Assembly (NCBI GenBank): GCA_003724185.1
Contig: RHGM01000001.1
Span: forward strand, 434,001 to 498,000
Direction: 5' to 3'
Source of the DNA: Porphyrobacter sp. IPPAS B-1204
Lineage (GTDB): Bacteria; Pseudomonadota; Alphaproteobacteria; Sphingomonadales; Sphingomonadaceae
DNA length: 64,000 bases
Shown: piece after piece, positions 1 to 64,000 of the stretch
How the letters are laid out: every line of letters begins with the position of its first letter
How positions within the stretch are numbered: the stretch's first letter is position 1
Notes under the pieces: model-generated
The model's input: only the letters and a program-made list of their open reading frames with translations
Told to the model about the DNA's origin: nothing
The model's database searches: none
Program-made: the position numbers and the translations under genes

Positions 1-23
1 GTGCCCCGGCTTGCCTTGACGAC

Positions 24-60
24 AAAACGGGCAGGCGGCCATGTGGCCCCTGCCCGTTTT
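24..60. terminator. Bidirectional intrinsic terminator
   Basis: A perfect 12-bp inverted repeat (24-35 and 49-60, AAAACGGGCAGG with its complement) encloses a short GGCC-ATGT-GGCC inner stem. It is A-rich on one side and T-rich on the other, so it can terminate transcription in both directions: from the left of the window and from the minus-strand amidohydrolase that ends at 90. Confidence 0.8.
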
Positions 61-89
61 GCGTTGTCTGCCATCATCCGCTGGCGCGT

Positions 90-1070
90 CTATTCCGCCG
101 CCTGACGCAGCCCTTCACTGCCACCGCCGAGCAGGGCTGTCTCTCCGCCCAGCTCGCGCACCAGCGCTGCGAGCATTCCGGCAACGACCGGAAGGCCCGC
201 ACCGGGCTCGGACAGCTGACGGTCAAGATAGGTCGCTCGGCACACCTCGATCTGCATCGCATGGACACCGGATTGCGGCGCGCCGTGACGGTCAAGAACA
301 TAGCCGCCCGAATAGGGCCGGTTATGCGCCGCTGGCACGCCGCAGGTTTCCAGATGGCCGAGCGCGCGGCCCATCAACAGATTGTGGCATGACGCCCCGA
401 ACCGGTCGCCCAGCACGATCACCGGCGCACGCTGTTCGTGTTCGGCGGCGCGTAGCGGCGGCATGGAGTGGAGGTCGATCAGCAGCGCCGCGCCCCATTC
501 GTCGCGAATCCGGGCAAGCTGGGCGGCCAGCGCTTCGTGATAGGCCTGATGAATACCCTCGATCCGTGCGGCAAGTTCTGCCGGAGCAAGCCGCCCGCGC
601 CAGATTTCGCCCGATCCCGGCAGCCGGCGCGGCACCAGCCCCAGCCCGCTGCGCGCGCGGGCATTGCTGCGCTGGCACGGCTCAGCAGCAGGCGTGCCAT
701 CTGGCCGCCCGCCTTCGATCATGTCCCAATCGATATCATCTTCGGCGCGGTTGAGATCCATCAGCGCACGGGGCGCATGGGCGATCAGCAGCGCCGCCCC
801 GGTTTCACGCGCGATGGCGACGCCCAGCCGGTCGACATAGCGATCCTCCAATCGCAGCTGCGCCAGCCCCGCATCGCGCATCCGCCCCTTCACAACAGCC
901 GGATAGGCGCGGCCCGCGTGGGGGACAGCAACCAGCACCGGAAGGCGCAGACGTGAAGGCATGCTGAGCGTGAAGGCCGGCGCATTGTCCAGACCCGGCA
1001 CTGCCCCGCCGCTTGAAGCGGCACGCATGCTGGCATGATCAGTCCGGGAGGAGCGGGCGGGCGGTGTCAT
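90..1070 (-). CDS. N-formylglutamate amidohydrolase family protein
   Basis: The 326-residue product belongs to the N-formylglutamate amidohydrolase (FGase) family, zinc hydrolases that release formate from N-formylglutamate, classically the last step of histidine catabolism. Visible family motifs are VAVPHAGRAYP near the N terminus, LEDRYVDRL, LMDLNRAEDDIDWDM and LLIDLHSMPP, which carry the expected metal and substrate residues. I chose the ATG at 1070 because the frame upstream, to 1163, has no family similarity and runs into the divergent promoter. No hut genes are nearby, so a role in histidine use is not supported by context. It is divergent from the cpdR-like gene. Confidence 0.85.
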   Translation of the reverse strand: MTPPARSSRTDHASMRAASSGGAVPGLDNAPAFTLSMPSRLRLPVLVAVPHAGRAYPAVVKGRMRDAGLAQLRLEDRYVDRLGVAIARETGAALLIAHAPRALMDLNRAEDDIDWDMIEGGRPDGTPAAEPCQRSNARARSGLGLVPRRLPGSGEIWRGRLAPAELAARIEGIHQAYHEALAAQLARIRDEWGAALLIDLHSMPPLRAAEHEQRAPVIVLGDRFGASCHNLLMGRALGHLETCGVPAAHNRPYSGGYVLDRHGAPQSGVHAMQIEVCRATYLDRQLSEPGAGLPVVAGMLAALVRELGGETALLGGGSEGLRQAAE

Positions 1071-1198
1071 TCCGCCTGCCTTGCTGACGGGTTTGCGCTG
1101 GACTGTCAAAGCCTGATCACCCGCAAACCGGACCGCTGCGGATACGATCTGTCGCACGAACAAAGATTTCTTAAGCCCGCCCTGCTATTGCGCCTTGC

Positions 1199-1588
1199 AT
1201 GACAGCCGCTCGCACCCCCCGCATCCTCCTCGCCGAAGACGAAGAGGCGATGCGCGCCTATCTCGAACGGGCGCTGACCAATGCCGGATACAGCGTCAGC
1301 GCGGTGGATCGCGGCACCGATGCCATCCCGCTGCTGGAAACCGGCGATTATGATCTGCTGCTGTCCGACATCGTCATGCCCGAAATGGACGGGATCGAGC
1401 TTGCCCAGCGCTGCGCCGAAATCAGCCCGCGCACCAAGGTGATGTTCATCACCGGCTTTGCCGCAGTCTCCCTGCGCGCCAGCCGTGAACAACCGGCGGC
1501 CAAGGTTCTGTCAAAGCCGTTCCACCTGCGCGATCTGGTGCTGGAAGTGGAACGCATGTTCGAAGACGCAGGCCAGGCGCGGGTCTGA
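1199..1588 (+). CDS. cpdR: Single-domain response regulator, CpdR-like
   Basis: A 129-residue stand-alone receiver domain with no output domain. The acidic pocket (E13, D14), the phosphoacceptor D57 in LLLSDIVMPEMDG, the conserved threonine in MFITGF and the lysine in VLSKPF are all present. Length and sequence fit CpdR, the alphaproteobacterial cell-cycle regulator that, when unphosphorylated, primes ClpXP for degradation of cell-cycle proteins, and is phosphorylated through CckA and ChpT. A cckA homologue lies in this window at 14801-17332. The assignment to CpdR rather than another orphan receiver rests on similarity and on the FGase neighbour, which I recall as common synteny. Confidence 0.85.
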   Translation: MTAARTPRILLAEDEEAMRAYLERALTNAGYSVSAVDRGTDAIPLLETGDYDLLLSDIVMPEMDGIELAQRCAEISPRTKVMFITGFAAVSLRASREQPAAKVLSKPFHLRDLVLEVERMFEDAGQARV

Positions 1589-1675
1589 CGCTGTTGCGGC
1601 GCGAATCGCTTGCACCCTCGCAGGGCTTGCGTTAAGGGCCGCGTCCGCCCCGAAAGGGGCCACATCCGATGGTGT

Positions 1676-1750
1676 GGGCGTATAGCTCAGTGGTAGAGCA
1701 CTATGTTGACATCGTAGGGGTCGCAAGTTCAATCCTTGCTACGCCCACCA
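1676..1750 (+). tRNA. tRNA-Val (anticodon GAC)
   Basis: A complete cloverleaf can be folded by eye. The 7-bp acceptor stem pairs GGGCGTA (1676-1682) with TACGCCC (1740-1746), then discriminator A and encoded CCA (1748-1750). The D arm is GCTC/GAGC, the anticodon stem CTATG/CGTAG encloses loop TTGACAT with anticodon GAC, and the T arm is GCAAG-TTCAATC-CTTGC. The gene stands alone and is followed by an intrinsic terminator. Confidence 0.97.
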
Positions 1751-1766
1751 TCGGCTGAAACGGCAT

Positions 1767-1793
1767 AGCCCGCCCCTTCCGGCGGGCTTTTTT
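1767..1793 (+). terminator. Intrinsic terminator after tRNA-Val
   Basis: An 8-bp GC-rich stem, AGCCCGCC (1767-1774) with GGCGGGCT (1781-1788), encloses a 6-base loop and runs into six consecutive T. It ends the tRNA transcript. Confidence 0.9.
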
Positions 1794-1953
1794 GTGTCTT
1801 GCACACAGCGCAACACCGGTTGCCATCCATTTGCGCCCCCTTCGCCTTGCAAGCCTGCCCTCCTCTGCTAAAGCCGCCGCGGGATCTTACACAGCTTCCT
1901 GTCGATCACGCACAGCCCCGCGCAGACGGGGCAAGAAGGATAGGGCAACACAC

Positions 1954-3177
1954 ATGGACAAAATCAAAGTCGCCAACCCCGTCGTCGAACTCGACGGCGA
2001 CGAGATGACCCGCATCATCTGGCAATGGATCCGCGAAAGGCTGATCCTGCCCTACCTCGACATTGATCTGAAGTATTACGACCTTTCGATCGAGAACCGC
2101 GACGCTACCGACGATCAAGTGACAGTCGATTCCGCCAATGCGATCAAGCAGTACGGCGTCGGCGTGAAGTGCGCCACCATCACCCCCGACGAACAGCGCG
2201 TCGAGGAATTCGGCCTCAAGAAGATGTGGAAGTCGCCCAACGGCACGATCCGCAACATCCTTGGCGGCGTGGTCTTCCGCGAACCGATCGTGATCGACAA
2301 CGTGCCGCGGCTGGTGCCCGGCTGGACCGATCCGATCGTGGTCGGCCGTCATGCCTTTGGCGACCAATACAAGGCGACCGACACCCTGATCCCCGGCCCC
2401 GGCAAGCTGCGGCTGGTGTGGGACGGCGACAATGGCGAAAAGATCGATCTCGACGTGTTCGATTTCCCCAGCGCCGGTGTGGCGATGGCGATGTACAACC
2501 TCGACGATTCGATCCGCGACTTCGCCCGCGCCAGCTTCAACTATGGCCTCAACCTCGGCTGGCCGGTGTATCTGTCCACCAAGAACACGATCATGAAGGC
2601 CTATGACGGGCGCTTCAAGGATCTGTTCCAGGAAGTGTTCGACAACGAAGGCTTCGCCGAACAGTTCAAGGCCAAGAACATGGTCTACGAACACCGCCTG
2701 ATCGACGACATGGTGGCCTCGGCCCTCAAGTGGTCGGGCAAGTTCGTGTGGGCGTGCAAGAACTACGACGGCGATGTGCAATCGGATACCGTGGCGCAGG
2801 GCTTCGGATCGCTCGGTCTGATGACCTCGGTGCTGCTCAGCCCCGATGGCAAGACCGTGGAAGCCGAAGCGGCGCATGGCACCGTCACCCGCCACTACCG
2901 CCAGCACCAGCAGGGCAAGGCGACATCGACCAACCCGATCGCTTCGATCTTCGCCTGGACCCGCGGGCTGATGTACCGCGGCAAGTTCGACGGGACGCCC
3001 GAGGTGGTGAAGTTCGCCGAAACGCTCGAACGCGTCTGCATCCAGACCGTTGAAAAGGGCTACATGACCAAGGATCTGGCGCTGCTGATCGGCCCGGGTC
3101 AGGCGTGGCAGACCACCGAGCAGTTTTTCGAAACCATCGTCCAGAACCTGGAAAAGGAAATGGCGGGCGCGGCGTAA
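1954..3177 (+). CDS. icd: NADP-dependent isocitrate dehydrogenase
   Basis: Converts isocitrate to 2-oxoglutarate and CO2 with NADPH formation, in the cytoplasmic TCA cycle. The 407-residue product starts [20 protein letters not shown] and has the length and sequence of the homodimeric, eukaryote-like NADP-IDH family rather than the E. coli type; the isocitrate/metal region ([30 protein letters not shown]) and the cofactor region ([13 protein letters not shown]) are recognisable. The start at 1954 is preferred over upstream in-frame codons because family members begin here and a purine-rich site (AAGAAGGATAGGG) precedes it. The next gene begins 17 bases downstream, so the two are probably cotranscribed. 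Confidence 0.97.
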
Positions 3178-3194
3178 GCCCGCAAAGGACAATC

Positions 3195-4835
3195 ATGGCA
3201 AGCCGATCGACCCCGCGCCTCGAGATCCGTCAGGCAAAACTCAAGGACGTGCGGGCGATCGGCGAACTGGTGCGCCGCGCCTATGATGATCTGCCCGCCT
3301 ATACGCAGGGCGAAATTCGCGGGCAGATCAACAACTACCCTGAAGGCTGCTTTGTCGCGCTCTTTGATGGCACGGTGGTCGGTTACTGCGCCTCGATGCG
3401 GCTTGATGAACGCGTGGCGCTGTCGGATCACACATGGGACGAGGTAACCGGCAACGGCTTCGGCAGTCGCCATGATCCGACGGGGGACTGGCTCTACGGC
3501 TACGAATTGTGCGTCGATCCAGCGGTGCGCGGCACCCGTCTGGGGCGGCGGCTTTATGAAGAACGTCGCGCTCTGGCTGAGCGGCTGGATCTCACCGGCA
3601 TCGTGTTCGGTGGACGGATGCCCGGTTATGCCCGCGCCAAGCGCCGCAAGACCAACCGCGCCGAAACGCCGGAGCAATATCTGGATCTGGTGAGCGACAG
3701 CAAGATCCACGATCCCGTGCTGCGTTTCCAGCTGGCCAACGGATTCGAGCCGGCTGGCATCCTTCCCAAATACCTTCCCGAAGACAAGGCAAGCCGCGGC
3801 AATGCCGTGCGCATGATCTGGCGCAATCCCTACGTCGACAGCGATGCGCCCCCGAAGCACCGGTTGCCCCGCGATGTCGAAAGCGTGCGCATCGCCACCT
3901 GCCAGCTGCAATCGCGGGCCGTTTCCGGCTTTGACGAATTCATGAAGCAGATCGAATATTTCGTCGACGTTGCCGCCGATTACGAGGCGGACTTCATCGT
4001 GTTCCCTGAAATGTTCACCGTCATGCTCCTGTCGGCCGAGCCCAAGGAACTGACCCCGCTCGAAGCGATCGAAACGCTCAGCGAATACACCCCGCGCATC
4101 CGCCAGCGCCTGTCGGAAATGGCGCTGGCCTTCAACATCAACATCATCGGCGGATCGCACCCCACGCGCATGCCCGATGGCGACATCCACAATGTTGCCT
4201 ATGTCTGCCTGCGCGACGGATCGATCCACGCGCAGGAAAAGATCCACCCCACCCCCAACGAAGCCTATTGGTGGAATATCAAGGGCGGTGACACCATCGA
4301 CGCGATCCCCACCGATTGCGGCCCGATTGGCGTGCTGATCTGTTACGACAGCGAATTCCCCGAACTCGCCCGCCGTCTGGTGGACGAAGGGGCGCGGATT
4401 ATCTTCGTGCCGTTCTGCACCGATAGCCGCCAAGGCTACATGCGGGTGCGGTACTGCTCGCAGGCGCGGGCGATTGAGAACCAGTGCTTTGTCGTGATGA
4501 GCGGCAATGTCGGCAACCTGCCCAACGTCGCCAACATGGACATCCAGTACGCGCAATCCTGCATCCTCACCCCGTGCGATTTTCCCTTCGCGCGCGACGG
4601 GATCGCCGCCGAGGCATCGGAAAACGTCGAAACCCTGACGATCAGCGACGTGAACCTTGCGGATCTGTCGTGGGCACGGGCCGAGGGCACGGTGATGAAC
4701 CTCGCCGATCGCCGCTTCGATCTCTACCGGATCGAGTGGGACAAGCGGGTGGGCAACATCAAGGATCCGCTGGGAGAGCAGACCGTCACTGGGCAGAAGC
4801 GCCCAATCGGCCCGCACGGCGCAGGCGGTGGATGA
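3195..4835 (+). CDS. GNAT acetyltransferase / carbon-nitrogen hydrolase fusion
   Basis: A two-domain cytoplasmic enzyme of 546 residues. The N-terminal ~185 residues form a GNAT domain with an acetyl-CoA loop, LCVDPAVRGTRLGRRL (about 106-120). The C-terminal part, from about 230, is a nitrilase-superfamily domain with the complete catalytic triad: E272 (FPEMF), K349 (KIHPTPNE) and C383 (LICYDSEFPE). This fusion is a known but functionally uncharacterised architecture; the natural amide or amine substrate cannot be deduced. The ATG at 3195 follows AAAGGAC. It sits directly behind icd with 17 bases between, suggesting one transcript, but no metabolic link is evident. Confidence 0.9.
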   Translation: MASRSTPRLEIRQAKLKDVRAIGELVRRAYDDLPAYTQGEIRGQINNYPEGCFVALFDGTVVGYCASMRLDERVALSDHTWDEVTGNGFGSRHDPTGDWLYGYELCVDPAVRGTRLGRRLYEERRALAERLDLTGIVFGGRMPGYARAKRRKTNRAETPEQYLDLVSDSKIHDPVLRFQLANGFEPAGILPKYLPEDKASRGNAVRMIWRNPYVDSDAPPKHRLPRDVESVRIATCQLQSRAVSGFDEFMKQIEYFVDVAADYEADFIVFPEMFTVMLLSAEPKELTPLEAIETLSEYTPRIRQRLSEMALAFNINIIGGSHPTRMPDGDIHNVAYVCLRDGSIHAQEKIHPTPNEAYWWNIKGGDTIDAIPTDCGPIGVLICYDSEFPELARRLVDEGARIIFVPFCTDSRQGYMRVRYCSQARAIENQCFVVMSGNVGNLPNVANMDIQYAQSCILTPCDFPFARDGIAAEASENVETLTISDVNLADLSWARAEGTVMNLADRRFDLYRIEWDKRVGNIKDPLGEQTVTGQKRPIGPHGAGGG

Positions 4836-4866
4836 CAGCGCAGCCTTCGCACGCTAGGCGGTTGGC

Positions 4867-6648
4867 GTGGCTGGCGAACTGACCCTCTCTCCCTTTTTGT
4901 CCGATGCGCTGGTCATCCTTGGCGCAGCGGGCATCGTGATCCCGGTCTTTGCCCGGTTCCGCATCACGCCGATCATCGGCTTTATCATGATCGGCGTGCT
5001 GGTCGGCCCCTATGGTCTCGGCTCGCTGGTGCCGCGCATCCCGTGGCTGGAACACATAACAATTACCAATCCCGAGGCGCTGACGCCTTTTGCCGACTTC
5101 GGCATCGTGTTGCTGCTGTTCGCCATCGGGCTTGAGCTCAGTTTCAACCGCCTGTGGCAGCTGCGCAGGCTGGTGTTCGGGCTGGGCGCGCTTGAATTGC
5201 TGATCATCGGCAGCTCGCTTGCCGCCTTCCTCGGGCTGGCGGGCAGCATGAGCTGGACGGGGGCGCTGGCGCTGGGTTTTGCGCTCGCCTTCTCCTCCAC
5301 CGCCATCGTCTTGCCGATTTCGGGCACCCGCACGCCGGTGGGCCGCGCCGCGCTGTCGATGCTGCTGTTCGAGGACATCATGATCGTCCCGATCATCTTC
5401 ATCCTCGGCGCATTGGCCCCCAATGCATCAGACGATGGGTGGAGCGGCATTGCCACTACCCTTTGGCAAGGCGGGCTGGTGATCGCGGTGCTTCTGATTG
5501 TCGGCCGCTTTGCCCTCCCCCGCCTGTTCGCTCAGGCTGCCCGCACCAAAAGCCCCGAACTGTTCCTCGCCGCATCGTTGCTGGTGGTGATCGGCGCGAG
5601 TCTGGCGACAGCGCTGGTCGGCCTGTCACCGATTGTCGGCGCACTGATCGCGGGGCTGCTGATCGCTGAGACGGAGTATCACACCGAAGTCGAACTGATC
5701 ATGGAGCCGTTCAAAGGCCTCGCGCTGGGCGTGTTCCTGATTACCATCGGCATGAGCATCGATCTGTTCGATATCGGCGCGCAAATCGGCACGATCGTGT
5801 TGGCGGTGGTGGGCGTGCTGGTGTTCAAGGCCGCGGTTACCGGCGTGCTGCTGCGGCTGATGGGCGCCCGGCGCGGGACAGCGGCCGAAACCGGCGTGCT
5901 GATGGCCTCGCCTTCGGAAACCACGCTGATCGTGCTGGCGGCGGCAACCAGCGCTCTGGTGGTCGACCTCGAAACGGCGCGCTTCTGGCAGACAGTGACC
6001 GCCATCGGCCTTACCGTCACACCGCTGCTTGCCCGCCTTGGCGCGATAATTGCGCGGAAGGTGGACGGGGCCCCGGCCCTTCCCGAAGACGATGATGACG
6101 CGGATCGCACGATCATCGTCGGCGGCGGACGCGTCGGGCGGCTGATTGCGGACATGCTGCAGACCCACGGCAAGCCCTATGTGATGATCGACACCAACCC
6201 CGATCTGATCGAACAGGCGCGGCGCGATGGCTACCGCGCAACCTTTGGCGATGCGGCCCGCGGCGACGCGCTGACGCGGCTCGGGGTGGAGACCGCCCCT
6301 GCCGTGGTGCTGACGATGGACGAGCCGGTGCTGGCCCAGCGGCTGGTCGCCAAACTGCGCACGACCTATCCGGATCTGCTGATCGTCGCCCGCGCGCGCG
6401 ACACCGATCACGCCGCCGCCATGTACCGCGCAGGCGCCAGCCATGCCGTGCCTGAGACGCTGGAAAGCTCGCTCCAGCTGTCAGAGGCGGTGCTGGTCGA
6501 TATCGGGGTTGCTATGGGCCCGGTGATTGCCTCGATCCATGCCAAGCGCGACGAATTCCGCGAACAGCTGGAGCGTGACGGGGGCCTGAGCGAAAAGCCG
6601 AAGCTGCGTACGTCGAGCGGAACGGCGCAAGGCGCGCCCGCCGGATAG
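4867..6648 (+). CDS. CPA2-family cation:proton antiporter with RCK/TrkA-N domain
   Basis: A 593-residue inner-membrane protein. Residues about 10-380 form the hydrophobic Na+/H+ exchanger fold of the CPA2 (KefB/KefC/YbaL-like) family, with about a dozen membrane segments. Residues about 413-530 form a cytoplasmic RCK/TrkA-N NAD-binding domain beginning RTIIVGGGRVGRLIADML. It probably exchanges K+ or Na+ for H+, gated by nucleotide binding; whether it responds to glutathione adducts like KefB/C is unknown. The start is a GTG, since the same frame has no ATG between 4867 and the preceding stop. It converges on the minus-strand gene at 6655. Confidence 0.9.
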   Translation: MAGELTLSPFLSDALVILGAAGIVIPVFARFRITPIIGFIMIGVLVGPYGLGSLVPRIPWLEHITITNPEALTPFADFGIVLLLFAIGLELSFNRLWQLRRLVFGLGALELLIIGSSLAAFLGLAGSMSWTGALALGFALAFSSTAIVLPISGTRTPVGRAALSMLLFEDIMIVPIIFILGALAPNASDDGWSGIATTLWQGGLVIAVLLIVGRFALPRLFAQAARTKSPELFLAASLLVVIGASLATALVGLSPIVGALIAGLLIAETEYHTEVELIMEPFKGLALGVFLITIGMSIDLFDIGAQIGTIVLAVVGVLVFKAAVTGVLLRLMGARRGTAAETGVLMASPSETTLIVLAAATSALVVDLETARFWQTVTAIGLTVTPLLARLGAIIARKVDGAPALPEDDDDADRTIIVGGGRVGRLIADMLQTHGKPYVMIDTNPDLIEQARRDGYRATFGDAARGDALTRLGVETAPAVVLTMDEPVLAQRLVAKLRTTYPDLLIVARARDTDHAAAMYRAGASHAVPETLESSLQLSEAVLVDIGVAMGPVIASIHAKRDEFREQLERDGGLSEKPKLRTSSGTAQGAPAG

Positions 6649-6654
6649 CCGCCG

Positions 6655-7419
6655 CTAGTTCAGCGACCAGTAGACTGACAGCACATAGGGCCGCACGTCC
6701 GGCGGCTGCTTCAGCAGAATGGCATCCATGGCGGCTTCGCAAGTCTCGTAAGCCAGACGCGCGGTAAGGTCTGAGCGGATCGGCCGGCACGATGCCGCCT
6801 TGCCCTCGGTATCAAACTCGACAGCCACAATCACACGCCCCGTCACTTCGTTCTGAAGAGCGCGCCGGGGATAGCCCATCGGCGCGAGGGTAACATCGTC
6901 AGCCGTCAGGCGTTGGTCCTCTGCAGGGATGACGCCATCGCCAAAGATGATCGCGCGGTCGTCGAGGAAGGGGTAGTCGCTGGTGGACGCTTCGAACAGG
7001 GTTTCGCCCTCTGCCGATCCATATGTCAGCGAGATGTTGGTGCGGTAATTGGCCTGCGCATAATCGAGCCTGAGGAAGGGGAAAGCCGCGAACCGCCCCA
7101 CGGCCTGTGCATGGCTGCACAGCTTGCCGCCCGCTTCGGCGAGGCCCTCGCCGGTCTTCGCGCGGCAATCGAGCACCGTGCCCGCTGCGTCGACCGTCAC
7201 ATCGAGTTCGATCTTCGCCCTCAGTGGACGAGCGCGGAAGACGTCGAGATAGGGCAGGAGGACCGGATCAATGTCACCCAGATCGAGCACCCCTGCCCCG
7301 GTGACATCGAACACATCGCCCGCAAAGGTAATCGGCCCTTTCTCCTGCGCAGCAAGGCAGCCGCCGCCGCTCACCGCCAGTCCTGCTGCCGCCAAAATGA
7401 AGGCGACCGCGCGGATCAT
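6655..7419 (-). CDS. Exported protein with TonB-C-terminal-like domain
   Basis: The 254-residue product has an N-terminal signal sequence (hydrophobic stretch [18 protein letters not shown]). Its C-terminal ~85 residues ([20 protein letters not shown], then [16 protein letters not shown]) look like the TonB C-terminal fold found in energy-transducer family proteins. The middle part repeats a similar pattern ([20 protein letters not shown]), so two related domains may be present. It lacks the proline-rich linker and the N-terminal anchor arrangement of classical TonB, so energy transduction is unlikely. Its ATG overlaps the alaS stop codon (ATGA), which points to translational coupling with alaS. 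Function unknown. Confidence 0.75.
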
Positions 7420-10088
7420 GCCGCCGGTTGCCGCTCCAGCACAGCCTTGACCGCGGCCAGAGCCTCGCCTGCCTTGCTGCCGTCCGGCCCGCCGCCTTGC
7501 GCCATGTCAGGACGACCGCCGCCGCCCTTGCCGCCGAGCGCTTCCACGCCGGCGCGCACCAGATCGACAGCGCTGAAACGTCCGGCAAGATCGTCAGTCA
7601 CAGCAGCCGCAATGCTGGCCTTGCCATCATTGACCGCGATGATCGCCGCCACGCCCGATCCCATGCGCTGCTTGGCCGCATCGAGCAGCGGGCGCAGCTC
7701 CTTGGGGTCAAGCCCTTCGAGCACCTGTCCGCTGAAGGTGACGCCCGCGATGCTTTCATCGACCGCAGCAGCCCCGCCGCCGGAAGCCCCGCCGCCGCCA
7801 AGTGCCAGTGCCTTCTTGGCCTCGGCCAGTTCCTTTTCGAGTCGCTTGCGTTCGTCAAGCAGCGCGGCAAGGCGGGCGGGTACCTCTTCCGGGGTTGCAC
7901 GGATCACGCTGGCCGCCGACTTCAGGGCTTCCTCGCGTCCGACCAGCCAGGCCCGGGCTGCTTCACCTGTCAGCGCCTCGATCCGGCGTATGCCCGAGGA
8001 TACGGCGCTTTCCGACACGATCCGGAACAGCCCGATATCGCCCGTGGCGCGGACATGGGTGCCGCCGCACAGTTCGACCGAATAATTGCGCCCTTCCGTT
8101 CCCGCACGCCCCATAGCGAGAACGCGGACTTCATCGCCGTACTTCTCGCCGAACAACGCCAGCGCGCCTGCGGCCACGGCATCATCGGGCGTCATCAGGC
8201 GGGTGCTGACGGCTTCATTGGCGCGAATTTCGGCGTTCACCTCGGCTTCGATCGCCGCGATATCATCCGGGGTCAGCGCGACGGGCTGGGAGAAATCGAA
8301 CCGCAGCCGGTCTTCGGCGACCATGCTCCCCTTCTGCGTGACGTGCCCGCCAAGCCGGTTACGCAGCGCAGCGTGGACAAGGTGCGTGGCCGAATGGTTG
8401 GCACGGATGCGGTCACGCCGGTCGGCATCGACCTTCAATTCCACCGTATCGCCAACCGCAACCTGACCGGCCTCGATCCGCACCTGATGCGCGTGGAGGC
8501 GGCCCAGCGGCTTTGACGTGTCGGTGACCGAAGCGCGCAAACCCTTGAGATTGCTGATCGTCCCGGCATCGCCGGTCTGACCGCCGCTTTCCCCGTAAAA
8601 GGGCGTCTGGTTGGTCAGGATCACCACCTCGTCACCCGCCCCGGCGGCAGCGACCTCGGCTCCGCCCTTGACGATGGCGACCACCCGGCCCTCACCGCTG
8701 GTGGACGCGTAACCGGTGAATTCGGTTGCGCCTTCTCGTTCGGCGATGTCGAACCACACTTCGCCCGACGCAGCATCTCCGCTGCCCTTCCACGCCGCGC
8801 GCGCAGCAGCCTTCTGGCGGGCCATGGCGGCGTCAAAGCCGGGCTTGTCGACGCCGATGCCGCGGGCGCGCAGGGCGTCCTCGGTGAGGTCATAGGGAAA
8901 GCCATAGGTGTCGTAGAGGCGGAAGGCGATTTCGCCGTCGAGTTCTGCGCCGCTGGCCAGATCGCCGGTGGCTTCATCAAGCAATTTCAGCCCCTTGTCG
9001 AGCGTGCGGCGGAACTGGGTTTCCTCGCGCTCCAGCACTTCGGCAATCAGCGCCTGCCCGCGGGCAAGCTCGGGATAGGCGGCGCCCATCTCGGTGACGA
9101 GCGCCGGCACAAGGCGGTGCATCAACGGCTCGGCCGCGCCCAGCAGGTGCGCGTGGCGCATTGCGCGGCGCATGATGCGGCGCAGGACATAGCCGCGCCC
9201 TTCGTTGGAGGGGAGGACGCCGTCGGCCATCAGGAAGCTGGTCGAGCGCAGGTGATCGGCGATGACGCGGTGCGAGGCGGCATTGTCGCCTTGCGCAGCC
9301 ACGCCGGTAAGCGATTCAGAGGCCGAAATCAGCGCCTTGAAGGTGTCCGTATCGTAGTTGTCGTGCACACCCTGCAGCACGGCAGCCACGCGTTCGATGC
9401 CCATGCCGGTGTCGATCGAGGGCTTGGGCAGGTCGCGGCGGGTGCCGTCAGCCTGCTGTTCGTATTGCATGAACACCAAGTTCCAGATCTCGACGAAGCG
9501 ATCCCCGTCCTCATCCGGGCTGCCGGGAGGGCCGCCAAAGATGTGGTCGCCGTGATCGTAGAAAATTTCCGAGCACGGGCCGCAGGGGCCGGTGTCGCCC
9601 ATCGACCAGAAGTTGTCATTGGTGCTGATGCGGATGATGCGATCATCAGGCAGACCCGCAATCTTGCGCCACAGGGCATGGGCTTCGTCGTCTGTATGAT
9701 ACACCGTGACCGTGAGCCGGTCGTTGGGCAGGCCCCATTCTCCGGTCAGGAGGGTCCAGGCGTGGGTGATCGCCTCTTCCTTGAAGTAGTCGCCGAAGGA
9801 AAAATTTCCAAGCATTTCAAAGAAGGTATGGTGCCGCGCGGTGTAGCCGACATTGTCGAGGTCATTGTGCTTGCCGCCCGCACGGACGCATTTCTGCGAA
9901 GAGGCAGCGCGGGGGCTTGCCGGGGTTTCTAGCCCGGTGAACACATTCTTGAACGGCACCATGCCCGCGTTGACGAACATCAGCGTCGGATCATTGTAGG
10001 GCACGAGCGGCGCACTCGGCGTGGCGGCGTGGCCATTCCTACTGAAGTAGTCGAGAAAAGAGCGGCGGATTTCGTTCGTCGATGTCAT
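7416..10088 (-). CDS. alaS: Alanine--tRNA ligase
   Basis: Charges tRNA-Ala with alanine and hydrolyses mischarged product. The 890-residue length is typical. The N-terminal class II catalytic domain begins [15 protein letters not shown] and contains [13 protein letters not shown]; the editing domain carries the HSATH metal motif near residue 565 and the partner CGGTHV further on; a DHHA1-like C-terminal domain follows after a Gly/Ala-rich linker. The ATG at 10088 is the family start; the open frame extends further upstream without similarity. It is followed by the TonB-C-like gene with a 4-base overlap and preceded by the recA terminator. Confidence 0.97.
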
Positions 10089-10241
10089 GGCGCAGCAGTT
10101 AGGCAAAGCGTGGGGATTTCGCAATGGACCGCGCAAAATCGGGCAATCTGGCGGGGGTCTGGGGCCATCAAGCCGGGGCCTGACCGGATCTAGCCGCGAT
10201 CTGGCGCTGGCAAGACGGGGCCAGATCGCACCACCCCAACG

Positions 10242-10280
10242 AAAAGCCGGCGCGCGCTGTGGGGAACAGCACACGCCGGC
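10242..10280 (-). terminator. Intrinsic terminator downstream of recA
   Basis: Arms 10246-10260 and 10266-10280 pair over 15 positions with two C/A mismatches and a 5-base loop. On the minus strand the stem is followed directly by TTTT (10242-10245), the arrangement of a Rho-independent terminator for recA. Confidence 0.75.
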
Positions 10281-10354
10281 GTTCCGGGTGTTCGGGCGCT
10301 GGTGGACAGCCGGGGGAGCGGGACACTCCGCCGGGCTATGCGCCCGCTTGAGGA

Positions 10355-11422
10355 TCAGTCGTCAGAGTCCGCGTCCGGCCCTGCCATCATTTCCTCGGCG
10401 ACCTTGTCGGTGCGGCTGCGGATCGCAGCTTCCAACCGGTCGCAAACTTCGGGGTTTTCCTTGAGGTAGTTCTTGGCGTTTTCACGGCCCTGCCCGATGC
10501 GGATCGAATCATAGGAGAACCAGCTCCCCGACTTTTCGACCAGGCCCGCCTTGACGCCGAGATCGATGATCTCGCCGATCTTGGAGATGCCTTCGCCGTA
10601 CATGATATCGAATTCGACCTGCTTGAACGGCGGAGCGACCTTGTTCTTGACCACCTTCACGCGGGTTGCGTTGCCGGTGATTTCGTCACGGTCCTTGATC
10701 TGTCCGGTGCGGCGGATGTCGAGGCGGACCGAGGCATAGAACTTCAGCGCGTTGCCGCCGGTGGTGGTTTCCGGGTTGCCGTACATCACGCCGATCTTCA
10801 TGCGCAGCTGGTTGATGAAGATCACCATGCAGCGCGAACGGCTGATCGAGCCAGTCAGCTTGCGCAGGGATTGCGACATCAAGCGCGCCTGAAGGCCAAC
10901 GTGCGAATCGCCCATTTCGCCTTCGATCTCCGCACGCGGAACAAGTGCGGCGACCGAATCGACCACCAGCACATCGATCGCGTTCGAGCGCACCAGCGTG
11001 TCGACGATTTCCAGCGCCTGTTCGCCGGTATCGGGCTGCGAGACGATCAGTTCATCGATATCGACGCCGAGCTTCTTGGCGTAGACCGGATCAAGCGCGT
11101 GTTCCGCATCCACGAAAGCCGCCGTGCCGCCCATCTTCTGCGCTTCGGCGATTACGTGCAGCGCCAGCGTGGTCTTGCCCGAGCTTTCCGGCCCGTAAAC
11201 TTCGATCACCCGGCCGCGCGGCAAGCCGCCGATGCCGAGAGCGATATCCAGCCCCAGCGACCCGGTCGAAATCGCTTCGACCTGCATCGCTTCCTTCGAG
11301 CCCAGCTTCATCGCCGAACCCTTGCCAAAGGCACGATCAATCTGTGCGAGCGCGGCTTCGAGAGCCTTTTGACGGTCCACGGCTTTTTTGTCCTCTTCCA
11401 CCAATTTCAATTGGGTAGCCAT
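10355..11422 (-). CDS. recA: Recombinase A
   Basis: ATP-dependent strand-exchange protein for homologous recombination and co-protease of LexA in the SOS response. The product has 355 residues, the usual length. Walker A is GPESSGKT at residues 77-84, followed by the conserved core ([45 protein letters not shown]) and an acidic C terminus ending DADSDD. A match to the alphaproteobacterial LexA operator lies 84 bases upstream (11506-11520), and an intrinsic terminator lies about 75 bases after the stop, so recA is probably a monocistronic SOS gene. Confidence 0.98.
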
Positions 11423-11505
11423 CGCACGCGCTCCTTCGATTGCCTAGGGGCAATACGGAGTTTTCCGCCGCCCGCTGGCCATCATGTATCGCATTTGTTC
11501 TCATG

Positions 11506-11520
11506 GAACAAGTAGGGAAC
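11506..11520 (-). promoter_or_regulatory. LexA (SOS) box upstream of recA
   Basis: On the minus strand the sequence is GTTCCCTACTTGTTC, an exact match to GTTC-N7-GTTC, the direct-repeat LexA operator of Alphaproteobacteria. It lies 84-98 bases upstream of the recA ATG, where a promoter would be expected. Confidence 0.85.
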
Positions 11521-11557
11521 GGAAATTTTTTCCAAGCGGAACGCGCGCCCGCCCCTA

Positions 11558-13183
11558 CTACCTCTCGGCGTCCCGCTGTTTCCAGTCAAAGGTGGCCGTC
11601 TGGTTCGCGGGCACAGTTACCTCAACCGTCTGGTAGCCGTTCTTCACCACCACCTTGCGGCCCGGAAAGCGGATGTCGTATTCACCCGCATAGCCCACTT
11701 GCAGCCGCACCGTGATCGCGTGCGCATTGGCGTTGGTGATGCGGGCGCGCATCGGGGTCCATTTGTCGGTGTCGGCGGGGCCGTCGTCGGTCGCTCCGCC
11801 GCAGCGCACGAACACTTGTGCGCTGCCTCCCAGATCAAGCTCCACGTCCTGACCGCGGGCGTAATCGCGCAGGTTGACGGTGCCCGCCAGCAGCGGCCCG
11901 CGGGCGGACGGCTCGTACAGCGTCATAGCGCCTTGCGGCAGCGCGATGCCGAGGCCCTTGGCGTCATCGTTCTTCGTCACCAGCAGCAGGGTTGCGGGAA
12001 CGGGCTCCTCATCCTCCTCGTCCACCCAGTCCCACGCGTCGCAATCGCCCGCTTGGTAGAGATAGCGCGCCTTCACCGCATCCTTGTTGAGGAAGGCGAC
12101 CTGTTTCATCCCCTTGGCGGACACATCGACGCGGTCCGGCACGCGGAACAGTTTGAGATCGCCGATGTCCTCCTCATCCGCGGTAACGACCGAGGGCGCA
12201 TCGAAGGTTTCTTCACGCTTCGCAGCGGTGACGATGATCACACGGTTTTCCATCTCCATCATTGCAACGGGAGGTGCCATCGGAGCGGGCACCATCAGCG
12301 GCTCGAGCTCCGGAGGCGGCATCGGCCCGGCCGACGTGCTGCCCAGCGGATAGCAGGTGAGAAAGAGATCATCGGCCACCGGCGGATCGGCGAGGCTCTC
12401 GTAATCGCTGTAGACGTTGAGCTTGCCCGCGATGATCTGGAGGCGGGCGTCATCGAAGCTCTGTCCGTTGTCGTTGACCAGCGTCAGCCAGCTGAGCAGG
12501 CCCATCTCGAACTCGCCACCCTTCCCCTTGTCCCGCATGGTGCCGACGTAATTGGCCTGCCAGTCAAACCCCCAGGAAAGGTAGGTCAGCGTGACATCAT
12601 AGGTGCCGCCTTCGGGCGAGCGGGTGTCGACCGAGAACACAGGGCTCGCCGATAGCCCGGCAGGCACGCGGGAAAAGGCGAGGGTTTCGGGAATGCCGGC
12701 ACAGCCCACCGCCTCGAAACCCTGCGATGTCTGGAGCACCAGCGCGCCATCGGATCGGGTGCGCACCACCGCCTGTTCGCTGGCCTCAGCGCCGGTTGCC
12801 GGGTTCATCCGCGTGATCGTGACCCGGTTGCCGAGCGTTCCGTCCACCAGCGCGGCGGGCGATAGCAACTGCGCGTTGCGGTTCTTTTCGATCGTCCCGC
12901 CGGGCAGGCCCGTCACGATGGCGGAAACGCCGATCATGCCTTCAGCCACGCCTTCGAAGCGGATGGTGGATTCCCCCGCGGGCAGGGTCACGCGGCGCGT
13001 TTCGGAGATCATGGCGAGGCCGCGCGGATAATCGGCCTCCAGCGGCTCGTCCACGCTGCGGTTTGGGTCACGGTAGATGGTGACGGCAAGATCGGATGGC
13101 AGCGCAGCGTCCACCACCTCGCGCGCCCATAGCGGCGCGGCGATTACCGCAGTTCCGATCAGTGCTATAAAAGGCAGGCGCAT
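11558..13183 (-). CDS. DUF4139 domain-containing exported protein (copy 2)
   Basis: A 541-residue protein with a signal peptide (MRLPFIALIGTAVIAAPLWA, cleavage probably after residue 20). The mature part is a DUF4139 protein: an N-terminal beta-rich region with a V-x-IYRDPNRSVDE strand followed by the tail domain with LSWGFDWQANYVGTM and a C-terminal KNGYQTVEVTVPANQTATFDW segment. Function of the family is unknown. An insertion at about residues 285-345 contains a sequence resembling the TonB box/plug start of TonB-dependent receptors (see findings). It lies 11 bases behind a second DUF4139 gene, so the two form an operon of diverged paralogues. Confidence 0.85.
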   Translation of the reverse strand: MRLPFIALIGTAVIAAPLWAREVVDAALPSDLAVTIYRDPNRSVDEPLEADYPRGLAMISETRRVTLPAGESTIRFEGVAEGMIGVSAIVTGLPGGTIEKNRNAQLLSPAALVDGTLGNRVTITRMNPATGAEASEQAVVRTRSDGALVLQTSQGFEAVGCAGIPETLAFSRVPAGLSASPVFSVDTRSPEGGTYDVTLTYLSWGFDWQANYVGTMRDKGKGGEFEMGLLSWLTLVNDNGQSFDDARLQIIAGKLNVYSDYESLADPPVADDLFLTCYPLGSTSAGPMPPPELEPLMVPAPMAPPVAMMEMENRVIIVTAAKREETFDAPSVVTADEEDIGDLKLFRVPDRVDVSAKGMKQVAFLNKDAVKARYLYQAGDCDAWDWVDEEDEEPVPATLLLVTKNDDAKGLGIALPQGAMTLYEPSARGPLLAGTVNLRDYARGQDVELDLGGSAQVFVRCGGATDDGPADTDKWTPMRARITNANAHAITVRLQVGYAGEYDIRFPGRKVVVKNGYQTVEVTVPANQTATFDWKQRDAER

Positions 13184-13194
13184 CGCCCCTGCCC

Positions 13195-14715
13195 TCAGTA
13201 ACGGGTTTCGTAGGTCACGCGGATCACCCGCTCACCCTCGGCCGGGACGGGGATAGTGTAGCGGCGACGGTCAGCGTTGAGTTGCTCGCCCTTGATGTCT
13301 TCGGAGGTGATCCGGAAATCGTCGCTCCACCAGCCGCGGTTGAGGCCGGTCTGGGTAAGCTGCACCTCGACCGGCGTGTTCTTGGCGTTGGTGAGGGTGT
13401 AGCGCATGGTGGTGCGGTAATAGGTCTTGGGCCGTTCGATGGTGACATCGCGCACCACCATGCCATCCTCGACCACGCGGTAACGGGCGCTTTTCTGCCA
13501 TTCCTCGCTCGTGATGGTTTCGCGCTTTTCGACCTCTGATTTCACTGTGATGTCGAACGCCTCGCCCGTCACCAGCGACAGGTCGCTGCCCATCGGGGTG
13601 TGGTCGATGCTCTTTTCGCCGATGAATTGCGGGGTACCCTGGCTGTCCCGCTGGTAGAATCGCACGGTGCCCGCGGGGAGCGCATCGCCCAGCCCCTGAT
13701 CCCGAGATGTGGAAAAGGCGATGCGGCTTTCGACGTTCTCCGGATCCTCGTCATTCTGCTGCCAGTAGACCTCGTGCGAATAGATCTTGCGCGCCGCCAC
13801 GCCCTGTACATCGAGGAAGCTGACCTGTTTGGTCTGGGCGTTGGCGACGGTGGTACGGGCGCTGATCGGATAGAGGTAGTAATCGCCGAGCCGTTCGCGG
13901 CTGGCAGCTTCTGTTCCGGCGCGGGTCAGGCCGCGGTCCCCGAAGCTACGGCCGCCACGAAAACCGCCATCATCATTGCCGGTCGACGGGGCGCCCGCCA
14001 CCAGCACCGTATCGGCATTGTGAAAGGTGGTGCCGGTGTTGTTGGTCAGCGTCACCCAGCCCTGCATATCGATGGTGCCGCCCGTCTCGTTGTAGAGCGC
14101 GACATAATCCGCGCTCCAGCCGAGGCCATTGGTGAGATAGCGCAGCGCCACCGGGCGCGTGCCGGCGCGGCTGCTGTCGAGATTGACGGAAAGCGTGGGC
14201 CGTGCGCGCAGGTTGGGCGGCACGCGGTCAAAGATCACGCGCACCGGCAGGCCATCGTCGCGCAGCACTTCGATCCGGTCTCCGATCTGGAGCACCGTGC
14301 CGCCAGCGACGGAAAGCACCGTGGCCCGCTCACGGGTTTCTGTGCCGGTCGCGGGGTTGGTGCGCAGCAGCGTAACCGTCTGCCCCACGGCCTTTTCCAT
14401 CAGCTTGGAGGGCGTGAGCAGATCGTAATCGAAGTTCTGTTCGATGATGGTGGTGTTCGCCGCGGCAAAGCTCAGCGTCTGGGGCTGGATGCGGGCCGAA
14501 ACATCGGGGAATTCGACCCGGCTCTTGCCTTGCGCAATCGGCAGCTGGCGCACGTCCTGCACCAGCGCGAGATCATTGTTGTAGATGGTGAGCGCAACAT
14601 CGCCCTGTGCGGTGGTTTCGCGAGCCGACTGCGCCGCCGCGCCCGCCGCCAGCCCCGCCCCTGCCAGAGCCGCTGCCGAAATGCCGCAGGCGGCCCAATT
14701 TGCGCGAATGGTCAT
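13195..14715 (-). CDS. DUF4139 domain-containing exported protein (copy 1)
   Basis: The 506-residue product starts MTIRANWAACGISAAA at an ATG preceded by GGAGAGGGGAC, and has an Ala-rich signal peptide ending near AAGAAAQ. The mature protein is a DUF4139 family member (VALTIYNNDLALVQDVRQLP, then a tail domain with LRYLTNGLGWSADYVALY and WVTLTNNTGTTFHNADTVLVAG), predicted periplasmic or cell-surface. It shares architecture with the downstream copy, including the LxWxxDY-type motif, but lacks the insertion seen there. First gene of a two-gene operon. No function can be assigned. Confidence 0.88.
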   Translation of the reverse strand: MTIRANWAACGISAAALAGAGLAAGAAAQSARETTAQGDVALTIYNNDLALVQDVRQLPIAQGKSRVEFPDVSARIQPQTLSFAAANTTIIEQNFDYDLLTPSKLMEKAVGQTVTLLRTNPATGTETRERATVLSVAGGTVLQIGDRIEVLRDDGLPVRVIFDRVPPNLRARPTLSVNLDSSRAGTRPVALRYLTNGLGWSADYVALYNETGGTIDMQGWVTLTNNTGTTFHNADTVLVAGAPSTGNDDGGFRGGRSFGDRGLTRAGTEAASRERLGDYYLYPISARTTVANAQTKQVSFLDVQGVAARKIYSHEVYWQQNDEDPENVESRIAFSTSRDQGLGDALPAGTVRFYQRDSQGTPQFIGEKSIDHTPMGSDLSLVTGEAFDITVKSEVEKRETITSEEWQKSARYRVVEDGMVVRDVTIERPKTYYRTTMRYTLTNAKNTPVEVQLTQTGLNRGWWSDDFRITSEDIKGEQLNADRRRYTIPVPAEGERVIRVTYETRY

Positions 14716-14800
14716 GTTGTCCCCTCTCCATCGTCCCGGATGCAGGATGAACGACAGATGCGCTTTCGCCAAGGTGAATGGGCTGCTCAAGGCCCGAAAA

Positions 14801-17332
14801 TCATGCCCCTGCCTCGGCCCCCGCAGCTGCTTCCTCGCGCGCCTCGCGCAGCACCGCACCGACCTTGTCACCGATCGAGGCAACGCTGAACGGTTTGGCG
14901 ATGAAGTGCATGTCCGGAATGTCGATATCGCGCCGCAGCTGTTCCTCGGCATAGCCTGACATGAACAGCACCGGCAGGCGCGGGTGGCTGGCGCGGATGG
15001 CGCGGACCATCGCGGGGCCGTCCATGCCGGGCATCACCACATCGCTCACCACGATGTCAAAGGCGTCCTTGCCCTCGGTGATCGCGGCGAGGCCTTCTTC
15101 GCCATTGGCGCAAGCGGTGACGGTGTAGCCAGCGCGGGCCAGCGCCCGTTCGGCAACGATGCGGACCATGTCCTCGTCCTCCACCAGCAGCACCTTGCCG
15201 CCCGCCGACCAGTCGGAGGACACCAGCGGGGCGGGTGCGCGCTTCTTGGGCACCTCGCCGCGGTGGACGGGGAAATAGACCGTGAAGCGTGCGCCGGTGG
15301 GATGCCCGGCCTTGTCGGTGATATTGTCGGCGAAGATGAACCCGCCCGATTGCTTGACGATCCCATAGGCGGTCGACAGACCGAGCCCGGTGCCCTTGCC
15401 CTGTTCCTTGGTGGTGAAGAACGGCTCGAACAGCTTGGGCAGCACATGGGGCGGGATACCGCCGCCGGTGTCCTGCACGATCAGCACGGTGTAATCGGCG
15501 GCTGGCAGGACTTCGGATCCCAGCTGAATCACCTGCTTGGCATGAAGAGTGCGGGTATAAAGCGATATCCGCCCCTGGCCGTTGCCGCGTGGCTGCCCTC
15601 CGTTCCCCTGGATCGCATCGCGGGCATTGACCGCAAGGTTCATGATCACCTGTTCCAGCTGCTGCGGATCGGCGCGCACCGGGCCGAGATTGCGGTCATG
15701 CTGGACATAGAAGGTGATCTTTTCGCCCAGCAGCCGTTTGATCAGCGGGCTGACCTCGCTCACCACATCGGGCAGCTGGATGATCTCTGGCCGGAGGGTC
15801 TGCTGACGCGAGAATGCTAGCAATTGCCGGGTCAGCGCGGCGGCGCGGTTGGAATTGGCGCGGATCTGCTGGATGTCGTCATAGTCGCTGTCGCCCGGGA
15901 TATGGCGCAGCAGCATCAGATCGCAGGTGCCGATGATCGCAGTCAGCACATTGTTGAAATCATGCGCGACCCCGCCCGCCAGCTGGCCAACGGCCTGCAT
16001 CTTGGTGGCCTGCGCAACCTGACGGCGCAGCTGGTTTTCCTGAGACGTATCAGCAAGGCTCAAAAGCACCGCCGCCTCGCCCAGCCCCCGCACGCCCGCA
16101 AGGCCCAGCGATACCGGCTCTTCCGGGCTGCCGACCAGCCGCACTGTCACATCGCCGCTGGTCGCAGGCCCGCGCCCGTGGCGGCGCACCGCATCGGACA
16201 TCGCAGCCTTGTCCTCGCGCACGACCAGATCGGTGGGGAATTGCGGCAGGCCCCGCCCTTCACGCCCGACAGATCGGAGGAAGGCCTCGTTGCCGAACAG
16301 GAAGCGCCCGTCGCGGTCGGTCATGGCCAGACCCAGCGGCAATTGAGCCAGCAACGCATCCAGTTGCGCCACGCCCGCCTGCGCCGCCCCGTCAAAGCCC
16401 GAGCCGATGCCCACGCCCGAATCAATCAGCAGCATCAGCGATGTCGCTTCGTCCGGCCCGGCGGCGGTGACGCGCTCCTCAGGATCGACCAGCGGCACAT
16501 CGACCAGTGTCTGCGGCGTGCCACCCCGGCCTTCGCGGGCGAAGAAGATGCGGTCACGTTCGTCCGAACGCAGGAAGCTGACGAAATCCTGCCCCACCAG
16601 CGTGGCCTTGTCGTCACCCGCGGCGCGTTCGGCAAATCCGGCACTGACAGCGCGGATCACACCGTCAGCAGTGGTGATCGCGGTTTCGATCCCGGCGCGG
16701 CTCAGCATCTTGCCGAAAGGCCCCGCCAGATCGAGCGCGCCGAGTTCCGCACCCCGCGCGCGGGCCACAGGGCGCAGCCGCCAGATCAGGTGATCATCCC
16801 CGCGTCCGGCACGCGTGGCAGACACCTGCCAGCGGCTCTCGTCAGAAGCCTCGATCTCGTCGAGCGAGGCCGATCCGTCGCGCCAGGCATTGCGGGCGAG
16901 CAGCGTCGTCGCCTCCTGCCCCGCCCGCCCGAACGGCAGCGCCGGCGGCGCAGCGCCCGCGCCAAAACTGTCGAGAAAGAAGGTGTTGGCGCAAACCATC
17001 CGGTTGGCGCGATCGGTGATGGCGATGGCTTCCGCGCCACGTTCAATCGCGGCGACCGTCACGCTCCAATCGGGCGCGGCGATCTCGCCCGCCGCGGGCG
17101 CATCGCGCATCCGGTCAAGCAGCAGCACTCCGCCCAGCAACACGCCCGCCGCCAGCACGAAGGCGAGCGCCACGATCCCGCTGCCGGTGGCAAAATAGAG
17201 CACGGCCGCACTGGCCGCCAAGCCGCCGCCAAGCGCCAGCAACAGGCTTGCGGGGGGCATGCCCGCGGCAGCGTCCTCACCGGGAACGGCAGAGTTTGCG
17301 GGACTGGGAATACTGCCGGTGCGGCGGGCCAA
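14801..17332 (-). CDS. cckA: Hybrid histidine kinase CckA
   Basis: An 843-residue membrane kinase at the top of the alphaproteobacterial cell-cycle relay (CckA to ChpT to CtrA and CpdR). Two N-terminal membrane helices (about 28-50 and 52-72) are followed by PAS-like regions (about 85-430), a HisKA domain with the phospho-acceptor H457 in QLAGGVAHDFNNVLTAIIG, an HATPase domain (N box NLAVNARDAI, DTGGGIPPHVLPKLFEPFF, GTGLGLST) and a C-terminal receiver with D764 (VVSDVVMPGMDG). The AVGQLAGGVAHDFNN box is characteristic of CckA. It lies behind a DUF2062 gene on the same strand with a 51-base gap. ChpT and CtrA are outside the window. Confidence 0.93.
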   Translation of the reverse strand: MARRTGSIPSPANSAVPGEDAAAGMPPASLLLALGGGLAASAAVLYFATGSGIVALAFVLAAGVLLGGVLLLDRMRDAPAAGEIAAPDWSVTVAAIERGAEAIAITDRANRMVCANTFFLDSFGAGAAPPALPFGRAGQEATTLLARNAWRDGSASLDEIEASDESRWQVSATRAGRGDDHLIWRLRPVARARGAELGALDLAGPFGKMLSRAGIETAITTADGVIRAVSAGFAERAAGDDKATLVGQDFVSFLRSDERDRIFFAREGRGGTPQTLVDVPLVDPEERVTAAGPDEATSLMLLIDSGVGIGSGFDGAAQAGVAQLDALLAQLPLGLAMTDRDGRFLFGNEAFLRSVGREGRGLPQFPTDLVVREDKAAMSDAVRRHGRGPATSGDVTVRLVGSPEEPVSLGLAGVRGLGEAAVLLSLADTSQENQLRRQVAQATKMQAVGQLAGGVAHDFNNVLTAIIGTCDLMLLRHIPGDSDYDDIQQIRANSNRAAALTRQLLAFSRQQTLRPEIIQLPDVVSEVSPLIKRLLGEKITFYVQHDRNLGPVRADPQQLEQVIMNLAVNARDAIQGNGGQPRGNGQGRISLYTRTLHAKQVIQLGSEVLPAADYTVLIVQDTGGGIPPHVLPKLFEPFFTTKEQGKGTGLGLSTAYGIVKQSGGFIFADNITDKAGHPTGARFTVYFPVHRGEVPKKRAPAPLVSSDWSAGGKVLLVEDEDMVRIVAERALARAGYTVTACANGEEGLAAITEGKDAFDIVVSDVVMPGMDGPAMVRAIRASHPRLPVLFMSGYAEEQLRRDIDIPDMHFIAKPFSVASIGDKVGAVLREAREEAAAGAEAGA

Positions 17333-17383
17333 GCGGGAAGCTCCTGAAAGGGCGCGCTGCAGGGGTGCGAGCGCTCGTGCTTC

Positions 17384-17992
17384 CTAATGCGTGCCGAGCC
17401 GCTGGTCGAGCCGTGCTTCCATCACCTTCAACCGTCTGGCGCGCTTGCGGGACACCACAACGCGCCACACCCAGCCGGAGACGAGATAGCCGACCGCAGG
17501 CGTCACCACCGCAAGCACCACGAAACCGAACGCGGTTGCGCCGGCCAGCTGGAAGAAATCGACCCACATCGCCCATGCCCCGGTCTGCCCCTTGGCGCTG
17601 ACAATCGCAGGTCCGGCCACATCGAGGTTGAGCGTGAAATTGCCCACCTTGTTGGCAACCACCAACCAGAACGGAAGGGTGAAGGGGTTGGTGATGAAGG
17701 TCGTCAGCGCTGCCAGCGGTACATTCGCGCGCGACGGCAGCGCGAGAAACGCGGCAAGGAAAATCTGCCCGAGCGGGACAATGAACGCCGCAAACAGCCC
17801 CAGCGCCACCCCGCGCGGCACTGACCGGCGGGTAAAGCGCCACAGCTCAGGCGACAGGAAGCGGTGGGCGATGGGGGCGAGATACTTGTTCTCGGCCATT
17901 TCCTCACGCGTGGGCGTGTGCTTGCGGATCAGGTCCATCGCCCAGGTCTTGGAGCGTTTGGCCGCGGTCGGCTTACGGCGCGGCGCAATCAT
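17384..17992 (-). CDS. DUF2062 domain-containing membrane protein
   Basis: A 202-residue inner-membrane protein of the DUF2062 family. Motifs include SVPRGVALGLFAAFIVPLGQ and FITNPFTLPFWLVVANKVG, the typical Asn-Pro-containing membrane segments; three or four helices are visible. I chose the ATG at 17992 (preceded by GAGGTG) over a TTG five codons upstream. In Sphingomonadales this gene commonly sits between smpB and a kinase, as here; smpB is 130 bases upstream and cckA 51 bases downstream. Its biochemical role is unknown. Confidence 0.88.
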   Translation of the reverse strand: MIAPRRKPTAAKRSKTWAMDLIRKHTPTREEMAENKYLAPIAHRFLSPELWRFTRRSVPRGVALGLFAAFIVPLGQIFLAAFLALPSRANVPLAALTTFITNPFTLPFWLVVANKVGNFTLNLDVAGPAIVSAKGQTGAWAMWVDFFQLAGATAFGFVVLAVVTPAVGYLVSGWVWRVVVSRKRARRLKVMEARLDQRLGTH

Positions 17993-18122
17993 GCGCGCAC
18001 CTCGCAAGGGGGCGGTTCGCTATAGCTTTCGCAGAGATTCGACGGGGCCAGCATGGTGAATGCCCATATGGGTAGCACGGCATGGCTGACCAGAGGGTGA
18101 ATCGCGGCCCTCGTCGAAAATC

Positions 18123-18605
18123 TCAGCCGCGGTCGCGCAGCAGGCGCGCCTTGTCGCGTTTCCAGTCGCGTTCCTTGATCGTGGCGCGCTTGTCATGGGT
18201 CTGCTTGCCCTTGGCGAGCGCGAGTTCGACCTTCGCCCGGCCGGTGCGGTTGAAGTAAACCATCAGCGGCACCAGCGTCATGCCCTTGCGTTCCACAGCG
18301 CCGACGAATTTCTCGATCTCGCGCTCGTGCAGCAGCAGTTTGCGCGGGCGGCGCGGTTCGTGGTTCAGTCGGTTGCCGTGGCTGTATTCGGGGATGTTGG
18401 CGTTGATCAGCCACACCTGCCCGTCCTTCACTTCGGCATAGCTTTCGGCAATGCTCGCCTCGCCAGCGCGCAGGGCCTTCACCTCGGTGCCCTGCAAGGC
18501 GAGGCCAGCCTCGAACACGTCCTCGATATAATAATCGAAGCGCGCGCGGCGGTTTTCGGCGACGATCTTGTGCTTGTCGAAAGTGATGGGTTTGGGACGG
18601 GCCAT
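18123..18605 (-). CDS. smpB: SsrA-binding protein SmpB
   Basis: A 160-residue RNA-binding protein that delivers tmRNA to stalled ribosomes for trans-translation. It begins [20 protein letters not shown], and carries the family signatures [29 protein letters not shown] and a basic C-terminal tail ([20 protein letters not shown]) that enters the mRNA channel. Start at 18605 is fixed by similarity. No tmRNA gene was found in the window. It is the first gene of the minus-strand run smpB - DUF2062 - cckA. Confidence 0.97.
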
Positions 18606-18710
18606 AAGGCGGGGCGATGTAGGGAGGAATGGCACAAAAAGCGAGGGGCTTTGCGATTTGCGTCTTCGCACGGTAGCCATCTTGCGGGGCACACGGAAAA
18701 GGCGGGGACC

Positions 18711-19775
18711 ATGGACGCAGCAGAACCATTCATCATTGCCGGCGAGACGATCCCGCCCGGCACGCAAGCCGATGTCGCCTTTCCGGTCACCACGATGGCC
18801 ACCGGCACGGCATCCTCGCTCGCGGTGCGGGTGCTGCATGGTGCGCGGCCCGGCCCTGCGGTGTTCGTCAGCGCGGCGATCCACGGGGACGAGATCATCG
18901 GCACGGCGGTGATCCAGCGGCTAGCACGCGCACTCCGGCCCGAAGCGCTGGCCGGCACGGTGCTGCTGGTGCCGGTCGCCAATATCTTCGGCTTCATCAC
19001 CCATTCGCGCTATCTGCCGGACCGGCGCGATTTGAACCGCAGCTTTCCGGGCAGCGCAGGCGGATCGCTGGCGGGGCAGCTGGCGCATATCTTCTACCGC
19101 GAGGTGGTGGGGCGGTGCAGCCTTGGCATCGACATCCATTCAGCCGCGATCCACCGTTACAACCTCCCCCAGATCCGCATTGCGGCGGGCAACCGCAAGC
19201 TGGTGGAGCTGGCGATGGCCTTTGGCGCTCCGGTGATCATGGAAAGCCCCTTGCGGGAAGGCAGCTTGCGCGATCTCGCCCAGAAGCAGGGGGTCGACAT
19301 GCTGCTGATGGAGGCGGGCGAGGCGCTGCGGTTTGACCGGCTGTCGATCGAAACCGGGGTCGAGGGGGTGGAACGTGTGCTCGCGCACATGGGCATGATC
19401 GAGGCGGATGACGGCCTCAGCGCGGTCGGCATCCCGGCGCGGGCCAACCGCTCGGTGTGGGTCAGGGCGCCGCGCGGGGGCGTGGTGCAGATGGTGCGGC
19501 AATCCGGCGATCCGGTGCGCAAGGGCGAAGTGCTCGCCAGCGTGTCCGGCCTGTTTGGCGAAGCCGCGCAGGACATGGTCAGCCCGGTGGATGGCATCAT
19601 CATCGGCCACGCGACCCTGCCGGTGGTGCATCAGGGCGACGCGCTGTTCCACGTCGCCGCGATTGCCCACCCCGAACGGGTCGGCGCACAGATCGATTCG
19701 ATCACCGAGGCGATACTGGCGAGCGAACCCGAGGGGAGCGCGGAACGCCTGCTGGACGAGGACGAGGTGGTTTAG
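18711..19775 (+). CDS. Succinylglutamate desuccinylase/aspartoacylase family protein
   Basis: A 354-residue zinc-dependent amidohydrolase of the M14-like AstE/aspartoacylase superfamily. Expected metal ligands are in [11 protein letters not shown] (His and Glu) and in LGIDIHSAA (His), and the basic NRSFPG motif for carboxylate binding is present. The C-terminal ~100 residues resemble a biotinyl/lipoyl-like beta barrel ([35 protein letters not shown]). Substrate unknown; no arginine-catabolic ast genes are adjacent. Its stop codon overlaps the stop of convergent dapA by three bases (19773-19774 shared). Confidence 0.88.
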
Positions 19776-20659
19776 GCCTCGACCACCCCCGCCAGCACCA
19801 GCGCCTCGTCAACCGCCTTTTTCGCCTCATCCGAAGCCTCGACTAGCGGCAGGCGCACCTCCGGTTCGATCCAGCCGTGGACGCGGCTCAGCGCATACTT
19901 CACCGGCGCGGGGCTGGCGTCGGAGAACATCGCGTAGTGCAGCGGGAACAGGCGGTCGTTCAGTTGCCGCGCCTTTTTCAGTTCATTGGCGGCAATCGCT
20001 TCGTGGAATTCCGCACACAGCTTGGGCGCCACGTTGGCCGTCACCGAAATGCACCCGCGTCCGCCCGCCGCCGCGTGGGGCAGCCACAGCTCGTCATTGC
20101 CCGACAGCTGGCAGAATTCCCGCCCGATTCCCATGCGGTGATCGGCCACACGCGACAGATCGCCGCTCGCGTCCTTGATGGCGATGATCCGGTCGGGATA
20201 TTTGTTCACCAGCGCCACCACCGTTTCGTCCTCAAGGTCGGTCACGGTCCGGCCCGGCACGTTGTAGAGCACGATCGGCAAATCGCTGTTCTCGGCAAGA
20301 AAGCTGAAATGGGCGATCAGCCCGCGCTGGCTCGGACGGTTGTAATAGGGCGCCACGCACAGTCCCGCTGCCGCCCCGGCCTTGCGGGAGAAGTTCATGT
20401 GGAGCAGCGCATTGCGGGTGTCGTTCGATCCGCAGCCCGCAATCACCGGCACGCGGCCCGCGGCCTGTTCAATGCAGACTTCGATCACGCGGTGATGTTC
20501 GGCGTTGGACAGGGTCGAGGCTTCGCCCGTCGTCCCGCAGGGCACCAGCGCGGCGCTGCCGTTTTCGATCTGCCAGTCGACCAGCCGCCGGAACGCTGTC
20601 TCGTCAAACGTCCCACCCCGAAAAGGAGTCACAAGAGCGGGTATCGATCCGCTGAACAT
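19772..20659 (-). CDS. dapA: 4-hydroxy-tetrahydrodipicolinate synthase
   Basis: Condenses pyruvate with aspartate semialdehyde, the first dedicated step of lysine and diaminopimelate synthesis. The 295-residue product begins MFSGSIPALVTPF. The Schiff-base lysine is in IIAIKDASGD, the catalytic tyrosine in PIVLYNVPGRT, and the pyruvate-binding GTTGE motif near residue 45 is intact. The ATG at 20659 is the family start; upstream in-frame codons lack similarity and overlap the promoter region of the divergent lytic transglycosylase. Confidence 0.96.
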   Translation of the reverse strand: MFSGSIPALVTPFRGGTFDETAFRRLVDWQIENGSAALVPCGTTGEASTLSNAEHHRVIEVCIEQAAGRVPVIAGCGSNDTRNALLHMNFSRKAGAAAGLCVAPYYNRPSQRGLIAHFSFLAENSDLPIVLYNVPGRTVTDLEDETVVALVNKYPDRIIAIKDASGDLSRVADHRMGIGREFCQLSGNDELWLPHAAAGGRGCISVTANVAPKLCAEFHEAIAANELKKARQLNDRLFPLHYAMFSDASPAPVKYALSRVHGWIEPEVRLPLVEASDEAKKAVDEALVLAGVVEA

Positions 20660-20756
20660 TGCCTTTGTCTCGCCTTCATCGCTAGATATCGGAATAGCGG
20701 AGGCCTCTCCTCCGTTACCCTCTCGTTCACCGCCTGATAAGGAGCCGATCGGCACA

Positions 20757-22718
20757 ATGTCCAGCATGGTCCGCACTTCTTTGTTCTCGCCACGGATTTA
20801 TGCTGCTCTCGGGCTGATCGCCGCCGGGTTCGCACCCCTGCCCGCTGCGGCGCAGGACTTTTCGGGGAATGATAACCTTGTCGCTCGCCAGCCGACCGCA
20901 ATCGATGCAGCGGTGGCGCGGTGGGAAGTGTTGCAGGCCAGCCGGACGCATTCCTTTGCCGACTACGCAGGCTTTGTGCTCGCCTATCCCAGCTTCCCGC
21001 GGATCGAGATTCTGCGCCTGCGCGCCGAAGCCGCTCTGGAGAACGAGGCTCCGCCGCAAGCCGATCTGCTGCGCTATTTCGATGCTCACCCGCCGCTGAC
21101 CAATCCGGCGCGGGCCCGCTATGCACTGGCGCTCGCCGCGGTGCAGCGGCCCGAAGCACTGACCGAAGCGCGCAAGGCATGGCGCGGCGGGCAGATGGGC
21201 GATCCTGTCGAGCTGTATATTTCAGGCCTTTACGGCGCTCAGTTCACGCCGGAAGATCACGCGGTGCGGATGGACGCGCTGTTGTGGCAGGGCAAGGCCG
21301 ATGCGGCATCGCGTCAGGTGATGAACCTTGCCGGGATCGACAACCAGCTTGCCCTCGCCCGGCTGTCGCTGCTGCGCGGTGCGCGGCCCGAAATGGCAGG
21401 CATTGCGGTGCCTGCGGGGGCAGAGGCCGATCCGGGCTATGTCTTCAACCTCGTCAAGTTTCTGCGCGGCAGCGGCCAGACGGGCGAAGCGGTGCGGGTG
21501 TTCACCAATCGCCCCGCCTTCACCCGCCCCGCGCTCGACCCCGAAGGTTTCGTGGGGGAGCTTCTGACGCTCGCCAAGGCCAGCGGCGCGCGCGATGCGG
21601 CGATGATCGCGGCGCGGACCGACGATCTGTTCGCGCCGGGCAGCGATCTTTCGGGCATGAGCTTCACGCTGCGTGACCGTCTGACCGATCTGATGTGGCT
21701 GGGCGGAACGCGAGCGCTGTGGGACATGGGCGATGGCACCACCGCCGCGCCGCTGTTCCAGCGCTATGGTGACACGGCCAAGACCCCGCTGACCAAGGCC
21801 AAGGGCTATTTCTGGGCAGGCCGCGCTGCACGGCAGGCAGGCAATCAGGCCGATGCGGCGCGCTATTTCGAAATGGCGGCGCAGTGGCCCGAATACTACT
21901 ATGGCCAGCTCGCCCTGTCAGCGCTGGGCCGCCCGATGCCTGCCTTTGCCGGCCTGCCCCAGCCCGCGATGGACGCCAGCGTGCGCGCCGAATTTGAGGC
22001 GCGCCCGGTTGTCCAGGCGATCCGCGCCCTCGCCGTCAGCCGCCGCGACTGGCGCACCGAACGCCGCTTCTTCGAAGCCCTCGGAGACGAAGCCGACACG
22101 CCCACCGAAATGCTGATGGCCGCGATGCTCGCCAATGAAGTCGGGCTGGACGAACTCGCCGTGGTGCTCGGCATGAAGGCGGGGGAAAATGGCCTTTCCG
22201 GACTGGAACGGATCGGCTTCCCCACCGTCCAGACCCCGCCCAACGTCAACGACTGGGTGATGGTCCACGCGATCAGCCGTCAGGAAAGCGAATTCGATCG
22301 CACCCGCGTCAGTCATGCAGGCGCGCGCGGGGTGATGCAACTGATGCCGGGCACCGCGCGCGAACAGGCGGGCAAGCTGGGGATGAATTACCTCGCCGCC
22401 GATCTCACCGGCGCACCGCAGTACAACATCACGCTGGGTGACGCCTATTTCGCACGGATGATGAGCTATTACGGCGGGGCCTATCCGCTTGCCGCAGGTG
22501 CCTACAACGCCGGGCCGGGCCGGGTGAACCAGTGGCTCCGCCTCAACGGCGACCCGCGCCGGGGCGAGATCGACTGGGTGACGTGGGTCGAGAAGATCCC
22601 CGCCAATTTCGAAACCCGCTATTACATCATGCGCGTGATCGGCAATGCCGTGACCTATTCGCACATGTATCCGGCTGAGGCGGGCCTGCCGCGCCCGGTC
22701 GATACCTTCCTGCGTTAA
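20757..22718 (+). CDS. Soluble lytic murein transglycosylase (Slt type)
   Basis: Cleaves peptidoglycan glycan strands with 1,6-anhydro product, in the periplasm. The 653-residue protein starts with a signal peptide (YAALGLIAAGFAPLPAAAQ), then a long alpha-superhelical region built of TPR-like helices (about 60-460), then a C-terminal SLT domain with the catalytic glutamate in SRQESEFDRT, GVMQLMPGTA and AYNAGPGRV. Start chosen at 20757, 12 bases after AAGGAG; an ATG three codons later is an alternative. greB begins 21 bases after the stop. Confidence 0.93.
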   Translation: MSSMVRTSLFSPRIYAALGLIAAGFAPLPAAAQDFSGNDNLVARQPTAIDAAVARWEVLQASRTHSFADYAGFVLAYPSFPRIEILRLRAEAALENEAPPQADLLRYFDAHPPLTNPARARYALALAAVQRPEALTEARKAWRGGQMGDPVELYISGLYGAQFTPEDHAVRMDALLWQGKADAASRQVMNLAGIDNQLALARLSLLRGARPEMAGIAVPAGAEADPGYVFNLVKFLRGSGQTGEAVRVFTNRPAFTRPALDPEGFVGELLTLAKASGARDAAMIAARTDDLFAPGSDLSGMSFTLRDRLTDLMWLGGTRALWDMGDGTTAAPLFQRYGDTAKTPLTKAKGYFWAGRAARQAGNQADAARYFEMAAQWPEYYYGQLALSALGRPMPAFAGLPQPAMDASVRAEFEARPVVQAIRALAVSRRDWRTERRFFEALGDEADTPTEMLMAAMLANEVGLDELAVVLGMKAGENGLSGLERIGFPTVQTPPNVNDWVMVHAISRQESEFDRTRVSHAGARGVMQLMPGTAREQAGKLGMNYLAADLTGAPQYNITLGDAYFARMMSYYGGAYPLAAGAYNAGPGRVNQWLRLNGDPRRGEIDWVTWVEKIPANFETRYYIMRVIGNAVTYSHMYPAEAGLPRPVDTFLR

Positions 22719-22739
22719 GGCCCTGATGACACCGCGCTC

Positions 22740-23219
22740 ATGACGGTTCAGGGGGCACCGATCACGCCTGCGGGCATGGCGGCCTTGAAGGCGCGCTATG
22801 ATCACCTGCTCGAAACCGAGCGCCCGGCGATTGTCGAGATCGTCAGCTGGGCCGCCGGCAATGGCGACCGCAGCGAGAATGGCGATTACATATACGGCCG
22901 CAAGAAAATGCGCGAGATCGACCGCGAACTGGCGCATCTGATCCGGCGGATGAAGACGCTGAGGGTAGTCGATCCCGGCGCGCAGGTGGATCGCTCCCGC
23001 GTGTTCTTTGGCGCGCGGGTGACCATTGCGGACGAGGATGACAACCAGCAGGTGGTGCACCTGGTCGGCGATGACGAGGCCGATGCGGGGCAAGGCCGGA
23101 TCGGCTGGAACGCGCCGATGGCCCGCGCCCTGCGCGGCGCAAGTGTCGGGGATTTGCGCGTCGTCAGCCTTCCCTCGGGCACCAAAGAGTGGGAAGTGCT
23201 GTCCATCATCTATGATTAG
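22740..23219 (+). CDS. greB: Transcription elongation factor GreB
   Basis: Rescues backtracked RNA polymerase by stimulating transcript cleavage. The 159-residue product has an N-terminal coiled coil with the acidic tip residues expected for Gre factors (GNGDRSENGDYIYGRKKMRE), where the YIYG segment favours GreB over GreA, and a C-terminal FKBP-like domain (RVFFGARVTIADEDD, GWNAPMARALRGASVGD). The following gene overlaps its end by eight bases, indicating coupled translation. Confidence 0.92.
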   Translation: MTVQGAPITPAGMAALKARYDHLLETERPAIVEIVSWAAGNGDRSENGDYIYGRKKMREIDRELAHLIRRMKTLRVVDPGAQVDRSRVFFGARVTIADEDDNQQVVHLVGDDEADAGQGRIGWNAPMARALRGASVGDLRVVSLPSGTKEWEVLSIIYD

Positions 23220-23688
23220 GCTCCCGCTTCTCACCTTGCTGCTGATTGCCGCGCCTCTGGCTGCGCGTGAGAGCCTTGGCGTTTATGATGGCTGGGCGGC
23301 GTTCAAGGATGCCAAGCCCTTGCGCTGCTATGCGATTGCCAAGGCGCAGGGAAAACTGCCCGCGCCGGCCTATGCCACGATATCGAACTGGCCGGACCGA
23401 AAGGTGCGCGGGGCGGTGCATCTGGTTTTGTCGCGTGATGTTGCCGACAAGAAGCCGGTGCGGCTCACTGTCGGCGACAAGCGTTTCGATGTGGTCGCCA
23501 AGGGCCGCAACGCCTGGGCGAAGGACGCGCGCGACGATGCCGCGATCATTGCCGCATTGCGCTCGGCCACGCGGATGAGCGTCTCGGCAACGGGCGCCAA
23601 GGGCGGCACTTTCACCGACCGCTACAGTCTCGCGGGCGCCGCCACGGCAATTGACGCGGCAACCGTCGGATGCGCGCAGAAGCGCTGA
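23212..23688 (+). CDS. Exported protein, IalB-like
   Basis: A 158-residue protein starting MIRLPLLTLLLIAAPLAAR, a clear signal peptide. The mature part (SLGVYDGWAAFKDAKPLRCYAIAK, shown here only in part, then LVLSRDVADKKPVRLTVGD and the C-terminal DAATVGC) resembles the invasion-associated locus B family: a short beta-rich secreted domain with two cysteines. Similarity is weak to the eye, so the name is tentative. Its ATG lies inside the last codons of greB, so expression is probably coupled. Function unknown. Confidence 0.75.
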   Translation: MIRLPLLTLLLIAAPLAARESLGVYDGWAAFKDAKPLRCYAIAKAQGKLPAPAYATISNWPDRKVRGAVHLVLSRDVADKKPVRLTVGDKRFDVVAKGRNAWAKDARDDAAIIAALRSATRMSVSATGAKGGTFTDRYSLAGAATAIDAATVGCAQKR

Positions 23689-23727
23689 CTGGTCAAACCG
23701 CCCAAGCGCGACTATATGCGCGGCCTC

Positions 23728-24981
23728 ATGTCCGACACCGCACTCATGTCCATTCCGGGCCTCGTTGACCCGGTTCCCGCCACGCGCGACATCACGCCGC
23801 GTGCCGATGGCCGTATCGACCTGATCGGCCTGCCCCGCCCCCGCATCCGCGAATTGTTTGCCGAGGCTGGCCTGGACGAAAAAGCCGCCAAGCTGCGCGC
23901 CAAACAGGTGTTCCACTGGCTCTACCACCGCGGTGTCACCGATTTCGAGGCGATGACCGATATCGCCAAGCCGATGCGCCCGTGGCTGGCGGAGCGTTTC
24001 GTGATCGGCCGCCCCGATGTGGTGGAGGCCCAGCATTCGGTCGACGGCACCCGCAAGTGGCTGCTGCGCACCGCCGATGGCCACGATTTCGAGATGGTGT
24101 TCATCCCTGACGAGACACGCGGAACCCTGTGCGTCTCCAGTCAGGTCGGCTGCACCCTCACCTGCTCCTTCTGCCACACCGGCACGATGCGGCTGGTGCG
24201 CAATCTCACTCCGGGCGAGATTGTCGGGCAGGTGATGCTGGCGCGTGATGCTCTGGGCGAATGGCCAAAGGGCACGATGATCAGCGATGCCGACGTGGTG
24301 GATGAGGATGACGAGGCGGGCCACTACACCGCCGACGGGCGTCTGCTCACCAACATCGTGATGATGGGCATGGGCGAGCCGCTGTATAACTTCGACCACG
24401 TGCGCGACGCGTTGAAGCTGGTGATGGACGGCGATGGGCTGGCCCTTTCGAAGCGGCGCATCACCCTTTCCACCAGCGGCGTCATCCCGATGATGGAACG
24501 CTGCGGCGAGGAGATCGGGGTGAACCTCGCGGTGTCCTTGCACGGCGTGCGCAAGGAAGTGCGCGACGAGCTGGTGCCATTGAACAAGAAATACGGCATC
24601 GAGCAGCTGCTTCAGGCCTGCGCCGATTACCCCGGTGCCAGCAACGCCCGGCGCATCACGTTTGAATATGTGATGATCAAGGGCAAGAACGACAGCGATG
24701 ATGACGCGCGTGAGCTTGTCCGGTTGCTGCGCCAGTTCAACCTGCCGGCGAAGGTCAACCTGATCCCCTTCAACCCCTGGCCGGGCGCGGGCTACGAAAC
24801 CTCGACGCCTGACCGCATCCGCAGCTTCTCTCAGATTGTGTTCGAAGGCGGCTTTTCCGCCCCGGTACGCACGCCCCGGGGCCGCGATATCGACGCGGCG
24901 TGCGGGCAGTTGAAGACTGCGGCGGAAAAGAAGTCCCGCGCCGAACGGGATCGTGAGGCTGCGGCGGCGCTTAAAGTCTGA
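23728..24981 (+). CDS. rlmN: 23S rRNA (adenine2503-C2)-methyltransferase RlmN
   Basis: A radical-SAM enzyme that methylates A2503 of 23S rRNA and A37 of some tRNAs. The cluster motif CTLTCSFC supplies the three iron-sulfur cysteines (142, 146 and 149 with this start), and the SAM-binding MGMGEPLYN, the STSGVIP strand and the methyl-accepting C-terminal cysteine (in DIDAACGQL) are present. An in-frame ATG four codons upstream (23716) is equally possible; neither has a good ribosome-binding site. 417 residues, usual for alphaproteobacteria. Confidence 0.96.
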
Positions 24982-24984
24982 TCA

Positions 24985-25419
24985 TCAACCGGGAAAGTTT
25001 GCGTCGCATTTGGTCAGATTCTGCTTCAGGCCTTGCACCGCACTTACGACCGCCTGCAAATTTTCCTGCGTGCGATCCTTCTGATAGCGCTCAAGTAGGC
25101 CGGTCATGAACCCAAGCGCCTTGTTGTGAAAGGCTCTGAATTCCTCGACAACACGTCCTTCTTCCCACTCGGGCGGGCGAGCATCCATCGCATATTGCAG
25201 CCAGTATTTGGAGCGCGTGTCGTAGTCGATGCCATCGCTGACCTTGAAGCCCTTGTCGGTGAGCACGACGTGAAGAACCCCCAGCGAGGCGCACGCGATC
25301 GCTTCTTCCCGCGACAATTGCTGTGTTTGCTGAAGAGCAGTCGCAGCACCCATGGCCGGACTGGCGACAGCAGTTGCAGCCACTGCCAGCGAGAGCCTGC
25401 TGGAAAGAAGTTTCTGCAT
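24985..25419 (-). CDS. Small exported protein of unknown function
   Basis: A 144-residue product with a signal peptide (MQKLLSSRLSLAVAATAVAS, cleavage near PAMGAATA). The ATG at 25419 follows AAGGGGGGAAC, a good ribosome-binding site. The mature part is helical, has two cysteines (REEAIACASLGVLHV and NLTKCDANFPG) and otherwise no motif I recognise. It converges on rlmN with only three bases between the stop codons. Codon use matches the neighbours, so it is probably a genuine but uncharacterised gene. Confidence 0.7.
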   Translation of the reverse strand: MQKLLSSRLSLAVAATAVASPAMGAATALQQTQQLSREEAIACASLGVLHVVLTDKGFKVSDGIDYDTRSKYWLQYAMDARPPEWEEGRVVEEFRAFHNKALGFMTGLLERYQKDRTQENLQAVVSAVQGLKQNLTKCDANFPG

Positions 25420-25557
25420 CGTTCCCCCCTTAAGATCCGACATCAATATTGCGAATGCGCAACGAAGACAATCTTCGGTCGCTCTGCCGTATTCCCGACG
25501 CCATCGCCCATCATCAGACGCGCGCAAGCGACAGCACGAAGCGGCTGCGGCGGCGGG

Positions 25558-26418
25558 TTAAACCCCCGACACTGTGAAGATCAGCGGCGCGTGATCGGAA
25601 AAGCGCTCGATCCAGTCGTCACGCTCGGCATTGCTGGCAAGCTTGGCCCAGCCCCCGATCTCCACCTCGTAACCCGCGCTGCGGTCAAGCTCGACATGCT
25701 GCGCCACGAACACATGGTCGAGCTCGGAGGGCGGCAGGCTTGATGTGGAACCGTTGAAGAAGGTGTGCGGGTGGCTGGTCGTCGGCTTGCGCATTTTGCG
25801 CATCTTCATCCGCTCGGTCATCACCGCGATCTCGCGCTCCATCGGGATATCGTGATCCTTGCGGAAGTAATCGAGCCCCATCGTGTTGTAATCGCCCAGC
25901 ACGATGAAATTGGCCTTGGCATCGCCGCGGCCCTGAAGTTTCACCGCCGCCTTGTCGAGCGCCAGCTTGAGTGAATAGATCCGCTCCAGCATCGCATCGC
26001 GCAGGCCAAACCCTTCCGGGTCCGGCAGGCTTTTTAAGTGCACGAACAGGATCGGGATATGCACATCCCCTTCATGCACCGTCAGCAGTGCGCCGGGGCG
26101 CAGGTAGATGTTGTTGCGCTTGAACTCGTCCTTCTGCGTGAAGAACGAGCCGAGGCCCTGGCGCACCCCGATCAGGATCTCCTGTGATTGCTGGCCGGTG
26201 GTGATGTTGAAGGTGTGGCGCGGGAAGGCCTTGACCATGCTTTCATAGACGAACCCGCTGGTCACTTCGGAAATGCCGAAGACATCGGGCTTCTCCTGCT
26301 CGATGAATTCGATCACCCGCTTCAGACGATCCGCACGCTTGGCCGGGGCGCGTGCGTCGGTCGCCTCGTGGCCGCTGAAATGCTCGATATTCCAGGTCAT
26401 GATCTTGAGCGGCAGCAT
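25558..26418 (-). CDS. Endonuclease/exonuclease/phosphatase family protein
   Basis: A 286-residue metal-dependent phosphoesterase of the EEP (DNase I-like) superfamily. The signature residues are in order: Asn in MTWNIEHF, Glu in FGISEVTSG, the Asp/Asn pair in FIVLGDYNTMG, and Asp/His in FSDHAPLIF near the C terminus. No signal peptide is visible, so the protein is probably cytoplasmic. Members act on DNA, inositol phosphates or other phosphodiesters, and the substrate here cannot be told. Divergent from the methyltransferase gene. Confidence 0.85.
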   Translation of the reverse strand: MLPLKIMTWNIEHFSGHEATDARAPAKRADRLKRVIEFIEQEKPDVFGISEVTSGFVYESMVKAFPRHTFNITTGQQSQEILIGVRQGLGSFFTQKDEFKRNNIYLRPGALLTVHEGDVHIPILFVHLKSLPDPEGFGLRDAMLERIYSLKLALDKAAVKLQGRGDAKANFIVLGDYNTMGLDYFRKDHDIPMEREIAVMTERMKMRKMRKPTTSHPHTFFNGSTSSLPPSELDHVFVAQHVELDRSAGYEVEIGGWAKLASNAERDDWIERFSDHAPLIFTVSGV

Positions 26419-26539
26419 GCGTCCCTCCCCTGCGATGCGGCTGATGGATGAAAGGTATCAGGATTCGGGACTTGCCGCCATGCCCGCCGCCGCCGGATTG
26501 CCGCTTGCCAGCGGAGCGCGGCGGGACGAGAAACGGGCC

Positions 26540-27130
26540 ATGATCGACGCTGACACAATCGCTTTCTATCAGGCCCGCGCACCGCATTGGGTGTTCCATT
26601 CGGGCGAACATTGTAGCCACCAGCTTGATAGCTTCCTCGACCGTCTGACGCCGGGCGCAGCCGTGCTGGAACTGGGCTGCGGCGGCGGGCGCGATGCGGC
26701 GCGGATGCGCGAGCGCGGCTTTGTTGTGGACGCCACCGATGCCACCCCCGCCCTCGTCACCCGCGCCAACCAGGCCTTTGCACTGGGTGCGCGGGTGATG
26801 GCGTTCCACGAATTGGCGGCCGACGCGCAATATGCCGGGGTCTGGGCGCATGCCAGCCTGCTGCACTGCCCACGTGCCGCGCTGCCCTGTGTACTGGCCC
26901 GCATTCACCGCTCGCTCTTGCCCGGCGGCTGGCATTTCGCCAGCTTCAAGCTCGGCAATGGCGAGGGGCGCGATCTTCTCGGGCGGCTGCACAATTTTCC
27001 GCCGCCCGAATGGCTGATCGCGGCATACGTAGCAGCAGATTTCGTGATCGAAGCGCAGGAAATCTATGCAGGCAAGGCCAGCGATGGCACCCAGCGCGAC
27101 TGGATCGATCTTACCGTGAGGAAGCCGTGA
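26540..27130 (+). CDS. Class I SAM-dependent methyltransferase
   Basis: A 196-residue methyltransferase with the SAM-binding motif I VLELGCGGGRDAARM at about residues 36-50, motif II region VVDATDATPALV, and a late ASLLHCP-type segment. Substrate unknown. Start ATG at 26540 is the first giving the expected N terminus. The downstream MOSC gene starts with a GTG that overlaps this stop codon (GTGA, 27127-27130), so the two are translationally coupled and probably act together. Confidence 0.88.
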   Translation: MIDADTIAFYQARAPHWVFHSGEHCSHQLDSFLDRLTPGAAVLELGCGGGRDAARMRERGFVVDATDATPALVTRANQAFALGARVMAFHELAADAQYAGVWAHASLLHCPRAALPCVLARIHRSLLPGGWHFASFKLGNGEGRDLLGRLHNFPPPEWLIAAYVAADFVIEAQEIYAGKASDGTQRDWIDLTVRKP

Positions 27131-27765
27131 AGCATCTTGTCACCGCCGTCTGCACCGGCACCGCCCGCCCATTCAACGGCGCGGAACTGAGCGCCATTGC
27201 CAAGCGGCCCCGCGAAGGCGCGGTGCAGGTGCTGGAAGACGGCCTTGCGCCGGACGAACAGGCCGACCGCAGCGTGCATGGCGGCCCCGAAATGGCGCTG
27301 CACCTGTACCCGCTCGATCATCACGTGTGGTGGCGCGATCAGATTGGCGATCATCCCGCGCTGGATGAACCCGGCGGCTTCGGATCGAACCTCGCTGTGA
27401 CCGGGCTTCTAGAGGATCACGTCCATATCGGCGACCGCTTCCGCCTCGGAACCGCGCTGATCGAGATCAGCCAGCCGCGCCAGCCGTGCTGGAAGATCGA
27501 ACACCGCTTCGGTCACAAGGGCATGGTCGCCCAGATCATCACAACGGGGCGGTGCGGATGGTATTTCCGGGTGCTGGAGCCCGGCGAAGTCGCGGCGGGC
27601 GACTCGCTCGAACGGGTCGCCATCGGCGCTGCGGAATGGAGCGTCGCACGGGTGTTCCGAGCGTTGGTGGCGGGCAAGGCAACGCCCGAAGAACTGGCCG
27701 CGTTGGCAGCGCTTGACCAGCTCACCCCGCGCCTTCGCGAAAGGGCGGCAGCCCGGCGCGGTTGA
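27127..27765 (+). CDS. MOSC domain-containing protein (YiiM-like)
   Basis: A 212-residue MOSC protein of the YiiM type. The conserved cysteine expected to bind persulfide or Mo-ligand sulfur is in SQPRQPCWKIEHRFG. The family is linked to molybdenum-cofactor chemistry and detoxification of N-hydroxylated bases, but the specific substrate here is unknown. The start is the GTG at 27127, overlapping the preceding methyltransferase stop; the next in-frame codons upstream lie inside that gene. A molybdoenzyme operon lies about 2.2 kb downstream. Confidence 0.87.
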   Translation: MKHLVTAVCTGTARPFNGAELSAIAKRPREGAVQVLEDGLAPDEQADRSVHGGPEMALHLYPLDHHVWWRDQIGDHPALDEPGGFGSNLAVTGLLEDHVHIGDRFRLGTALIEISQPRQPCWKIEHRFGHKGMVAQIITTGRCGWYFRVLEPGEVAAGDSLERVAIGAAEWSVARVFRALVAGKATPEELAALAALDQLTPRLRERAAARRG

Positions 27766-27899
27766 GCCACGGTTCATCGCAGCGACCGGCAAGCTGAGCA
27801 AAACTGGCGGTTTCCTGACATCGGCATTCATCCTGCGTTCCAGTAACCTGAACGAAAAGGGGGTCGCTCCATCGGGGAGCCGCCACAAGGAAACGGATC

Positions 27900-28352
27900 A
27901 TGAAACACCTTGCCCTGCTCGCCGCCGCCGGATCGATGGCATTCTTTGCCGTCCCCGCGCAGGCCGCCGAACTGCCGGTCGCCCCGGCTTCGGCCAGCAC
28001 CATCTTCACCGGGTTCAGCCCCGCCGCATCGCCGGTCTCGACCGTCGCCGAATACGACCGCGACCGCTGGGATGACCGCCGCCGCTATCGTGGCCGCGAT
28101 GATCGCCGCTGGCGCGATAACCGCCGCCACCAAGCCCGCGACGACCGCCGTTACTGGCAGGACCGTGATGGCCGCTGGCGCTGCCGCCGCAGCGACGGCA
28201 CCACCGGCCTTGTGGTCGGCGCCGTCGGCGGCGCGCTGCTCGGCCGCACCATCGACACCCGCGGTGACCGCTCGCTGGGCACCGTGCTTGGTGGGGTCGC
28301 CGGGGGCCTGCTGGGCCGCGAGATCGACCGCGGCGGCGCACGCTGCCGCTGA
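27900..28352 (+). CDS. Exported glycine-zipper 2TM domain protein
   Basis: A 150-residue protein with a signal peptide (MKHLALLAAAGSMAFFAVPAQA), a strongly charged Arg/Asp repeat region (about residues 52-95, rich in DRR and RDD) and a C-terminal glycine zipper (TGLVVGAVGGALLGRTI and LGTVLGGVAGGLLGREI). This resembles the Rickettsia 17-kDa-antigen-type glycine-zipper outer-membrane proteins. The ATG at 27900 follows AAGGAAACGG. It is followed by a strong terminator, so it is monocistronic. Probably an envelope structural protein; no enzymatic role is indicated. Confidence 0.82.
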   Translation: MKHLALLAAAGSMAFFAVPAQAAELPVAPASASTIFTGFSPAASPVSTVAEYDRDRWDDRRRYRGRDDRRWRDNRRHQARDDRRYWQDRDGRWRCRRSDGTTGLVVGAVGGALLGRTIDTRGDRSLGTVLGGVAGGLLGREIDRGGARCR

Positions 28353-28373
28353 CATTCTGACCTGACAAGGCTG

Positions 28374-28405
28374 AACGCCGCTGGCCCCACCGCCAGCGGC
28401 GTTTT
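28374..28405 (+). terminator. Intrinsic terminator
   Basis: A perfect 11-bp stem, AACGCCGCTGG (28374-28384) with CCAGCGGCGTT (28393-28403), followed by TTTT. It ends the glycine-zipper gene transcript. Confidence 0.9.
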
Positions 28406-28513
28406 CGCCTGTTCCGGCTGACAGGCCGGGGTCTTGCGCACCGCTCCCCGATTGAAGCGCAGCCCCGGCCCTGTTAGCGATAGGGCCATGCCCATTCTGC
28501 CCCGCCGCTTCGC

Positions 28514-29287
28514 ATGACCCGCCCCGCTGTGCTTGTAACCGGCGGGGCGACCCGTATTGGCGCTGCCATCGTCCGGCGCTTTGCCGAAGCGGGATGGCAT
28601 GTGGTGATCCATTACCGCAGCAGCGCCGCCGCTGCCGAAGCGCTCGCGGCCAGTCTGCCATCGGCCGAGACGATCGGCTTCGATCTGGCCGACGACAATG
28701 CTGCGCTGGCTGCCGTCGCTGACCTGGCTGCCCGTCTGCCCGACTGGCGCTGCCTGATAAACTCCGCCTCGGTGTTCGATTATGACGGCGTAACCGAACT
28801 CGATCCGGCGACGAACCGGGCCGCGATGCAGATCAACGCCCTTGCCCCTGCCCGTCTGGCGCAGACCTTTATCGCCCACGCGCAAAGCGAAGCCGTGCGC
28901 AGCGTGATCCATGTCACCGACATGAAGATCGAAAACACCAACCCCGATTTCTTCAGCTACACCATGTCGAAACACGCGCTGGCCGCCACCATCGGGATGC
29001 TGGCAAAGGGCCATGCGGGCAGCAATGTCAGGGCCTATGGCATCGCCCCCGGCGCGATCCTTGCCAGCCATGACCAGCACGAGGCGGAGACGGAAATCTC
29101 GCACCGGCTGAACCTCCTCCAGCGCAAGACCGGCGCGGACGAGATTGCCGATGCGGCGCTCTTTCTTGCCAGCGGCGCGCTCGCCAGCGGGCAGACCCTG
29201 TTCATCGACAGCGGCCAGCACCTGCTGGACCAGCCCCGCGACGTGATCTGGCTGGCGCGCGAGCAGGCGCAAGGGGCCATGTCATGA
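28514..29287 (+). CDS. SDR oxidoreductase, pteridine reductase/FolM-like
   Basis: A 257-residue NADP-dependent short-chain dehydrogenase. The cofactor motif is TGGATRIGAAI, with the arginine in TGxxxRxG typical of pteridine reductases and FolM-like dihydromonapterin reductases, followed by NSASVFDYDG and the catalytic YTMSK. This supports reduction of a pterin, but substrate cannot be proven. Its TGA overlaps the ATG of the cytochrome b gene (ATGA), which in turn overlaps the molybdoenzyme gene, so three genes form one tightly coupled operon. Confidence 0.82.
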   Translation: MTRPAVLVTGGATRIGAAIVRRFAEAGWHVVIHYRSSAAAAEALAASLPSAETIGFDLADDNAALAAVADLAARLPDWRCLINSASVFDYDGVTELDPATNRAAMQINALAPARLAQTFIAHAQSEAVRSVIHVTDMKIENTNPDFFSYTMSKHALAATIGMLAKGHAGSNVRAYGIAPGAILASHDQHEAETEISHRLNLLQRKTGADEIADAALFLASGALASGQTLFIDSGQHLLDQPRDVIWLAREQAQGAMS

Positions 29288-29979
29288 TCCGCCACGCGCT
29301 TTCCACCCGGCTGTGGCACTGGATCAACGCGGCCGCGATCATCGTGCTGTTCATGAGCGGGCTGACCATCTCGAACGCCCATCGCTACCTGTATTGGGGC
29401 GATTACGGTTTCGATCCCAAGGACGCGTGGCTCGCGGTCATCAAGTTCCCCACCTGGGCGACGATTCCGCAGCACTACAACCTCGCCGTGGCGCGAGACT
29501 GGCATATTCTGGCGGCGTGGCCTTTCGCAATAGGCTTGCTGTTCATCTGGGCAGCAATGCTGGCGAACGGGCATTTCCGCCGCAACCTTGTGACCAAGCC
29601 TGCCGACTGGACGCCGGGCGCAGTGCTGGCGTCGGTGAAATCGCATTCCGGCGGAGCGGCGCAGGGCTACAACCCGGTGCAGAAGATCCTCTATGGCGGG
29701 GTGTTCGGGGTGCTACTGCCGCTAATGGTGTTCACCGGCCTTGCGATCAGCCCCGGCTTTCAGGCCGCCGCGCCGTGGCTGCTGGAGGTGCTGGGCGGGC
29801 GGCAGAGCGCACGGTCGCTGCATTTCATCGCCTCATGGGCGATTTTCGGGTTCTTTGTGGTCCATATCCTGCTGGCGCTGGCCAATTGGCGGCTGATCCT
29901 GGCGATGATCACCGGCGGCGGGCGCAAGGCCGAACCGTCCGCCCCCGCCCCCGACAAAGGAGAGCCCGCCCATGGTTGA
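29284..29979 (+). CDS. Cytochrome b561/b6-type membrane protein
   Basis: A 231-residue inner-membrane di-heme cytochrome b of the bacterial b561/Ni-hydrogenase-type fold. Four or five membrane helices are visible, with candidate heme-ligand histidines in TRLWHWINAAAII, RDWHILAAWPF, SLHFIASWAIF and FVVHILLALAN. It is the likely quinone-side electron donor or acceptor for the molybdoenzyme encoded next, whose start overlaps its end by eight bases. It is not MsrQ-like in sequence, so this is not a simple MsrPQ pair. Confidence 0.87.
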   Translation: MIRHALSTRLWHWINAAAIIVLFMSGLTISNAHRYLYWGDYGFDPKDAWLAVIKFPTWATIPQHYNLAVARDWHILAAWPFAIGLLFIWAAMLANGHFRRNLVTKPADWTPGAVLASVKSHSGGAAQGYNPVQKILYGGVFGVLLPLMVFTGLAISPGFQAAAPWLLEVLGGRQSARSLHFIASWAIFGFFVVHILLALANWRLILAMITGGGRKAEPSAPAPDKGEPAHG

Positions 29980-30721
29980 CCTGCCGCGCCGTTCGCTGCT
30001 TGCCGGTATCGCTGCCTTGGGTGCGGGTGCCTGTGCGAAGATCAACGAAAGCGAGACAACCCGCAGCCTCGTCGGCGCCGCCGAGGATGGCCACCGCGCC
30101 GTCCACCGCGCCTTGGCGGGCAAGCAGGGGCTGGTGCCCGAATACACCCGGGCCGAACGTTCCCCCACGTTCAAGGGCAATGGTACGGTCACGATCGCCA
30201 ATCCCTTCTATCAGGAGCAGCTAGCCAAGGGCTTTGCCGATTGGACGCTGGAGGTGCGCGGGTTGGTGGAGACGCCGATGCGCCTCACCCTCGCCGACAT
30301 CCGCGCCCTGCCGCAGCGCACCCAGATCACCCGCCATGATTGTGTCGAAGGCTGGAGCGCGATCGGCGAATGGCAGGGGCCGCAGCTTTCAGCGCTGCTT
30401 GATGCGGCGAAAGTGCGCGCAGAAGCGAAGTTCATCATCTTCCGCTGCGCCGATGTGCTGTATGGCCGCGACTATTACGAGAGCGTCGATATGGTCGATG
30501 CCTATCACCCGCAGACCATCATCGCCCACAGCCTCAACGGCGAGCCGATCCCGGAAAAGAACGGTGCGCCCTTGAGGATGCGGATCGAGCGGCAATTGGG
30601 CTACAAGCACGCCAAGTATCTCACCGCCATCGAGGCCGTGGCCAGCTTCGATAATGTGGGCCAAGGCAAGGGCGGGTTCTGGGAGGATGTCGGCGGATAC
30701 CAGTGGTATGCGGGGATCTAG
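29972..30721 (+). CDS. Molybdopterin-dependent sulfite-oxidase-fold oxidoreductase (YedY/MsrP-like)
   Basis: A 249-residue periplasmic molybdoenzyme. The N terminus (PRRSLLAGIAALGAGAC) combines a twin-arginine pair with a hydrophobic core and a lipobox-like AGAC, suggesting Tat export and perhaps lipid anchoring. The Mo-ligand cysteine is in RHDCVEGWSAIGEW. The fold is the sulfite oxidase/YedY type, without the C-terminal dimerisation domain of true sulfite oxidases. Electrons probably pass to or from the overlapping cytochrome b gene. Substrate unknown. The stop overlaps the convergent DUF1801 gene. Confidence 0.88.
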   Translation: MVDLPRRSLLAGIAALGAGACAKINESETTRSLVGAAEDGHRAVHRALAGKQGLVPEYTRAERSPTFKGNGTVTIANPFYQEQLAKGFADWTLEVRGLVETPMRLTLADIRALPQRTQITRHDCVEGWSAIGEWQGPQLSALLDAAKVRAEAKFIIFRCADVLYGRDYYESVDMVDAYHPQTIIAHSLNGEPIPEKNGAPLRMRIERQLGYKHAKYLTAIEAVASFDNVGQGKGGFWEDVGGYQWYAGI

Positions 30722-31158
30722 CTGTCCGGAAACAGGCGCTGCATCGTTTCCCAGTCCGCCGCGACAATCTCCTCCAGCACGGCCAGATCAATATCGGCCA
30801 GCTTGTTGATATAGAGACAGCTTTTGCCAACCGCGTGCTTGCCCAGCCGCGCCAGGGCATCGGCATGGCCCGCGGCGGTCAGATCATCGCAATATCCGCC
30901 CATCAGATAGAGCGAATGCTTGGCCTTGCGCGGGCTGAAGCCGCTGCGCATCCAGTGCACATCGCGCCCGCTGGCATAGGTGGTGCGATATTCGCCGTAG
31001 CCAATGATGCTCGGCCCCCACATCTTCGGCGCCTCACCCGTCACGCGCCGGAACAGCGCATCGATGACGCGCGCATCTTCGCGTTTGGCGGGCGGTTCAA
31101 CGGTATCGATAAACGCTTCGACAGGAGCCGCGGTGATGTGTGTCTTCGCCTCGTTCAT
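30718..31158 (-). CDS. DUF1801 domain-containing protein
   Basis: A 146-residue cytoplasmic protein with the DUF1801 (YdhG-like) fold. Recognisable segments are DALFRRVTGEAPKMWGPSIIGYG, given here only as its ends DALFRR and GPSIIGYG, and the basic aromatic SPRKAKHSLYLMGG and SCLYINKLADID. The family is of unknown function with possible iron-chaperone (frataxin-like) members. The stop lies within the end of the convergent molybdoenzyme gene. Divergent from the Cfa-type gene. Confidence 0.85.
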   Translation of the reverse strand: MNEAKTHITAAPVEAFIDTVEPPAKREDARVIDALFRRVTGEAPKMWGPSIIGYGEYRTTYASGRDVHWMRSGFSPRKAKHSLYLMGGYCDDLTAAGHADALARLGKHAVGKSCLYINKLADIDLAVLEEIVAADWETMQRLFPDS

Positions 31159-31251
31159 ATTCGCCCCCTACGTCCATGATGCTGCAACTGCGATGTTGCG
31201 AAAGCGGCATGATGCGGTAACCCTGAGGGACTGAACCACGAAAGGAACGCG

Positions 31252-32520
31252 ATGAGCAAGCCTCTCCTCGACCGGTTTTTATCTCGCGCTGTCCGGCAGG
31301 GCCGCCTCGGCGTCGTCTTTGCTGATGGCAGCGCCAGCACCTACGGCACACCCGCCCCCGGCTTTCCCGAGATCGTTCTGCGCTTTACCGACAGGGCCGT
31401 GCCCCGCGACATCCTGATGGACCCGCGCCTGGGCGCGGCCGAGGCCTTCATCGATGGCCGGCTGCTGATCGAGGAAGGCGACGTAATGGGCCTTGTCAGC
31501 CTGCTGCGCGCCAACAACGCCTGGGACAAGGGCGGCGACATCCGCAACGCCAGCTGGCTGAAACGGCTTGTGGGCCGCGCCAGCTTTGCCGCCGAGCAGA
31601 TCAACAACCGCGTCTCGTCCAAGAACAACGTCGCGCACCACTATGACATCGGCAATGATCTGTACGCGCTGATGCTGGATGCGGAACACTGGCAGTATTC
31701 CTGCGCCTATTGGCCCCGCGAAGAGATGTCGCTGACCGAGGCGCAGGGGGCAAAGCTGGCGCATATCGCAAAGAAGCTGCACCTGACGGCGGGGCAGCAA
31801 GTGCTCGACATCGGCTGTGGCTGGGGCGGGATGGCGATCCATCTGGCGCGCCATCACGATGTCCATGTCACAGGGATCACCCTGTCGGAAGAACAGGCCA
31901 CGCTGGCCCGCCAGCGGGTGCAGGCCGCCGGGGTCGCCGACAAGGTGACGATCCTGCTCGAAGACTACCGCGACACAGCCGCATCGGGCCGCCGCTTTGA
32001 CCGGATCGTTTCGGTCGGCATGTTCGAACACGTGGGCCGCGCACAATTCGAGACGTTCTTCAAGGCCTGCGCCACGATGCTGGCGGATGATGGCGTGATG
32101 CTGCTCCACACCATCGGTCGCTTCGGCGGGCCGGGGACCACCGATGCCTTCACCCGCAAGTACATTTTCCCCGGCGGCTATATCCCCGCGCTGTCCGAGA
32201 CGCTGGCGGCAAGCGAAAAGGTGCGCCTGATCGCGGCGGATGTCGAAACGCTGCGGCTGCATTACGCCCGCACGATCCGCACATGGTACGACAACTGCCT
32301 CGCCCACCGCGATGCCATCATCGCGCTGTATGACGAGAAGTTCTTCCGGATGTGGACCTTCTATCTGGCGGGAGCGGCCACCGTGTTCGAGCATGGCGGC
32401 ATGTGCAATTACCAGATCCAGTACATCCGCACGCGCCGCGCCCTGCCGGTCACGCGGGACTATCTGATCGGGAGTTCGGGCGGCTCGCCGGACGAACCGG
32501 GGCGGTTGCGCGGGCGGTAG
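31252..32520 (+). CDS. Cyclopropane-fatty-acyl-phospholipid synthase family protein
   Basis: A 422-residue SAM-dependent methyltransferase of the Cfa family, which modifies unsaturated acyl chains of membrane phospholipids. The SAM motif is [18 protein letters not shown], followed by GITLSEEQ and [10 protein letters not shown], and an HYDIGNDLY segment before it, all characteristic. Residues binding bicarbonate in true CFA synthases (for example in GGMCNYQIQ) look conserved. ATG at 31252 follows GAAAGGAAC. Its 3' end overlaps the convergent acyltransferase gene by 61 bases. Confidence 0.92.
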
Positions 32521-33839
32521 ACGGGGCCGAAGCCCATCAGCGCCGCGCCCACCAGTGGCAGGGCAATCACCCACCAGCGCACACCGGATACGCCCTCGGG
32601 GCTGGCAATCGTCAGCCCGGCTGTCGCCCCCAGCCCTGCGCAGATCGCCAGCACGCCCAGCACCGCCCGCAGCCGCGGCACGGTGCGTCCGCCGCGGATC
32701 GGGCCGAAGCTGCGTTCATGCCGCGCAAACACCGCAATCATTGGCAGCAGGGCGAGGATGTAGATCGCGATCCACAAGGGCCGCGTGATCCACCACTCCC
32801 CTGTGCCGGGCACAGGCTCAAGCCCCAACCCGCCCAGCAGCAGGTAATCCGCGGTCATCACCAGCACGAATGCGGTGAGGTGCCACAGATAGACGGTCAT
32901 GATCATCCCGTTCATCAGCACTGTCGCGGTCCACACCGCCACCTTGTCGAGCATCCGCCGCCCCGCAGGCTCAAGCGCCAGCACCAGCCCGACCTGCACC
33001 GCGCCGAGCGCAAACAGCGCCAGTGTCGGCGGGAGCGAGTTGGAGAAGCCCCCGGGCGCCGACACCATCGAGACGGGGTAGAAGCCGTAGACCGTGATCG
33101 AAACGAGGATCGCCAGCGACACCGCGAACCACACCATCGCCAAAAGGCTATTAGCAAATTTCCCCGCGCGCCAAGCGAAGCCGAGCTGGTGGATGGCGAG
33201 GAACACCCAGAGGAAATTGGTGAGATTGACGTAAGGCACCTTCGCCGTGAACGTCAGCCAGTCGGTCAGCATCGCGATCGGCACGAACACGGCGAAACTT
33301 GCCCATCCAAAGCGCTGCCACATCCGGTAGGCAATCGGCGTGAAGGCAGTGACCAGCAGGTAGACCGCGAGGAACCACACCGGGATCAGCGCCGCCTCGG
33401 TTGCCATGCGGATCTGTTCGCGCGGAAGGCCCATCTGCGTCATCACCACCGCCAGCGCCGCCCAAAGGAGCAACACCGGGAAGGTTGGCGTGATGAGGCG
33501 CTGCACGCGGCTCGCCAGCCAGTCACGATAGACACCCGCCTGGTCAAGCGGGGCCTTGGCCGTGGTCGCCGCCCAGCTGACCGAATTGGAATAGCCGCCG
33601 ACAAGGAAGAACACCGGCATCACCTGAAAGCCCCAGGTCAGCCAGTGGGTCCACTCCGCAACCGTCAGCAGATCGCCGCGCCGCAGCTCTCCGGCGGAAT
33701 CGACATAAAGGCCCGCCATCAGCCAGTGGCCCACCACCACCGCCATGATCGAAACGGCGCGCAGGAAATCGACCCAGCGGTTGCGTTCCGGCGGGGTCAT
33801 CTCCGCCATCTCGCGCGCCTTGCTCCACATTGTCAGCAT
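32460..33839 (-). CDS. Acyltransferase family 3 membrane protein
   Basis: A 459-residue multi-pass inner-membrane acyltransferase (Acyl_transf_3/OafA type). The N-terminal signature [19 protein letters not shown] has the catalytic-site histidine, and about ten further hydrophobic helices follow. Such proteins transfer acyl groups to sugars or lipids of the cell envelope; the acceptor here is unknown. The ATG at 33839 was kept, though ATGs at 33830, 33809 and 33800 are alternatives. The 61-base tail-to-tail overlap with the Cfa-type gene is unusually long. Confidence 0.85.
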
Positions 33840-34016
33840 GAAAACCCCTGTCAGGCCGCGTACATCACGCCATCGGCAAGGGATTTAGCAGCAATTTCCG
33901 AAAGAACGATTGCGGCAGAACGCGCCATCCCCAACCGCGTCGACAAACCGCGATTGCCCCCATCCCCTCGCACTGTTAGGGGCGCGCCGCGCATTCATTC
34001 CCCAAGGAACCCTCCC

Positions 34017-35237
34017 ATGGCCCAGCCCCAGAAAGTCGTCCTCGCCTATTCGGGCGGTCTCGATACCAGCGTCATCGCCAAGTGGCTGAGCGTGGAACGC
34101 GGGCTTGAGGTGGTGACCTTCACCGCCGATCTGGGCCAGGGCGAGGAAATCGAACCCGCCCGCGCCAAGGCCAAGGCGATGGGCATCCCCGACAATCACA
34201 TCTTCATTGAAGACCTGCGCGAGGAGTTCGTGCGCGATTTCGTCTTCCCGATGATGCGTGCCAATGCCCGCTATGAGGGCGACTATCTGCTCGGCACCAG
34301 CATCGCCCGCCCGCTAATTTCCAAGCGTCTGGTCGAAATCGCGCACCAGACCGGCGCCGATTTCATCGCCCACGGCGCGACCGGCAAGGGCAATGATCAG
34401 GTGCGCTTCGAACTCAGCGCCTATGCGCTCGACCCGGACATCAAGGTGATCGCCCCGTGGCGCGAATGGGATCTGACCAGCCGCACCGCGCTCATCGCAT
34501 GGGCCGAACAGCACCAGATCAGCGTGCCCAAGGACAAGCGCGGCGACAGCCCGTTTTCGACCGACGCGAACCTGCTGCACACCTCGTCAGAGGGCAAGGT
34601 GCTGGAAGACCCGTGGGAGGAAACCCCCGACTACGTCTATTCGCGCACGGTCAATCCCGAGGACGCGCCCGACGTGCCGGAATACATCACGGTCGATTTT
34701 GAACGCGGTGACGGTGTAGCGTTGAACGGCGAGGCGATGTCGCCCGCCACATTGCTCACGGCGCTCAATGAGCTTGGCCGCAAGCACGGCATCGGTCGGC
34801 TTGATCTGGTCGAAAACCGCTTCGTCGGCATGAAGAGCCGCGGGATGTACGAAACCCCCGGCGGCGAAATCTACGCCCGCGCCCATCGCGGGATCGAGCA
34901 GATCACGCTGGATCGCGGCGCGGCGCATCTGAAAGACGAGCTGATGCCGCGCTATGCCGAGCTGATCTACAACGGCTTCTGGTTCAGCCCCGAGCGCGAG
35001 ATGCTTCAGGCGGCGATTGACCATTCGCAAGACAAGGTCACCGGCACCGTGCGCCTCAAGCTCTACAAGGGCCTCGCCAGCGTGGTGGGTCGCAAGTCGC
35101 CCTATTCGCTCTACTCCGAGGCCCATGTGACCTTTGAGGACGATGCGGGCGCTTATGATCAGAAGGACGCGGAAGGCTTCATCAAGCTGAACGGGTTGCG
35201 CCTGCGCCTGCTGTCCCGCCGCAACCGCGACGCCTGA
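34017..35237 (+). CDS. argG: Argininosuccinate synthase
   Basis: Joins citrulline and aspartate with ATP to argininosuccinate in arginine biosynthesis. The 406-residue product has the ATP-pyrophosphatase P-loop [10 protein letters not shown] at residues 10-19, the [13 protein letters not shown] citrulline/aspartate region, and the [15 protein letters not shown] segment typical of the family. The ATG at 34017 follows AAGGA (34004-34008) and is the family start; a much longer open frame upstream is spurious. A long gene-free region follows. Confidence 0.98.
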
Positions 35238-35270
35238 AACCATCGCAAGAAGCGGGGACAACCGAGTCGG

Positions 35271-35288
35271 GCCGCTGTCCGCAGCGGC
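35271..35288 (+). terminator. Hairpin after argG, possible terminator
   Basis: GCCGCTG (35271-35277) and CAGCGGC (35282-35288) form a perfect 7-bp stem with a 4-base TCCG loop, 33 bases after the argG stop. There is no T-run, so it may be a processing or weak termination signal. Confidence 0.45.
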
Positions 35289-35394
35289 GTGGTGCCGATA
35301 ATGTGACAGTCTGGCGGCGGTTTCGTTCCCGCTCCCCCTCCGGTTCGCGACAAATGCGACGAACCGTTGAGTTATCCACGCGTGTCCACAGGCC

Positions 35395-36005
35395 AAATCG
35401 CCCTTGGTGGAAAACTCGCGGCTCTGGATGTTGTCAGATCGCCGATTCAGGCGCACTTTCAACTTGTCTTCGGGACACGAAGCAACCGGAACGGAAAGCC
35501 GCAAGGCCTTGAAGTTACCGGGGTTTTGATCCCAAGGATGGCGGTGACATCTGTCCACGCGCTCATCGAGGGACGGCATGCAGGAGGCTTCGGCTGAATG
35601 CAAGCAGGCTCGCTGATGATGGGAGCGACGCGGTGGCACCGGACAGGTCAGGAACCTGGCCGAACAGAAGTGCAGCGGAAACGGCGAAAGCCCCCAAGCC
35701 GCCGCTCTTCGGGACGGTAAAGGGACAGGGCCTCGGCCAAGCGAGCGCGCAAGGCAGCGATAATCGAAGACTTCGGGCTTCGGTGGACGCAAACCAGCGC
35801 AGGAGCGAAAGCCGGATGCCGGCGCGAGCGCCGGTGACAAATCTCTGGCAAGGCCAGTCGCAAGACCGGGCAGCGAGAGGCTAGACATCGGGCGCCAAGC
35901 ATGGCCCGCAGCAGATGAGGCAGAAGGTTCGCCGGACGCCGCAAAAGCGAGGGTCATCCACACGCCGGTGAGAGTGGGGTCGGCAGCAATGCCGGCCCCA
36001 TTTGC
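35395..36005 (+). ncRNA. Candidate long structured non-coding RNA
   Basis: No credible coding frame exists between argG and the RlpA gene. In 35641-35880 my hand count gives G 88, C 69, A 62 and T 21 (9% T), a strand-asymmetric base composition like that of large catalytic RNAs. Many short hairpins are visible on the plus strand: CAGGT/ACCTG (35644-35658), GGC-GAAA-GCC (35683-35692) inside AGCGG/CCGCT (35674-35706), CCGGCG-CGAG-CGCCGG (35819-35834), CTGG/CCAG (35845-35857), GTC-GCAA-GAC (35857-35866), and a 10-bp stem with a GCAA loop (35976-35999) that could close or terminate the RNA. The conserved cores of RNase P RNA and tmRNA are not found. Both ends given are estimates. Confidence 0.5.
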
Positions 36006-36202
36006 ATTGCGGCGAAGGCCACCACGCTGCCCAATCCGCGAGTCGCAACGTCAGAACCCGGCAGTTTGCGCGATCGCCATCACCATGCGCCGCAACGCTT
36101 CGTCGCATTTCAGGCTCGACTCGTTCCCCACCGGAACCCTCATGTCGACGAAACGCTAACCTGGTTTGCCTTTTGCAAGACCGCCGATCTATCGGCCCCG
36201 CC

Positions 36203-36754
36203 ATGCGGAGGGAAAATCGCATAAACGGCCTTGGTGCCCACAGCCTCGCCCGGCGGAGCGTGCAGGCGCTTGCTTTGGCTGGCCTGTTCGGCCTCGCCCC
36301 GATCGCAGCCTCGACCGCCGCTGCCCCCGATCCGGCCGCCGTGGTCGATACCGCAACCAGCGTCGCCATGATCGAATTGGTGCCGGTGCAGCCCACCGCT
36401 GATGTCACGGTATCCGTGCCGGCCGAGCAGCCCGCTGCGCCCTCGGCCCCTCAGGAAACCGTGCTGGGCCAGGGCAGCGCATCCTATTACGCCGCCAAGT
36501 TCAACGGCCGCCGCACCGCCAGTGGCGAGCGGTTCGACAACGCCGAAATGACCGCCGCGCACCGCACCCTGCCTTTCGGCAGCCGTGTGCGCGTCACCAA
36601 TCCCGCCAATGGCCGCAGCGTGGTCGTCCGCATCAACGACCGCGGCCCTTTCACCCGCGGCCGCCTGATCGACGTAAGCCGCGCCGCCGCCGAGGAACTC
36701 GGGATGGTCGCGCGCGGCCACGCCAATGTGGAACTGGCGCTGATCGAAGGCTGA
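36203..36754 (+). CDS. RlpA-like double-psi beta-barrel septal ring protein
   Basis: A 183-residue exported protein. After a signal segment (VQALALAGLFGLAPIAAST) comes an Ala/Pro/Val-rich linker, then the RlpA-like DPBB domain from about residue 95 (GQGSASYYAAKFNGRRTASG, MTAAHRTLPFGSRVRVTN, GRSVVVRINDRGPFTRGRLI, DVSRAAAEELG). RlpA proteins are septal lytic transglycosylases acting on naked glycan strands; there is no C-terminal SPOR domain here, so septal targeting is less certain. The start is the ATG at 36203. Confidence 0.9.
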   Translation: MRRENRINGLGAHSLARRSVQALALAGLFGLAPIAASTAAAPDPAAVVDTATSVAMIELVPVQPTADVTVSVPAEQPAAPSAPQETVLGQGSASYYAAKFNGRRTASGERFDNAEMTAAHRTLPFGSRVRVTNPANGRSVVVRINDRGPFTRGRLIDVSRAAAEELGMVARGHANVELALIEG

Positions 36755-36759
36755 CCCGC

Positions 36760-37149
36760 TCAGCGGTTGCCGGAATAGCTCATACCAAGGCTCGACGTAT
36801 CGCCCGTGATCCTGAGCTTCAGGCGCGCGGTCTTCTGCCCTGAGGTGTTGCGCAGCAGCGCCATTTCACCCGGCGCGAACTGCGCATCGACCGCCGCGCC
36901 CGGGGCGATGATCCCGCGCTCCACAGGCGCAGCGCCTTCGGCCTTGCCCAGCACCACCACCGCAACCGGCCCGCTGTTCGTGCCCGTGACGGCAAAGCCG
37001 CCCTCCTGCCCGCCGCCCAGCTCGAAGGTCTGCCCCGGCTCGATCTGGAGGTTCGAGGTGATCGACCCTGCCTGTGCTGCCACGCTGATCGCCGCAAACG
37101 ACAGGGCCGCAGCCAACACCCGCGTGGAACGTAAGATTGTGAACTGCAT
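36760..37149 (-). CDS. Small exported protein of unknown function
   Basis: A 129-residue protein with a clear signal peptide (MQFTILRSTRVLAAALSFAA, cleavage near AAQAG). The mature ~100 residues are Gly-rich and beta-prone (LQIEPGQTFELGGGQEGGFA, VVVLGKAEGAAPVERGIIAP, GQKTARLKLRITGDTSSLGM) with no cysteine and no domain I recognise. It converges on the RlpA-like gene with five bases between stops. Predicted periplasmic; function unknown. Confidence 0.65.
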   Translation of the reverse strand: MQFTILRSTRVLAAALSFAAISVAAQAGSITSNLQIEPGQTFELGGGQEGGFAVTGTNSGPVAVVVLGKAEGAAPVERGIIAPGAAVDAQFAPGEMALLRNTSGQKTARLKLRITGDTSSLGMSYSGNR

Positions 37150-37365
37150 CGCGGCGCTCCTTCTGGGGACTCCCTGTCCGTATCGAGTAACGCACCCTTG
37201 CCCGCGCCGGATGCACGCGGCCGGGAATAGTGCGCGCACGCCACTTGCGCGGCCCGCCCGGCGGGTTACGACAAGCGACTGATTGCCAGTCGGTGCGGCG
37301 GGGGAAGACAGGGTTCTCCGGCGGCGCAGCGCAGGGGGGATGCCGCTATCACACTCACGCTGATC

Positions 37366-38724
37366 GTGCTCTATGTCGCTGCCCAGATCGCGCTGGCGGT
37401 GTGGGCCGGGCGCGGGGCCAGATCCGATGCCGATTACCTTGTGGCGGGCCGCAGGCTTGGCACGGGAGCAGTGGGGATGAGCCTGTTTGCCACCTGGTTC
37501 GCCTCCGAAAGCCTGATCGCCACCTCGGGCGAGGTCGCGCGCGACGGGCTGGCGGGCGCGCGGGCAGAGCCTTTCGCCTACGCCATCGGCATCCTCGCCA
37601 TCGCGCTGTTCTTCGCCCACCGGCTGCGCAGCGGCGGGTTCATCACCATCGCCGACTTCCTCCGCAGCCGCTTCGGCGCAGGGACCGAGAGCCTTGCCGC
37701 CATCATCATCGCGCTAAGCGCCACCACCTGGTCCGCCGCGCAACTCTTTGCATTTGCAACCATTATCGCGGGCGCATCGGGCCTCGATTTCACCCCCGCC
37801 CTGATCGCCGCGACCTTGCTGGTGATGACCTATACCCTGTTCGGCGGCCTTGCCGGGGACGTGGTGACCGACATCGTGCAGGGCACCATCATCGTCATCG
37901 CGATCCTGATCCTGTTCGCCCTGATGGCGAGCGCATCGGGCGGCCTTGCCGCGATGTGGGCCGCTGCCCCGCCCACTGTCTGGAGCTTCACCGCGCCGGG
38001 GGAAAGCTGGATCGACCGGGTGGAGCTGTGGCTGATCCCCATCGCCGGCACCATGGTCAGCCAAGAGGCGCTGGCCCGCACCCTTGGCGCCCGGTCGCCG
38101 GAGGTTGCGCGGCGGGGGGCGTTTCTGGGGGCGGCGATCTATCTCACGGTCGGACTGATCCCGGTCAGCCTCGGCCTGTTCGGCCCGCAACTCGGCCTGC
38201 CGCTGGGCGAGGACGAGGCCTATTTGCCCAGCCTTGCCAAGGCCTTGTTCCCGCCCTGGCTGTTCATCATCTTCACCGGAGCGCTGATTTCCGCGATCCT
38301 GTCCTCGGTCGATTCCGCCCTGCTCGCGGTGTCGGCGGTGGTGACGGAGAGCGGGTACAAGCGCCTGAAACCGGACGCCTCCCCCCTCGCCCTGCTGCGC
38401 GCTGCACGGGCGGCGACGGTTGGCGCGGCGGCGGTGGCGGCGGGGGTGGCGCTGCAGGGGGAGAGCCTTCGCGACCTCGTGCTCGATGCCGGAGCCATTG
38501 CCGCGGTGCTCGCCGTGCCGATCATCGCCGGGCTCGCCGGTTCCAACGCCCGCCGCGCCGCGCTGGCGGCGATCGTGGTGCAAGCGGTGGTCTTGGGCGT
38601 AGCGGACTGGGGTCTGGGGGTGCCCGGCGCCTTCCTGTGGATGGCCGGGAGCGGGCTGGCCGTGTTCGGCGCGGTCGCTGTGTGGGACGCACGCGGGGAC
38701 CGGCTTCGCGCCACCGGGGCGTGA
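37366..38724 (+). CDS. Sodium:solute symporter family (SSF) protein
   Basis: A Na+-coupled transporter with about a dozen membrane helices. Signatures include GRRLGTGAVGMSLFATWFAS, the FITIADFLRSRFG segment and SAILSSVDSALLAVSAVV with the Na+-site serines. Substrate unknown. Only a GTG at 37366 offers a canonical start, but that cuts the first membrane helix short; the coding pattern continues upstream to an ATC at 37348 that sits 7 bases after GGGGGGA (see findings). It is followed by 11-bp tandem repeats and a GC-rich hairpin. Confidence 0.87.
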   Translation: MLYVAAQIALAVWAGRGARSDADYLVAGRRLGTGAVGMSLFATWFASESLIATSGEVARDGLAGARAEPFAYAIGILAIALFFAHRLRSGGFITIADFLRSRFGAGTESLAAIIIALSATTWSAAQLFAFATIIAGASGLDFTPALIAATLLVMTYTLFGGLAGDVVTDIVQGTIIVIAILILFALMASASGGLAAMWAAAPPTVWSFTAPGESWIDRVELWLIPIAGTMVSQEALARTLGARSPEVARRGAFLGAAIYLTVGLIPVSLGLFGPQLGLPLGEDEAYLPSLAKALFPPWLFIIFTGALISAILSSVDSALLAVSAVVTESGYKRLKPDASPLALLRAARAATVGAAAVAAGVALQGESLRDLVLDAGAIAAVLAVPIIAGLAGSNARRAALAAIVVQAVVLGVADWGLGVPGAFLWMAGSGLAVFGAVAVWDARGDRLRATGA

Positions 38725-38729
38725 AGCTG

Positions 38730-38773
38730 CTGGGGTCTGGCGGGGTCTAAACGGGGTCTAACCGGGGCTAGCG
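38730..38773. repeat. Degenerate 11-bp tandem repeat
   Basis: Four imperfect 11-base units follow the SSF stop: CTGGGGTCTGG, CGGGGTCTAAA, CGGGGTCTAAC, CGGGGCTAGCG. The core CGGGGTCTA is shared and the series decays into a fifth partial unit. Confidence 0.6.
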
Positions 38774-38852
38774 CGGTCTGGGGCGGCTCTGACGCGGGCT
38801 GGAATGAGCGAGATTTCTCGGTTTTCCGTTTTCGTTCAATACCATAACCGTC

Positions 38853-38874
38853 GCCCCGTCCCCCGAGACGGGGC
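38853..38874. terminator. GC-rich hairpin between convergent genes
   Basis: GCCCCGTC (38853-38860) and GACGGGGC (38867-38874) form a perfect 8-bp stem around a 6-base loop, located between the SSF gene and the minus-strand short gene. No long T-run follows on either strand, so it is a weak terminator at best. Confidence 0.45.
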
Positions 38875-38923
38875 TTGGCTCACTTGCTGAGCATCATTTG
38901 GATGGCCCGAACAGGCCCACCCC

Positions 38924-39163
38924 TCAATCCATAATCGTGCGCTGCCGCCCGAACATCAGCCGCTCATTGGCGAGGATTGTCTCGCGGGCCTTGTCGGAGA
39001 GCCTCTCCCCCGCACCAATGCGACCAGCCGCGACATGCGCCTGCCAGCTGGCGACAAACGCCTCCCCGTCCGGATCGCGGTAATCGGTCGGCCCGACATG
39101 CAGTTTGCGCCCCGGATCATAGGGCTGCGGGCTGATGCCGGTGAGACGGTAGGTCGTAATCAT
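38924..39163 (-). CDS. Short conserved-looking hypothetical protein
   Basis: A 79-residue product starting MITTYRLTGISPQPYDPGRK. A good ribosome-binding site (AGGAGA, 9 bases before the ATG) and normal codon use support it as a gene. It is hydrophilic, has no signal peptide or membrane segment, and carries no motif I recognise (HVGPTDYRDPDGEAFVASWQ is the most distinctive stretch). It is the last GC-rich gene before the AT-richer island. Confidence 0.6.
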   Translation of the reverse strand: MITTYRLTGISPQPYDPGRKLHVGPTDYRDPDGEAFVASWQAHVAAGRIGAGERLSDKARETILANERLMFGRQRTIMD

Positions 39164-39360
39164 CCGCGCGGGTCTCCTGCGAGAGAGAGGACAGAGGCGC
39201 CCCGCCCGCCCGAGCCGCCGCAAGGACGCCCCGCCGCGTCAGGGCTCGGGGGAACCGAGAGGCGCGGGAGAGGGGATGCGGCGCGCACGGGTGGGCTGGC
39301 GCGGGCGGGAGGGTACGGGGGTTTGGGGGGCGTAGGAAAGGGCAAAGCCACACCTACAGA

Positions 39361-39368
39361 AAAGCAGT
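39361..39368 (+). repeat. Possible left direct repeat of AT-rich island
   Basis: AAAGCAGT here recurs at 41348-41355, close to the other edge of the AT-richer block. Both copies sit in a small inverted repeat (AGCAG-TTG-CTGCT here). Eight bases may be chance. Confidence 0.3.
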
Positions 39369-39429
39369 TGCTGCTGATTTGCAAAGCAAACTTAATCTGC
39401 ATAACGATAAAAAAGCTTCCATCAAACAC

Positions 39430-40515
39430 ATGAGGTGCGAATTGAAACTAAAGCTGCATCGCCGCGACAAGTTTCATCGGCGTGCCATCGAAAGGCGTAT
39501 CCATTCAAATTTGCGTTCTAGGAGGAAGCGCGCCGCATTTGCGCGTGGCCTGCCGTTCGGCGACAAGCGACCGACATCGAGAATCGACGCCCCGTATGCC
39601 ATGAATATCTTCAACTGGAATAACCGTCGAACATTTTGCAAATTCATGGAGACGCTCCGCCAAAATCTTCTTCAAAAATGTTCTAAAATTATAATTTCGT
39701 TCGACAAAACTGAATTAATCACTCCATCCGCAATGATACTGTTCGTCGCCGAAATTGATCGAGCGAAGCGAATTTTTGGAAATCGATTTGATGTTCGCCT
39801 CGCGAACGTTCGAGATCGTACAATCAGACAGTTGCTTGTCCAGATTGGACTATATGAACTTTGCGGCATGACGCCTCCCAACCTTAACGAACGCGACTTC
39901 CAAGAAAATGTCAGACATTGGCGTTATGCCACTGGCGAGCGTGCGAACGAAAGTACGAACGACGCCTTTGCGGCAGTCGAAGGGCTGATTAGCGATAGGC
40001 TGAGAGGTGGGATGTGGAGAGGCGTCTCGGAAGCTGTTATAAACAGCGTTCAACACGCATACGCGGAGCCGCGTGGTGTGCCGGGCCCTAGAATGAAGCA
40101 TCGAAGATGGTGGATGTTTACACAGGAGAGAGATGGAGAGCTAACCGTTGTGGCATGCGACCTTGGCATCGGTATACCCAGATCCCTCCCGTTGAACTGG
40201 GACGAAAAGCTCTTAGCTAGAATTCTAGGCATGTTTGGAGAGAGTGGTAAGGACGTGGCGGCACTTAAAGCATCTTTAGAATTAGGGCGAACCTCAACAA
40301 ATAAAAGCCACCGAGGCAAGGGGCTTCCTCAAATCTGGGATGCAGTACGGGGTATCGAAGCGGGACAAAATGCAACAATTGTTATTTATTCCAATAAAGG
40401 CAGACTTTCATGGAATTCCATCAAGAACGAAGAGAATTCCATCGAATACGATACCAATATTTTCGGCACTGTAATTAGTTGGTCTGTGCCACTTCAAATC
40501 GAGGGTAGAGAATGA
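39430..40515 (+). CDS. STAS-like/HATPase (GHKL) fusion protein of AT-rich island
   Basis: A 361-residue protein with three parts. Residues 1-55 are very basic (HRRDKFHRRAIERRIHSNLR). Residues about 86-146 look STAS-like (IIISFDKTELITPSAMILFV, then LVQIGLYELCGM). The C-terminal half is a GHKL ATPase: N box with Asn205 (EAVINSVQHAY), G1 DLGIGIP at 244-250 and G2 HRGKGLPQ at 294-301. No histidine phosphoacceptor domain is present, so it resembles an anti-sigma-type kinase rather than a sensor kinase. The start is uncertain (TTG at 39379 or ATG at 39601 are alternatives). Its stop overlaps the next gene (ATGA). Base composition is much more AT-rich than its flanks. Confidence 0.8.
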   Translation: MRCELKLKLHRRDKFHRRAIERRIHSNLRSRRKRAAFARGLPFGDKRPTSRIDAPYAMNIFNWNNRRTFCKFMETLRQNLLQKCSKIIISFDKTELITPSAMILFVAEIDRAKRIFGNRFDVRLANVRDRTIRQLLVQIGLYELCGMTPPNLNERDFQENVRHWRYATGERANESTNDAFAAVEGLISDRLRGGMWRGVSEAVINSVQHAYAEPRGVPGPRMKHRRWWMFTQERDGELTVVACDLGIGIPRSLPLNWDEKLLARILGMFGESGKDVAALKASLELGRTSTNKSHRGKGLPQIWDAVRGIEAGQNATIVIYSNKGRLSWNSIKNEENSIEYDTNIFGTVISWSVPLQIEGRE

Positions 40516-40844
40516 ATCAGACCGTCGTTGACGTAGGAGCTGAATTCTCGCGGTATCCCGCGGGCCGCTTCCCGAATGATGGGAAGTTCAATGGGGAGAC
40601 TTTCAGGTGTAAATACTTGACGCCCCCCCTTAAAGCGGGACATAAGCTTCTGATAAAGCTTGATGGAGCTGTAGATTATGGCTCTTCATTTTTAGAAGAA
40701 GCTTTCGGTGGCCTTGTTCGCGTAGAGAATTTCACACCCTCGGCGCTACGAAAATCAATCGTGTTTTACACAGTTAATCATCCGTTTGTTCCGGATGAAA
40801 TCTGGTCATATATAGATGATGAAGGCACGAAAGACCGTTCATGA
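40512..40844 (+). CDS. STAS-like DUF4325 protein of AT-rich island
   Basis: A 110-residue cytoplasmic protein. The segment LLIKLDGAVDYGSSFLEEAFGGLVR matches the STAS-like DUF4325 family in its ends LLIKLDG and FLEEAFGGLVR, with a serine pair at the position of the phosphorylatable serine of anti-anti-sigma factors. Paired with the upstream HATPase it suggests a SpoIIAB/SpoIIAA-like partner switch, but the target is unknown. Starts overlap the previous stop (ATGA, 40512-40515) and its own stop overlaps the next gene (40841-40844). Confidence 0.8.
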   Translation: MNQTVVDVGAEFSRYPAGRFPNDGKFNGETFRCKYLTPPLKAGHKLLIKLDGAVDYGSSFLEEAFGGLVRVENFTPSALRKSIVFYTVNHPFVPDEIWSYIDDEGTKDRS

Positions 40845-41317
40845 AGGACGCATTTGAGATTGCATTACCCAACATACTGGTCCTAATTGGATGGTATGTC
40901 GTGTACCGACAAACAGTTTCATTAAAGAACCGTGACGACCTCGGTCTTCTCGTCCAGAAATCGACTGCTTTAATTGAGGAAATATACCATCTGTCGATCG
41001 CTTATTTTAACGAGGACAATGTTCTGCCGATAGATCATGAGTCCGCTGAAATTCGCTCGAAACACTTACTCCTTTCGCACTACCTAATGCTTTTGCGTCA
41101 ACGCGGCATAAAGGGAGAAATCGGCAAGTCGCTAAACGCCTATAGAAAAACAACAATGGGTACGTTTTTTGAAAATTCTCGTAAAAGCGAACAGCGAGAC
41201 TTGCCACACTGGAAAAGCGAACTCGCCAATTCAAAAAGTGAATTGATTTTTCGCTTAAACCAAAACTTCTTAGAATGGTGTCATCCTTCAAAGAGCGCGT
41301 TCCCTTTTTTCAATTGA
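40841..41317 (+). CDS. Single-pass membrane protein of AT-rich island
   Basis: A 158-residue protein. One N-terminal membrane helix (ALPNILVLIGWYVVYRQ, about residues 8-24) is followed by a helical, charged cytoplasmic region (residues 30-158) with no domain I recognise. It is translated from an ATG overlapping the DUF4325 stop, so it is the third member of the module. It could be the output or the membrane anchor of the switch. Codon use is AT-rich like its two partners. Confidence 0.72.
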   Translation: MKDAFEIALPNILVLIGWYVVYRQTVSLKNRDDLGLLVQKSTALIEEIYHLSIAYFNEDNVLPIDHESAEIRSKHLLLSHYLMLLRQRGIKGEIGKSLNAYRKTTMGTFFENSRKSEQRDLPHWKSELANSKSELIFRLNQNFLEWCHPSKSAFPFFN

Positions 41318-41347
41318 AGCTAATTCCAGCTATTTTGATGATGGCGC

Positions 41348-41365
41348 AAAGCAGTGAGGCTGCTT
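41348..41365 (+). repeat. Possible right direct repeat and hairpin at island end
   Basis: AAAGCAGT (41348-41355) repeats 39361-39368. Here it is part of AAGCAG-TGAGG-CTGCTT (41349-41365), a 6-bp hairpin about 30 bases after the last island gene that may also act as a weak terminator. Confidence 0.3.
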
Positions 41366-41411
41366 AACCGCCCTCTTTCGCGTCAATTTTCTCCGGTCAA
41401 TTCTCGTTCCC

Positions 41412-44309
41412 TCACCGCCCCAACAACGGCGCCAGATACTGCCCCGTAAAGCTCCGCGGCTCCTTCACCACCTGCTCCGGCGTGCCCTCGGCGACAATCT
41501 CGCCGCCTCGCACCCCGCCCTCCGGCCCCAGGTCAATAATCCAGTCCGCGGTCTTGATCACGTCGAGGTTGTGTTCGATCACCACGACCGAGTTGCCGCC
41601 CTCCACCAGCCGGTGCAGCACTTCGAGCAGTTTGCGCACATCCTCGAAATGCAGGCCGGTGGTCGGCTCGTCGAGGATATACAGCGTCTGCCCGGTGCTG
41701 CGGCGGGCGAGTTCCTTGGCCAGCTTCACCCGCTGCGCCTCGCCGCCCGATAGCGTCGTCGCCTGCTGGCCGACTTTCACGTAGCCCAGCCCCACCTCGT
41801 TCAGCATCCGCATCTTCTCGCGGATCGGGGGGACGGCCTTGAAGAACTCCTCCGCATCCTCGATCGTCATGTCGAGCACGTCGGCGATGGAGTGGCCCTT
41901 GAACTTCACCTCCAGCGTTTCACGGTTGTAGCGTTTGCCGTGGCATTCCTCGCAGGTGACGTAGACATCGGGGAGGAAGTGCATTTCGATCTTGATGAGG
42001 CCGTCGCCCTGGCATTTCTCGCAGCGGCCGCCCTTGACGTTGAAGCTGAAGCGCCCCGGCTTGTACCCGCGGGCGAGGCTTTCGGGGAGGCCGGCGAACC
42101 AGTCGCGGATCTGGGTGAAGGCGCCGGTGTAGGTGGCGGGGTTGGAGCGCGGGGTGCGGCCGATGGGGGACTGGTCGATCTCGATGACCTTGTCGCAGTA
42201 CTCTAGGCCGGTGATGGCGTCATGCGCCCCCGCGATCACCCGCGCGCCGTTCAATGCCCGCGCCGCGCCTGCCTGCAGCGTGTCGATGGTGAGGCTGGAT
42301 TTGCCTGACCCCGAAACCCCCGTGATGCAGGTGAAGGTGCCGAGCGGGATCTTGGCCGTCACGCCCTTGAGGTTGTTGGCGCGGGCGTTCTTGACGACGA
42401 TCTTGTGGCCGTTGCCCTTGCGGCGCTTGGCCGGGACTTCGATCTTGCGCTTGCCGGTGAGGTAATCGGCGGTGAGGCTGCCCTTGGCCTTGAGGATCTG
42501 TTTGAGGGTGCCCTGCGCGACGATCTCGCCCCCGTGCACCCCAGCGCCGGGGCCGAGATCGACGATGTAATCGGCGGCGCGGATGGCGTCCTCGTCATGC
42601 TCGACGACGATGACAGTGTTGCCGAGGTCGCGCAGGCGTTTGAGGGTTTCGAGCAGCCGGTCATTGTCGCGCTGGTGGAGGCCGATGGAGGGCTCGTCGA
42701 GGACGTAGAGCACGCCGGAGAGGCCGGAGCCGATCTGCGAGGCGAGGCGGATGCGCTGGCTCTCCCCGCCCGACAGGGTGCCGGAGGTGCGATCAAGGTT
42801 GAGGTAGTCGAGGCCCACGTTGTCGAGGAAGCCCAGCCGCTCGTTGATCTCTTTCAGGATCGCCTTGGCAATCTGGCTTTGCTGCGGGGTTAGCTGCGCA
42901 TCGAGGGCGAGGAACCACGCCTTGGCATCCGCCACGCTCATGGCGACGGGGGTGGCGATGTCGGTCTGGGCAATGCGGACGCTCAAGGCCTTTTCGTTGA
43001 GGCGCTTGCCGCCGCAAGTCTCGCAGGGCTGCGCGGTCTGGTACTTGGACAGCTCCTCCTGCATCCACGCGCTTTCGGTCTGCATCAACCGGCGGTTGAG
43101 GTTGCCGATCACGCCTTCGAACGCCTTGTTCACCGTGTATTCGCGGCGGCCATCCTTGAAGGTCAGCGGCACCGGCATCCCGCCCGTGCCGTGGAGGATG
43201 ATGAGTTTCTGGTCGGGCTCCAGATCCTTCCACGGGGTGGTGAGGTTGAAGCCGTAAGCCTTCGCAAGGCTGGCGAGCACCTGCATGTAATAGGGCGACG
43301 GCGGGTTGGACTTGGCCCAGGGCACGACCGCGCCCTGTTTCAGGGTCAAAGCCTCGTTCGGGACCACCAGCTGCGGATCAAACAGCATCTTCTCGCCGAT
43401 CCCGTCACACGCCGGACACGCGCCTTGCGGGGCGTTGAAGGAGAACAGGCGCGGCTCGATCTCCTCGATGGTGAAGCCGCTGACGGGGCAAGCGAACTTT
43501 TCGGAAAAGACGATGCGGTTGGCGGCGAGGCCGGCGCCCTTCATCGCGCCCGCACCTTGTGCTTCGTCCTCGCGCCCCGGCACCACGCCATCGGCCAGAT
43601 CGACATAGGCCAGCCCCTCGGCCAGCTTCAGCGCCTGTTCGAAGCTTTCGGCAAGGCGCGTTTCGATGCCTTCCTTCACCGCAATCCGGTCAACCACCAC
43701 TTCGATGTCATGCTTGAACTTCTTGTCGAGCGCGGGGGCTTCTTCGATGGGGTAAATCTCCCCGTCGATCCGCACGCGGGTAAAGCCGGAACGCTGCCAT
43801 TCGGCCAGCTCCTTGCGGTATTCGCCCTTGCGCCCGCGCACCACCGGGGCGAGCAGGAACAGGCGTGTGCCTTCGGGCAGTTCCATCACCCGGTCGACCA
43901 TCTGGCTCACCGTCTGGGCAGAAATCGGCAGGCCGGTCGCGGGCGAGTAAGGCGTCCCCACACGCGCCCACAGCAGGCGCATGTAATCGTAGATCTCGGT
44001 CACAGTCGCAACGGTCGAGCGCGGGTTGCGGCTCGTCGTCTTCTGTTCAATCGAGATCGCAGGGGACAGCCCGTCGATATGCTCGACATCCGGCTTCTGC
44101 ATCATTTCGAGGAACTGGCGCGCATAGGCGCTGAGGCTCTCGACATAGCGCCGCTGCCCCTCGGCATAGATGGTGTCGAACGCCAGCGAAGACTTGCCGC
44201 TGCCAGAAAGGCCCGTGACCACGATCAGCGCATCACGCGGCAGATCAATGTCGATACCCTTGAGGTTATGTTCGCGCGCACCGCGCACGGAGATGGTGGT
44301 GAGGCTCAT
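41412..44309 (-). CDS. uvrA: Excinuclease ABC subunit A
   Basis: DNA-damage recognition ATPase of nucleotide excision repair. The 965-residue protein has two ABC modules: Walker [10 protein letters not shown] near residue 33 and GVSGSGKSS near 655, two signature motifs ([14 protein letters not shown] and [14 protein letters not shown]), and two zinc-binding cysteine sets (CPVSGF..CPAC near 255-285 and [12 protein letters not shown] near 755-785). A LexA box lies 12 bases upstream of the ATG, so SOS control is expected. It borders the AT-rich island on its 3' side. Confidence 0.98.
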
Positions 44310-44320
44310 GGAAGAGGTGT

Positions 44321-44335
44321 GTTCCGTAAATGTTC
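44321..44335 (+). promoter_or_regulatory. LexA (SOS) box upstream of uvrA
   Basis: GTTCCGTAAATGTTC is an exact GTTC-N7-GTTC match to the alphaproteobacterial LexA operator. It lies 12-26 bases upstream of the uvrA start codon, so repressor bound here would overlap the 5' leader. Confidence 0.85.
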
Positions 44336-44697
44336 GCGCATGTAAAGGGCGCAGGCAGGCGATTTCCCCCTCGCAGCATCAGAGCGAGCGGTGCGCCGTT
44401 CGGTTCCTGCCAGATAGGCATCACGCGGCGATTGTCCACGCCCTGAGGCGTTTTCACATATGGTTTACAAAAGCCTGAATCAGGGGCATTCTCGCGCAAA
44501 CCTGCCGATCGGGTCGATCACAGTGCGGCGGGCAAAGTTCGTGATGGTCCGGTATGCGGGGGGTGTGCGGGAGATATCCGGCACAATCGTCACAACATCC
44601 GTTCGCCCATGGGACCGCAGCATTGATGCGTGGCTTGCCCGGTGACCCTTGCGGGCATTCCGCGCCGTGAATGGCATCAAGGGATGGGGGAGATGCA
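44336..44697. other. Intergenic region between uvrA and the 44698 gene
   Basis: About 360 bases with mixed composition, AT-richer near 44450-44480. Apart from the LexA box just before it I see no terminator with a T-run, no RNA gene and no convincing reading frame; it should hold the promoters of two divergent genes. A 61-codon frame at 44460-44645 has no ribosome-binding site or recognisable product. Confidence 0.5.
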
Positions 44698-45273
44698 ATG
44701 AGCACTGATACACGGTCGGCGAGCGATGTCGGCACGACAAATAACCGGTCCATCGTCCTGACATGCAGGCCTAAACTGCGCTTTAATCAGGTCATTCCAA
44801 CTCTGAATATCGATGCGCCGGATATCCTGTTCGAACAGACCATAGGCCATCCCTCGGGAATGAACGGGCGCGTGGATGATCATGGCGATATCAATCTCAC
44901 CAACATGCCGCTGGATCCCGCCTACAACGACAATGTCGACATCACGATCAATCTCGACACCAGCAACCTTTACGAACCGACCGGGAAGCGGGTCGCCGGG
45001 CGCTGGGCCTTCGCAGAAGAATCTTCAGGCCAGGGCGAGACCGGGTTCGCCTGGTTTTGCGGAATCGATGACCAAGGCAAATACACCACCAAGAAAAGCA
45101 TCGATGTCCCAGGCATGCGCATCGAACGGCTGAACGACGTGCAGTTGCGGATTTACGACGATACGCCCGACACCGCTTCGACCTATGCCTATGCCATCGC
45201 CCTGGTGCTGCCGGGCTACAACAATTACTACATCACCATCGATCCGCGCATTACCAGCAAGTCGAAGGTCTGA
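44698..45273 (+). CDS. Hypothetical protein, beta-rich
   Basis: A 191-residue product starting MSTDTRSASDVGTTNNRSIV at an ATG preceded by GGGGGAGA. It has no signal peptide or membrane helix. Repeated Asn/Asp/Thr-rich, strand-like segments (VDITINLDTSNLYEPTG, LNDVQLRIYDDTPDTASTYA, VLPGYNNYYITIDPRIT) suggest a beta-sandwich; a superficial likeness to PixA/AidA-type inclusion proteins is too weak to use. The flanking uvrA and TIR gene are on the opposite strand, so it stands alone. Composition is slightly AT-richer than the core genes. Confidence 0.65.
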   Translation: MSTDTRSASDVGTTNNRSIVLTCRPKLRFNQVIPTLNIDAPDILFEQTIGHPSGMNGRVDDHGDINLTNMPLDPAYNDNVDITINLDTSNLYEPTGKRVAGRWAFAEESSGQGETGFAWFCGIDDQGKYTTKKSIDVPGMRIERLNDVQLRIYDDTPDTASTYAYAIALVLPGYNNYYITIDPRITSKSKV

Positions 45274-45310
45274 TCACCGATGATCGAACGCAAGCTCTCA
45301 GGCTGAAAGC

Positions 45311-47377
45311 TTAGAGCCCCTTTTCGCGCAGATAGGCGGGGTCGCGATACCCCCGCCTGTCCAGCGCTGCGGCCAAGCGGGCGGCTTCATCGCTGCGACC
45401 GAGCCGCTTGAGCAGCATAAAACGCTCATCCTCTGTGCTCGCGACGGCGGGCAGGATGGCGAGCGCGCCTGTCCAGTAATCGCGAGCAGCCTCCGGTGCG
45501 CCGAGCCGTGCCTCGATATCGCCCGCAAACAGCAGCGCAGTGGCATGATCGGTGGGGTCGGGCTTTCGCGCGACGAGCGCGATCGCCTCGGCGATCGGTG
45601 CCTTAGCCTCCTCCGCCCTGCCGCTGACGAGCGCCAGCGTGGCGCCGATGCGCAGGACATCGAACCGCGAGCCCGCGGACCATGCCGCGTTGGCAGGGTC
45701 CATCGCAATCATCTTGCCAATCTGCGCGCTCGCCCCTTCCAGCAGCGCGCGGCTCTCGCCGAGGCGTCCGAGCGCGATCAGCGTGTTCGCCTTGCCGATC
45801 CGGCCGCCGACCTCGGATTGCTGCCATTCGGTATTGGCTGGCTCGATCCGGAGAAGTTCGCCATGCACGGCAAGGCTGCGGTCATAGGCTTGCAGCGCGG
45901 CCGCGCTGTCGCCGAGCTGTAATTCCAGGCTGGCAAGGAACTGGAGCGCCACACCGAGCCGGTTTTTTGCCACTGCATTGTCCGGGTCGCGCCGCAGCAC
46001 CTCTTCGTAGATCGCGATCTCGCGGGCATGCAGCGCGCGAGCTTCTGCAAGCTTGCCGAGCTTGTCCTTGGCGACGCCGAGCCAATTAGCCGCATTGCCG
46101 ATCTCGATCTGGCGGTCGGCATCGAAGGCGCGGCCTCTGGCGCTCGCCTCGGCCATTGTCAGCGAAGCGGCGAAGGCGGGTTCGGACTCGGCGTGGCGGC
46201 CTTGGGCGTTGAGCATCACGCCGAGATTGCTCTCGGCATAGCTGCTTTCCATTTGCCATTCGGGGTTCTTGGGATCGATCGCCAGCAGCCGGTCGGCAAG
46301 CCGCTTGTACTCCCGAAACTGTGCCTCGGCGTTTGTCACCTCGCCGCGGTTGTAGGCGATGTAGCCGACCCAAAACACGCTCTGGGCGTGGTCGAAGATG
46401 CGCTGCGGGTTGTCGGGATCACGCGCAAGCTGTTCGGCGGTCGAGGCGGCGGCTTCGGTGAACGCCTTCAGCGCCTCGCCGCTGTCGCCGCGCAGGTTGG
46501 ACAGTTCGCCCACCAGCAGCAGCGCCCGCGCCCGCCGCCCCAGCGCGTCGGCATCGAGATCGCCGAGCTTCTGCTTGGCATAGTAATCCAGCGCACGCGT
46601 CCCCACCACGTCGAGCGCGTCAAGCCGCCCGACCGGCTCCAGCTTGTCGCGCAGATCGGTAAGCATGAACTCCACCAGTCCATCGGCCTGATTGCGCTGG
46701 AATTCGGCCTCCTTGCGCGCCTCGACCGCGAACCATGTAAGCGTGCTCATCACCGCCGCCAGCGTCAGCGAGGCGGTGACAGCCGCGCGGGTGCGCAGGG
46801 TGCGGCGGCGTTCGTCGCGGCGCACCAGTTCGTCCAGCCCCACCCCGAGCATTGCCGCAGCAAGCTTGAGCTTGGCCATCCGCTTGCCATCGCCGCTGTC
46901 GCGGGCATCAGCGGCGAGCGGCGCATCTTCGGGGATGTCGGTGATCGTCAGATCATCGGCGATGCGATGGGTCAGCGCCCGGGGGAAGCATTCGTTGGCC
47001 GGATCGCCCGGCTCGCCCCCGACGATCAGCGCCAGCACCCTGGCGGGATCGCGGTGGGTCTTGAACCAGGCGACCTCGCGGTTGACCCATTGCGACTTGG
47101 CCGAATTGGGCGAGCAGATGACGATCAGAAACGCGCTGTCGGCCAGCGCCGCTTCGACCGCCGCGCCGATGCTGGAACCGGCGGCTTCCTCCTCGCGGTC
47201 CTTGAACAGAGGGTGCAGCCGGGCGAGGACCGGGCCATGCCCGCGGTCCTCACCGATCAGCGCCTTTGGCGTGCGATAGGTCTCGATCGCGTGCTGGAGC
47301 CACTTGCCCCACTTCGCATCGACCCAGCTGTAGCTGATGAAGGCCCTGTAACGGTATCCGTCGCTCGGCTCGCCCAT
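45311..47377 (-). CDS. TIR domain - transmembrane - TPR protein
   Basis: A 688-residue protein. Residues about 8-140 form a TIR domain (YRAFISYSWVDAKWGKWLQ, ALADSAFLIVICSPNSAKS) with the glutamate of the NAD-hydrolase site, E101, in SQWVNREVAWF. A single membrane helix follows at about 197-218. The rest (about 270-680) is a row of TPR-like helical pairs, many with the DPxNxxxQ pattern. The TIR is predicted cytoplasmic and the TPR array periplasmic, like a receptor. Start 47377 was chosen because the TIR strand begins just after. Bacterial TIR domains act in NAD-depleting defence or signalling; no partner gene is adjacent. Confidence 0.82.
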   Translation of the reverse strand: MGEPSDGYRYRAFISYSWVDAKWGKWLQHAIETYRTPKALIGEDRGHGPVLARLHPLFKDREEEAAGSSIGAAVEAALADSAFLIVICSPNSAKSQWVNREVAWFKTHRDPARVLALIVGGEPGDPANECFPRALTHRIADDLTITDIPEDAPLAADARDSGDGKRMAKLKLAAAMLGVGLDELVRRDERRRTLRTRAAVTASLTLAAVMSTLTWFAVEARKEAEFQRNQADGLVEFMLTDLRDKLEPVGRLDALDVVGTRALDYYAKQKLGDLDADALGRRARALLLVGELSNLRGDSGEALKAFTEAAASTAEQLARDPDNPQRIFDHAQSVFWVGYIAYNRGEVTNAEAQFREYKRLADRLLAIDPKNPEWQMESSYAESNLGVMLNAQGRHAESEPAFAASLTMAEASARGRAFDADRQIEIGNAANWLGVAKDKLGKLAEARALHAREIAIYEEVLRRDPDNAVAKNRLGVALQFLASLELQLGDSAAALQAYDRSLAVHGELLRIEPANTEWQQSEVGGRIGKANTLIALGRLGESRALLEGASAQIGKMIAMDPANAAWSAGSRFDVLRIGATLALVSGRAEEAKAPIAEAIALVARKPDPTDHATALLFAGDIEARLGAPEAARDYWTGALAILPAVASTEDERFMLLKRLGRSDEAARLAAALDRRGYRDPAYLREKGL

Positions 47378-47537
47378 ACCCCCCCCGGATGATCGGCACG
47401 GACAGCAGACTTCCCCTTCAGCCCGCCGCTCTGCATCAACAGATGACGACATCGCGCAGCGAATGCAACAGACGGGGCGGGATTGCGGCAGGTGTTCCCA
47501 GCCCCCGCAACCCCCGCCTCGCCGGCTGCACGATTAA

Positions 47538-47584
47538 ATTTCACCACGCAACACTCTGAAATGCAGCATTTATCGTCGTGAAAT
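47538..47584. promoter_or_regulatory. Long inverted repeat upstream of the TIR gene
   Basis: ATTTCACCACG (47538-47548) and CGTCGTGAAAT (47574-47584) are 11-base inverted repeats with one mismatch. They enclose a small palindrome, AAATGCAGCATTT (47559-47571). Located 161-207 bases upstream of the TIR start, in the AT-richest part of the gap: an operator or cruciform candidate. Confidence 0.45.
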
Positions 47585-47767
47585 CCCACCCCTACAGAAA
47601 ATCTGAAGTCGCCCCCCGCGCCGTATTTCCGCAAGCAGGTGGCCTCTCTGCGGTTCTCCAGCCGGGTCCTTTCAGGGTCGCAACCTGGCCGGTCGGAAGG
47701 AGAGCCCGGATGGGGGCGGAACATGGCGGGTGGGCTTCAGGACAAGCTCTCCCGCCGCATGTTCCGG
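47585..47767. other. Structured gap between TIR gene and ABC operon
   Basis: No gene is visible. Two imperfect long hairpins are present: CCGGG/CCCGG arms enclosing CCTTTC/GGAAGG and AGG/CCT (47662-47709), and GAACATGGCGGG with CCCGCCGCATGTTC (47719-47764, two-base bulge). The second overlaps the region just past the ABC ATPase stop and may terminate that operon, although no T-run follows. No cobalamin riboswitch signature was found. Confidence 0.45.
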
Positions 47768-48511
47768 TCAGTCGCCAACCACCAGCGCCATCGCGCCCAC
47801 CTCGCCGATCCAGCGCGCTGCAACCCCCCAGACCTGCGCGATCACCTCTGGCGTCAGCGCCGTTTGCGGCGGCCCCTGGGCGATCAAGGCCCCGTCTTTC
47901 AGCACCAGAACGTGATCGGCGTGGTTCATCGCTGCGGCCAGATCGTGGAGCACCACCACCACCCCCTGCCCGCTGGCAGCACAGGCCTTGAGATGCGCGA
48001 TCAGGGCGAGCTGGTGCGCCAGATCGAGCGCGGCGAGCGGTTCGTCGGCGAGGATCCAGCGCGGTGTCCCCGCCAGCACCCGCGCCAGCAGCACCCGCGC
48101 GCGTTCGCCGCCCGAAAGCTGGCTGACCGGGCGATGACGCAGCGCGCCAAGGTCTAGCGCCGCCAGCGCGGCCTCCACCTGCGGCCCGCCGCGATCGCGC
48201 CACGGCAGGCGGCCTAGCGCCACCAGCGCCTCCACCGCCACATCCCAGGCGATATCGGGCGATTGCGGGAGATAGCCGATTGCCTGCGCCCGCCCGCGCG
48301 GGGTCACATCGGCAAGCGCCTCACCATCCAGCATCACCCGACCCGTCGCCGGTGCCAGCAGTCCCGCCAGCCCCAGCAGGGCCGATGACTTGCCCGCACC
48401 ATTGGGGCCGAGGATGGCAGTGATCCTGCCGGGCTGCAGCGCTGCCGAAAGGCCGGTCACGACCGCCCGCCCCCCGCGCACCAGCGTCAGATCGTCGGCG
48501 ACAAGGCTCAT
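47768..48511 (-). CDS. ABC transporter ATP-binding protein (FecE/BtuD-like)
   Basis: A 247-residue ATPase of the iron-siderophore/cobalamin/heme importer class. Walker A is GPNGAGKSS (about 36-44), the signature QLSGGERARVLLARVL, Walker B WILADEPLAALD and the switch histidine in VVVVLHDLAAAMN. Start ATG at 48511 overlaps the permease stop (ATGA). It is the last gene of the three-gene operon binding protein - permease - ATPase. The transported compound (vitamin B12, siderophore or heme) cannot be told from sequence. Confidence 0.9.
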   Translation of the reverse strand: MSLVADDLTLVRGGRAVVTGLSAALQPGRITAILGPNGAGKSSALLGLAGLLAPATGRVMLDGEALADVTPRGRAQAIGYLPQSPDIAWDVAVEALVALGRLPWRDRGGPQVEAALAALDLGALRHRPVSQLSGGERARVLLARVLAGTPRWILADEPLAALDLAHQLALIAHLKACAASGQGVVVVLHDLAAAMNHADHVLVLKDGALIAQGPPQTALTPEVIAQVWGVAARWIGEVGAMALVVGD

Positions 48512-49506
48512 AGCCGCCCCCGGCGCATGCGCAGCAACAGCCACAGGAAAAACGGCGCGCCGATCAACGACAGCGCAATGCCGAGCCGCAGTTCCGTCAC
48601 CAGCGGCAGCACCCGCACAACGCTGTCGGCCGCCAGCACAAGGCACGCCCCGGCCAGGGCGCTGGGCAGGATCAGGCTTGATGGCAGTCGGTCAGTGAAG
48701 GGGCGCACCAGATGCGGCACCACCAGGCCGACAAAGCCGATGATCCCGGCCACCGCCACGCCTGCACCAACCGTCAGACCGATCCCGACCACCAACAGCG
48801 CCAGCAGCCGCCGAGGCTCCATGCCGAGCGACCGTGCCGCCTCCTCGCCCAATGTCAGCGCATCGAGGCTGCGCGCGGCCAGTGCCAGCACACCGATCCC
48901 GGCGATGGTCAGCGGGGCGGCAATCGCCACCTCGCGCCACGAACGGTCGGTCAGCGCGCCGTTGAGCCACAGCACGATCTCGGACAGGGCAAAGGGGTTG
49001 GGCGCAAGGGTGATCGCCAATGCCGTGAGCGCGCCCGCAAGGCTCGCCAGCATCAGACCCGCCAGCGTGAACAGCGCGATTCCCCCGCCCGCGCCGCCTG
49101 CCGCATCACCCGATGTGCGCCCGGCAATCAGCGCGAGCAGCGCCATGCCCAGCCCTGCCCCTGCCAGAGCCAGCAGCGGGAGGCTCCACGGCGCCCACGC
49201 AGGCGGAATGGCCGCGCCCAGCCAGAAGCTCGCCACCGCGCCCAGCGCCGCCATCGGGGCGATGCCGAACAGGCCCGGATCGGCGAGCGGGTTTCTGAGA
49301 TAGCCCTGCATCGCGGCGCCCGCAGCTCCCAGCCCCGCGCCGATCACCACCGCCAGCACCGCCCGCGGCAGGCGCAGTTCGGCGAGGATCAGCATCGTGT
49401 TGCCGGGGCCGAAATCGCCCGGCGCAATCCACACGCGGCCAGCCAGCAGCGACAGCGGCACCAACAGCGCCAGCAGCGCGGCGAAGATCAGGCTGGCGCG
49501 GTTCAT
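48508..49506 (-). CDS. FecCD-family ABC transporter permease
   Basis: A 332-residue inner-membrane permease with about ten helices, of the BtuC/FhuB/FecCD family. Typical segments are LRLPRAVLAVVIGAGLGAAG, NPLADPGLFGIAPMAALGAV, WLNGALTDRSWREV and IIGFVGLVVPHLVR. The start at 49506 overlaps the stop of the binding-protein gene, and the end overlaps the ATPase gene, so the three genes are translationally coupled. Confidence 0.92.
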   Translation of the reverse strand: MNRASLIFAALLALLVPLSLLAGRVWIAPGDFGPGNTMLILAELRLPRAVLAVVIGAGLGAAGAAMQGYLRNPLADPGLFGIAPMAALGAVASFWLGAAIPPAWAPWSLPLLALAGAGLGMALLALIAGRTSGDAAGGAGGGIALFTLAGLMLASLAGALTALAITLAPNPFALSEIVLWLNGALTDRSWREVAIAAPLTIAGIGVLALAARSLDALTLGEEAARSLGMEPRRLLALLVVGIGLTVGAGVAVAGIIGFVGLVVPHLVRPFTDRLPSSLILPSALAGACLVLAADSVVRVLPLVTELRLGIALSLIGAPFFLWLLLRMRRGRL

Positions 49507-50345
49507 GGCGCGCGTTCCACTTCGGCGCGGATGGCCCGCAGCCGGGCGCGGGCCTTGGGGATGGTCGGTCCCCCGCAATAAAGCAGCGCGGGGTCAAATG
49601 GGGCAATGTGCATCGCCTTGAACGCCTCGGCCAGCACCGGATGGCGCTGCCCCGGCGCATCGCCCGCCACCAGCAGCACGCGGGGAGGATCGGCCAGCAC
49701 CCGCTCCAGCGTCACCATGTCGGCCTGCCGCAACCCGCGGGCGGCGGCGTGGCTGGCAAAGCCCTCCTGCCGGAGCAATTCCGCAATCAACGTCTGCTCG
49801 CCCGCGACGATCTCGCCCGGTTGCCACAGCAGCGCGCTGATCGCCGGAGCGGGCGGTGTGGAAGGCGCGGCGATGCGGGCGGCGAGCGCTTCGCCCTTCG
49901 TCCTCTGCCCCGCCAGCGCGGCGACTTCGCGCACCTGCGCCGCGCTCTCGGCGACGGTGGCAGGGCTGCCGAAGGTTGCAACCGTCAGCCCCGCCCGCTC
50001 CAGCGCGGAACGGGTCGGCTGCGGTAAGAAGACTGAGGCGAGCACGAGATCGGGCCGCAGCGCGATCACCTCCTCTGCCGTGCCGCCGGTGACGCCATAG
50101 CGCGCCGCAATCGCTGGCGGGATCGAGCTGCCAGCGGGATCGCGGCTATAGTGTGATAACGCCAGCACCTGATCGGGCGCGGCGATCTCGACCAGGATCG
50201 CGTCAAGGCAAGGGTTGAGGCTGACGATTGTGGGTGCATTTTCACCGCCCCCTGCGGCCGGCGCATCGGCCACGCAGGCCGAAGCCATCAGCGCCGCCGC
50301 CAGCATCGCCACTCTGCCCCCCATGCTGATGCGGTCCCGCGCCAT
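49503..50345 (-). CDS. ABC transporter substrate-binding protein (BtuF/FecB-like)
   Basis: A 280-residue periplasmic binding protein of the PF01497 class, synthesised as a lipoprotein precursor (ALMASAC, lipidated cysteine about residue 24). The first lobe has IVSLNPCLDAILVEIA and the typical TGGTAEEVIALRPDLVLAS. It is first in the operon with the permease and ATPase. The family binds cobalamin, heme or ferric siderophores. An ATG seven codons downstream (50324) is an alternative start. No riboswitch or Fur-like box was recognised upstream. Confidence 0.87.
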   Translation of the reverse strand: MARDRISMGGRVAMLAAALMASACVADAPAAGGGENAPTIVSLNPCLDAILVEIAAPDQVLALSHYSRDPAGSSIPPAIAARYGVTGGTAEEVIALRPDLVLASVFLPQPTRSALERAGLTVATFGSPATVAESAAQVREVAALAGQRTKGEALAARIAAPSTPPAPAISALLWQPGEIVAGEQTLIAELLRQEGFASHAAARGLRQADMVTLERVLADPPRVLLVAGDAPGQRHPVLAEAFKAMHIAPFDPALLYCGGPTIPKARARLRAIRAEVERAP

Positions 50346-50479
50346 ATCCGGCCCCGGCGATAGGGCGGCGCGCGCACTATCGCAACGGGTTAAGCAAAGC
50401 GGGGCGAGTGTCCTTAAACGGGACGCGGGGCCGCTCAGCGCTCGCCCCGCTCACAGCCCGGGCGTAAGGCGGGCGCCAA

Positions 50480-51586
50480 ATGATAGCCCGCCTTCGCACC
50501 GCCCCCGCCTTCAAGGCCCCTGTCACGCGCAGGTGGAATCTGGCCGGAACCCCGTGGCGCAAGCGGCTCGCGGTGCTGTTCGCGGCCATTGCCGTTCCCG
50601 CCATGGCCGCATCAGGCGGCGTCGGCTCGCTGCCCGGCGACGCGGTCGAAAGCACCGCTGCCCTTGCCACCCGCAAGGCCGCCGATGCCGCCCTGCCCTT
50701 TGAGCGGCCCGGCATGAGCTTTCCCGGCTCGGCCTATTTCTACATGGCCGATCCTGCGGGCACCGCGCTTGTCGCCCTGCCGACCGACAACCCGCTCGGG
50801 CTGGGCGCGGAAAGCGGGCGCGAGCTTGGCGCGTTGATCGATGTCGGCGCGGCGGCGCGGCCGTTTTATTCGACCGGCACGGGGATCACCCATATGCGAG
50901 CGGCCGAGTGCCTTGCACAGGCGGTGTGGTACGAAGCCGCCAGCGAAAGCGAAGCGGGACAGCGCGCCGTGGCCCAAGTGGTGCTGAACCGCGTGGCGCA
51001 CCCGTCCTGGCCTTCGAGCGTGTGCGGCGTCGTCTATCAGGGGTCGGAACGCAGCACCGGCTGCCAGTTCACTTTCACCTGCGACGGCAGCCTTGCCCGT
51101 CGCCCGTCCGGCGCAAGCTGGGCGCGGGCGCAGCGGATCGCGGATGATGCGCTGGCGGGTGCGGTCTATGCCCCCGTTGGACTCGCGACGCATTACCACA
51201 CGCTCTGGGTCAATCCCTACTGGGCGGGCAGCCTTGACCATATCGGCACGATCGGCGCGCACCGCTTCTACCGCAACCGCGGCGCAGGCGGACAGGCAGG
51301 CGCATTCCGCACCGCCTATGCCGGGTTGGAACCGACGGTAAGCGGGCGCACGCTGGCAGCGAGCCCTGCGGTGATGGAGCCAGCACCCGGCCGCCCGGTA
51401 ATCGCCTACGAACTCGATCCCGTGCTGGAGGGCAAACAGGCATTGCGCGGCGGAAGCACTGCAAACGCGCCTGCCGCCATCGCTCCGTCGCCTCCCGTCG
51501 AAGCCCATGCCGGAACCGGCTCAGTCAAGGCGGAGTACGCTCGTGCGGGCCAGTGGAAGGCCCAGCCGGGCGCGGCCAAGGAATGA
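50480..51586 (+). CDS. Cell wall hydrolase, SleB/Hydrolase_2 family
   Basis: A 368-residue exported protein: N-terminal basic segment and membrane helix (RLAVLFAAIAVPAMAA), then a SleB-type domain (about residues 138-265) containing ECLAQAVWYEAASES with the conserved glutamate, QVVLNRVAHPSWPSSVCGVV and CQFTFTCDG. The domain cleaves peptidoglycan glycan strands in spore-formers; in Alphaproteobacteria it is thought to act in wall turnover. The C-terminal tail is Ala/Pro-rich and unstructured. Divergent from the ABC operon and followed by a hairpin. Confidence 0.9.
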   Translation: MIARLRTAPAFKAPVTRRWNLAGTPWRKRLAVLFAAIAVPAMAASGGVGSLPGDAVESTAALATRKAADAALPFERPGMSFPGSAYFYMADPAGTALVALPTDNPLGLGAESGRELGALIDVGAAARPFYSTGTGITHMRAAECLAQAVWYEAASESEAGQRAVAQVVLNRVAHPSWPSSVCGVVYQGSERSTGCQFTFTCDGSLARRPSGASWARAQRIADDALAGAVYAPVGLATHYHTLWVNPYWAGSLDHIGTIGAHRFYRNRGAGGQAGAFRTAYAGLEPTVSGRTLAASPAVMEPAPGRPVIAYELDPVLEGKQALRGGSTANAPAAIAPSPPVEAHAGTGSVKAEYARAGQWKAQPGAAKE

Positions 51587-51601
51587 TCCGCACGGGCGCG
51601 A

Positions 51602-51630
51602 AACAGGGTTAAAGGCTTCGAAACCCTGTT
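51602..51630 (+). terminator. Hairpin after the cell wall hydrolase gene
   Basis: AACAGGGTT (51602-51610) and AACCCTGTT (51622-51630) form a perfect 9-bp stem, 15 bases after the stop. The T-run is short (TT), so it is a moderate terminator candidate. Confidence 0.55.
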
Positions 51631-51723
51631 GTCACACCAAGCCTTAGCGGCGCATCGCTAGAGCTTTTCCCGACGCCCGGCGCATGAACGTGCCGCGCGA
51701 AGAAACGGGAACGCATCCACCCC

Positions 51724-52053
51724 ATGTCTGTCCGCTTTGCCTCTGCCAATCACCCGATCCGTCGTCTTGGCTGGCGGGCTGCGGGGCGCGGACTGGTTGC
51801 ACCGGCGCTGGCGCGGGCGGCCAATGATAATCGCGCCGTGGGAGCCAGCGCGCCGCAGTTCGATCCGCTGCTGGGTGATGCGCTGCGGCATTTCGCGGTC
51901 TACGGGCTGGCTGCGGCCGAAGCGGCGGTGGAGGCAGCCGCCGATGCCAGCGCGCGCGGCGATGCGGAAGGGCAGGATCACTGGCTGGCGATCACACGGA
52001 TGTTCGACCGCCGCCTCGCCGCCCGCGCCGGGGCGGAGCTTATCCCTGCATGA
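51724..52053 (+). CDS. Short hypothetical protein
   Basis: A 109-residue product with a basic N-terminal region (MSVRFASANHPIRRLGWRAA) and an Ala-rich helical second half (LAAAEAAVEAAADASARGD, HWLAITRMFDRRLAA). No signal peptide, membrane helix or known domain. It could be a regulatory or scaffold peptide, but nothing specific is visible. Normal codon use and a full-length frame support it as a gene. Alone between the hydrolase and mdh. Confidence 0.55.
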   Translation: MSVRFASANHPIRRLGWRAAGRGLVAPALARAANDNRAVGASAPQFDPLLGDALRHFAVYGLAAAEAAVEAAADASARGDAEGQDHWLAITRMFDRRLAARAGAELIPA

Positions 52054-52211
52054 ACAGGCTGCTTCCCTTACGGCACCTGCGACAGGTAGTTCCCCTGATG
52101 CGCTGACCGGCCACATTAATGCAATTGCGAACTGTTTGCAAAGATAGTTGCCGCTTACGACCTTTTGACGGTTGCAATCGCTTTTCCAGCGGCCTACCGC
52201 GCCTGTTGTAA

Positions 52212-53264
<1,053 letters not shown>

Positions 53265-53274
53265 GCTCCCCGCT

Positions 53275-53302
53275 CGTCATCCCGGCGAAGGCCGGGACCC
53301 AG
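53275..53302 (+). repeat. REP-like palindrome, left copy
   Basis: A 28-base element containing the palindrome CCGGC-GAAG-GCCGG. Its inverted counterparts lie at 53317-53344 and 53646-53673 (2 mismatches to the latter over 28 positions). Confidence 0.85.
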
Positions 53303-53316
53303 CTCCGCCCTCGCCT

Positions 53317-53344
53317 CTGGGCCCAGGCCTGCGCCGGGGAGACG
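53317..53344 (-). repeat. REP-like palindrome, inner inverted copy
   Basis: An inverted and more diverged copy (3 mismatches to 53646-53673 over 28 bases). Together with 53275-53302 it forms a long hairpin with a 14-base loop, a typical paired REP arrangement. Confidence 0.75.
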
Positions 53345-53350
53345 ACTGAA

Positions 53351-53644
53351 ATGGAGTACGGTGGCTTTGTCTACATCATGGCAAGCCGCCGCAACGGAAC
53401 GATTTACATCGGTGTCACCACCGACCTCGCAAAACGGGTCTGGGAACACCGCGAAGGACTGATCGAAGGCTTCACGAAGAAGTATGGTTGCAAGACGCTG
53501 GTTTGGTTCGAACGCCACGACACCATCGAAGCGGCCATCACCCGCGAGAAGCAAATGAAAGAATGGCGGCGGGCTTGGAAGCTGCGCCGGATCGAAGAGA
53601 TGAACCCCGACTGGAACGACCTGTTCGAGTTGGTTTGTAGCTAA
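53351..53644 (+). CDS. GIY-YIG nuclease family protein
   Basis: A 97-residue stand-alone GIY-YIG domain. The first strand carries [20 protein letters not shown] (GIY replaced by VYI, YIG as YIG), the catalytic Arg is in [12 protein letters not shown] and the Glu in the [15 protein letters not shown] helix. Such small members are probably nucleases of unknown substrate and often occur as mobile single genes. It is flanked by REP-like inverted repeats and sits between mdh and sucD, interrupting the TCA gene run, so it may be part of a transmissible element. Confidence 0.88.
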
Positions 53645-53645
53645 A

Positions 53646-53673
53646 CTGGGCCCCGGCCTTCGCCGGGGTGACG
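53646..53673 (-). repeat. REP-like palindrome, right copy
   Basis: The inverted partner of 53275-53302: 26 of 28 positions agree after reverse complementing. It starts immediately after the GIY-YIG stop codon and ends 18 bases before sucD. Confidence 0.85.
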
Positions 53674-53691
53674 AATAAGAGGCGGACCCGA

Positions 53692-54582
53692 ATGAGCATC
53701 CTCGTAAACAAAGACACCAAGGTCATCACCCAAGGGATGACCGGCAACACCGGCACCTTCCACACCCAGGCCGCGCTCGATTACGGGACGCAGATGGTCG
53801 GCGGTGTGACCCCCGGTAAGGGCGGCACCACCCATATCGGCCTGCCGCAGTTCAACACCGTGCGCGAAGCCAAGGCCGCGACCGGCGCGACTGCCTCGTG
53901 CATCTACGTGCCGCCGCCGTTCGCTGCCGACGCGATCTGCGAAGCGATCGATGCCGAGATGGAACTGATCATCTGCATCACCGAAGGCATTCCGGTGCTC
54001 GACATGGTCCGCGCCAAGCGCGCGCTGTCGGGTTCCAAGTCGCGGCTCATCGGCCCCAACTGCCCCGGTGTGCTGACGCCGAACGAGTGCAAGATCGGCA
54101 TCATGCCGGCCAACATCTTCAAGAAGGGCTCGGTCGGCATCGTCTCGCGTTCGGGCACGCTGACCTATGAAGCCGTGCACCAGACCACGATGGCGGGCCT
54201 CGGCCAGACCACGGCTGTCGGCATCGGCGGCGATCCGGTCAACGGCACCAACTTCATCGACGTGCTCGACCTGTTCCTCGACGATCCGGAAACCGAGTCC
54301 ATCATCATGATCGGCGAAATCGGTGGTTCGGCGGAAGAAGAAGCCGCCGCCTTCATCAAGGCTGAGGCCGCCAAGGGCCGCAAGAAGCCGATGGTCGGCT
54401 TCATCGCCGGGCGCACTGCCCCTCCGGGCCGCCGCATGGGCCACGCTGGCGCAATCGTGTCGGGCGGTCAGGGCGGCGCGGACGACAAGATCGCGGCGAT
54501 GGAAGATGCGGGCATCCGCGTCTCGCCCTCGCCCTCGCTGCTCGGCGAAACGCTGGCCGCGATGCTGAAAGAAATGGCGTAA
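53692..54582 (+). CDS. sucD: Succinate--CoA ligase subunit alpha
   Basis: Forms succinate and ATP/GTP from succinyl-CoA in the TCA cycle; the alpha subunit binds CoA and carries the phosphohistidine. The 296-residue product begins [19 protein letters not shown] and contains the phosphohistidine motif [10 protein letters not shown] and the CoA-binding NCPGVLTP. It follows the REP copy by 18 bases. The usual partner sucC (beta subunit) is not in this window. A GC-rich hairpin (54592-54619) lies between it and sucA. Confidence 0.96.
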
Positions 54583-54591
54583 CCGAATACC

Positions 54592-54619
54592 GGCCCCTTG
54601 CGACCCCGCGCGGGGGGCC
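54592..54619 (+). promoter_or_regulatory. GC-rich hairpin between sucD and sucA
   Basis: GGCCCC (54592-54597) and GGGGCC (54614-54619) form a 6-bp stem; a competing palindrome CCCGCGCGGG lies within. No T-run follows. It could set the relative expression of sucD and sucA by attenuation or RNA processing. Confidence 0.4.
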
Positions 54620-54648
54620 ATCCTTCCTCCTCCCCAGGAGTTCCCCCG

Positions 54649-57444
54649 ATGGGCAACGAACCGCAGAACTTCATCCCCGCCTTCACCGATCAGGAAGGCC
54701 CGCAGCCCGGCCCTTCATGGGCAAAGCGCGGCTGGCTCGACACGCTGGCCGACAGCGCGTCCGATCTCGTCGCGGCGATGGACCCGACCGAGATGAAGCT
54801 CGCCGTCAAGGCGGCGGCGAAGGATGCGGGCAAGCCGCTTGATCCCAAGGCGGTCGAAAAGGCGGCGGCGCTCTCCATTGCGGCGATGACGTTGGTGCGG
54901 CTTTACCGTGTGCGCGGCCACATGGCGGCGGACCTCGATCCGCTCGGCCTCGTGGGCCGCGAAGGCCCGGCTGACCTCACGCTCGAATGGCACGGCCTTG
55001 CGGGCAAGGAGAACGAGGATGTCTATGTCGGCGGTGTGCTGGGCATGGAATGGACGACCGTGGGCAAGCTCCATCAGCGCCTGCGCGAAGTGTATTGCGG
55101 CAAGGTCGGCCTCGAATACATGCACATCGCCGATACCGAGGAACGCCGCTTCCTGCAGGACAAGTTCGAAAGCCCGGGCGAGACGATCCAGTTCACGCCC
55201 GAAGGCAAGAAGGCGATCCTCGCCGCCGTGCTGCGGGGCGAGCAATACGAGGAATTCCTCGCCAAGAAATATGTCGGCACCAAGCGCTTCGGCCTTGATG
55301 GCGGCGAATCCATGATCCCGGCGCTGGAAGCCGTGATCAAGCATGGCGGCAGCTCCGGCGTGCGCGAGATCATCTACGGCATGGCCCACCGCGGCCGTTT
55401 GAACGTGCTCGCCAATGTGATGGCGAAACCCTACCGCGTGATCTTCCACGAATTTTCAGGCGGCAGCGCCAACCCCGATGATGTCGGCGGTTCGGGCGAT
55501 GTGAAATATCACCTCGGCACCTCGACCGACCGCGAGTTCGACGGAATTTCGGTGCACATGAGCCTTGTGCCCAACCCTTCGCACCTTGAAGCGGTGAACC
55601 CCGTGGTGCTCGGCAAGGCGCGCGCGCAGCAGGCGATCCGCGATGACCTGAAGAAGAAGGATCAGGTGCTCCCCGTGCTGATCCACGGCGATGCGGCCTT
55701 TGCGGGCCAGGGCGTGGTGTGGGAGAGCCTGTCGCTGTCCGGCGTTCCCGGTTACGACACCGGAGGCTGCATCCACTTCATCATCAACAACCAGATCGGC
55801 TTCACCACCTCGCCGAAATTTGCGCGGTCCTCGCCTTACCCCAGCGACGTGGCCAAGGGCGTGATGGCGCCGATCCTGCACGTGAACGGCGATGATCCGG
55901 AAGCGGTGACCTTCGCCTGCAAGCTCGCGGTCGAATACCGCCAGACCTTCCACCGCGATGTCGTGATCGACATGTGGTGTTACCGCCGCTTCGGCCACAA
56001 CGAGGGTGACGAGCCCAAGTTCACCCAGCCGCTGATGTACGACAAGATCCGCGCCCATCCCAAGGTCAGCGTCGCCTATGAAACGCGTCTGGTGCGCGAA
56101 GGCGTGGTGGAAGCGGGCACGCGCGAGCGGATGGCGAGCGAGTTCGTCGCGCTGCTCGAAGAGGAATTCGAGGCGGGCAAGAACTACAAGGCCAACGAGG
56201 CCGACTGGTTCGGCGGGCGCTGGTCAGGGCTGAACAAGCCGGCTGACCCGGAAACCGCGCGCCGCAGCGTCGAAACCGCGATCGAACCGAAGATGCTGGA
56301 TTCGCTGGGTCGCGTGCTGACCGAAGTCCCCGCCGATCTCGAAGTCCACAAGACCCTCGACCGCGTGCTCGCCGCCAAGCGCGAGATGTTCAGCTCGGGC
56401 GATGGCTTTGATTGGGCCACCGCCGAGGCGCTGGCCTTTGGCAGCCTTGTCATGGAAGGCTACTCCGTGCGCCTGTCCGGTCAGGACAGCGGACGCGGCA
56501 CCTTCAGCCAGCGTCACGCGGTGTGGGTCGACCAGAAGTCGGAGCGCAAATACGTGCCGCTCTCCACCTTGCCCCACGGCAAGTTCGAGGTGCACGATTC
56601 CACGCTGTCGGAATACGGCGTGCTCGGCTTCGAATATGGGTTTGCGATGGCCGATCCGCGCAGCCTTGTGCTGTGGGAAGGCCAGTTTGGCGACTTCGCC
56701 AACGGCGCGCAGATCATGATCGACCAGTTCGTGGCCAGCGGCGAGAGCAAGTGGCTGCGCGCCAACGGCCTCGTGATGCTGCTGCCGCACGGCTATGAAG
56801 GACAGGGGCCGGAGCACTCCTCTGCCCGTCTGGAGCGTTTCCTCCAGCTGTGCGCCGACGACAACATGTGCGTGTGCAACATCACCACCCCGGCGAACTA
56901 CTTCCACGTGCTGCGCCGCCAGATGCTGCGGAGCTTCCGCAAGCCGCTGATCATCATGAGCCCCAAGTCGCTGCTGCGCCACCCGATGGCCAAGAGCGCC
57001 AAGGCCTCGTTCCTCGGCGACCGCCAGTTCCGGCGCATCCTTTCGGATACGAAGGACATCGCCGATGACAAGGTGCGGCGTCTGGTGCTGTGTTCGGGCA
57101 AGGTCGCCTATGACCTGATCGAAGCGCGCGATGCGGCTGGCATCGACGATGTCTCGATTGTCCGCATCGAACAGCTGTTCCCCTTCCCGGGCGATCCGCT
57201 GGCGGTGCGCCTCGGGCGCATGACCAACCTTCAGGACGTGGTGTGGTGTCAGGAAGAGCCGCGCAACAACGGCGCATGGTTTTTCGTCAACGAACGGATC
57301 GAGGAATCGCTGACCGCCGCCGGGCACACCGGCAAGCGGCCGACCTATGCCGGGCGTGACGCCGCAGCCTCGCCCGCCACGGGCCTCGCCAGCCGCCACA
57401 AGGCGCAGCAGGAGGCGCTGGTCGCCGCCGCGCTGGGGCTGTGA
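54649..57444 (+). CDS. sucA: 2-oxoglutarate dehydrogenase E1 component
   Basis: Thiamine diphosphate-dependent decarboxylation of 2-oxoglutarate and transfer to the lipoyl group of E2. The 931-residue protein has the N-terminal E2-binding stretch, the TPP-binding region (EIIYGMAHRGRLNVLANVM, then GDAAFAGQG and HFIINNQIGFTT), and the C-terminal transketolase-like half (LPHGYEGQGPEHSSARLERF). Start 54649 follows AGGAG (54636-54640) and gives the usual length. Followed at 53 bases by sucB. Confidence 0.97.
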   Translation: MGNEPQNFIPAFTDQEGPQPGPSWAKRGWLDTLADSASDLVAAMDPTEMKLAVKAAAKDAGKPLDPKAVEKAAALSIAAMTLVRLYRVRGHMAADLDPLGLVGREGPADLTLEWHGLAGKENEDVYVGGVLGMEWTTVGKLHQRLREVYCGKVGLEYMHIADTEERRFLQDKFESPGETIQFTPEGKKAILAAVLRGEQYEEFLAKKYVGTKRFGLDGGESMIPALEAVIKHGGSSGVREIIYGMAHRGRLNVLANVMAKPYRVIFHEFSGGSANPDDVGGSGDVKYHLGTSTDREFDGISVHMSLVPNPSHLEAVNPVVLGKARAQQAIRDDLKKKDQVLPVLIHGDAAFAGQGVVWESLSLSGVPGYDTGGCIHFIINNQIGFTTSPKFARSSPYPSDVAKGVMAPILHVNGDDPEAVTFACKLAVEYRQTFHRDVVIDMWCYRRFGHNEGDEPKFTQPLMYDKIRAHPKVSVAYETRLVREGVVEAGTRERMASEFVALLEEEFEAGKNYKANEADWFGGRWSGLNKPADPETARRSVETAIEPKMLDSLGRVLTEVPADLEVHKTLDRVLAAKREMFSSGDGFDWATAEALAFGSLVMEGYSVRLSGQDSGRGTFSQRHAVWVDQKSERKYVPLSTLPHGKFEVHDSTLSEYGVLGFEYGFAMADPRSLVLWEGQFGDFANGAQIMIDQFVASGESKWLRANGLVMLLPHGYEGQGPEHSSARLERFLQLCADDNMCVCNITTPANYFHVLRRQMLRSFRKPLIIMSPKSLLRHPMAKSAKASFLGDRQFRRILSDTKDIADDKVRRLVLCSGKVAYDLIEARDAAGIDDVSIVRIEQLFPFPGDPLAVRLGRMTNLQDVVWCQEEPRNNGAWFFVNERIEESLTAAGHTGKRPTYAGRDAAASPATGLASRHKAQQEALVAAALGL

Positions 57445-57497
57445 TCGCCTGACCCGACTTCATATCTGATAGCATCAAGTTTCAGGAACCCATTCCA

Positions 57498-58736
57498 ATG
57501 GCCACCGAAATCAAAGTCCCCGTCCTCGGCGAATCCGTCACCGAAGGCACGATTGCCGAATGGCTCAAGCAGCCGGGCGAAGCGGTTGCCGCTGACGAGC
57601 CGATTTGCAGCCTTGAAACCGACAAGGTCGCGGTTGACGTGCCCTCGCCCGTCGCCGGCGTTATGTCCGAACACCGCGTCGCGGTGGGTGATACGGTCGA
57701 AGTCGGCGCGGTGATCGCGGTGATCGAGGAAGGCGCGACCGCTGGCGCGGCGCCCGCGCCTGCGCCTGCCGCCGCCAAGACCGACACCCCTGCCCCCGCG
57801 GCAAGCGAAGACGTGTCCGGCGCGGCGATGACCATGTCGCCAGCCGTGCGCCGTGCGGTGCTGGAACACGGCGTCGACCCTTCCACCATCAAGGGCACCG
57901 GCAAGGATGGCCGGTTGACCAAGGAAGACGTTCTCGCGGCGGCGGAAGCCAAGGCCAAGGGCACCCCTGCCCCCGCGCCAGCGCCCACCCCGGCCCCCGC
58001 TGCTGCTGCTGCTGCCCCCGCTTCCACCGGCGGCGCGCGCGGCGAGGAGCGGGTCAAGATGACCCGCATGCGCCAGACCATCGCCAAGCGTTTGAAGAGC
58101 GCGCAGGATAATGCAGCCCTGCTCACCACCTTCAACGATTGCGACATGAGCGCGGTCATGGAAGCGCGCGACAAGTACAAGGACCTGTTCGCCAAGAAGC
58201 ATGACATCCGCCTCGGCTTCATGGGCTTCTTCGCCAAGGCGGCCTGCCTCGCGCTGAAGGACGTGCCAAGCGTCAACGCCTATATCGAGGGCGATGAGAT
58301 CGTCTATCACGACTATGTCGATATTTCGGTCGCGGTGTCTGCGCCCAACGGCCTCGTCGTCCCCGTCATCCGTGATGCCGACAAGAAGGGCTTTGCCCGG
58401 ATCGAACAGGACATCGCCGACTTCGGCAAGCGCGCCAAGGAAGGCACGCTCAAGATGGAAGACATGACCGGCGGCACCTTTACCATTTCGAATGGCGGTG
58501 TGTTCGGAAGTCTGATGTCGACCCCGATCATCAACCCGCCGCAGAGCGCGGTGCTGGGCCTCCACCGGATCGAAGACCGTCCGGTTGTCCGCAATGGCCA
58601 GATCGTGATCCGCCCGATGATGTATCTGGCGCTCAGCTACGACCACCGCCTGATCGACGGGCGCGAGGCGGTGACGGCGCTGAAGATAATCAAGGAAGCG
58701 ATCGAGGATCCGACGCGGATGCTGATCGATCTTTAA
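57498..58736 (+). CDS. sucB: 2-oxoglutarate dehydrogenase E2 (dihydrolipoyl succinyltransferase)
   Basis: Core of the 2-oxoglutarate dehydrogenase complex. 412 residues in three parts: an N-terminal lipoyl domain with the lipoyl lysine in [10 protein letters not shown], an E3-binding domain ([29 protein letters not shown]), and a C-terminal catalytic domain with [13 protein letters not shown], which holds the active-site His and Asp. Ala/Pro-rich linkers ([17 protein letters not shown]) join them. It follows sucA closely and precedes lpd, separated by a REP hairpin pair. Confidence 0.97.
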
Positions 58737-58744
58737 TCTCATGA

Positions 58745-58774
58745 CCGTTCGGGCTGAGCTTGTCGAAGCCCTGC
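58745..58774 (+). repeat. REP-like hairpin, left copy
   Basis: A 30-base element CCGTTCGGGCTGAGCTTGTC (first 20 bases) with an internal hairpin GGGCT/AGCCC. It is the inverted partner of 58809-58838. It lies between sucB and lpd. Confidence 0.85.
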
Positions 58775-58808
58775 TCTTTCTTCTGGAGCGACGGTCCCCA
58801 AGTGAAGT

Positions 58809-58838
58809 GCAGCCCTTCGACAAGCTCAGGGCGAACGG
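58809..58838 (-). repeat. REP-like hairpin, right copy
   Basis: Reverse-complementing gives the same 30-base frame as 58745-58774 with four changes, which are two compensating pairs (GG..CC versus CC..GG) inside the hairpin stem. Paired inverted copies between sucB and lpd, 12-41 bases before the lpd start. Confidence 0.85.
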
Positions 58839-58849
58839 AGTTTTTGGAA

Positions 58850-60256
58850 ATGGCTGACCATTCCTACGATTACGACGTCCTCATCATCGGTGCCGGCCCC
58901 GGCGGCTATGTCGCGGCGATCCGCGCCGCGCAGCTTGGGCTGAAGACCGCCTGCGTTGAATCGCGCGCCACGCTCGGTGGCACCTGCCTCAATGTCGGGT
59001 GCATCCCCTCCAAGGCCCTGCTGCACGGTTCGGAGCTGTTCGATGAGGCCGCAGGCGGCCATTTCGCCACCTGGGGCATCACCGCCACGCCGACGCTCGA
59101 CCTCGGCAAGATGATGGCCGAAAAGACCAAGGCCGTGGGCGAGCTGACCGGCGGGATCGAATTTCTGTTCAAGAAGAACAAGGTCACCTGGCTCAAGGGC
59201 CACGCCGCCTTCGAGGACGCGCACACGGTCAAGGTTGGCGGCGAAACCTACACCGCCAAGGACATCGTAATCGCCACCGGCTCCTCGGTCACGCCCCTCC
59301 CCGGCGTCACCGTAGACAACGCGGGCAAGCGGATCGTTGACAGCACCGGCGCGCTCGAACTGGACGAAGTGCCCGAACACCTCGTGGTGATCGGCGGCGG
59401 CGTGATCGGGCTGGAACTCGGCTCGGTGTGGCGGCGCTTGGGTGCCAAGGTCACCGTGGTCGAATTCCTCGACCAGCTGCTGCCCGGCCTTGATGGCGAT
59501 GTGCGCAAGGAAGCGGGCAAGATCTTCAAGAAGCAGGGCATGAACATGATGCTCGGCCACAAGGTCACCGGTGCGAAGGTGAACGGCACAACCGTCACCC
59601 TGACCATCGAGAAAGCCGCAGGCGGCGATGAACAGACCATCGAAGCCAGCCACGTGCTGGTCGCCATCGGCCGCCGTCCCAACACCGAAGGGTTGGCGCT
59701 CGACAAGGCGGGACTCACCACCAACGCGCGCGGGCAGGTCGAAATCGACCATGATTTCCGCACCTCCGTTCCCAACATCTGGGGGATCGGCGATGTCGTC
59801 CCCGGCCCGATGCTCGCCCACAAGGCCGAGGATGAAGGCATCGCCGTGGCCGAGAATATCGCGGGCCTGACCGGCATTGTGAACCACGATGTCATCCCCA
59901 ACGTCGTCTACACCGCGCCCGAAATCGCGGGCGTGGGCATCACCGAGGAACAGGCCAAGGAACGCGGGCTCGGTGTCAAGGTCGGCAAGTTCCCGATGAT
60001 GGCCAACAGCCGCGCCAAGGCGAACCGCGACACCGAGGGCTTTGTGAAGGTGATCGCCGATGCCGACACCGACCGGGTGCTGGGCGTATGGATCATCGCC
60101 AGCCTTGCAGGCACGATGATCGCCGAGGCCTGCGTGGCGATGGAATTCGGCGCGACATCCGAAGACATCGCCTACACCTGCCACGCCCACCCGACCCACG
60201 CCGAAGCGCTGAAGGAAGCGGCGATGGCGGTGACGGGCAAGCCGATCCACATGTGA
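58850..60256 (+). CDS. lpd: Dihydrolipoyl dehydrogenase (E3)
   Basis: Flavoprotein that reoxidises dihydrolipoyl groups of the 2-oxoglutarate dehydrogenase complex with NAD+. The 468-residue product starts MADHSYDYDVLIIGAGPGGY (FAD-binding GxGxxG) and has the redox disulfide pair C46 and C51 (GGTCLNVGCIPSK), the NAD motif VIGGGVIGLELGSVW and the C-terminal CHAHPTHAEALKEA with the active-site His and Glu. Last gene of the TCA run; the REP pair upstream may separate its transcript or protect it. Confidence 0.97.
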   Translation: MADHSYDYDVLIIGAGPGGYVAAIRAAQLGLKTACVESRATLGGTCLNVGCIPSKALLHGSELFDEAAGGHFATWGITATPTLDLGKMMAEKTKAVGELTGGIEFLFKKNKVTWLKGHAAFEDAHTVKVGGETYTAKDIVIATGSSVTPLPGVTVDNAGKRIVDSTGALELDEVPEHLVVIGGGVIGLELGSVWRRLGAKVTVVEFLDQLLPGLDGDVRKEAGKIFKKQGMNMMLGHKVTGAKVNGTTVTLTIEKAAGGDEQTIEASHVLVAIGRRPNTEGLALDKAGLTTNARGQVEIDHDFRTSVPNIWGIGDVVPGPMLAHKAEDEGIAVAENIAGLTGIVNHDVIPNVVYTAPEIAGVGITEEQAKERGLGVKVGKFPMMANSRAKANRDTEGFVKVIADADTDRVLGVWIIASLAGTMIAEACVAMEFGATSEDIAYTCHAHPTHAEALKEAAMAVTGKPIHM

Positions 60257-60266
60257 TCCGGCAGAG

Positions 60267-61109
60267 GTGAGCGCCCGCGCCTTTGATCGCTGGCGGCTCA
60301 CCCTGCCCCTTGTCCTGCCTTCGCTGGGCGGACTGGCCTACCTTTATGCCTTCGGTGCGCCCGGTCGGCTGACCGCCATCAACGCAGGCGCTCTGGTGCT
60401 GGCCTTGGTCTGGGTGCTGTTCGGGCGGCTGCCTGCGGGCAGTGCCAACCGCCTCGCCCTTGCAGGCTTGGCTGCGCTCGCACTGGTGGTTCCCATCCTC
60501 CTCGGCCCCGAAGTCGGCGGCGTGTCGCGCTGGCTTCCGGCAGGGCCCGTGCTGCTGCATTCAGGCGCGCTCCTGCTGCCTCTGATAACCGTGCTGGCCG
60601 CGCGCGAACAGAAGGTCGGCCCTGCCCTGCTGGCGCTGGCGGGTGCAGGGATCGTGCTGCAACCCGATGCGGCATCGCTGCTCGCCTTGGGGCTGGCGGG
60701 CGCCGTGCTCGCTGCCATGGCGCGCAGCTTTGCCTATACCGCAGTCAGTCTTGCCGCATTGGGCCTTGCTGCTGGGACTTTCGGTGCGGGCACGCTCGAA
60801 CCGCAGATGTTCACCGAAGGCGTGCTGGCGCAGGTGCGGCAAAGCAGCCCGCTGTTCGCGCTGATACTGGCCGCCCTGCTGTTGCTCGCCCCGTTCGGCC
60901 TGCTGCCGGGCAAGGCAGGCACCCGCAGCAAGGATAGCTGCGCGCTGGCGGCGGTGATGATCGGGTTTGCGGTGGCGGCGATGCTGGCCCCCTTCCCCTT
61001 CCCCCTGATCGGGTATGGCGCATCCCCGATCCTCGGCTTCGGCCTTGCGTTGGGAGCGATTGCTGACACACCGAACCGCCACCTTTCGGGCCAGCGCCCG
61101 ATAGGCTAG
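60267..61109 (+). CDS. Polytopic membrane protein, unknown function
   Basis: A 280-residue protein with about eight hydrophobic helices and the motif GGVSRWLPAGPVLLHSGALL. This faintly recalls the wall-synthesis SEDS proteins (FtsW/RodA) in placing Arg-Trp before a helix, but it is too short and lacks their signature, so I do not assign it. Starts with a GTG at 60267, ten bases after the lpd stop; a purine-rich GCAGAG lies just before. Probably cotranscribed with lpd. Confidence 0.7.
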   Translation: MSARAFDRWRLTLPLVLPSLGGLAYLYAFGAPGRLTAINAGALVLALVWVLFGRLPAGSANRLALAGLAALALVVPILLGPEVGGVSRWLPAGPVLLHSGALLLPLITVLAAREQKVGPALLALAGAGIVLQPDAASLLALGLAGAVLAAMARSFAYTAVSLAALGLAAGTFGAGTLEPQMFTEGVLAQVRQSSPLFALILAALLLLAPFGLLPGKAGTRSKDSCALAAVMIGFAVAAMLAPFPFPLIGYGASPILGFGLALGAIADTPNRHLSGQRPIG

Positions 61110-61145
61110 CCTTCCTGCCCGACAGGCCGAACAGGGGAAACGCCG

Positions 61146-62636
61146 TTGAAAGCGCTGTACCGATTGCCGATTGCCGGAGCGCTGGCGGCCCTGTTGCTGC
61201 TCTCAGGCTGCGGCGCCACCGAAGGTGAGACAACCGGAGCGCCGCCGCGCGCGACGGATGCGATCGTCTTTCCCGATGAGCCTTCGCAGGTTGCGGTCGA
61301 TCTCAAGGTCGATCTGGCCGATCTGGAACAGGCGCTCGAACGCGAGGTGCCGCGCCAGTTGTGGCAGATCAACCAGCCGGACACCGAATGCATCGCGCCC
61401 CAAAAGATCGATCTGGCGCTGTTCAAGGTCAAATCCCCCAAAATCAAGTGCGACATCACTGGCACAGTCACCCGCGGGAGACTGCGGCTGAGCGGCAAGG
61501 GCGAGGTGTTGACCATCAGGCTGCCGGTCAGAGGCACGCTAGCGGCGCGCGATGTGGCGGGCATCTTCAAGGGCGAGACAGCGACGGGCGCGGCGGAGGT
61601 GACCCTTTCGCTCAGGCTGGATCTGACGCCCGAATGGCGGCTCGCCGCGAATACCTGGCTCGATTACCGCTGGACGCGCGAGCCGGGGATCGATTTCGCG
61701 GGGCAGCGCATCACCTTCACCTCCGAAGCCGACCGCGAACTTGGCCCGGTCAAGCGCGATGTCGAACGGATCGTCGCGCGCGAGTTGGCGCGGCTGCCGG
61801 TGCGCGACACGGCAACGCAGGGGTGGCGGCAGGGCCACGCCGTGTTCACGCTCAACGAACATGATCCGGCCGTGTGGGGCAGGCTTACGCCGCAGCAATT
61901 CCGCTTTGGCGGATACGCCGTGAACGGGCGGGCCCTGACCCTGCGATTGGGCCTTGATGCGCGGATGGAGACATTTGTCGGCATCAAGCCTGATCGTGTC
62001 GATCCGTCCGCCCTGCCGCCGCTGGCCCGCCGCGACAAGGTGGTGCGAACATCGGAACTGCACGTGCCGGTGATCGCCGATTACGCCGTGCTCGAACCCG
62101 TGGTCGCCAGGGCGCTGGCCAAGCGCGCGCAGCGGCCCTTCGTGATCGAGGGCTACGGATCGGTCACGGCGCAGTTTGACGATATCACCATCTATGGCAC
62201 CGGAGAGGGACGGATTGCGGTGGGCGGAGCCTTTGGCGCCTCGTCAGATCTGCCGATGGTCAGCAAGGCCAGCGGCAGGATCTGGCTGACCGCACGCCCG
62301 GTGAACGAGCCCAATTCGCGCAAGCTCCGCTTTGCAGAGATCCAGATCACCGGATCGACCGACATCATCGGCGAACAGTTCCTGTTCGCACTTGCCAATT
62401 CCCCCGATTTCCAGGGCGCGATCACCGATGCTCTGGCGCAGAGTTTCGAAAAGGACTTCAACGATCTGCGCGGCAAGATTGACCGGGCGTTGGCAGCGCG
62501 CAAGGGGCGTCTGACGGACTATGCCATCACCATCGACACCATCGAGACCGGGGTGATCACCGCCCATGGCGCGGGGCTGTACCTGCCCGTGGACATGACC
62601 GCACGGATCGAGGCACGGCTACGGCGGTTGAAGTGA
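61146..62636 (+). CDS. DUF4403 family lipoprotein
   Basis: A 496-residue precursor with an N-terminal signal and lipobox (LLLLSGCGATEG, lipidated Cys22). The mature part is a DUF4403 domain, a long beta-rich family with a SMP/BPI-like lipid-binding fold predicted. It is likely an envelope lipid-handling or barrier protein, but no function is established. The start is a TTG at 61146 preceded by AGGGGAAA; there is no ATG that would give a signal peptide. It follows the membrane protein by 36 bases. Confidence 0.85.
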   Translation: MKALYRLPIAGALAALLLLSGCGATEGETTGAPPRATDAIVFPDEPSQVAVDLKVDLADLEQALEREVPRQLWQINQPDTECIAPQKIDLALFKVKSPKIKCDITGTVTRGRLRLSGKGEVLTIRLPVRGTLAARDVAGIFKGETATGAAEVTLSLRLDLTPEWRLAANTWLDYRWTREPGIDFAGQRITFTSEADRELGPVKRDVERIVARELARLPVRDTATQGWRQGHAVFTLNEHDPAVWGRLTPQQFRFGGYAVNGRALTLRLGLDARMETFVGIKPDRVDPSALPPLARRDKVVRTSELHVPVIADYAVLEPVVARALAKRAQRPFVIEGYGSVTAQFDDITIYGTGEGRIAVGGAFGASSDLPMVSKASGRIWLTARPVNEPNSRKLRFAEIQITGSTDIIGEQFLFALANSPDFQGAITDALAQSFEKDFNDLRGKIDRALAARKGRLTDYAITIDTIETGVITAHGAGLYLPVDMTARIEARLRRLK

Positions 62637-62715
62637 ACAGCTAACTTGTAAGGCGGGCTTTTGCTGCGCCCCGCAGCGCTCTAGACCCGTTGCCGAGGAG
62701 ACCGGGGATCAACGC

Positions 62716-64000
62716 ATGGCCTATCCGCAACTGACCGACAAAGCCGGGGTGCTGGCGACTGCCCTCGCGATCCGCACGCGCAGGATCAGCGTTGCCGAGG
62801 CCGTGGATGCGGCGATCACCCGTGCCGGGCGGCTCGATGGTGAGATTGATGCGCTGGCTGTCCCCGATTTCGAACGCGCCTGCCAAACGGCGCGGGCGAT
62901 GGACAGCGCGCCGCGCCATCTCAACCAGCCCCTGTTCGGCGTGCCGATGACGATCAAGGAAAGCTTTGATGTCGCGGGCCTGCCGACGACTTTCGGCCAC
63001 GCTGCCTACAAGGATCAGCCCGCCACCCGCGATGCGGCGCTGGTCAGGCGATTGAAGGCGGCGGGCGCGATCATCATCGGCAAGACCAACGTGCCGGTTG
63101 ACCTGACGGACTGGCAGAGCTTCAACCCGGTCTATGGCCGCACAGTGAACCCGCACAACGCGGACCGCTCCCCGGGGGGATCGTCGGGCGGCAGCGCGGC
63201 GGCAGTGGCAGCGGGCATTGTGGCTTGCGATTTCGGCACGGATATTGGCGGGTCTGTGCGTGTGCCGGCGCATTTCTGCGGCGTGTGGGGGCACAAGACC
63301 ACTTGGGGCCTGATCCCGAAGCACGGCCACGATTTTCCCGGGATGTCGCGGCGCGAGGGCTTTGTCGCTGCCCATGACAGCCCGCTCAGCATCGCCGGGC
63401 CGCTGGCGCGCAATGCGCCCGATCTGGCGGTGCTGACCGAAGTGGGCGCGGAAGTTCCGCTGCGCCGCCATACCAAACAGCTGGCCGATTGCCGCCTGCT
63501 GGCGATCACCGATCTGCCGGGCGCGCCTGTCGATGCCAGCGTGCGCGAACCCACCGAAGCGGCGCTGGAGACCTTGGCCCGCGCAGGCGTGCGGATTGAC
63601 CGCGCCAGCCCGCTGCTGCCCGACCAGACACAGCAATATCGCGCCTATCTCAAGATGATGAACATCGTCATGGCCCGCGGCGCCCCTGCTCCCGATGGCA
63701 AGCGCGCCAGCGCGACCGATTGGTTCGACCTGCTGGACGCGCAGGCTGCCAGCATGGCGCAGTGGCAGGCTCTGTTCGAAACCTATGATTTCGTCCTTGC
63801 CCCGCCCGCGCCGGTGCTGGCCGTGCCCCATTCCGACAAGCCGGTGTTCCGCGGCACGCTATCCATCAACGGGCAGGAAGAACCGGGCAGCAGCGGCCTC
63901 ATCTGGTCCAGCATGGCGACCTTCCCCGGCCTGCCCGCCACCGTGGTCCCCATCGGCAGCGCCGCCTATCTCGGCGCGGAATTGCCCTGCGGAATGCAGG
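62716..64000 (+). CDS. Amidase signature family protein (3' truncated by window edge)
   Basis: The reading frame is open from 62716 to the last base of the window, 428 complete codons, so the gene continues beyond it. The product is an amidase-signature enzyme hydrolysing C-N amide bonds: Lys in PMTIKESFDV, the cis-Ser/nucleophile Ser pair in SPGGSSGGSAAAVAAG and DIGGSVRVPA, forming the Ser-cisSer-Lys triad. N terminus MAYPQLTDKAGVLATALAIR. Substrate unknown; not adjacent to other nitrogen-metabolism genes seen here. Confidence 0.9.
   Translation, partial: MAYPQLTDKAGVLATALAIRTRRISVAEAVDAAITRAGRLDGEIDALAVPDFERACQTARAMDSAPRHLNQPLFGVPMTIKESFDVAGLPTTFGHAAYKDQPATRDAALVRRLKAAGAIIIGKTNVPVDLTDWQSFNPVYGRTVNPHNADRSPGGSSGGSAAAVAAGIVACDFGTDIGGSVRVPAHFCGVWGHKTTWGLIPKHGHDFPGMSRREGFVAAHDSPLSIAGPLARNAPDLAVLTEVGAEVPLRRHTKQLADCRLLAITDLPGAPVDASVREPTEAALETLARAGVRIDRASPLLPDQTQQYRAYLKMMNIVMARGAPAPDGKRASATDWFDLLDAQAASMAQWQALFETYDFVLAPPAPVLAVPHSDKPVFRGTLSINGQEEPGSSGLIWSSMATFPGLPATVVPIGSAAYLGAELPCGMQ

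Follow-up and report, generated by a model that had tools for sequence, protein, structure and literature searches.

The interval between argG and an rlpA-like gene in Porphyrobacter sp. IPPAS B-1204 raises the question of what it encodes, if not a protein. A preliminary description had reported about 965 bases without a credible gene and proposed either an unclassified structured RNA or a very diverged member of a known RNA class. The gap measures exactly 965 bases (positions 35238-36202 of the window, the whole stretch of 64,000 nucleotides that was analyzed), with the argG stop codon ending at 35237 and the rlpA-like gene starting at 36203. Across 16 close sequences, one of them that of the window itself, no open frame is conserved. 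The frame at 35367-35597, which overlaps a conserved promoter, is open in 9 of the 16, and four other frames are intact in only one or two of them. A protein-coding gene was ruled out, as the frames are not conserved.

Known RNA families were searched as well. Neither the RNA region nor 14 homologous loci matched any of the 4227 families of Rfam 15 at the gathering score. Within the region nothing credible appeared at E values up to 10; the best match was CC3552 with 17.2 bits and an E value of 3.9, against a gathering score of 50. Otherwise Rfam matched one tRNA in the window and an unrelated manganese (yybP-ykoY) riboswitch near argG in another genus, which flanks the module at locus L162 (3377-3557, minus strand, 49.6 bits). 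RNase P RNA (RF00010) and the alphaproteobacterial two-piece tmRNA (RF01849) were rejected as candidates. The genome's real RNase P RNA lies at C6:1111879-1112312 (237.7 bits) and its real tmRNA also lies elsewhere in the genome (207.3 bits), while ARAGORN detected no tmRNA in the window. For these two RNAs, the idea of a strongly diverged representative of a known class thus lacks support. The RNA of the argG/rlpA interval would be a family missing from Rfam 15. Among the matches listed from open-licence PMC literature, no paper describes an RNA between argG and an rlpA-like gene. In the retrieved excerpt of PMC5869019, Erythrobacter litoralis is given as having no apparent gsrN-like gene.

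The RNA had been proposed on the grounds of a low U content and GNRA loops. The base counts given for 35641-35880 are exact (88 G, 21 T, 62 A and 69 C). By themselves they are weak evidence, as T-poor stretches are not rare in the window: 50 of its 6376 overlapping 240-base stretches contain 21 T or fewer. A second run very poor in T (at most 21 per 240 bases) occupies 48411-49041 and on. Minimum free energy folding, compared with 20 shuffles, was only mildly better than expected on the plus strand (z -2.18) and no better on the minus strand (z 0.04). Because low T is not rare and single-sequence folding is only mildly better than shuffled sequence, the comparison of related loci had to carry the case.

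Complete modules, with everything between the DnaA-like boxes and the 3' hairpin, were recovered at 131 loci, a number that counts some genomes twice (as genome handle and as named contig). These loci provided 109 distinct sequences of 566 to 712 bases, which were aligned from sequence alone. Removal of those at least 88% identical left 88 sequences, from which sets of 70 (A3) and 60 (A4) were hand-chosen for spread. The strongest covarying column pairs mostly stack as Watson-Crick helices; unpaired columns of the variable 5' part score high too. More than a dozen covarying helices were found on the plus strand, distributed over several domains (Table 1). In the arm (35536-35648, 70 sequences) 83.7% of the cells pair, compared with 35-39% when the partners are slid, and the covariation score is 0.447 versus 0.229 after shuffling. 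As the arm structure was derived from the same sequences on which it was counted, a split of 40 and 48 sequences served as a control. When helices were learned on the 40 sequences closest to that of the window and counted in the 48 others, 83% of the cells paired, versus 40% when slid. Three of the six hold-out helices are part of the final model (84, 88 and 88% paired). The other three, 35646-50/35657-61, 35497-500/35926-29 and 35586-90/35809-13, are outside the model and reach 88, 70 and 74%. Since they still pair well, percentage paired alone separates rival helices poorly. Twelve arm, middle and 3' helices of the model, recounted on the same 48 rows, are 69 to 97% paired.

Table 1. Positions of the RNA module, its promoter elements and its neighbors in the window; transcript, promoter elements and helices are predictions.
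Feature	Positions	Strand	Basis or observation
argG (argininosuccinate synthase), upstream neighbor, outside the RNA	34017..35237	+	Pfam PF00764/PF20979
DnaA-box-like site 1, TTATCCACG	35372..35380	+	1 mismatch to TTATNCACA (E. coli consensus)
DnaA-box-like site 2, GTGTCCACA	35382..35390	+	2 mismatches to E. coli consensus
DnaA-box-like site 3, inverted, TTTTCCACC on the minus strand	35406..35414	-	2 mismatches to E. coli consensus
Predicted -35 element TTGTCA	35431..35436	+	TTG conserved
GANTC (GATTC), CcrM-type site within the promoter	35444..35448	+	Sequence motif, between -35 and -10
Predicted -10 element CACTTT, consensus CANYNT	35454..35459	+	Promoter comparison
Predicted structured-RNA transcript, ~540 nt, 5' end inferred	35466..36008	+	Promoter geometry, covarying helices, 3' hairpin
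Long arm	35542..35641	+	83.7% of cells paired; 28/30 pairs change two-sidedly; model R2, 94 bits
Arm helices	35542-49/35634-41, 35558-61/35624-27, 35563-67/35618-22, 35570-72/35609-11	+	
Further arm helices	35575-77/35604-06, 35579-81/35600-02, 35586-89/35592-95	+	
Long-range pairing of 35552-56 with 35814-18, pseudoknot through the arm (tentative)	35552..35818	+	93% paired vs 38% slid
Middle domain	35645..35815	+	88-95% paired vs 29-35% slid
Middle-domain helices	35645-49/35729-33 (or exclusive local hairpin 35646-50/35657-61), 35733-37/35811-15, hairpin 35769-72/35776-79	+	
Alternative pairings: local hairpin 35819-24/35829-34 or 35831-36/35886-91	35819..35891	+	98% and 93% paired
3' domain: 35891-95/35962-66, 35902-07/35951-56, 35926-28/35931-33	35891..35966	+	Covarying helices
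3' terminator-type hairpin, 14 pairs, then GCATT	35972..36008	+	Most conserved part; 100% of cells paired, 60 sequences
rlpA-like gene (DPBB_1), downstream neighbor, outside the RNA	36203..36754	+	Pfam PF03330

In the 3' domain 95.3% of the cells pair in 60 sequences, versus 35-46% after sliding of the partners, and two-sided change is seen in 19 of 36 pairs. The hairpin noted at 35976-35999 in the preliminary description is present and extends to 14 pairs (35972-35985/35990-36003). Ten of them are invariant in the 60 sequences and the top four show compensatory changes; the T run that follows is short in the own genome. Over the helices, G-U cells (1291) exceed A-C cells (163), with 269 versus 0 contributed by the terminator stem, which identifies plus as the RNA strand. 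The helices claimed here are those of Table 1. They covary more strongly than shuffled or slid controls, as expected of structured noncoding RNAs in general. The Rfam search and the alignment of related genomes, both suggested in the preliminary description, therefore favor its first proposal: the RNA is conserved in relatives, its helices covary, it has no conserved coding frame, and no family matches the region at the gathering score. Judged from the comparative evidence, a structured noncoding RNA is almost certainly encoded at this locus by a gene of its own.

Some parts of the fold are less clear. The middle domain is ambiguous, as its rival pairings 35645-49/35729-33 and 35646-50/35657-61 reach 95% and 91% paired. 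The long-range pairing changes on two sides in 2 of 5 pairs, and the pseudoknot it would form is a tentative lead rather than a result. The alternatives at 35819-35891 are 98.3% and 96.1% paired in the 60 sequences of A4. They are mutually exclusive because both use 35831-35834, and a conformational switch at this place is possible, again as a lead and not a result. Mutual exclusion likewise occurs between the two pairings of the middle domain.

The module is bounded by a rigid 5' block, consisting of three DnaA-box-like sites followed by TTG-17-CANYNT, and by the conserved 3' hairpin. From these the RNA is predicted to start near 35466 and to end near 36008. The promoter block, which occupies 35372-35459, begins upstream of the extent given earlier (35395-36005). 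This block, the feature with the furthest conservation, had been overlooked.

The geometry of the block was measured in 115 of 116 promoters. Distances between the boxes and from the boxes to the promoter were left free within wide limits, while the promoter pattern itself required the 17-bp spacing and an A or T at the sixth base of GTGGAWAA. The TCCAC-to-TCCAC distance from site 1 to site 2 is 10 in 108 of the 115, site 2 and site 3 are 21 apart in 112, and site 3 lies 48 from the start of the -10 element in 108. The combined promoter pattern occurs in 107 of 396 genomes of the order, and a reversed-pattern control yielded one match. The -10 element matches TATAAT poorly, and the core is predicted to be a weak promoter of the sigma70 type. 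Box 1 and box 3 are near-inverted repeats. Their third base (n=109) is A in 86, G in 18, T in 4 and C in 1 for box 1, and A in 59 and T in 50 for box 3. An RNA helix formed by the two was rejected, as 53 of the 109 would be unable to pair there even with G-U. For this reason the boxes fit protein sites better than an RNA helix.

GcrA prefers GANTC sites between the -10 and -35 elements. Among 114 promoters chosen without requiring GANTC, 83 harbor this motif between -35 and -10, mostly at either of two positions 7 bp apart, and 31 have none in the spacer. It was found in 37 of 54 diverse promoters versus 30 of 728 control windows. The sets of 114 and 54 exclude two promoters, out of 116, that had been selected with GANTC in the pattern; the control windows were drawn from 56 diverse promoters, perhaps including these two. 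A GcrA gene is present in the own genome, and GcrA is described in the retrieved text of PMC7987155 as acting with sigma70 at promoters with methylated GANTC. The promoter of the RNA hints at replication control, which may link the function of the RNA to the cell cycle.

The distribution of the module was assessed with searches of different reach. A DNA search gave matches in 32 of 61 genomes, the own included; all belong to the own genus and many are partial. The 3' hairpin (up to three mismatches) was located in 99 of 396 genomes of the order, at a single place per genome, and its carriers represent 18 of 84 genera, all within the own GTDB family. An exact-pattern scan of named species genomes retrieved 86 stretches, and the genera named among the 80 matches listed are Erythrobacter, Porphyrobacter, Qipengyuania, Altererythrobacter, Parerythrobacter and Allopontixanthobacter. 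The hairpin is present, for example, in E. longus DSM 6997. The RNA is thus found in named, cultured strains of Erythrobacter, Porphyrobacter and Qipengyuania. Of 126 loci, 117 have argG as the immediate upstream gene; for the remaining nine the upstream DNA does not exceed 816 bases. One genome of the same genus (G003, one contig, 99% complete) was negative for both the hairpin and the promoter patterns and also for R1, a promoter model based on sequence alone. At another locus (L150, genome G226) the module is missing, and a gene that is rlpA-like by eye follows about 140 bases after argG. The gap there holds a short stretch resembling the 3' half of the terminator and looks like a deletion of the module. 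The RNA is therefore absent or unrecognizable in some species.

More distant relatives were sought with R1 in 61 genomes without the promoter pattern, seven of them from other families of the order. Matches at E values of 0.1 or less were obtained in 14 of the 61. Of the 14 matches all but L239 were read. Nine loci were judged genuine on reading, each showing a T-poor stretch followed by a hairpin of the same style, with a T content of 10 to 19% in those measured. These nine include L237 and L242, which are identical to L154 and L162, and L247, which has incomplete boxes. Four others (L246, L248, L249 and L250), one of them from another family, were rejected on reading as chance matches. Applied to 385 genomes of the class, R1 gave six matches, four in the own family (the own genome included) and two outside. 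In the latter (G500:C7:351664-351715 and G650:C6:59011-59075) the box block alone matches (model positions 8-58), and these are perhaps other DnaA-controlled sites or origins. Both R1 searches used stricter filters that miss weak matches.

Thirteen far loci were compared, three reached through argG (L161-L163) and ten as R1 matches, with L162 and L242 being the same module. The fetched stretch contains argG in eight of the 13. It is absent from L241, L243, L244, L245 and L247, of which L241, L243, L245 and L247 were scanned for their neighbors. These are DUF2254, short-chain dehydrogenase and PurL-type, DUF4197, or dioxygenase genes. R2, the model of the arm, gave nothing above background at the far loci, its best score (L240, 18.6 bits) being equal to that of a control stretch. 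Because no arm was detected there above background, the far elements may be a different RNA with a common style of promoter and terminator. The promoter-and-terminator architecture is thus widespread in the family, while evidence for the arm is confined to Erythrobacteraceae and their nearest relatives.

Several readings other than an independent, trans-acting RNA gene were considered. A cluster of DnaA boxes at one place per genome would suit the chromosomal origin of replication. However, parS lies about 1.1 Mb away in G030 (five exact sites within 5 kb) and about 1.2 Mb away in G018 (two one-mismatch sites), and the origin-type change of sampled GC skew is also far away in G030 and G021, albeit as weak and noisy signals. 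The parS distance was taken from G030 and G018; the sites of G022 are scattered. Given the distance in these two relatives, it is extremely improbable that the locus is oriC. The parS 16-mer TGTTTCACGTGAAACA has no copy in the window. With zero or one mismatch it is dispersed chromosome-wide in G000 (22 places), G030 (47) and G003 (63), and only two or three sites occur in G012, G018, G021, G022 and G026. As a rule parS sites are not spread over a whole chromosome in this way. The position of argG just upstream in most loci would be in keeping with a cis-acting leader or trailer of argG or rlpA. This reading is nevertheless very unlikely, considering that the RNA has its own promoter, that its 3' hairpin ends about 200 bases ahead of the rlpA-like gene, that the module of L162 is placed about 540 bases further from argG, and that 5 of 13 far loci are without argG. 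A protein-titrating sponge of the CsrB type, with GGA motifs as binding sites, would explain the purine-rich body, in which GGA is 1.25-fold and CCGGA 3.3- to 4-fold enriched over mononucleotide shuffles. Yet CGGA reaches only 1.17-fold in the far modules relative to the expectation from shorter words, and conservation resides in the helices and not in repeats. The CsrB/RsmZ candidate was rejected, as the host genome (the one examined) contains no CsrA gene, which makes this reading highly improbable.

Two further alternatives deserve more weight. The 5' block might mainly be a DNA site for the control of DnaA, similar to DARS or datA, in which DnaA oligomers on the boxes change their nucleotide state and transcription is incidental or remodels the site, the RNA promoter being secondary. 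Facing boxes are separated by 24 bp and direct boxes by 10 bp, compared with 14 and 12 in E. coli DARS1 as placed by its location and motif. The boxes are also held at a fixed distance to the promoter in 108 of 115 cases, and the transcribed part is under strong structural selection. The spacing itself is rigid, and three boxes with one facing two others correspond to the core topology of DARS in E. coli, as far as given in the retrieved text of PMC5742627. On balance the DNA-site reading is unlikely. Alternatively, the product could be a base-pairing small RNA comparable to CcnA, whose exposed loops bind the leaders of cell-cycle mRNAs. The promoter is of a cell-cycle type, and CcnA and EcpR1 offer alphaproteobacterial precedents, according to the parts of the sources retrieved. 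However, the RNA is very long, is conserved over whole helices and lies away from the origin, unlike CcnA of Caulobacter crescentus, which sits in the replication origin (PMC8959179, excerpt). This reading is considered rather unlikely.

Overall, the locus is best explained, with a probability of about 0.62, as a gene in its own right whose product is a structured RNA of roughly 540 nt that acts in trans; DnaA and, in most species, CcrM and GcrA would control its transcription. In this mechanism DnaA, bound to the three boxes, would set the activity of the weak promoter. In most species CcrM would methylate the GANTC inside the promoter and GcrA would read it as a second input linked to replication; from both inputs the RNA would be made in a window of the cell cycle. 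The transcript would end at the 3' hairpin. Control by DnaA, the binding of which is judged by motif, is probable, and control by GcrA/CcrM is an evenly balanced call. Action in trans is likely, because modules of the same build adjoin other genes in some genera. The least certain step is that the RNA would bind protein and work as an RNP and not as a simple antisense RNA. Selection acts on many helices over hundreds of bases and not on one exposed seed, which is the reason for this proposal; the odds for the RNP type over the antisense type are about level. An RNP or scaffold role is our first guess and base-pairing the second. In a speculative and unlikely extension, the RNA would be a family-wide machine gated by DnaA, with a promoter switched by DnaA and by the methylation of newly replicated DNA, and with feedback of the RNP on replication or division. 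If true, it would introduce a novel type of component to the bacterial cell cycle. The exclusive pairings at 35819-35891 might give it an internal switch, and its body would evolve rapidly outside Erythrobacteraceae, with promoter and terminator remaining constant.

Few large structured RNAs are known from bacteria. RNase P RNA resembles the RNA described here in its large fold and low U content (10.8% in RNase P RNA and 11.5% in the body of this RNA), but the genome has a separate RNase P gene. OLE, GOLLD and ROOL are likewise large multi-helix noncoding RNAs of limited bacterial groups with functions not obvious from sequence (PMC12286853, as far as retrieved). The RNA of the argG/rlpA interval differs from them by its lack of a match in Rfam, by its other hosts and by the five far loci with different neighbors. 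With promoters controlled by GcrA and CcrM (PMC7987155, excerpt) it shares GANTC in the core promoter and a GcrA gene in the genome, a likeness known here from sequence; unlike in those promoters, GANTC takes two alternative positions 7 bp apart. CcnA is also an alphaproteobacterial noncoding RNA of the CtrA/GcrA cell-cycle circuit with DnaA boxes nearby (PMC8959179, excerpt). Its own feature is a CCCC loop acting on the ctrA and gcrA leaders, whereas the RNA described here is long, multi-domain and not at the origin, and has its own promoter with DnaA-like boxes at a fixed distance. The cores of E. coli DARS1 and DARS2 share with the 5' block three DnaA boxes, here recognized by motif, of which one is opposed to two (PMC5742627, excerpt). 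The spacing differs, and here the boxes are locked to the promoter of a structured RNA.
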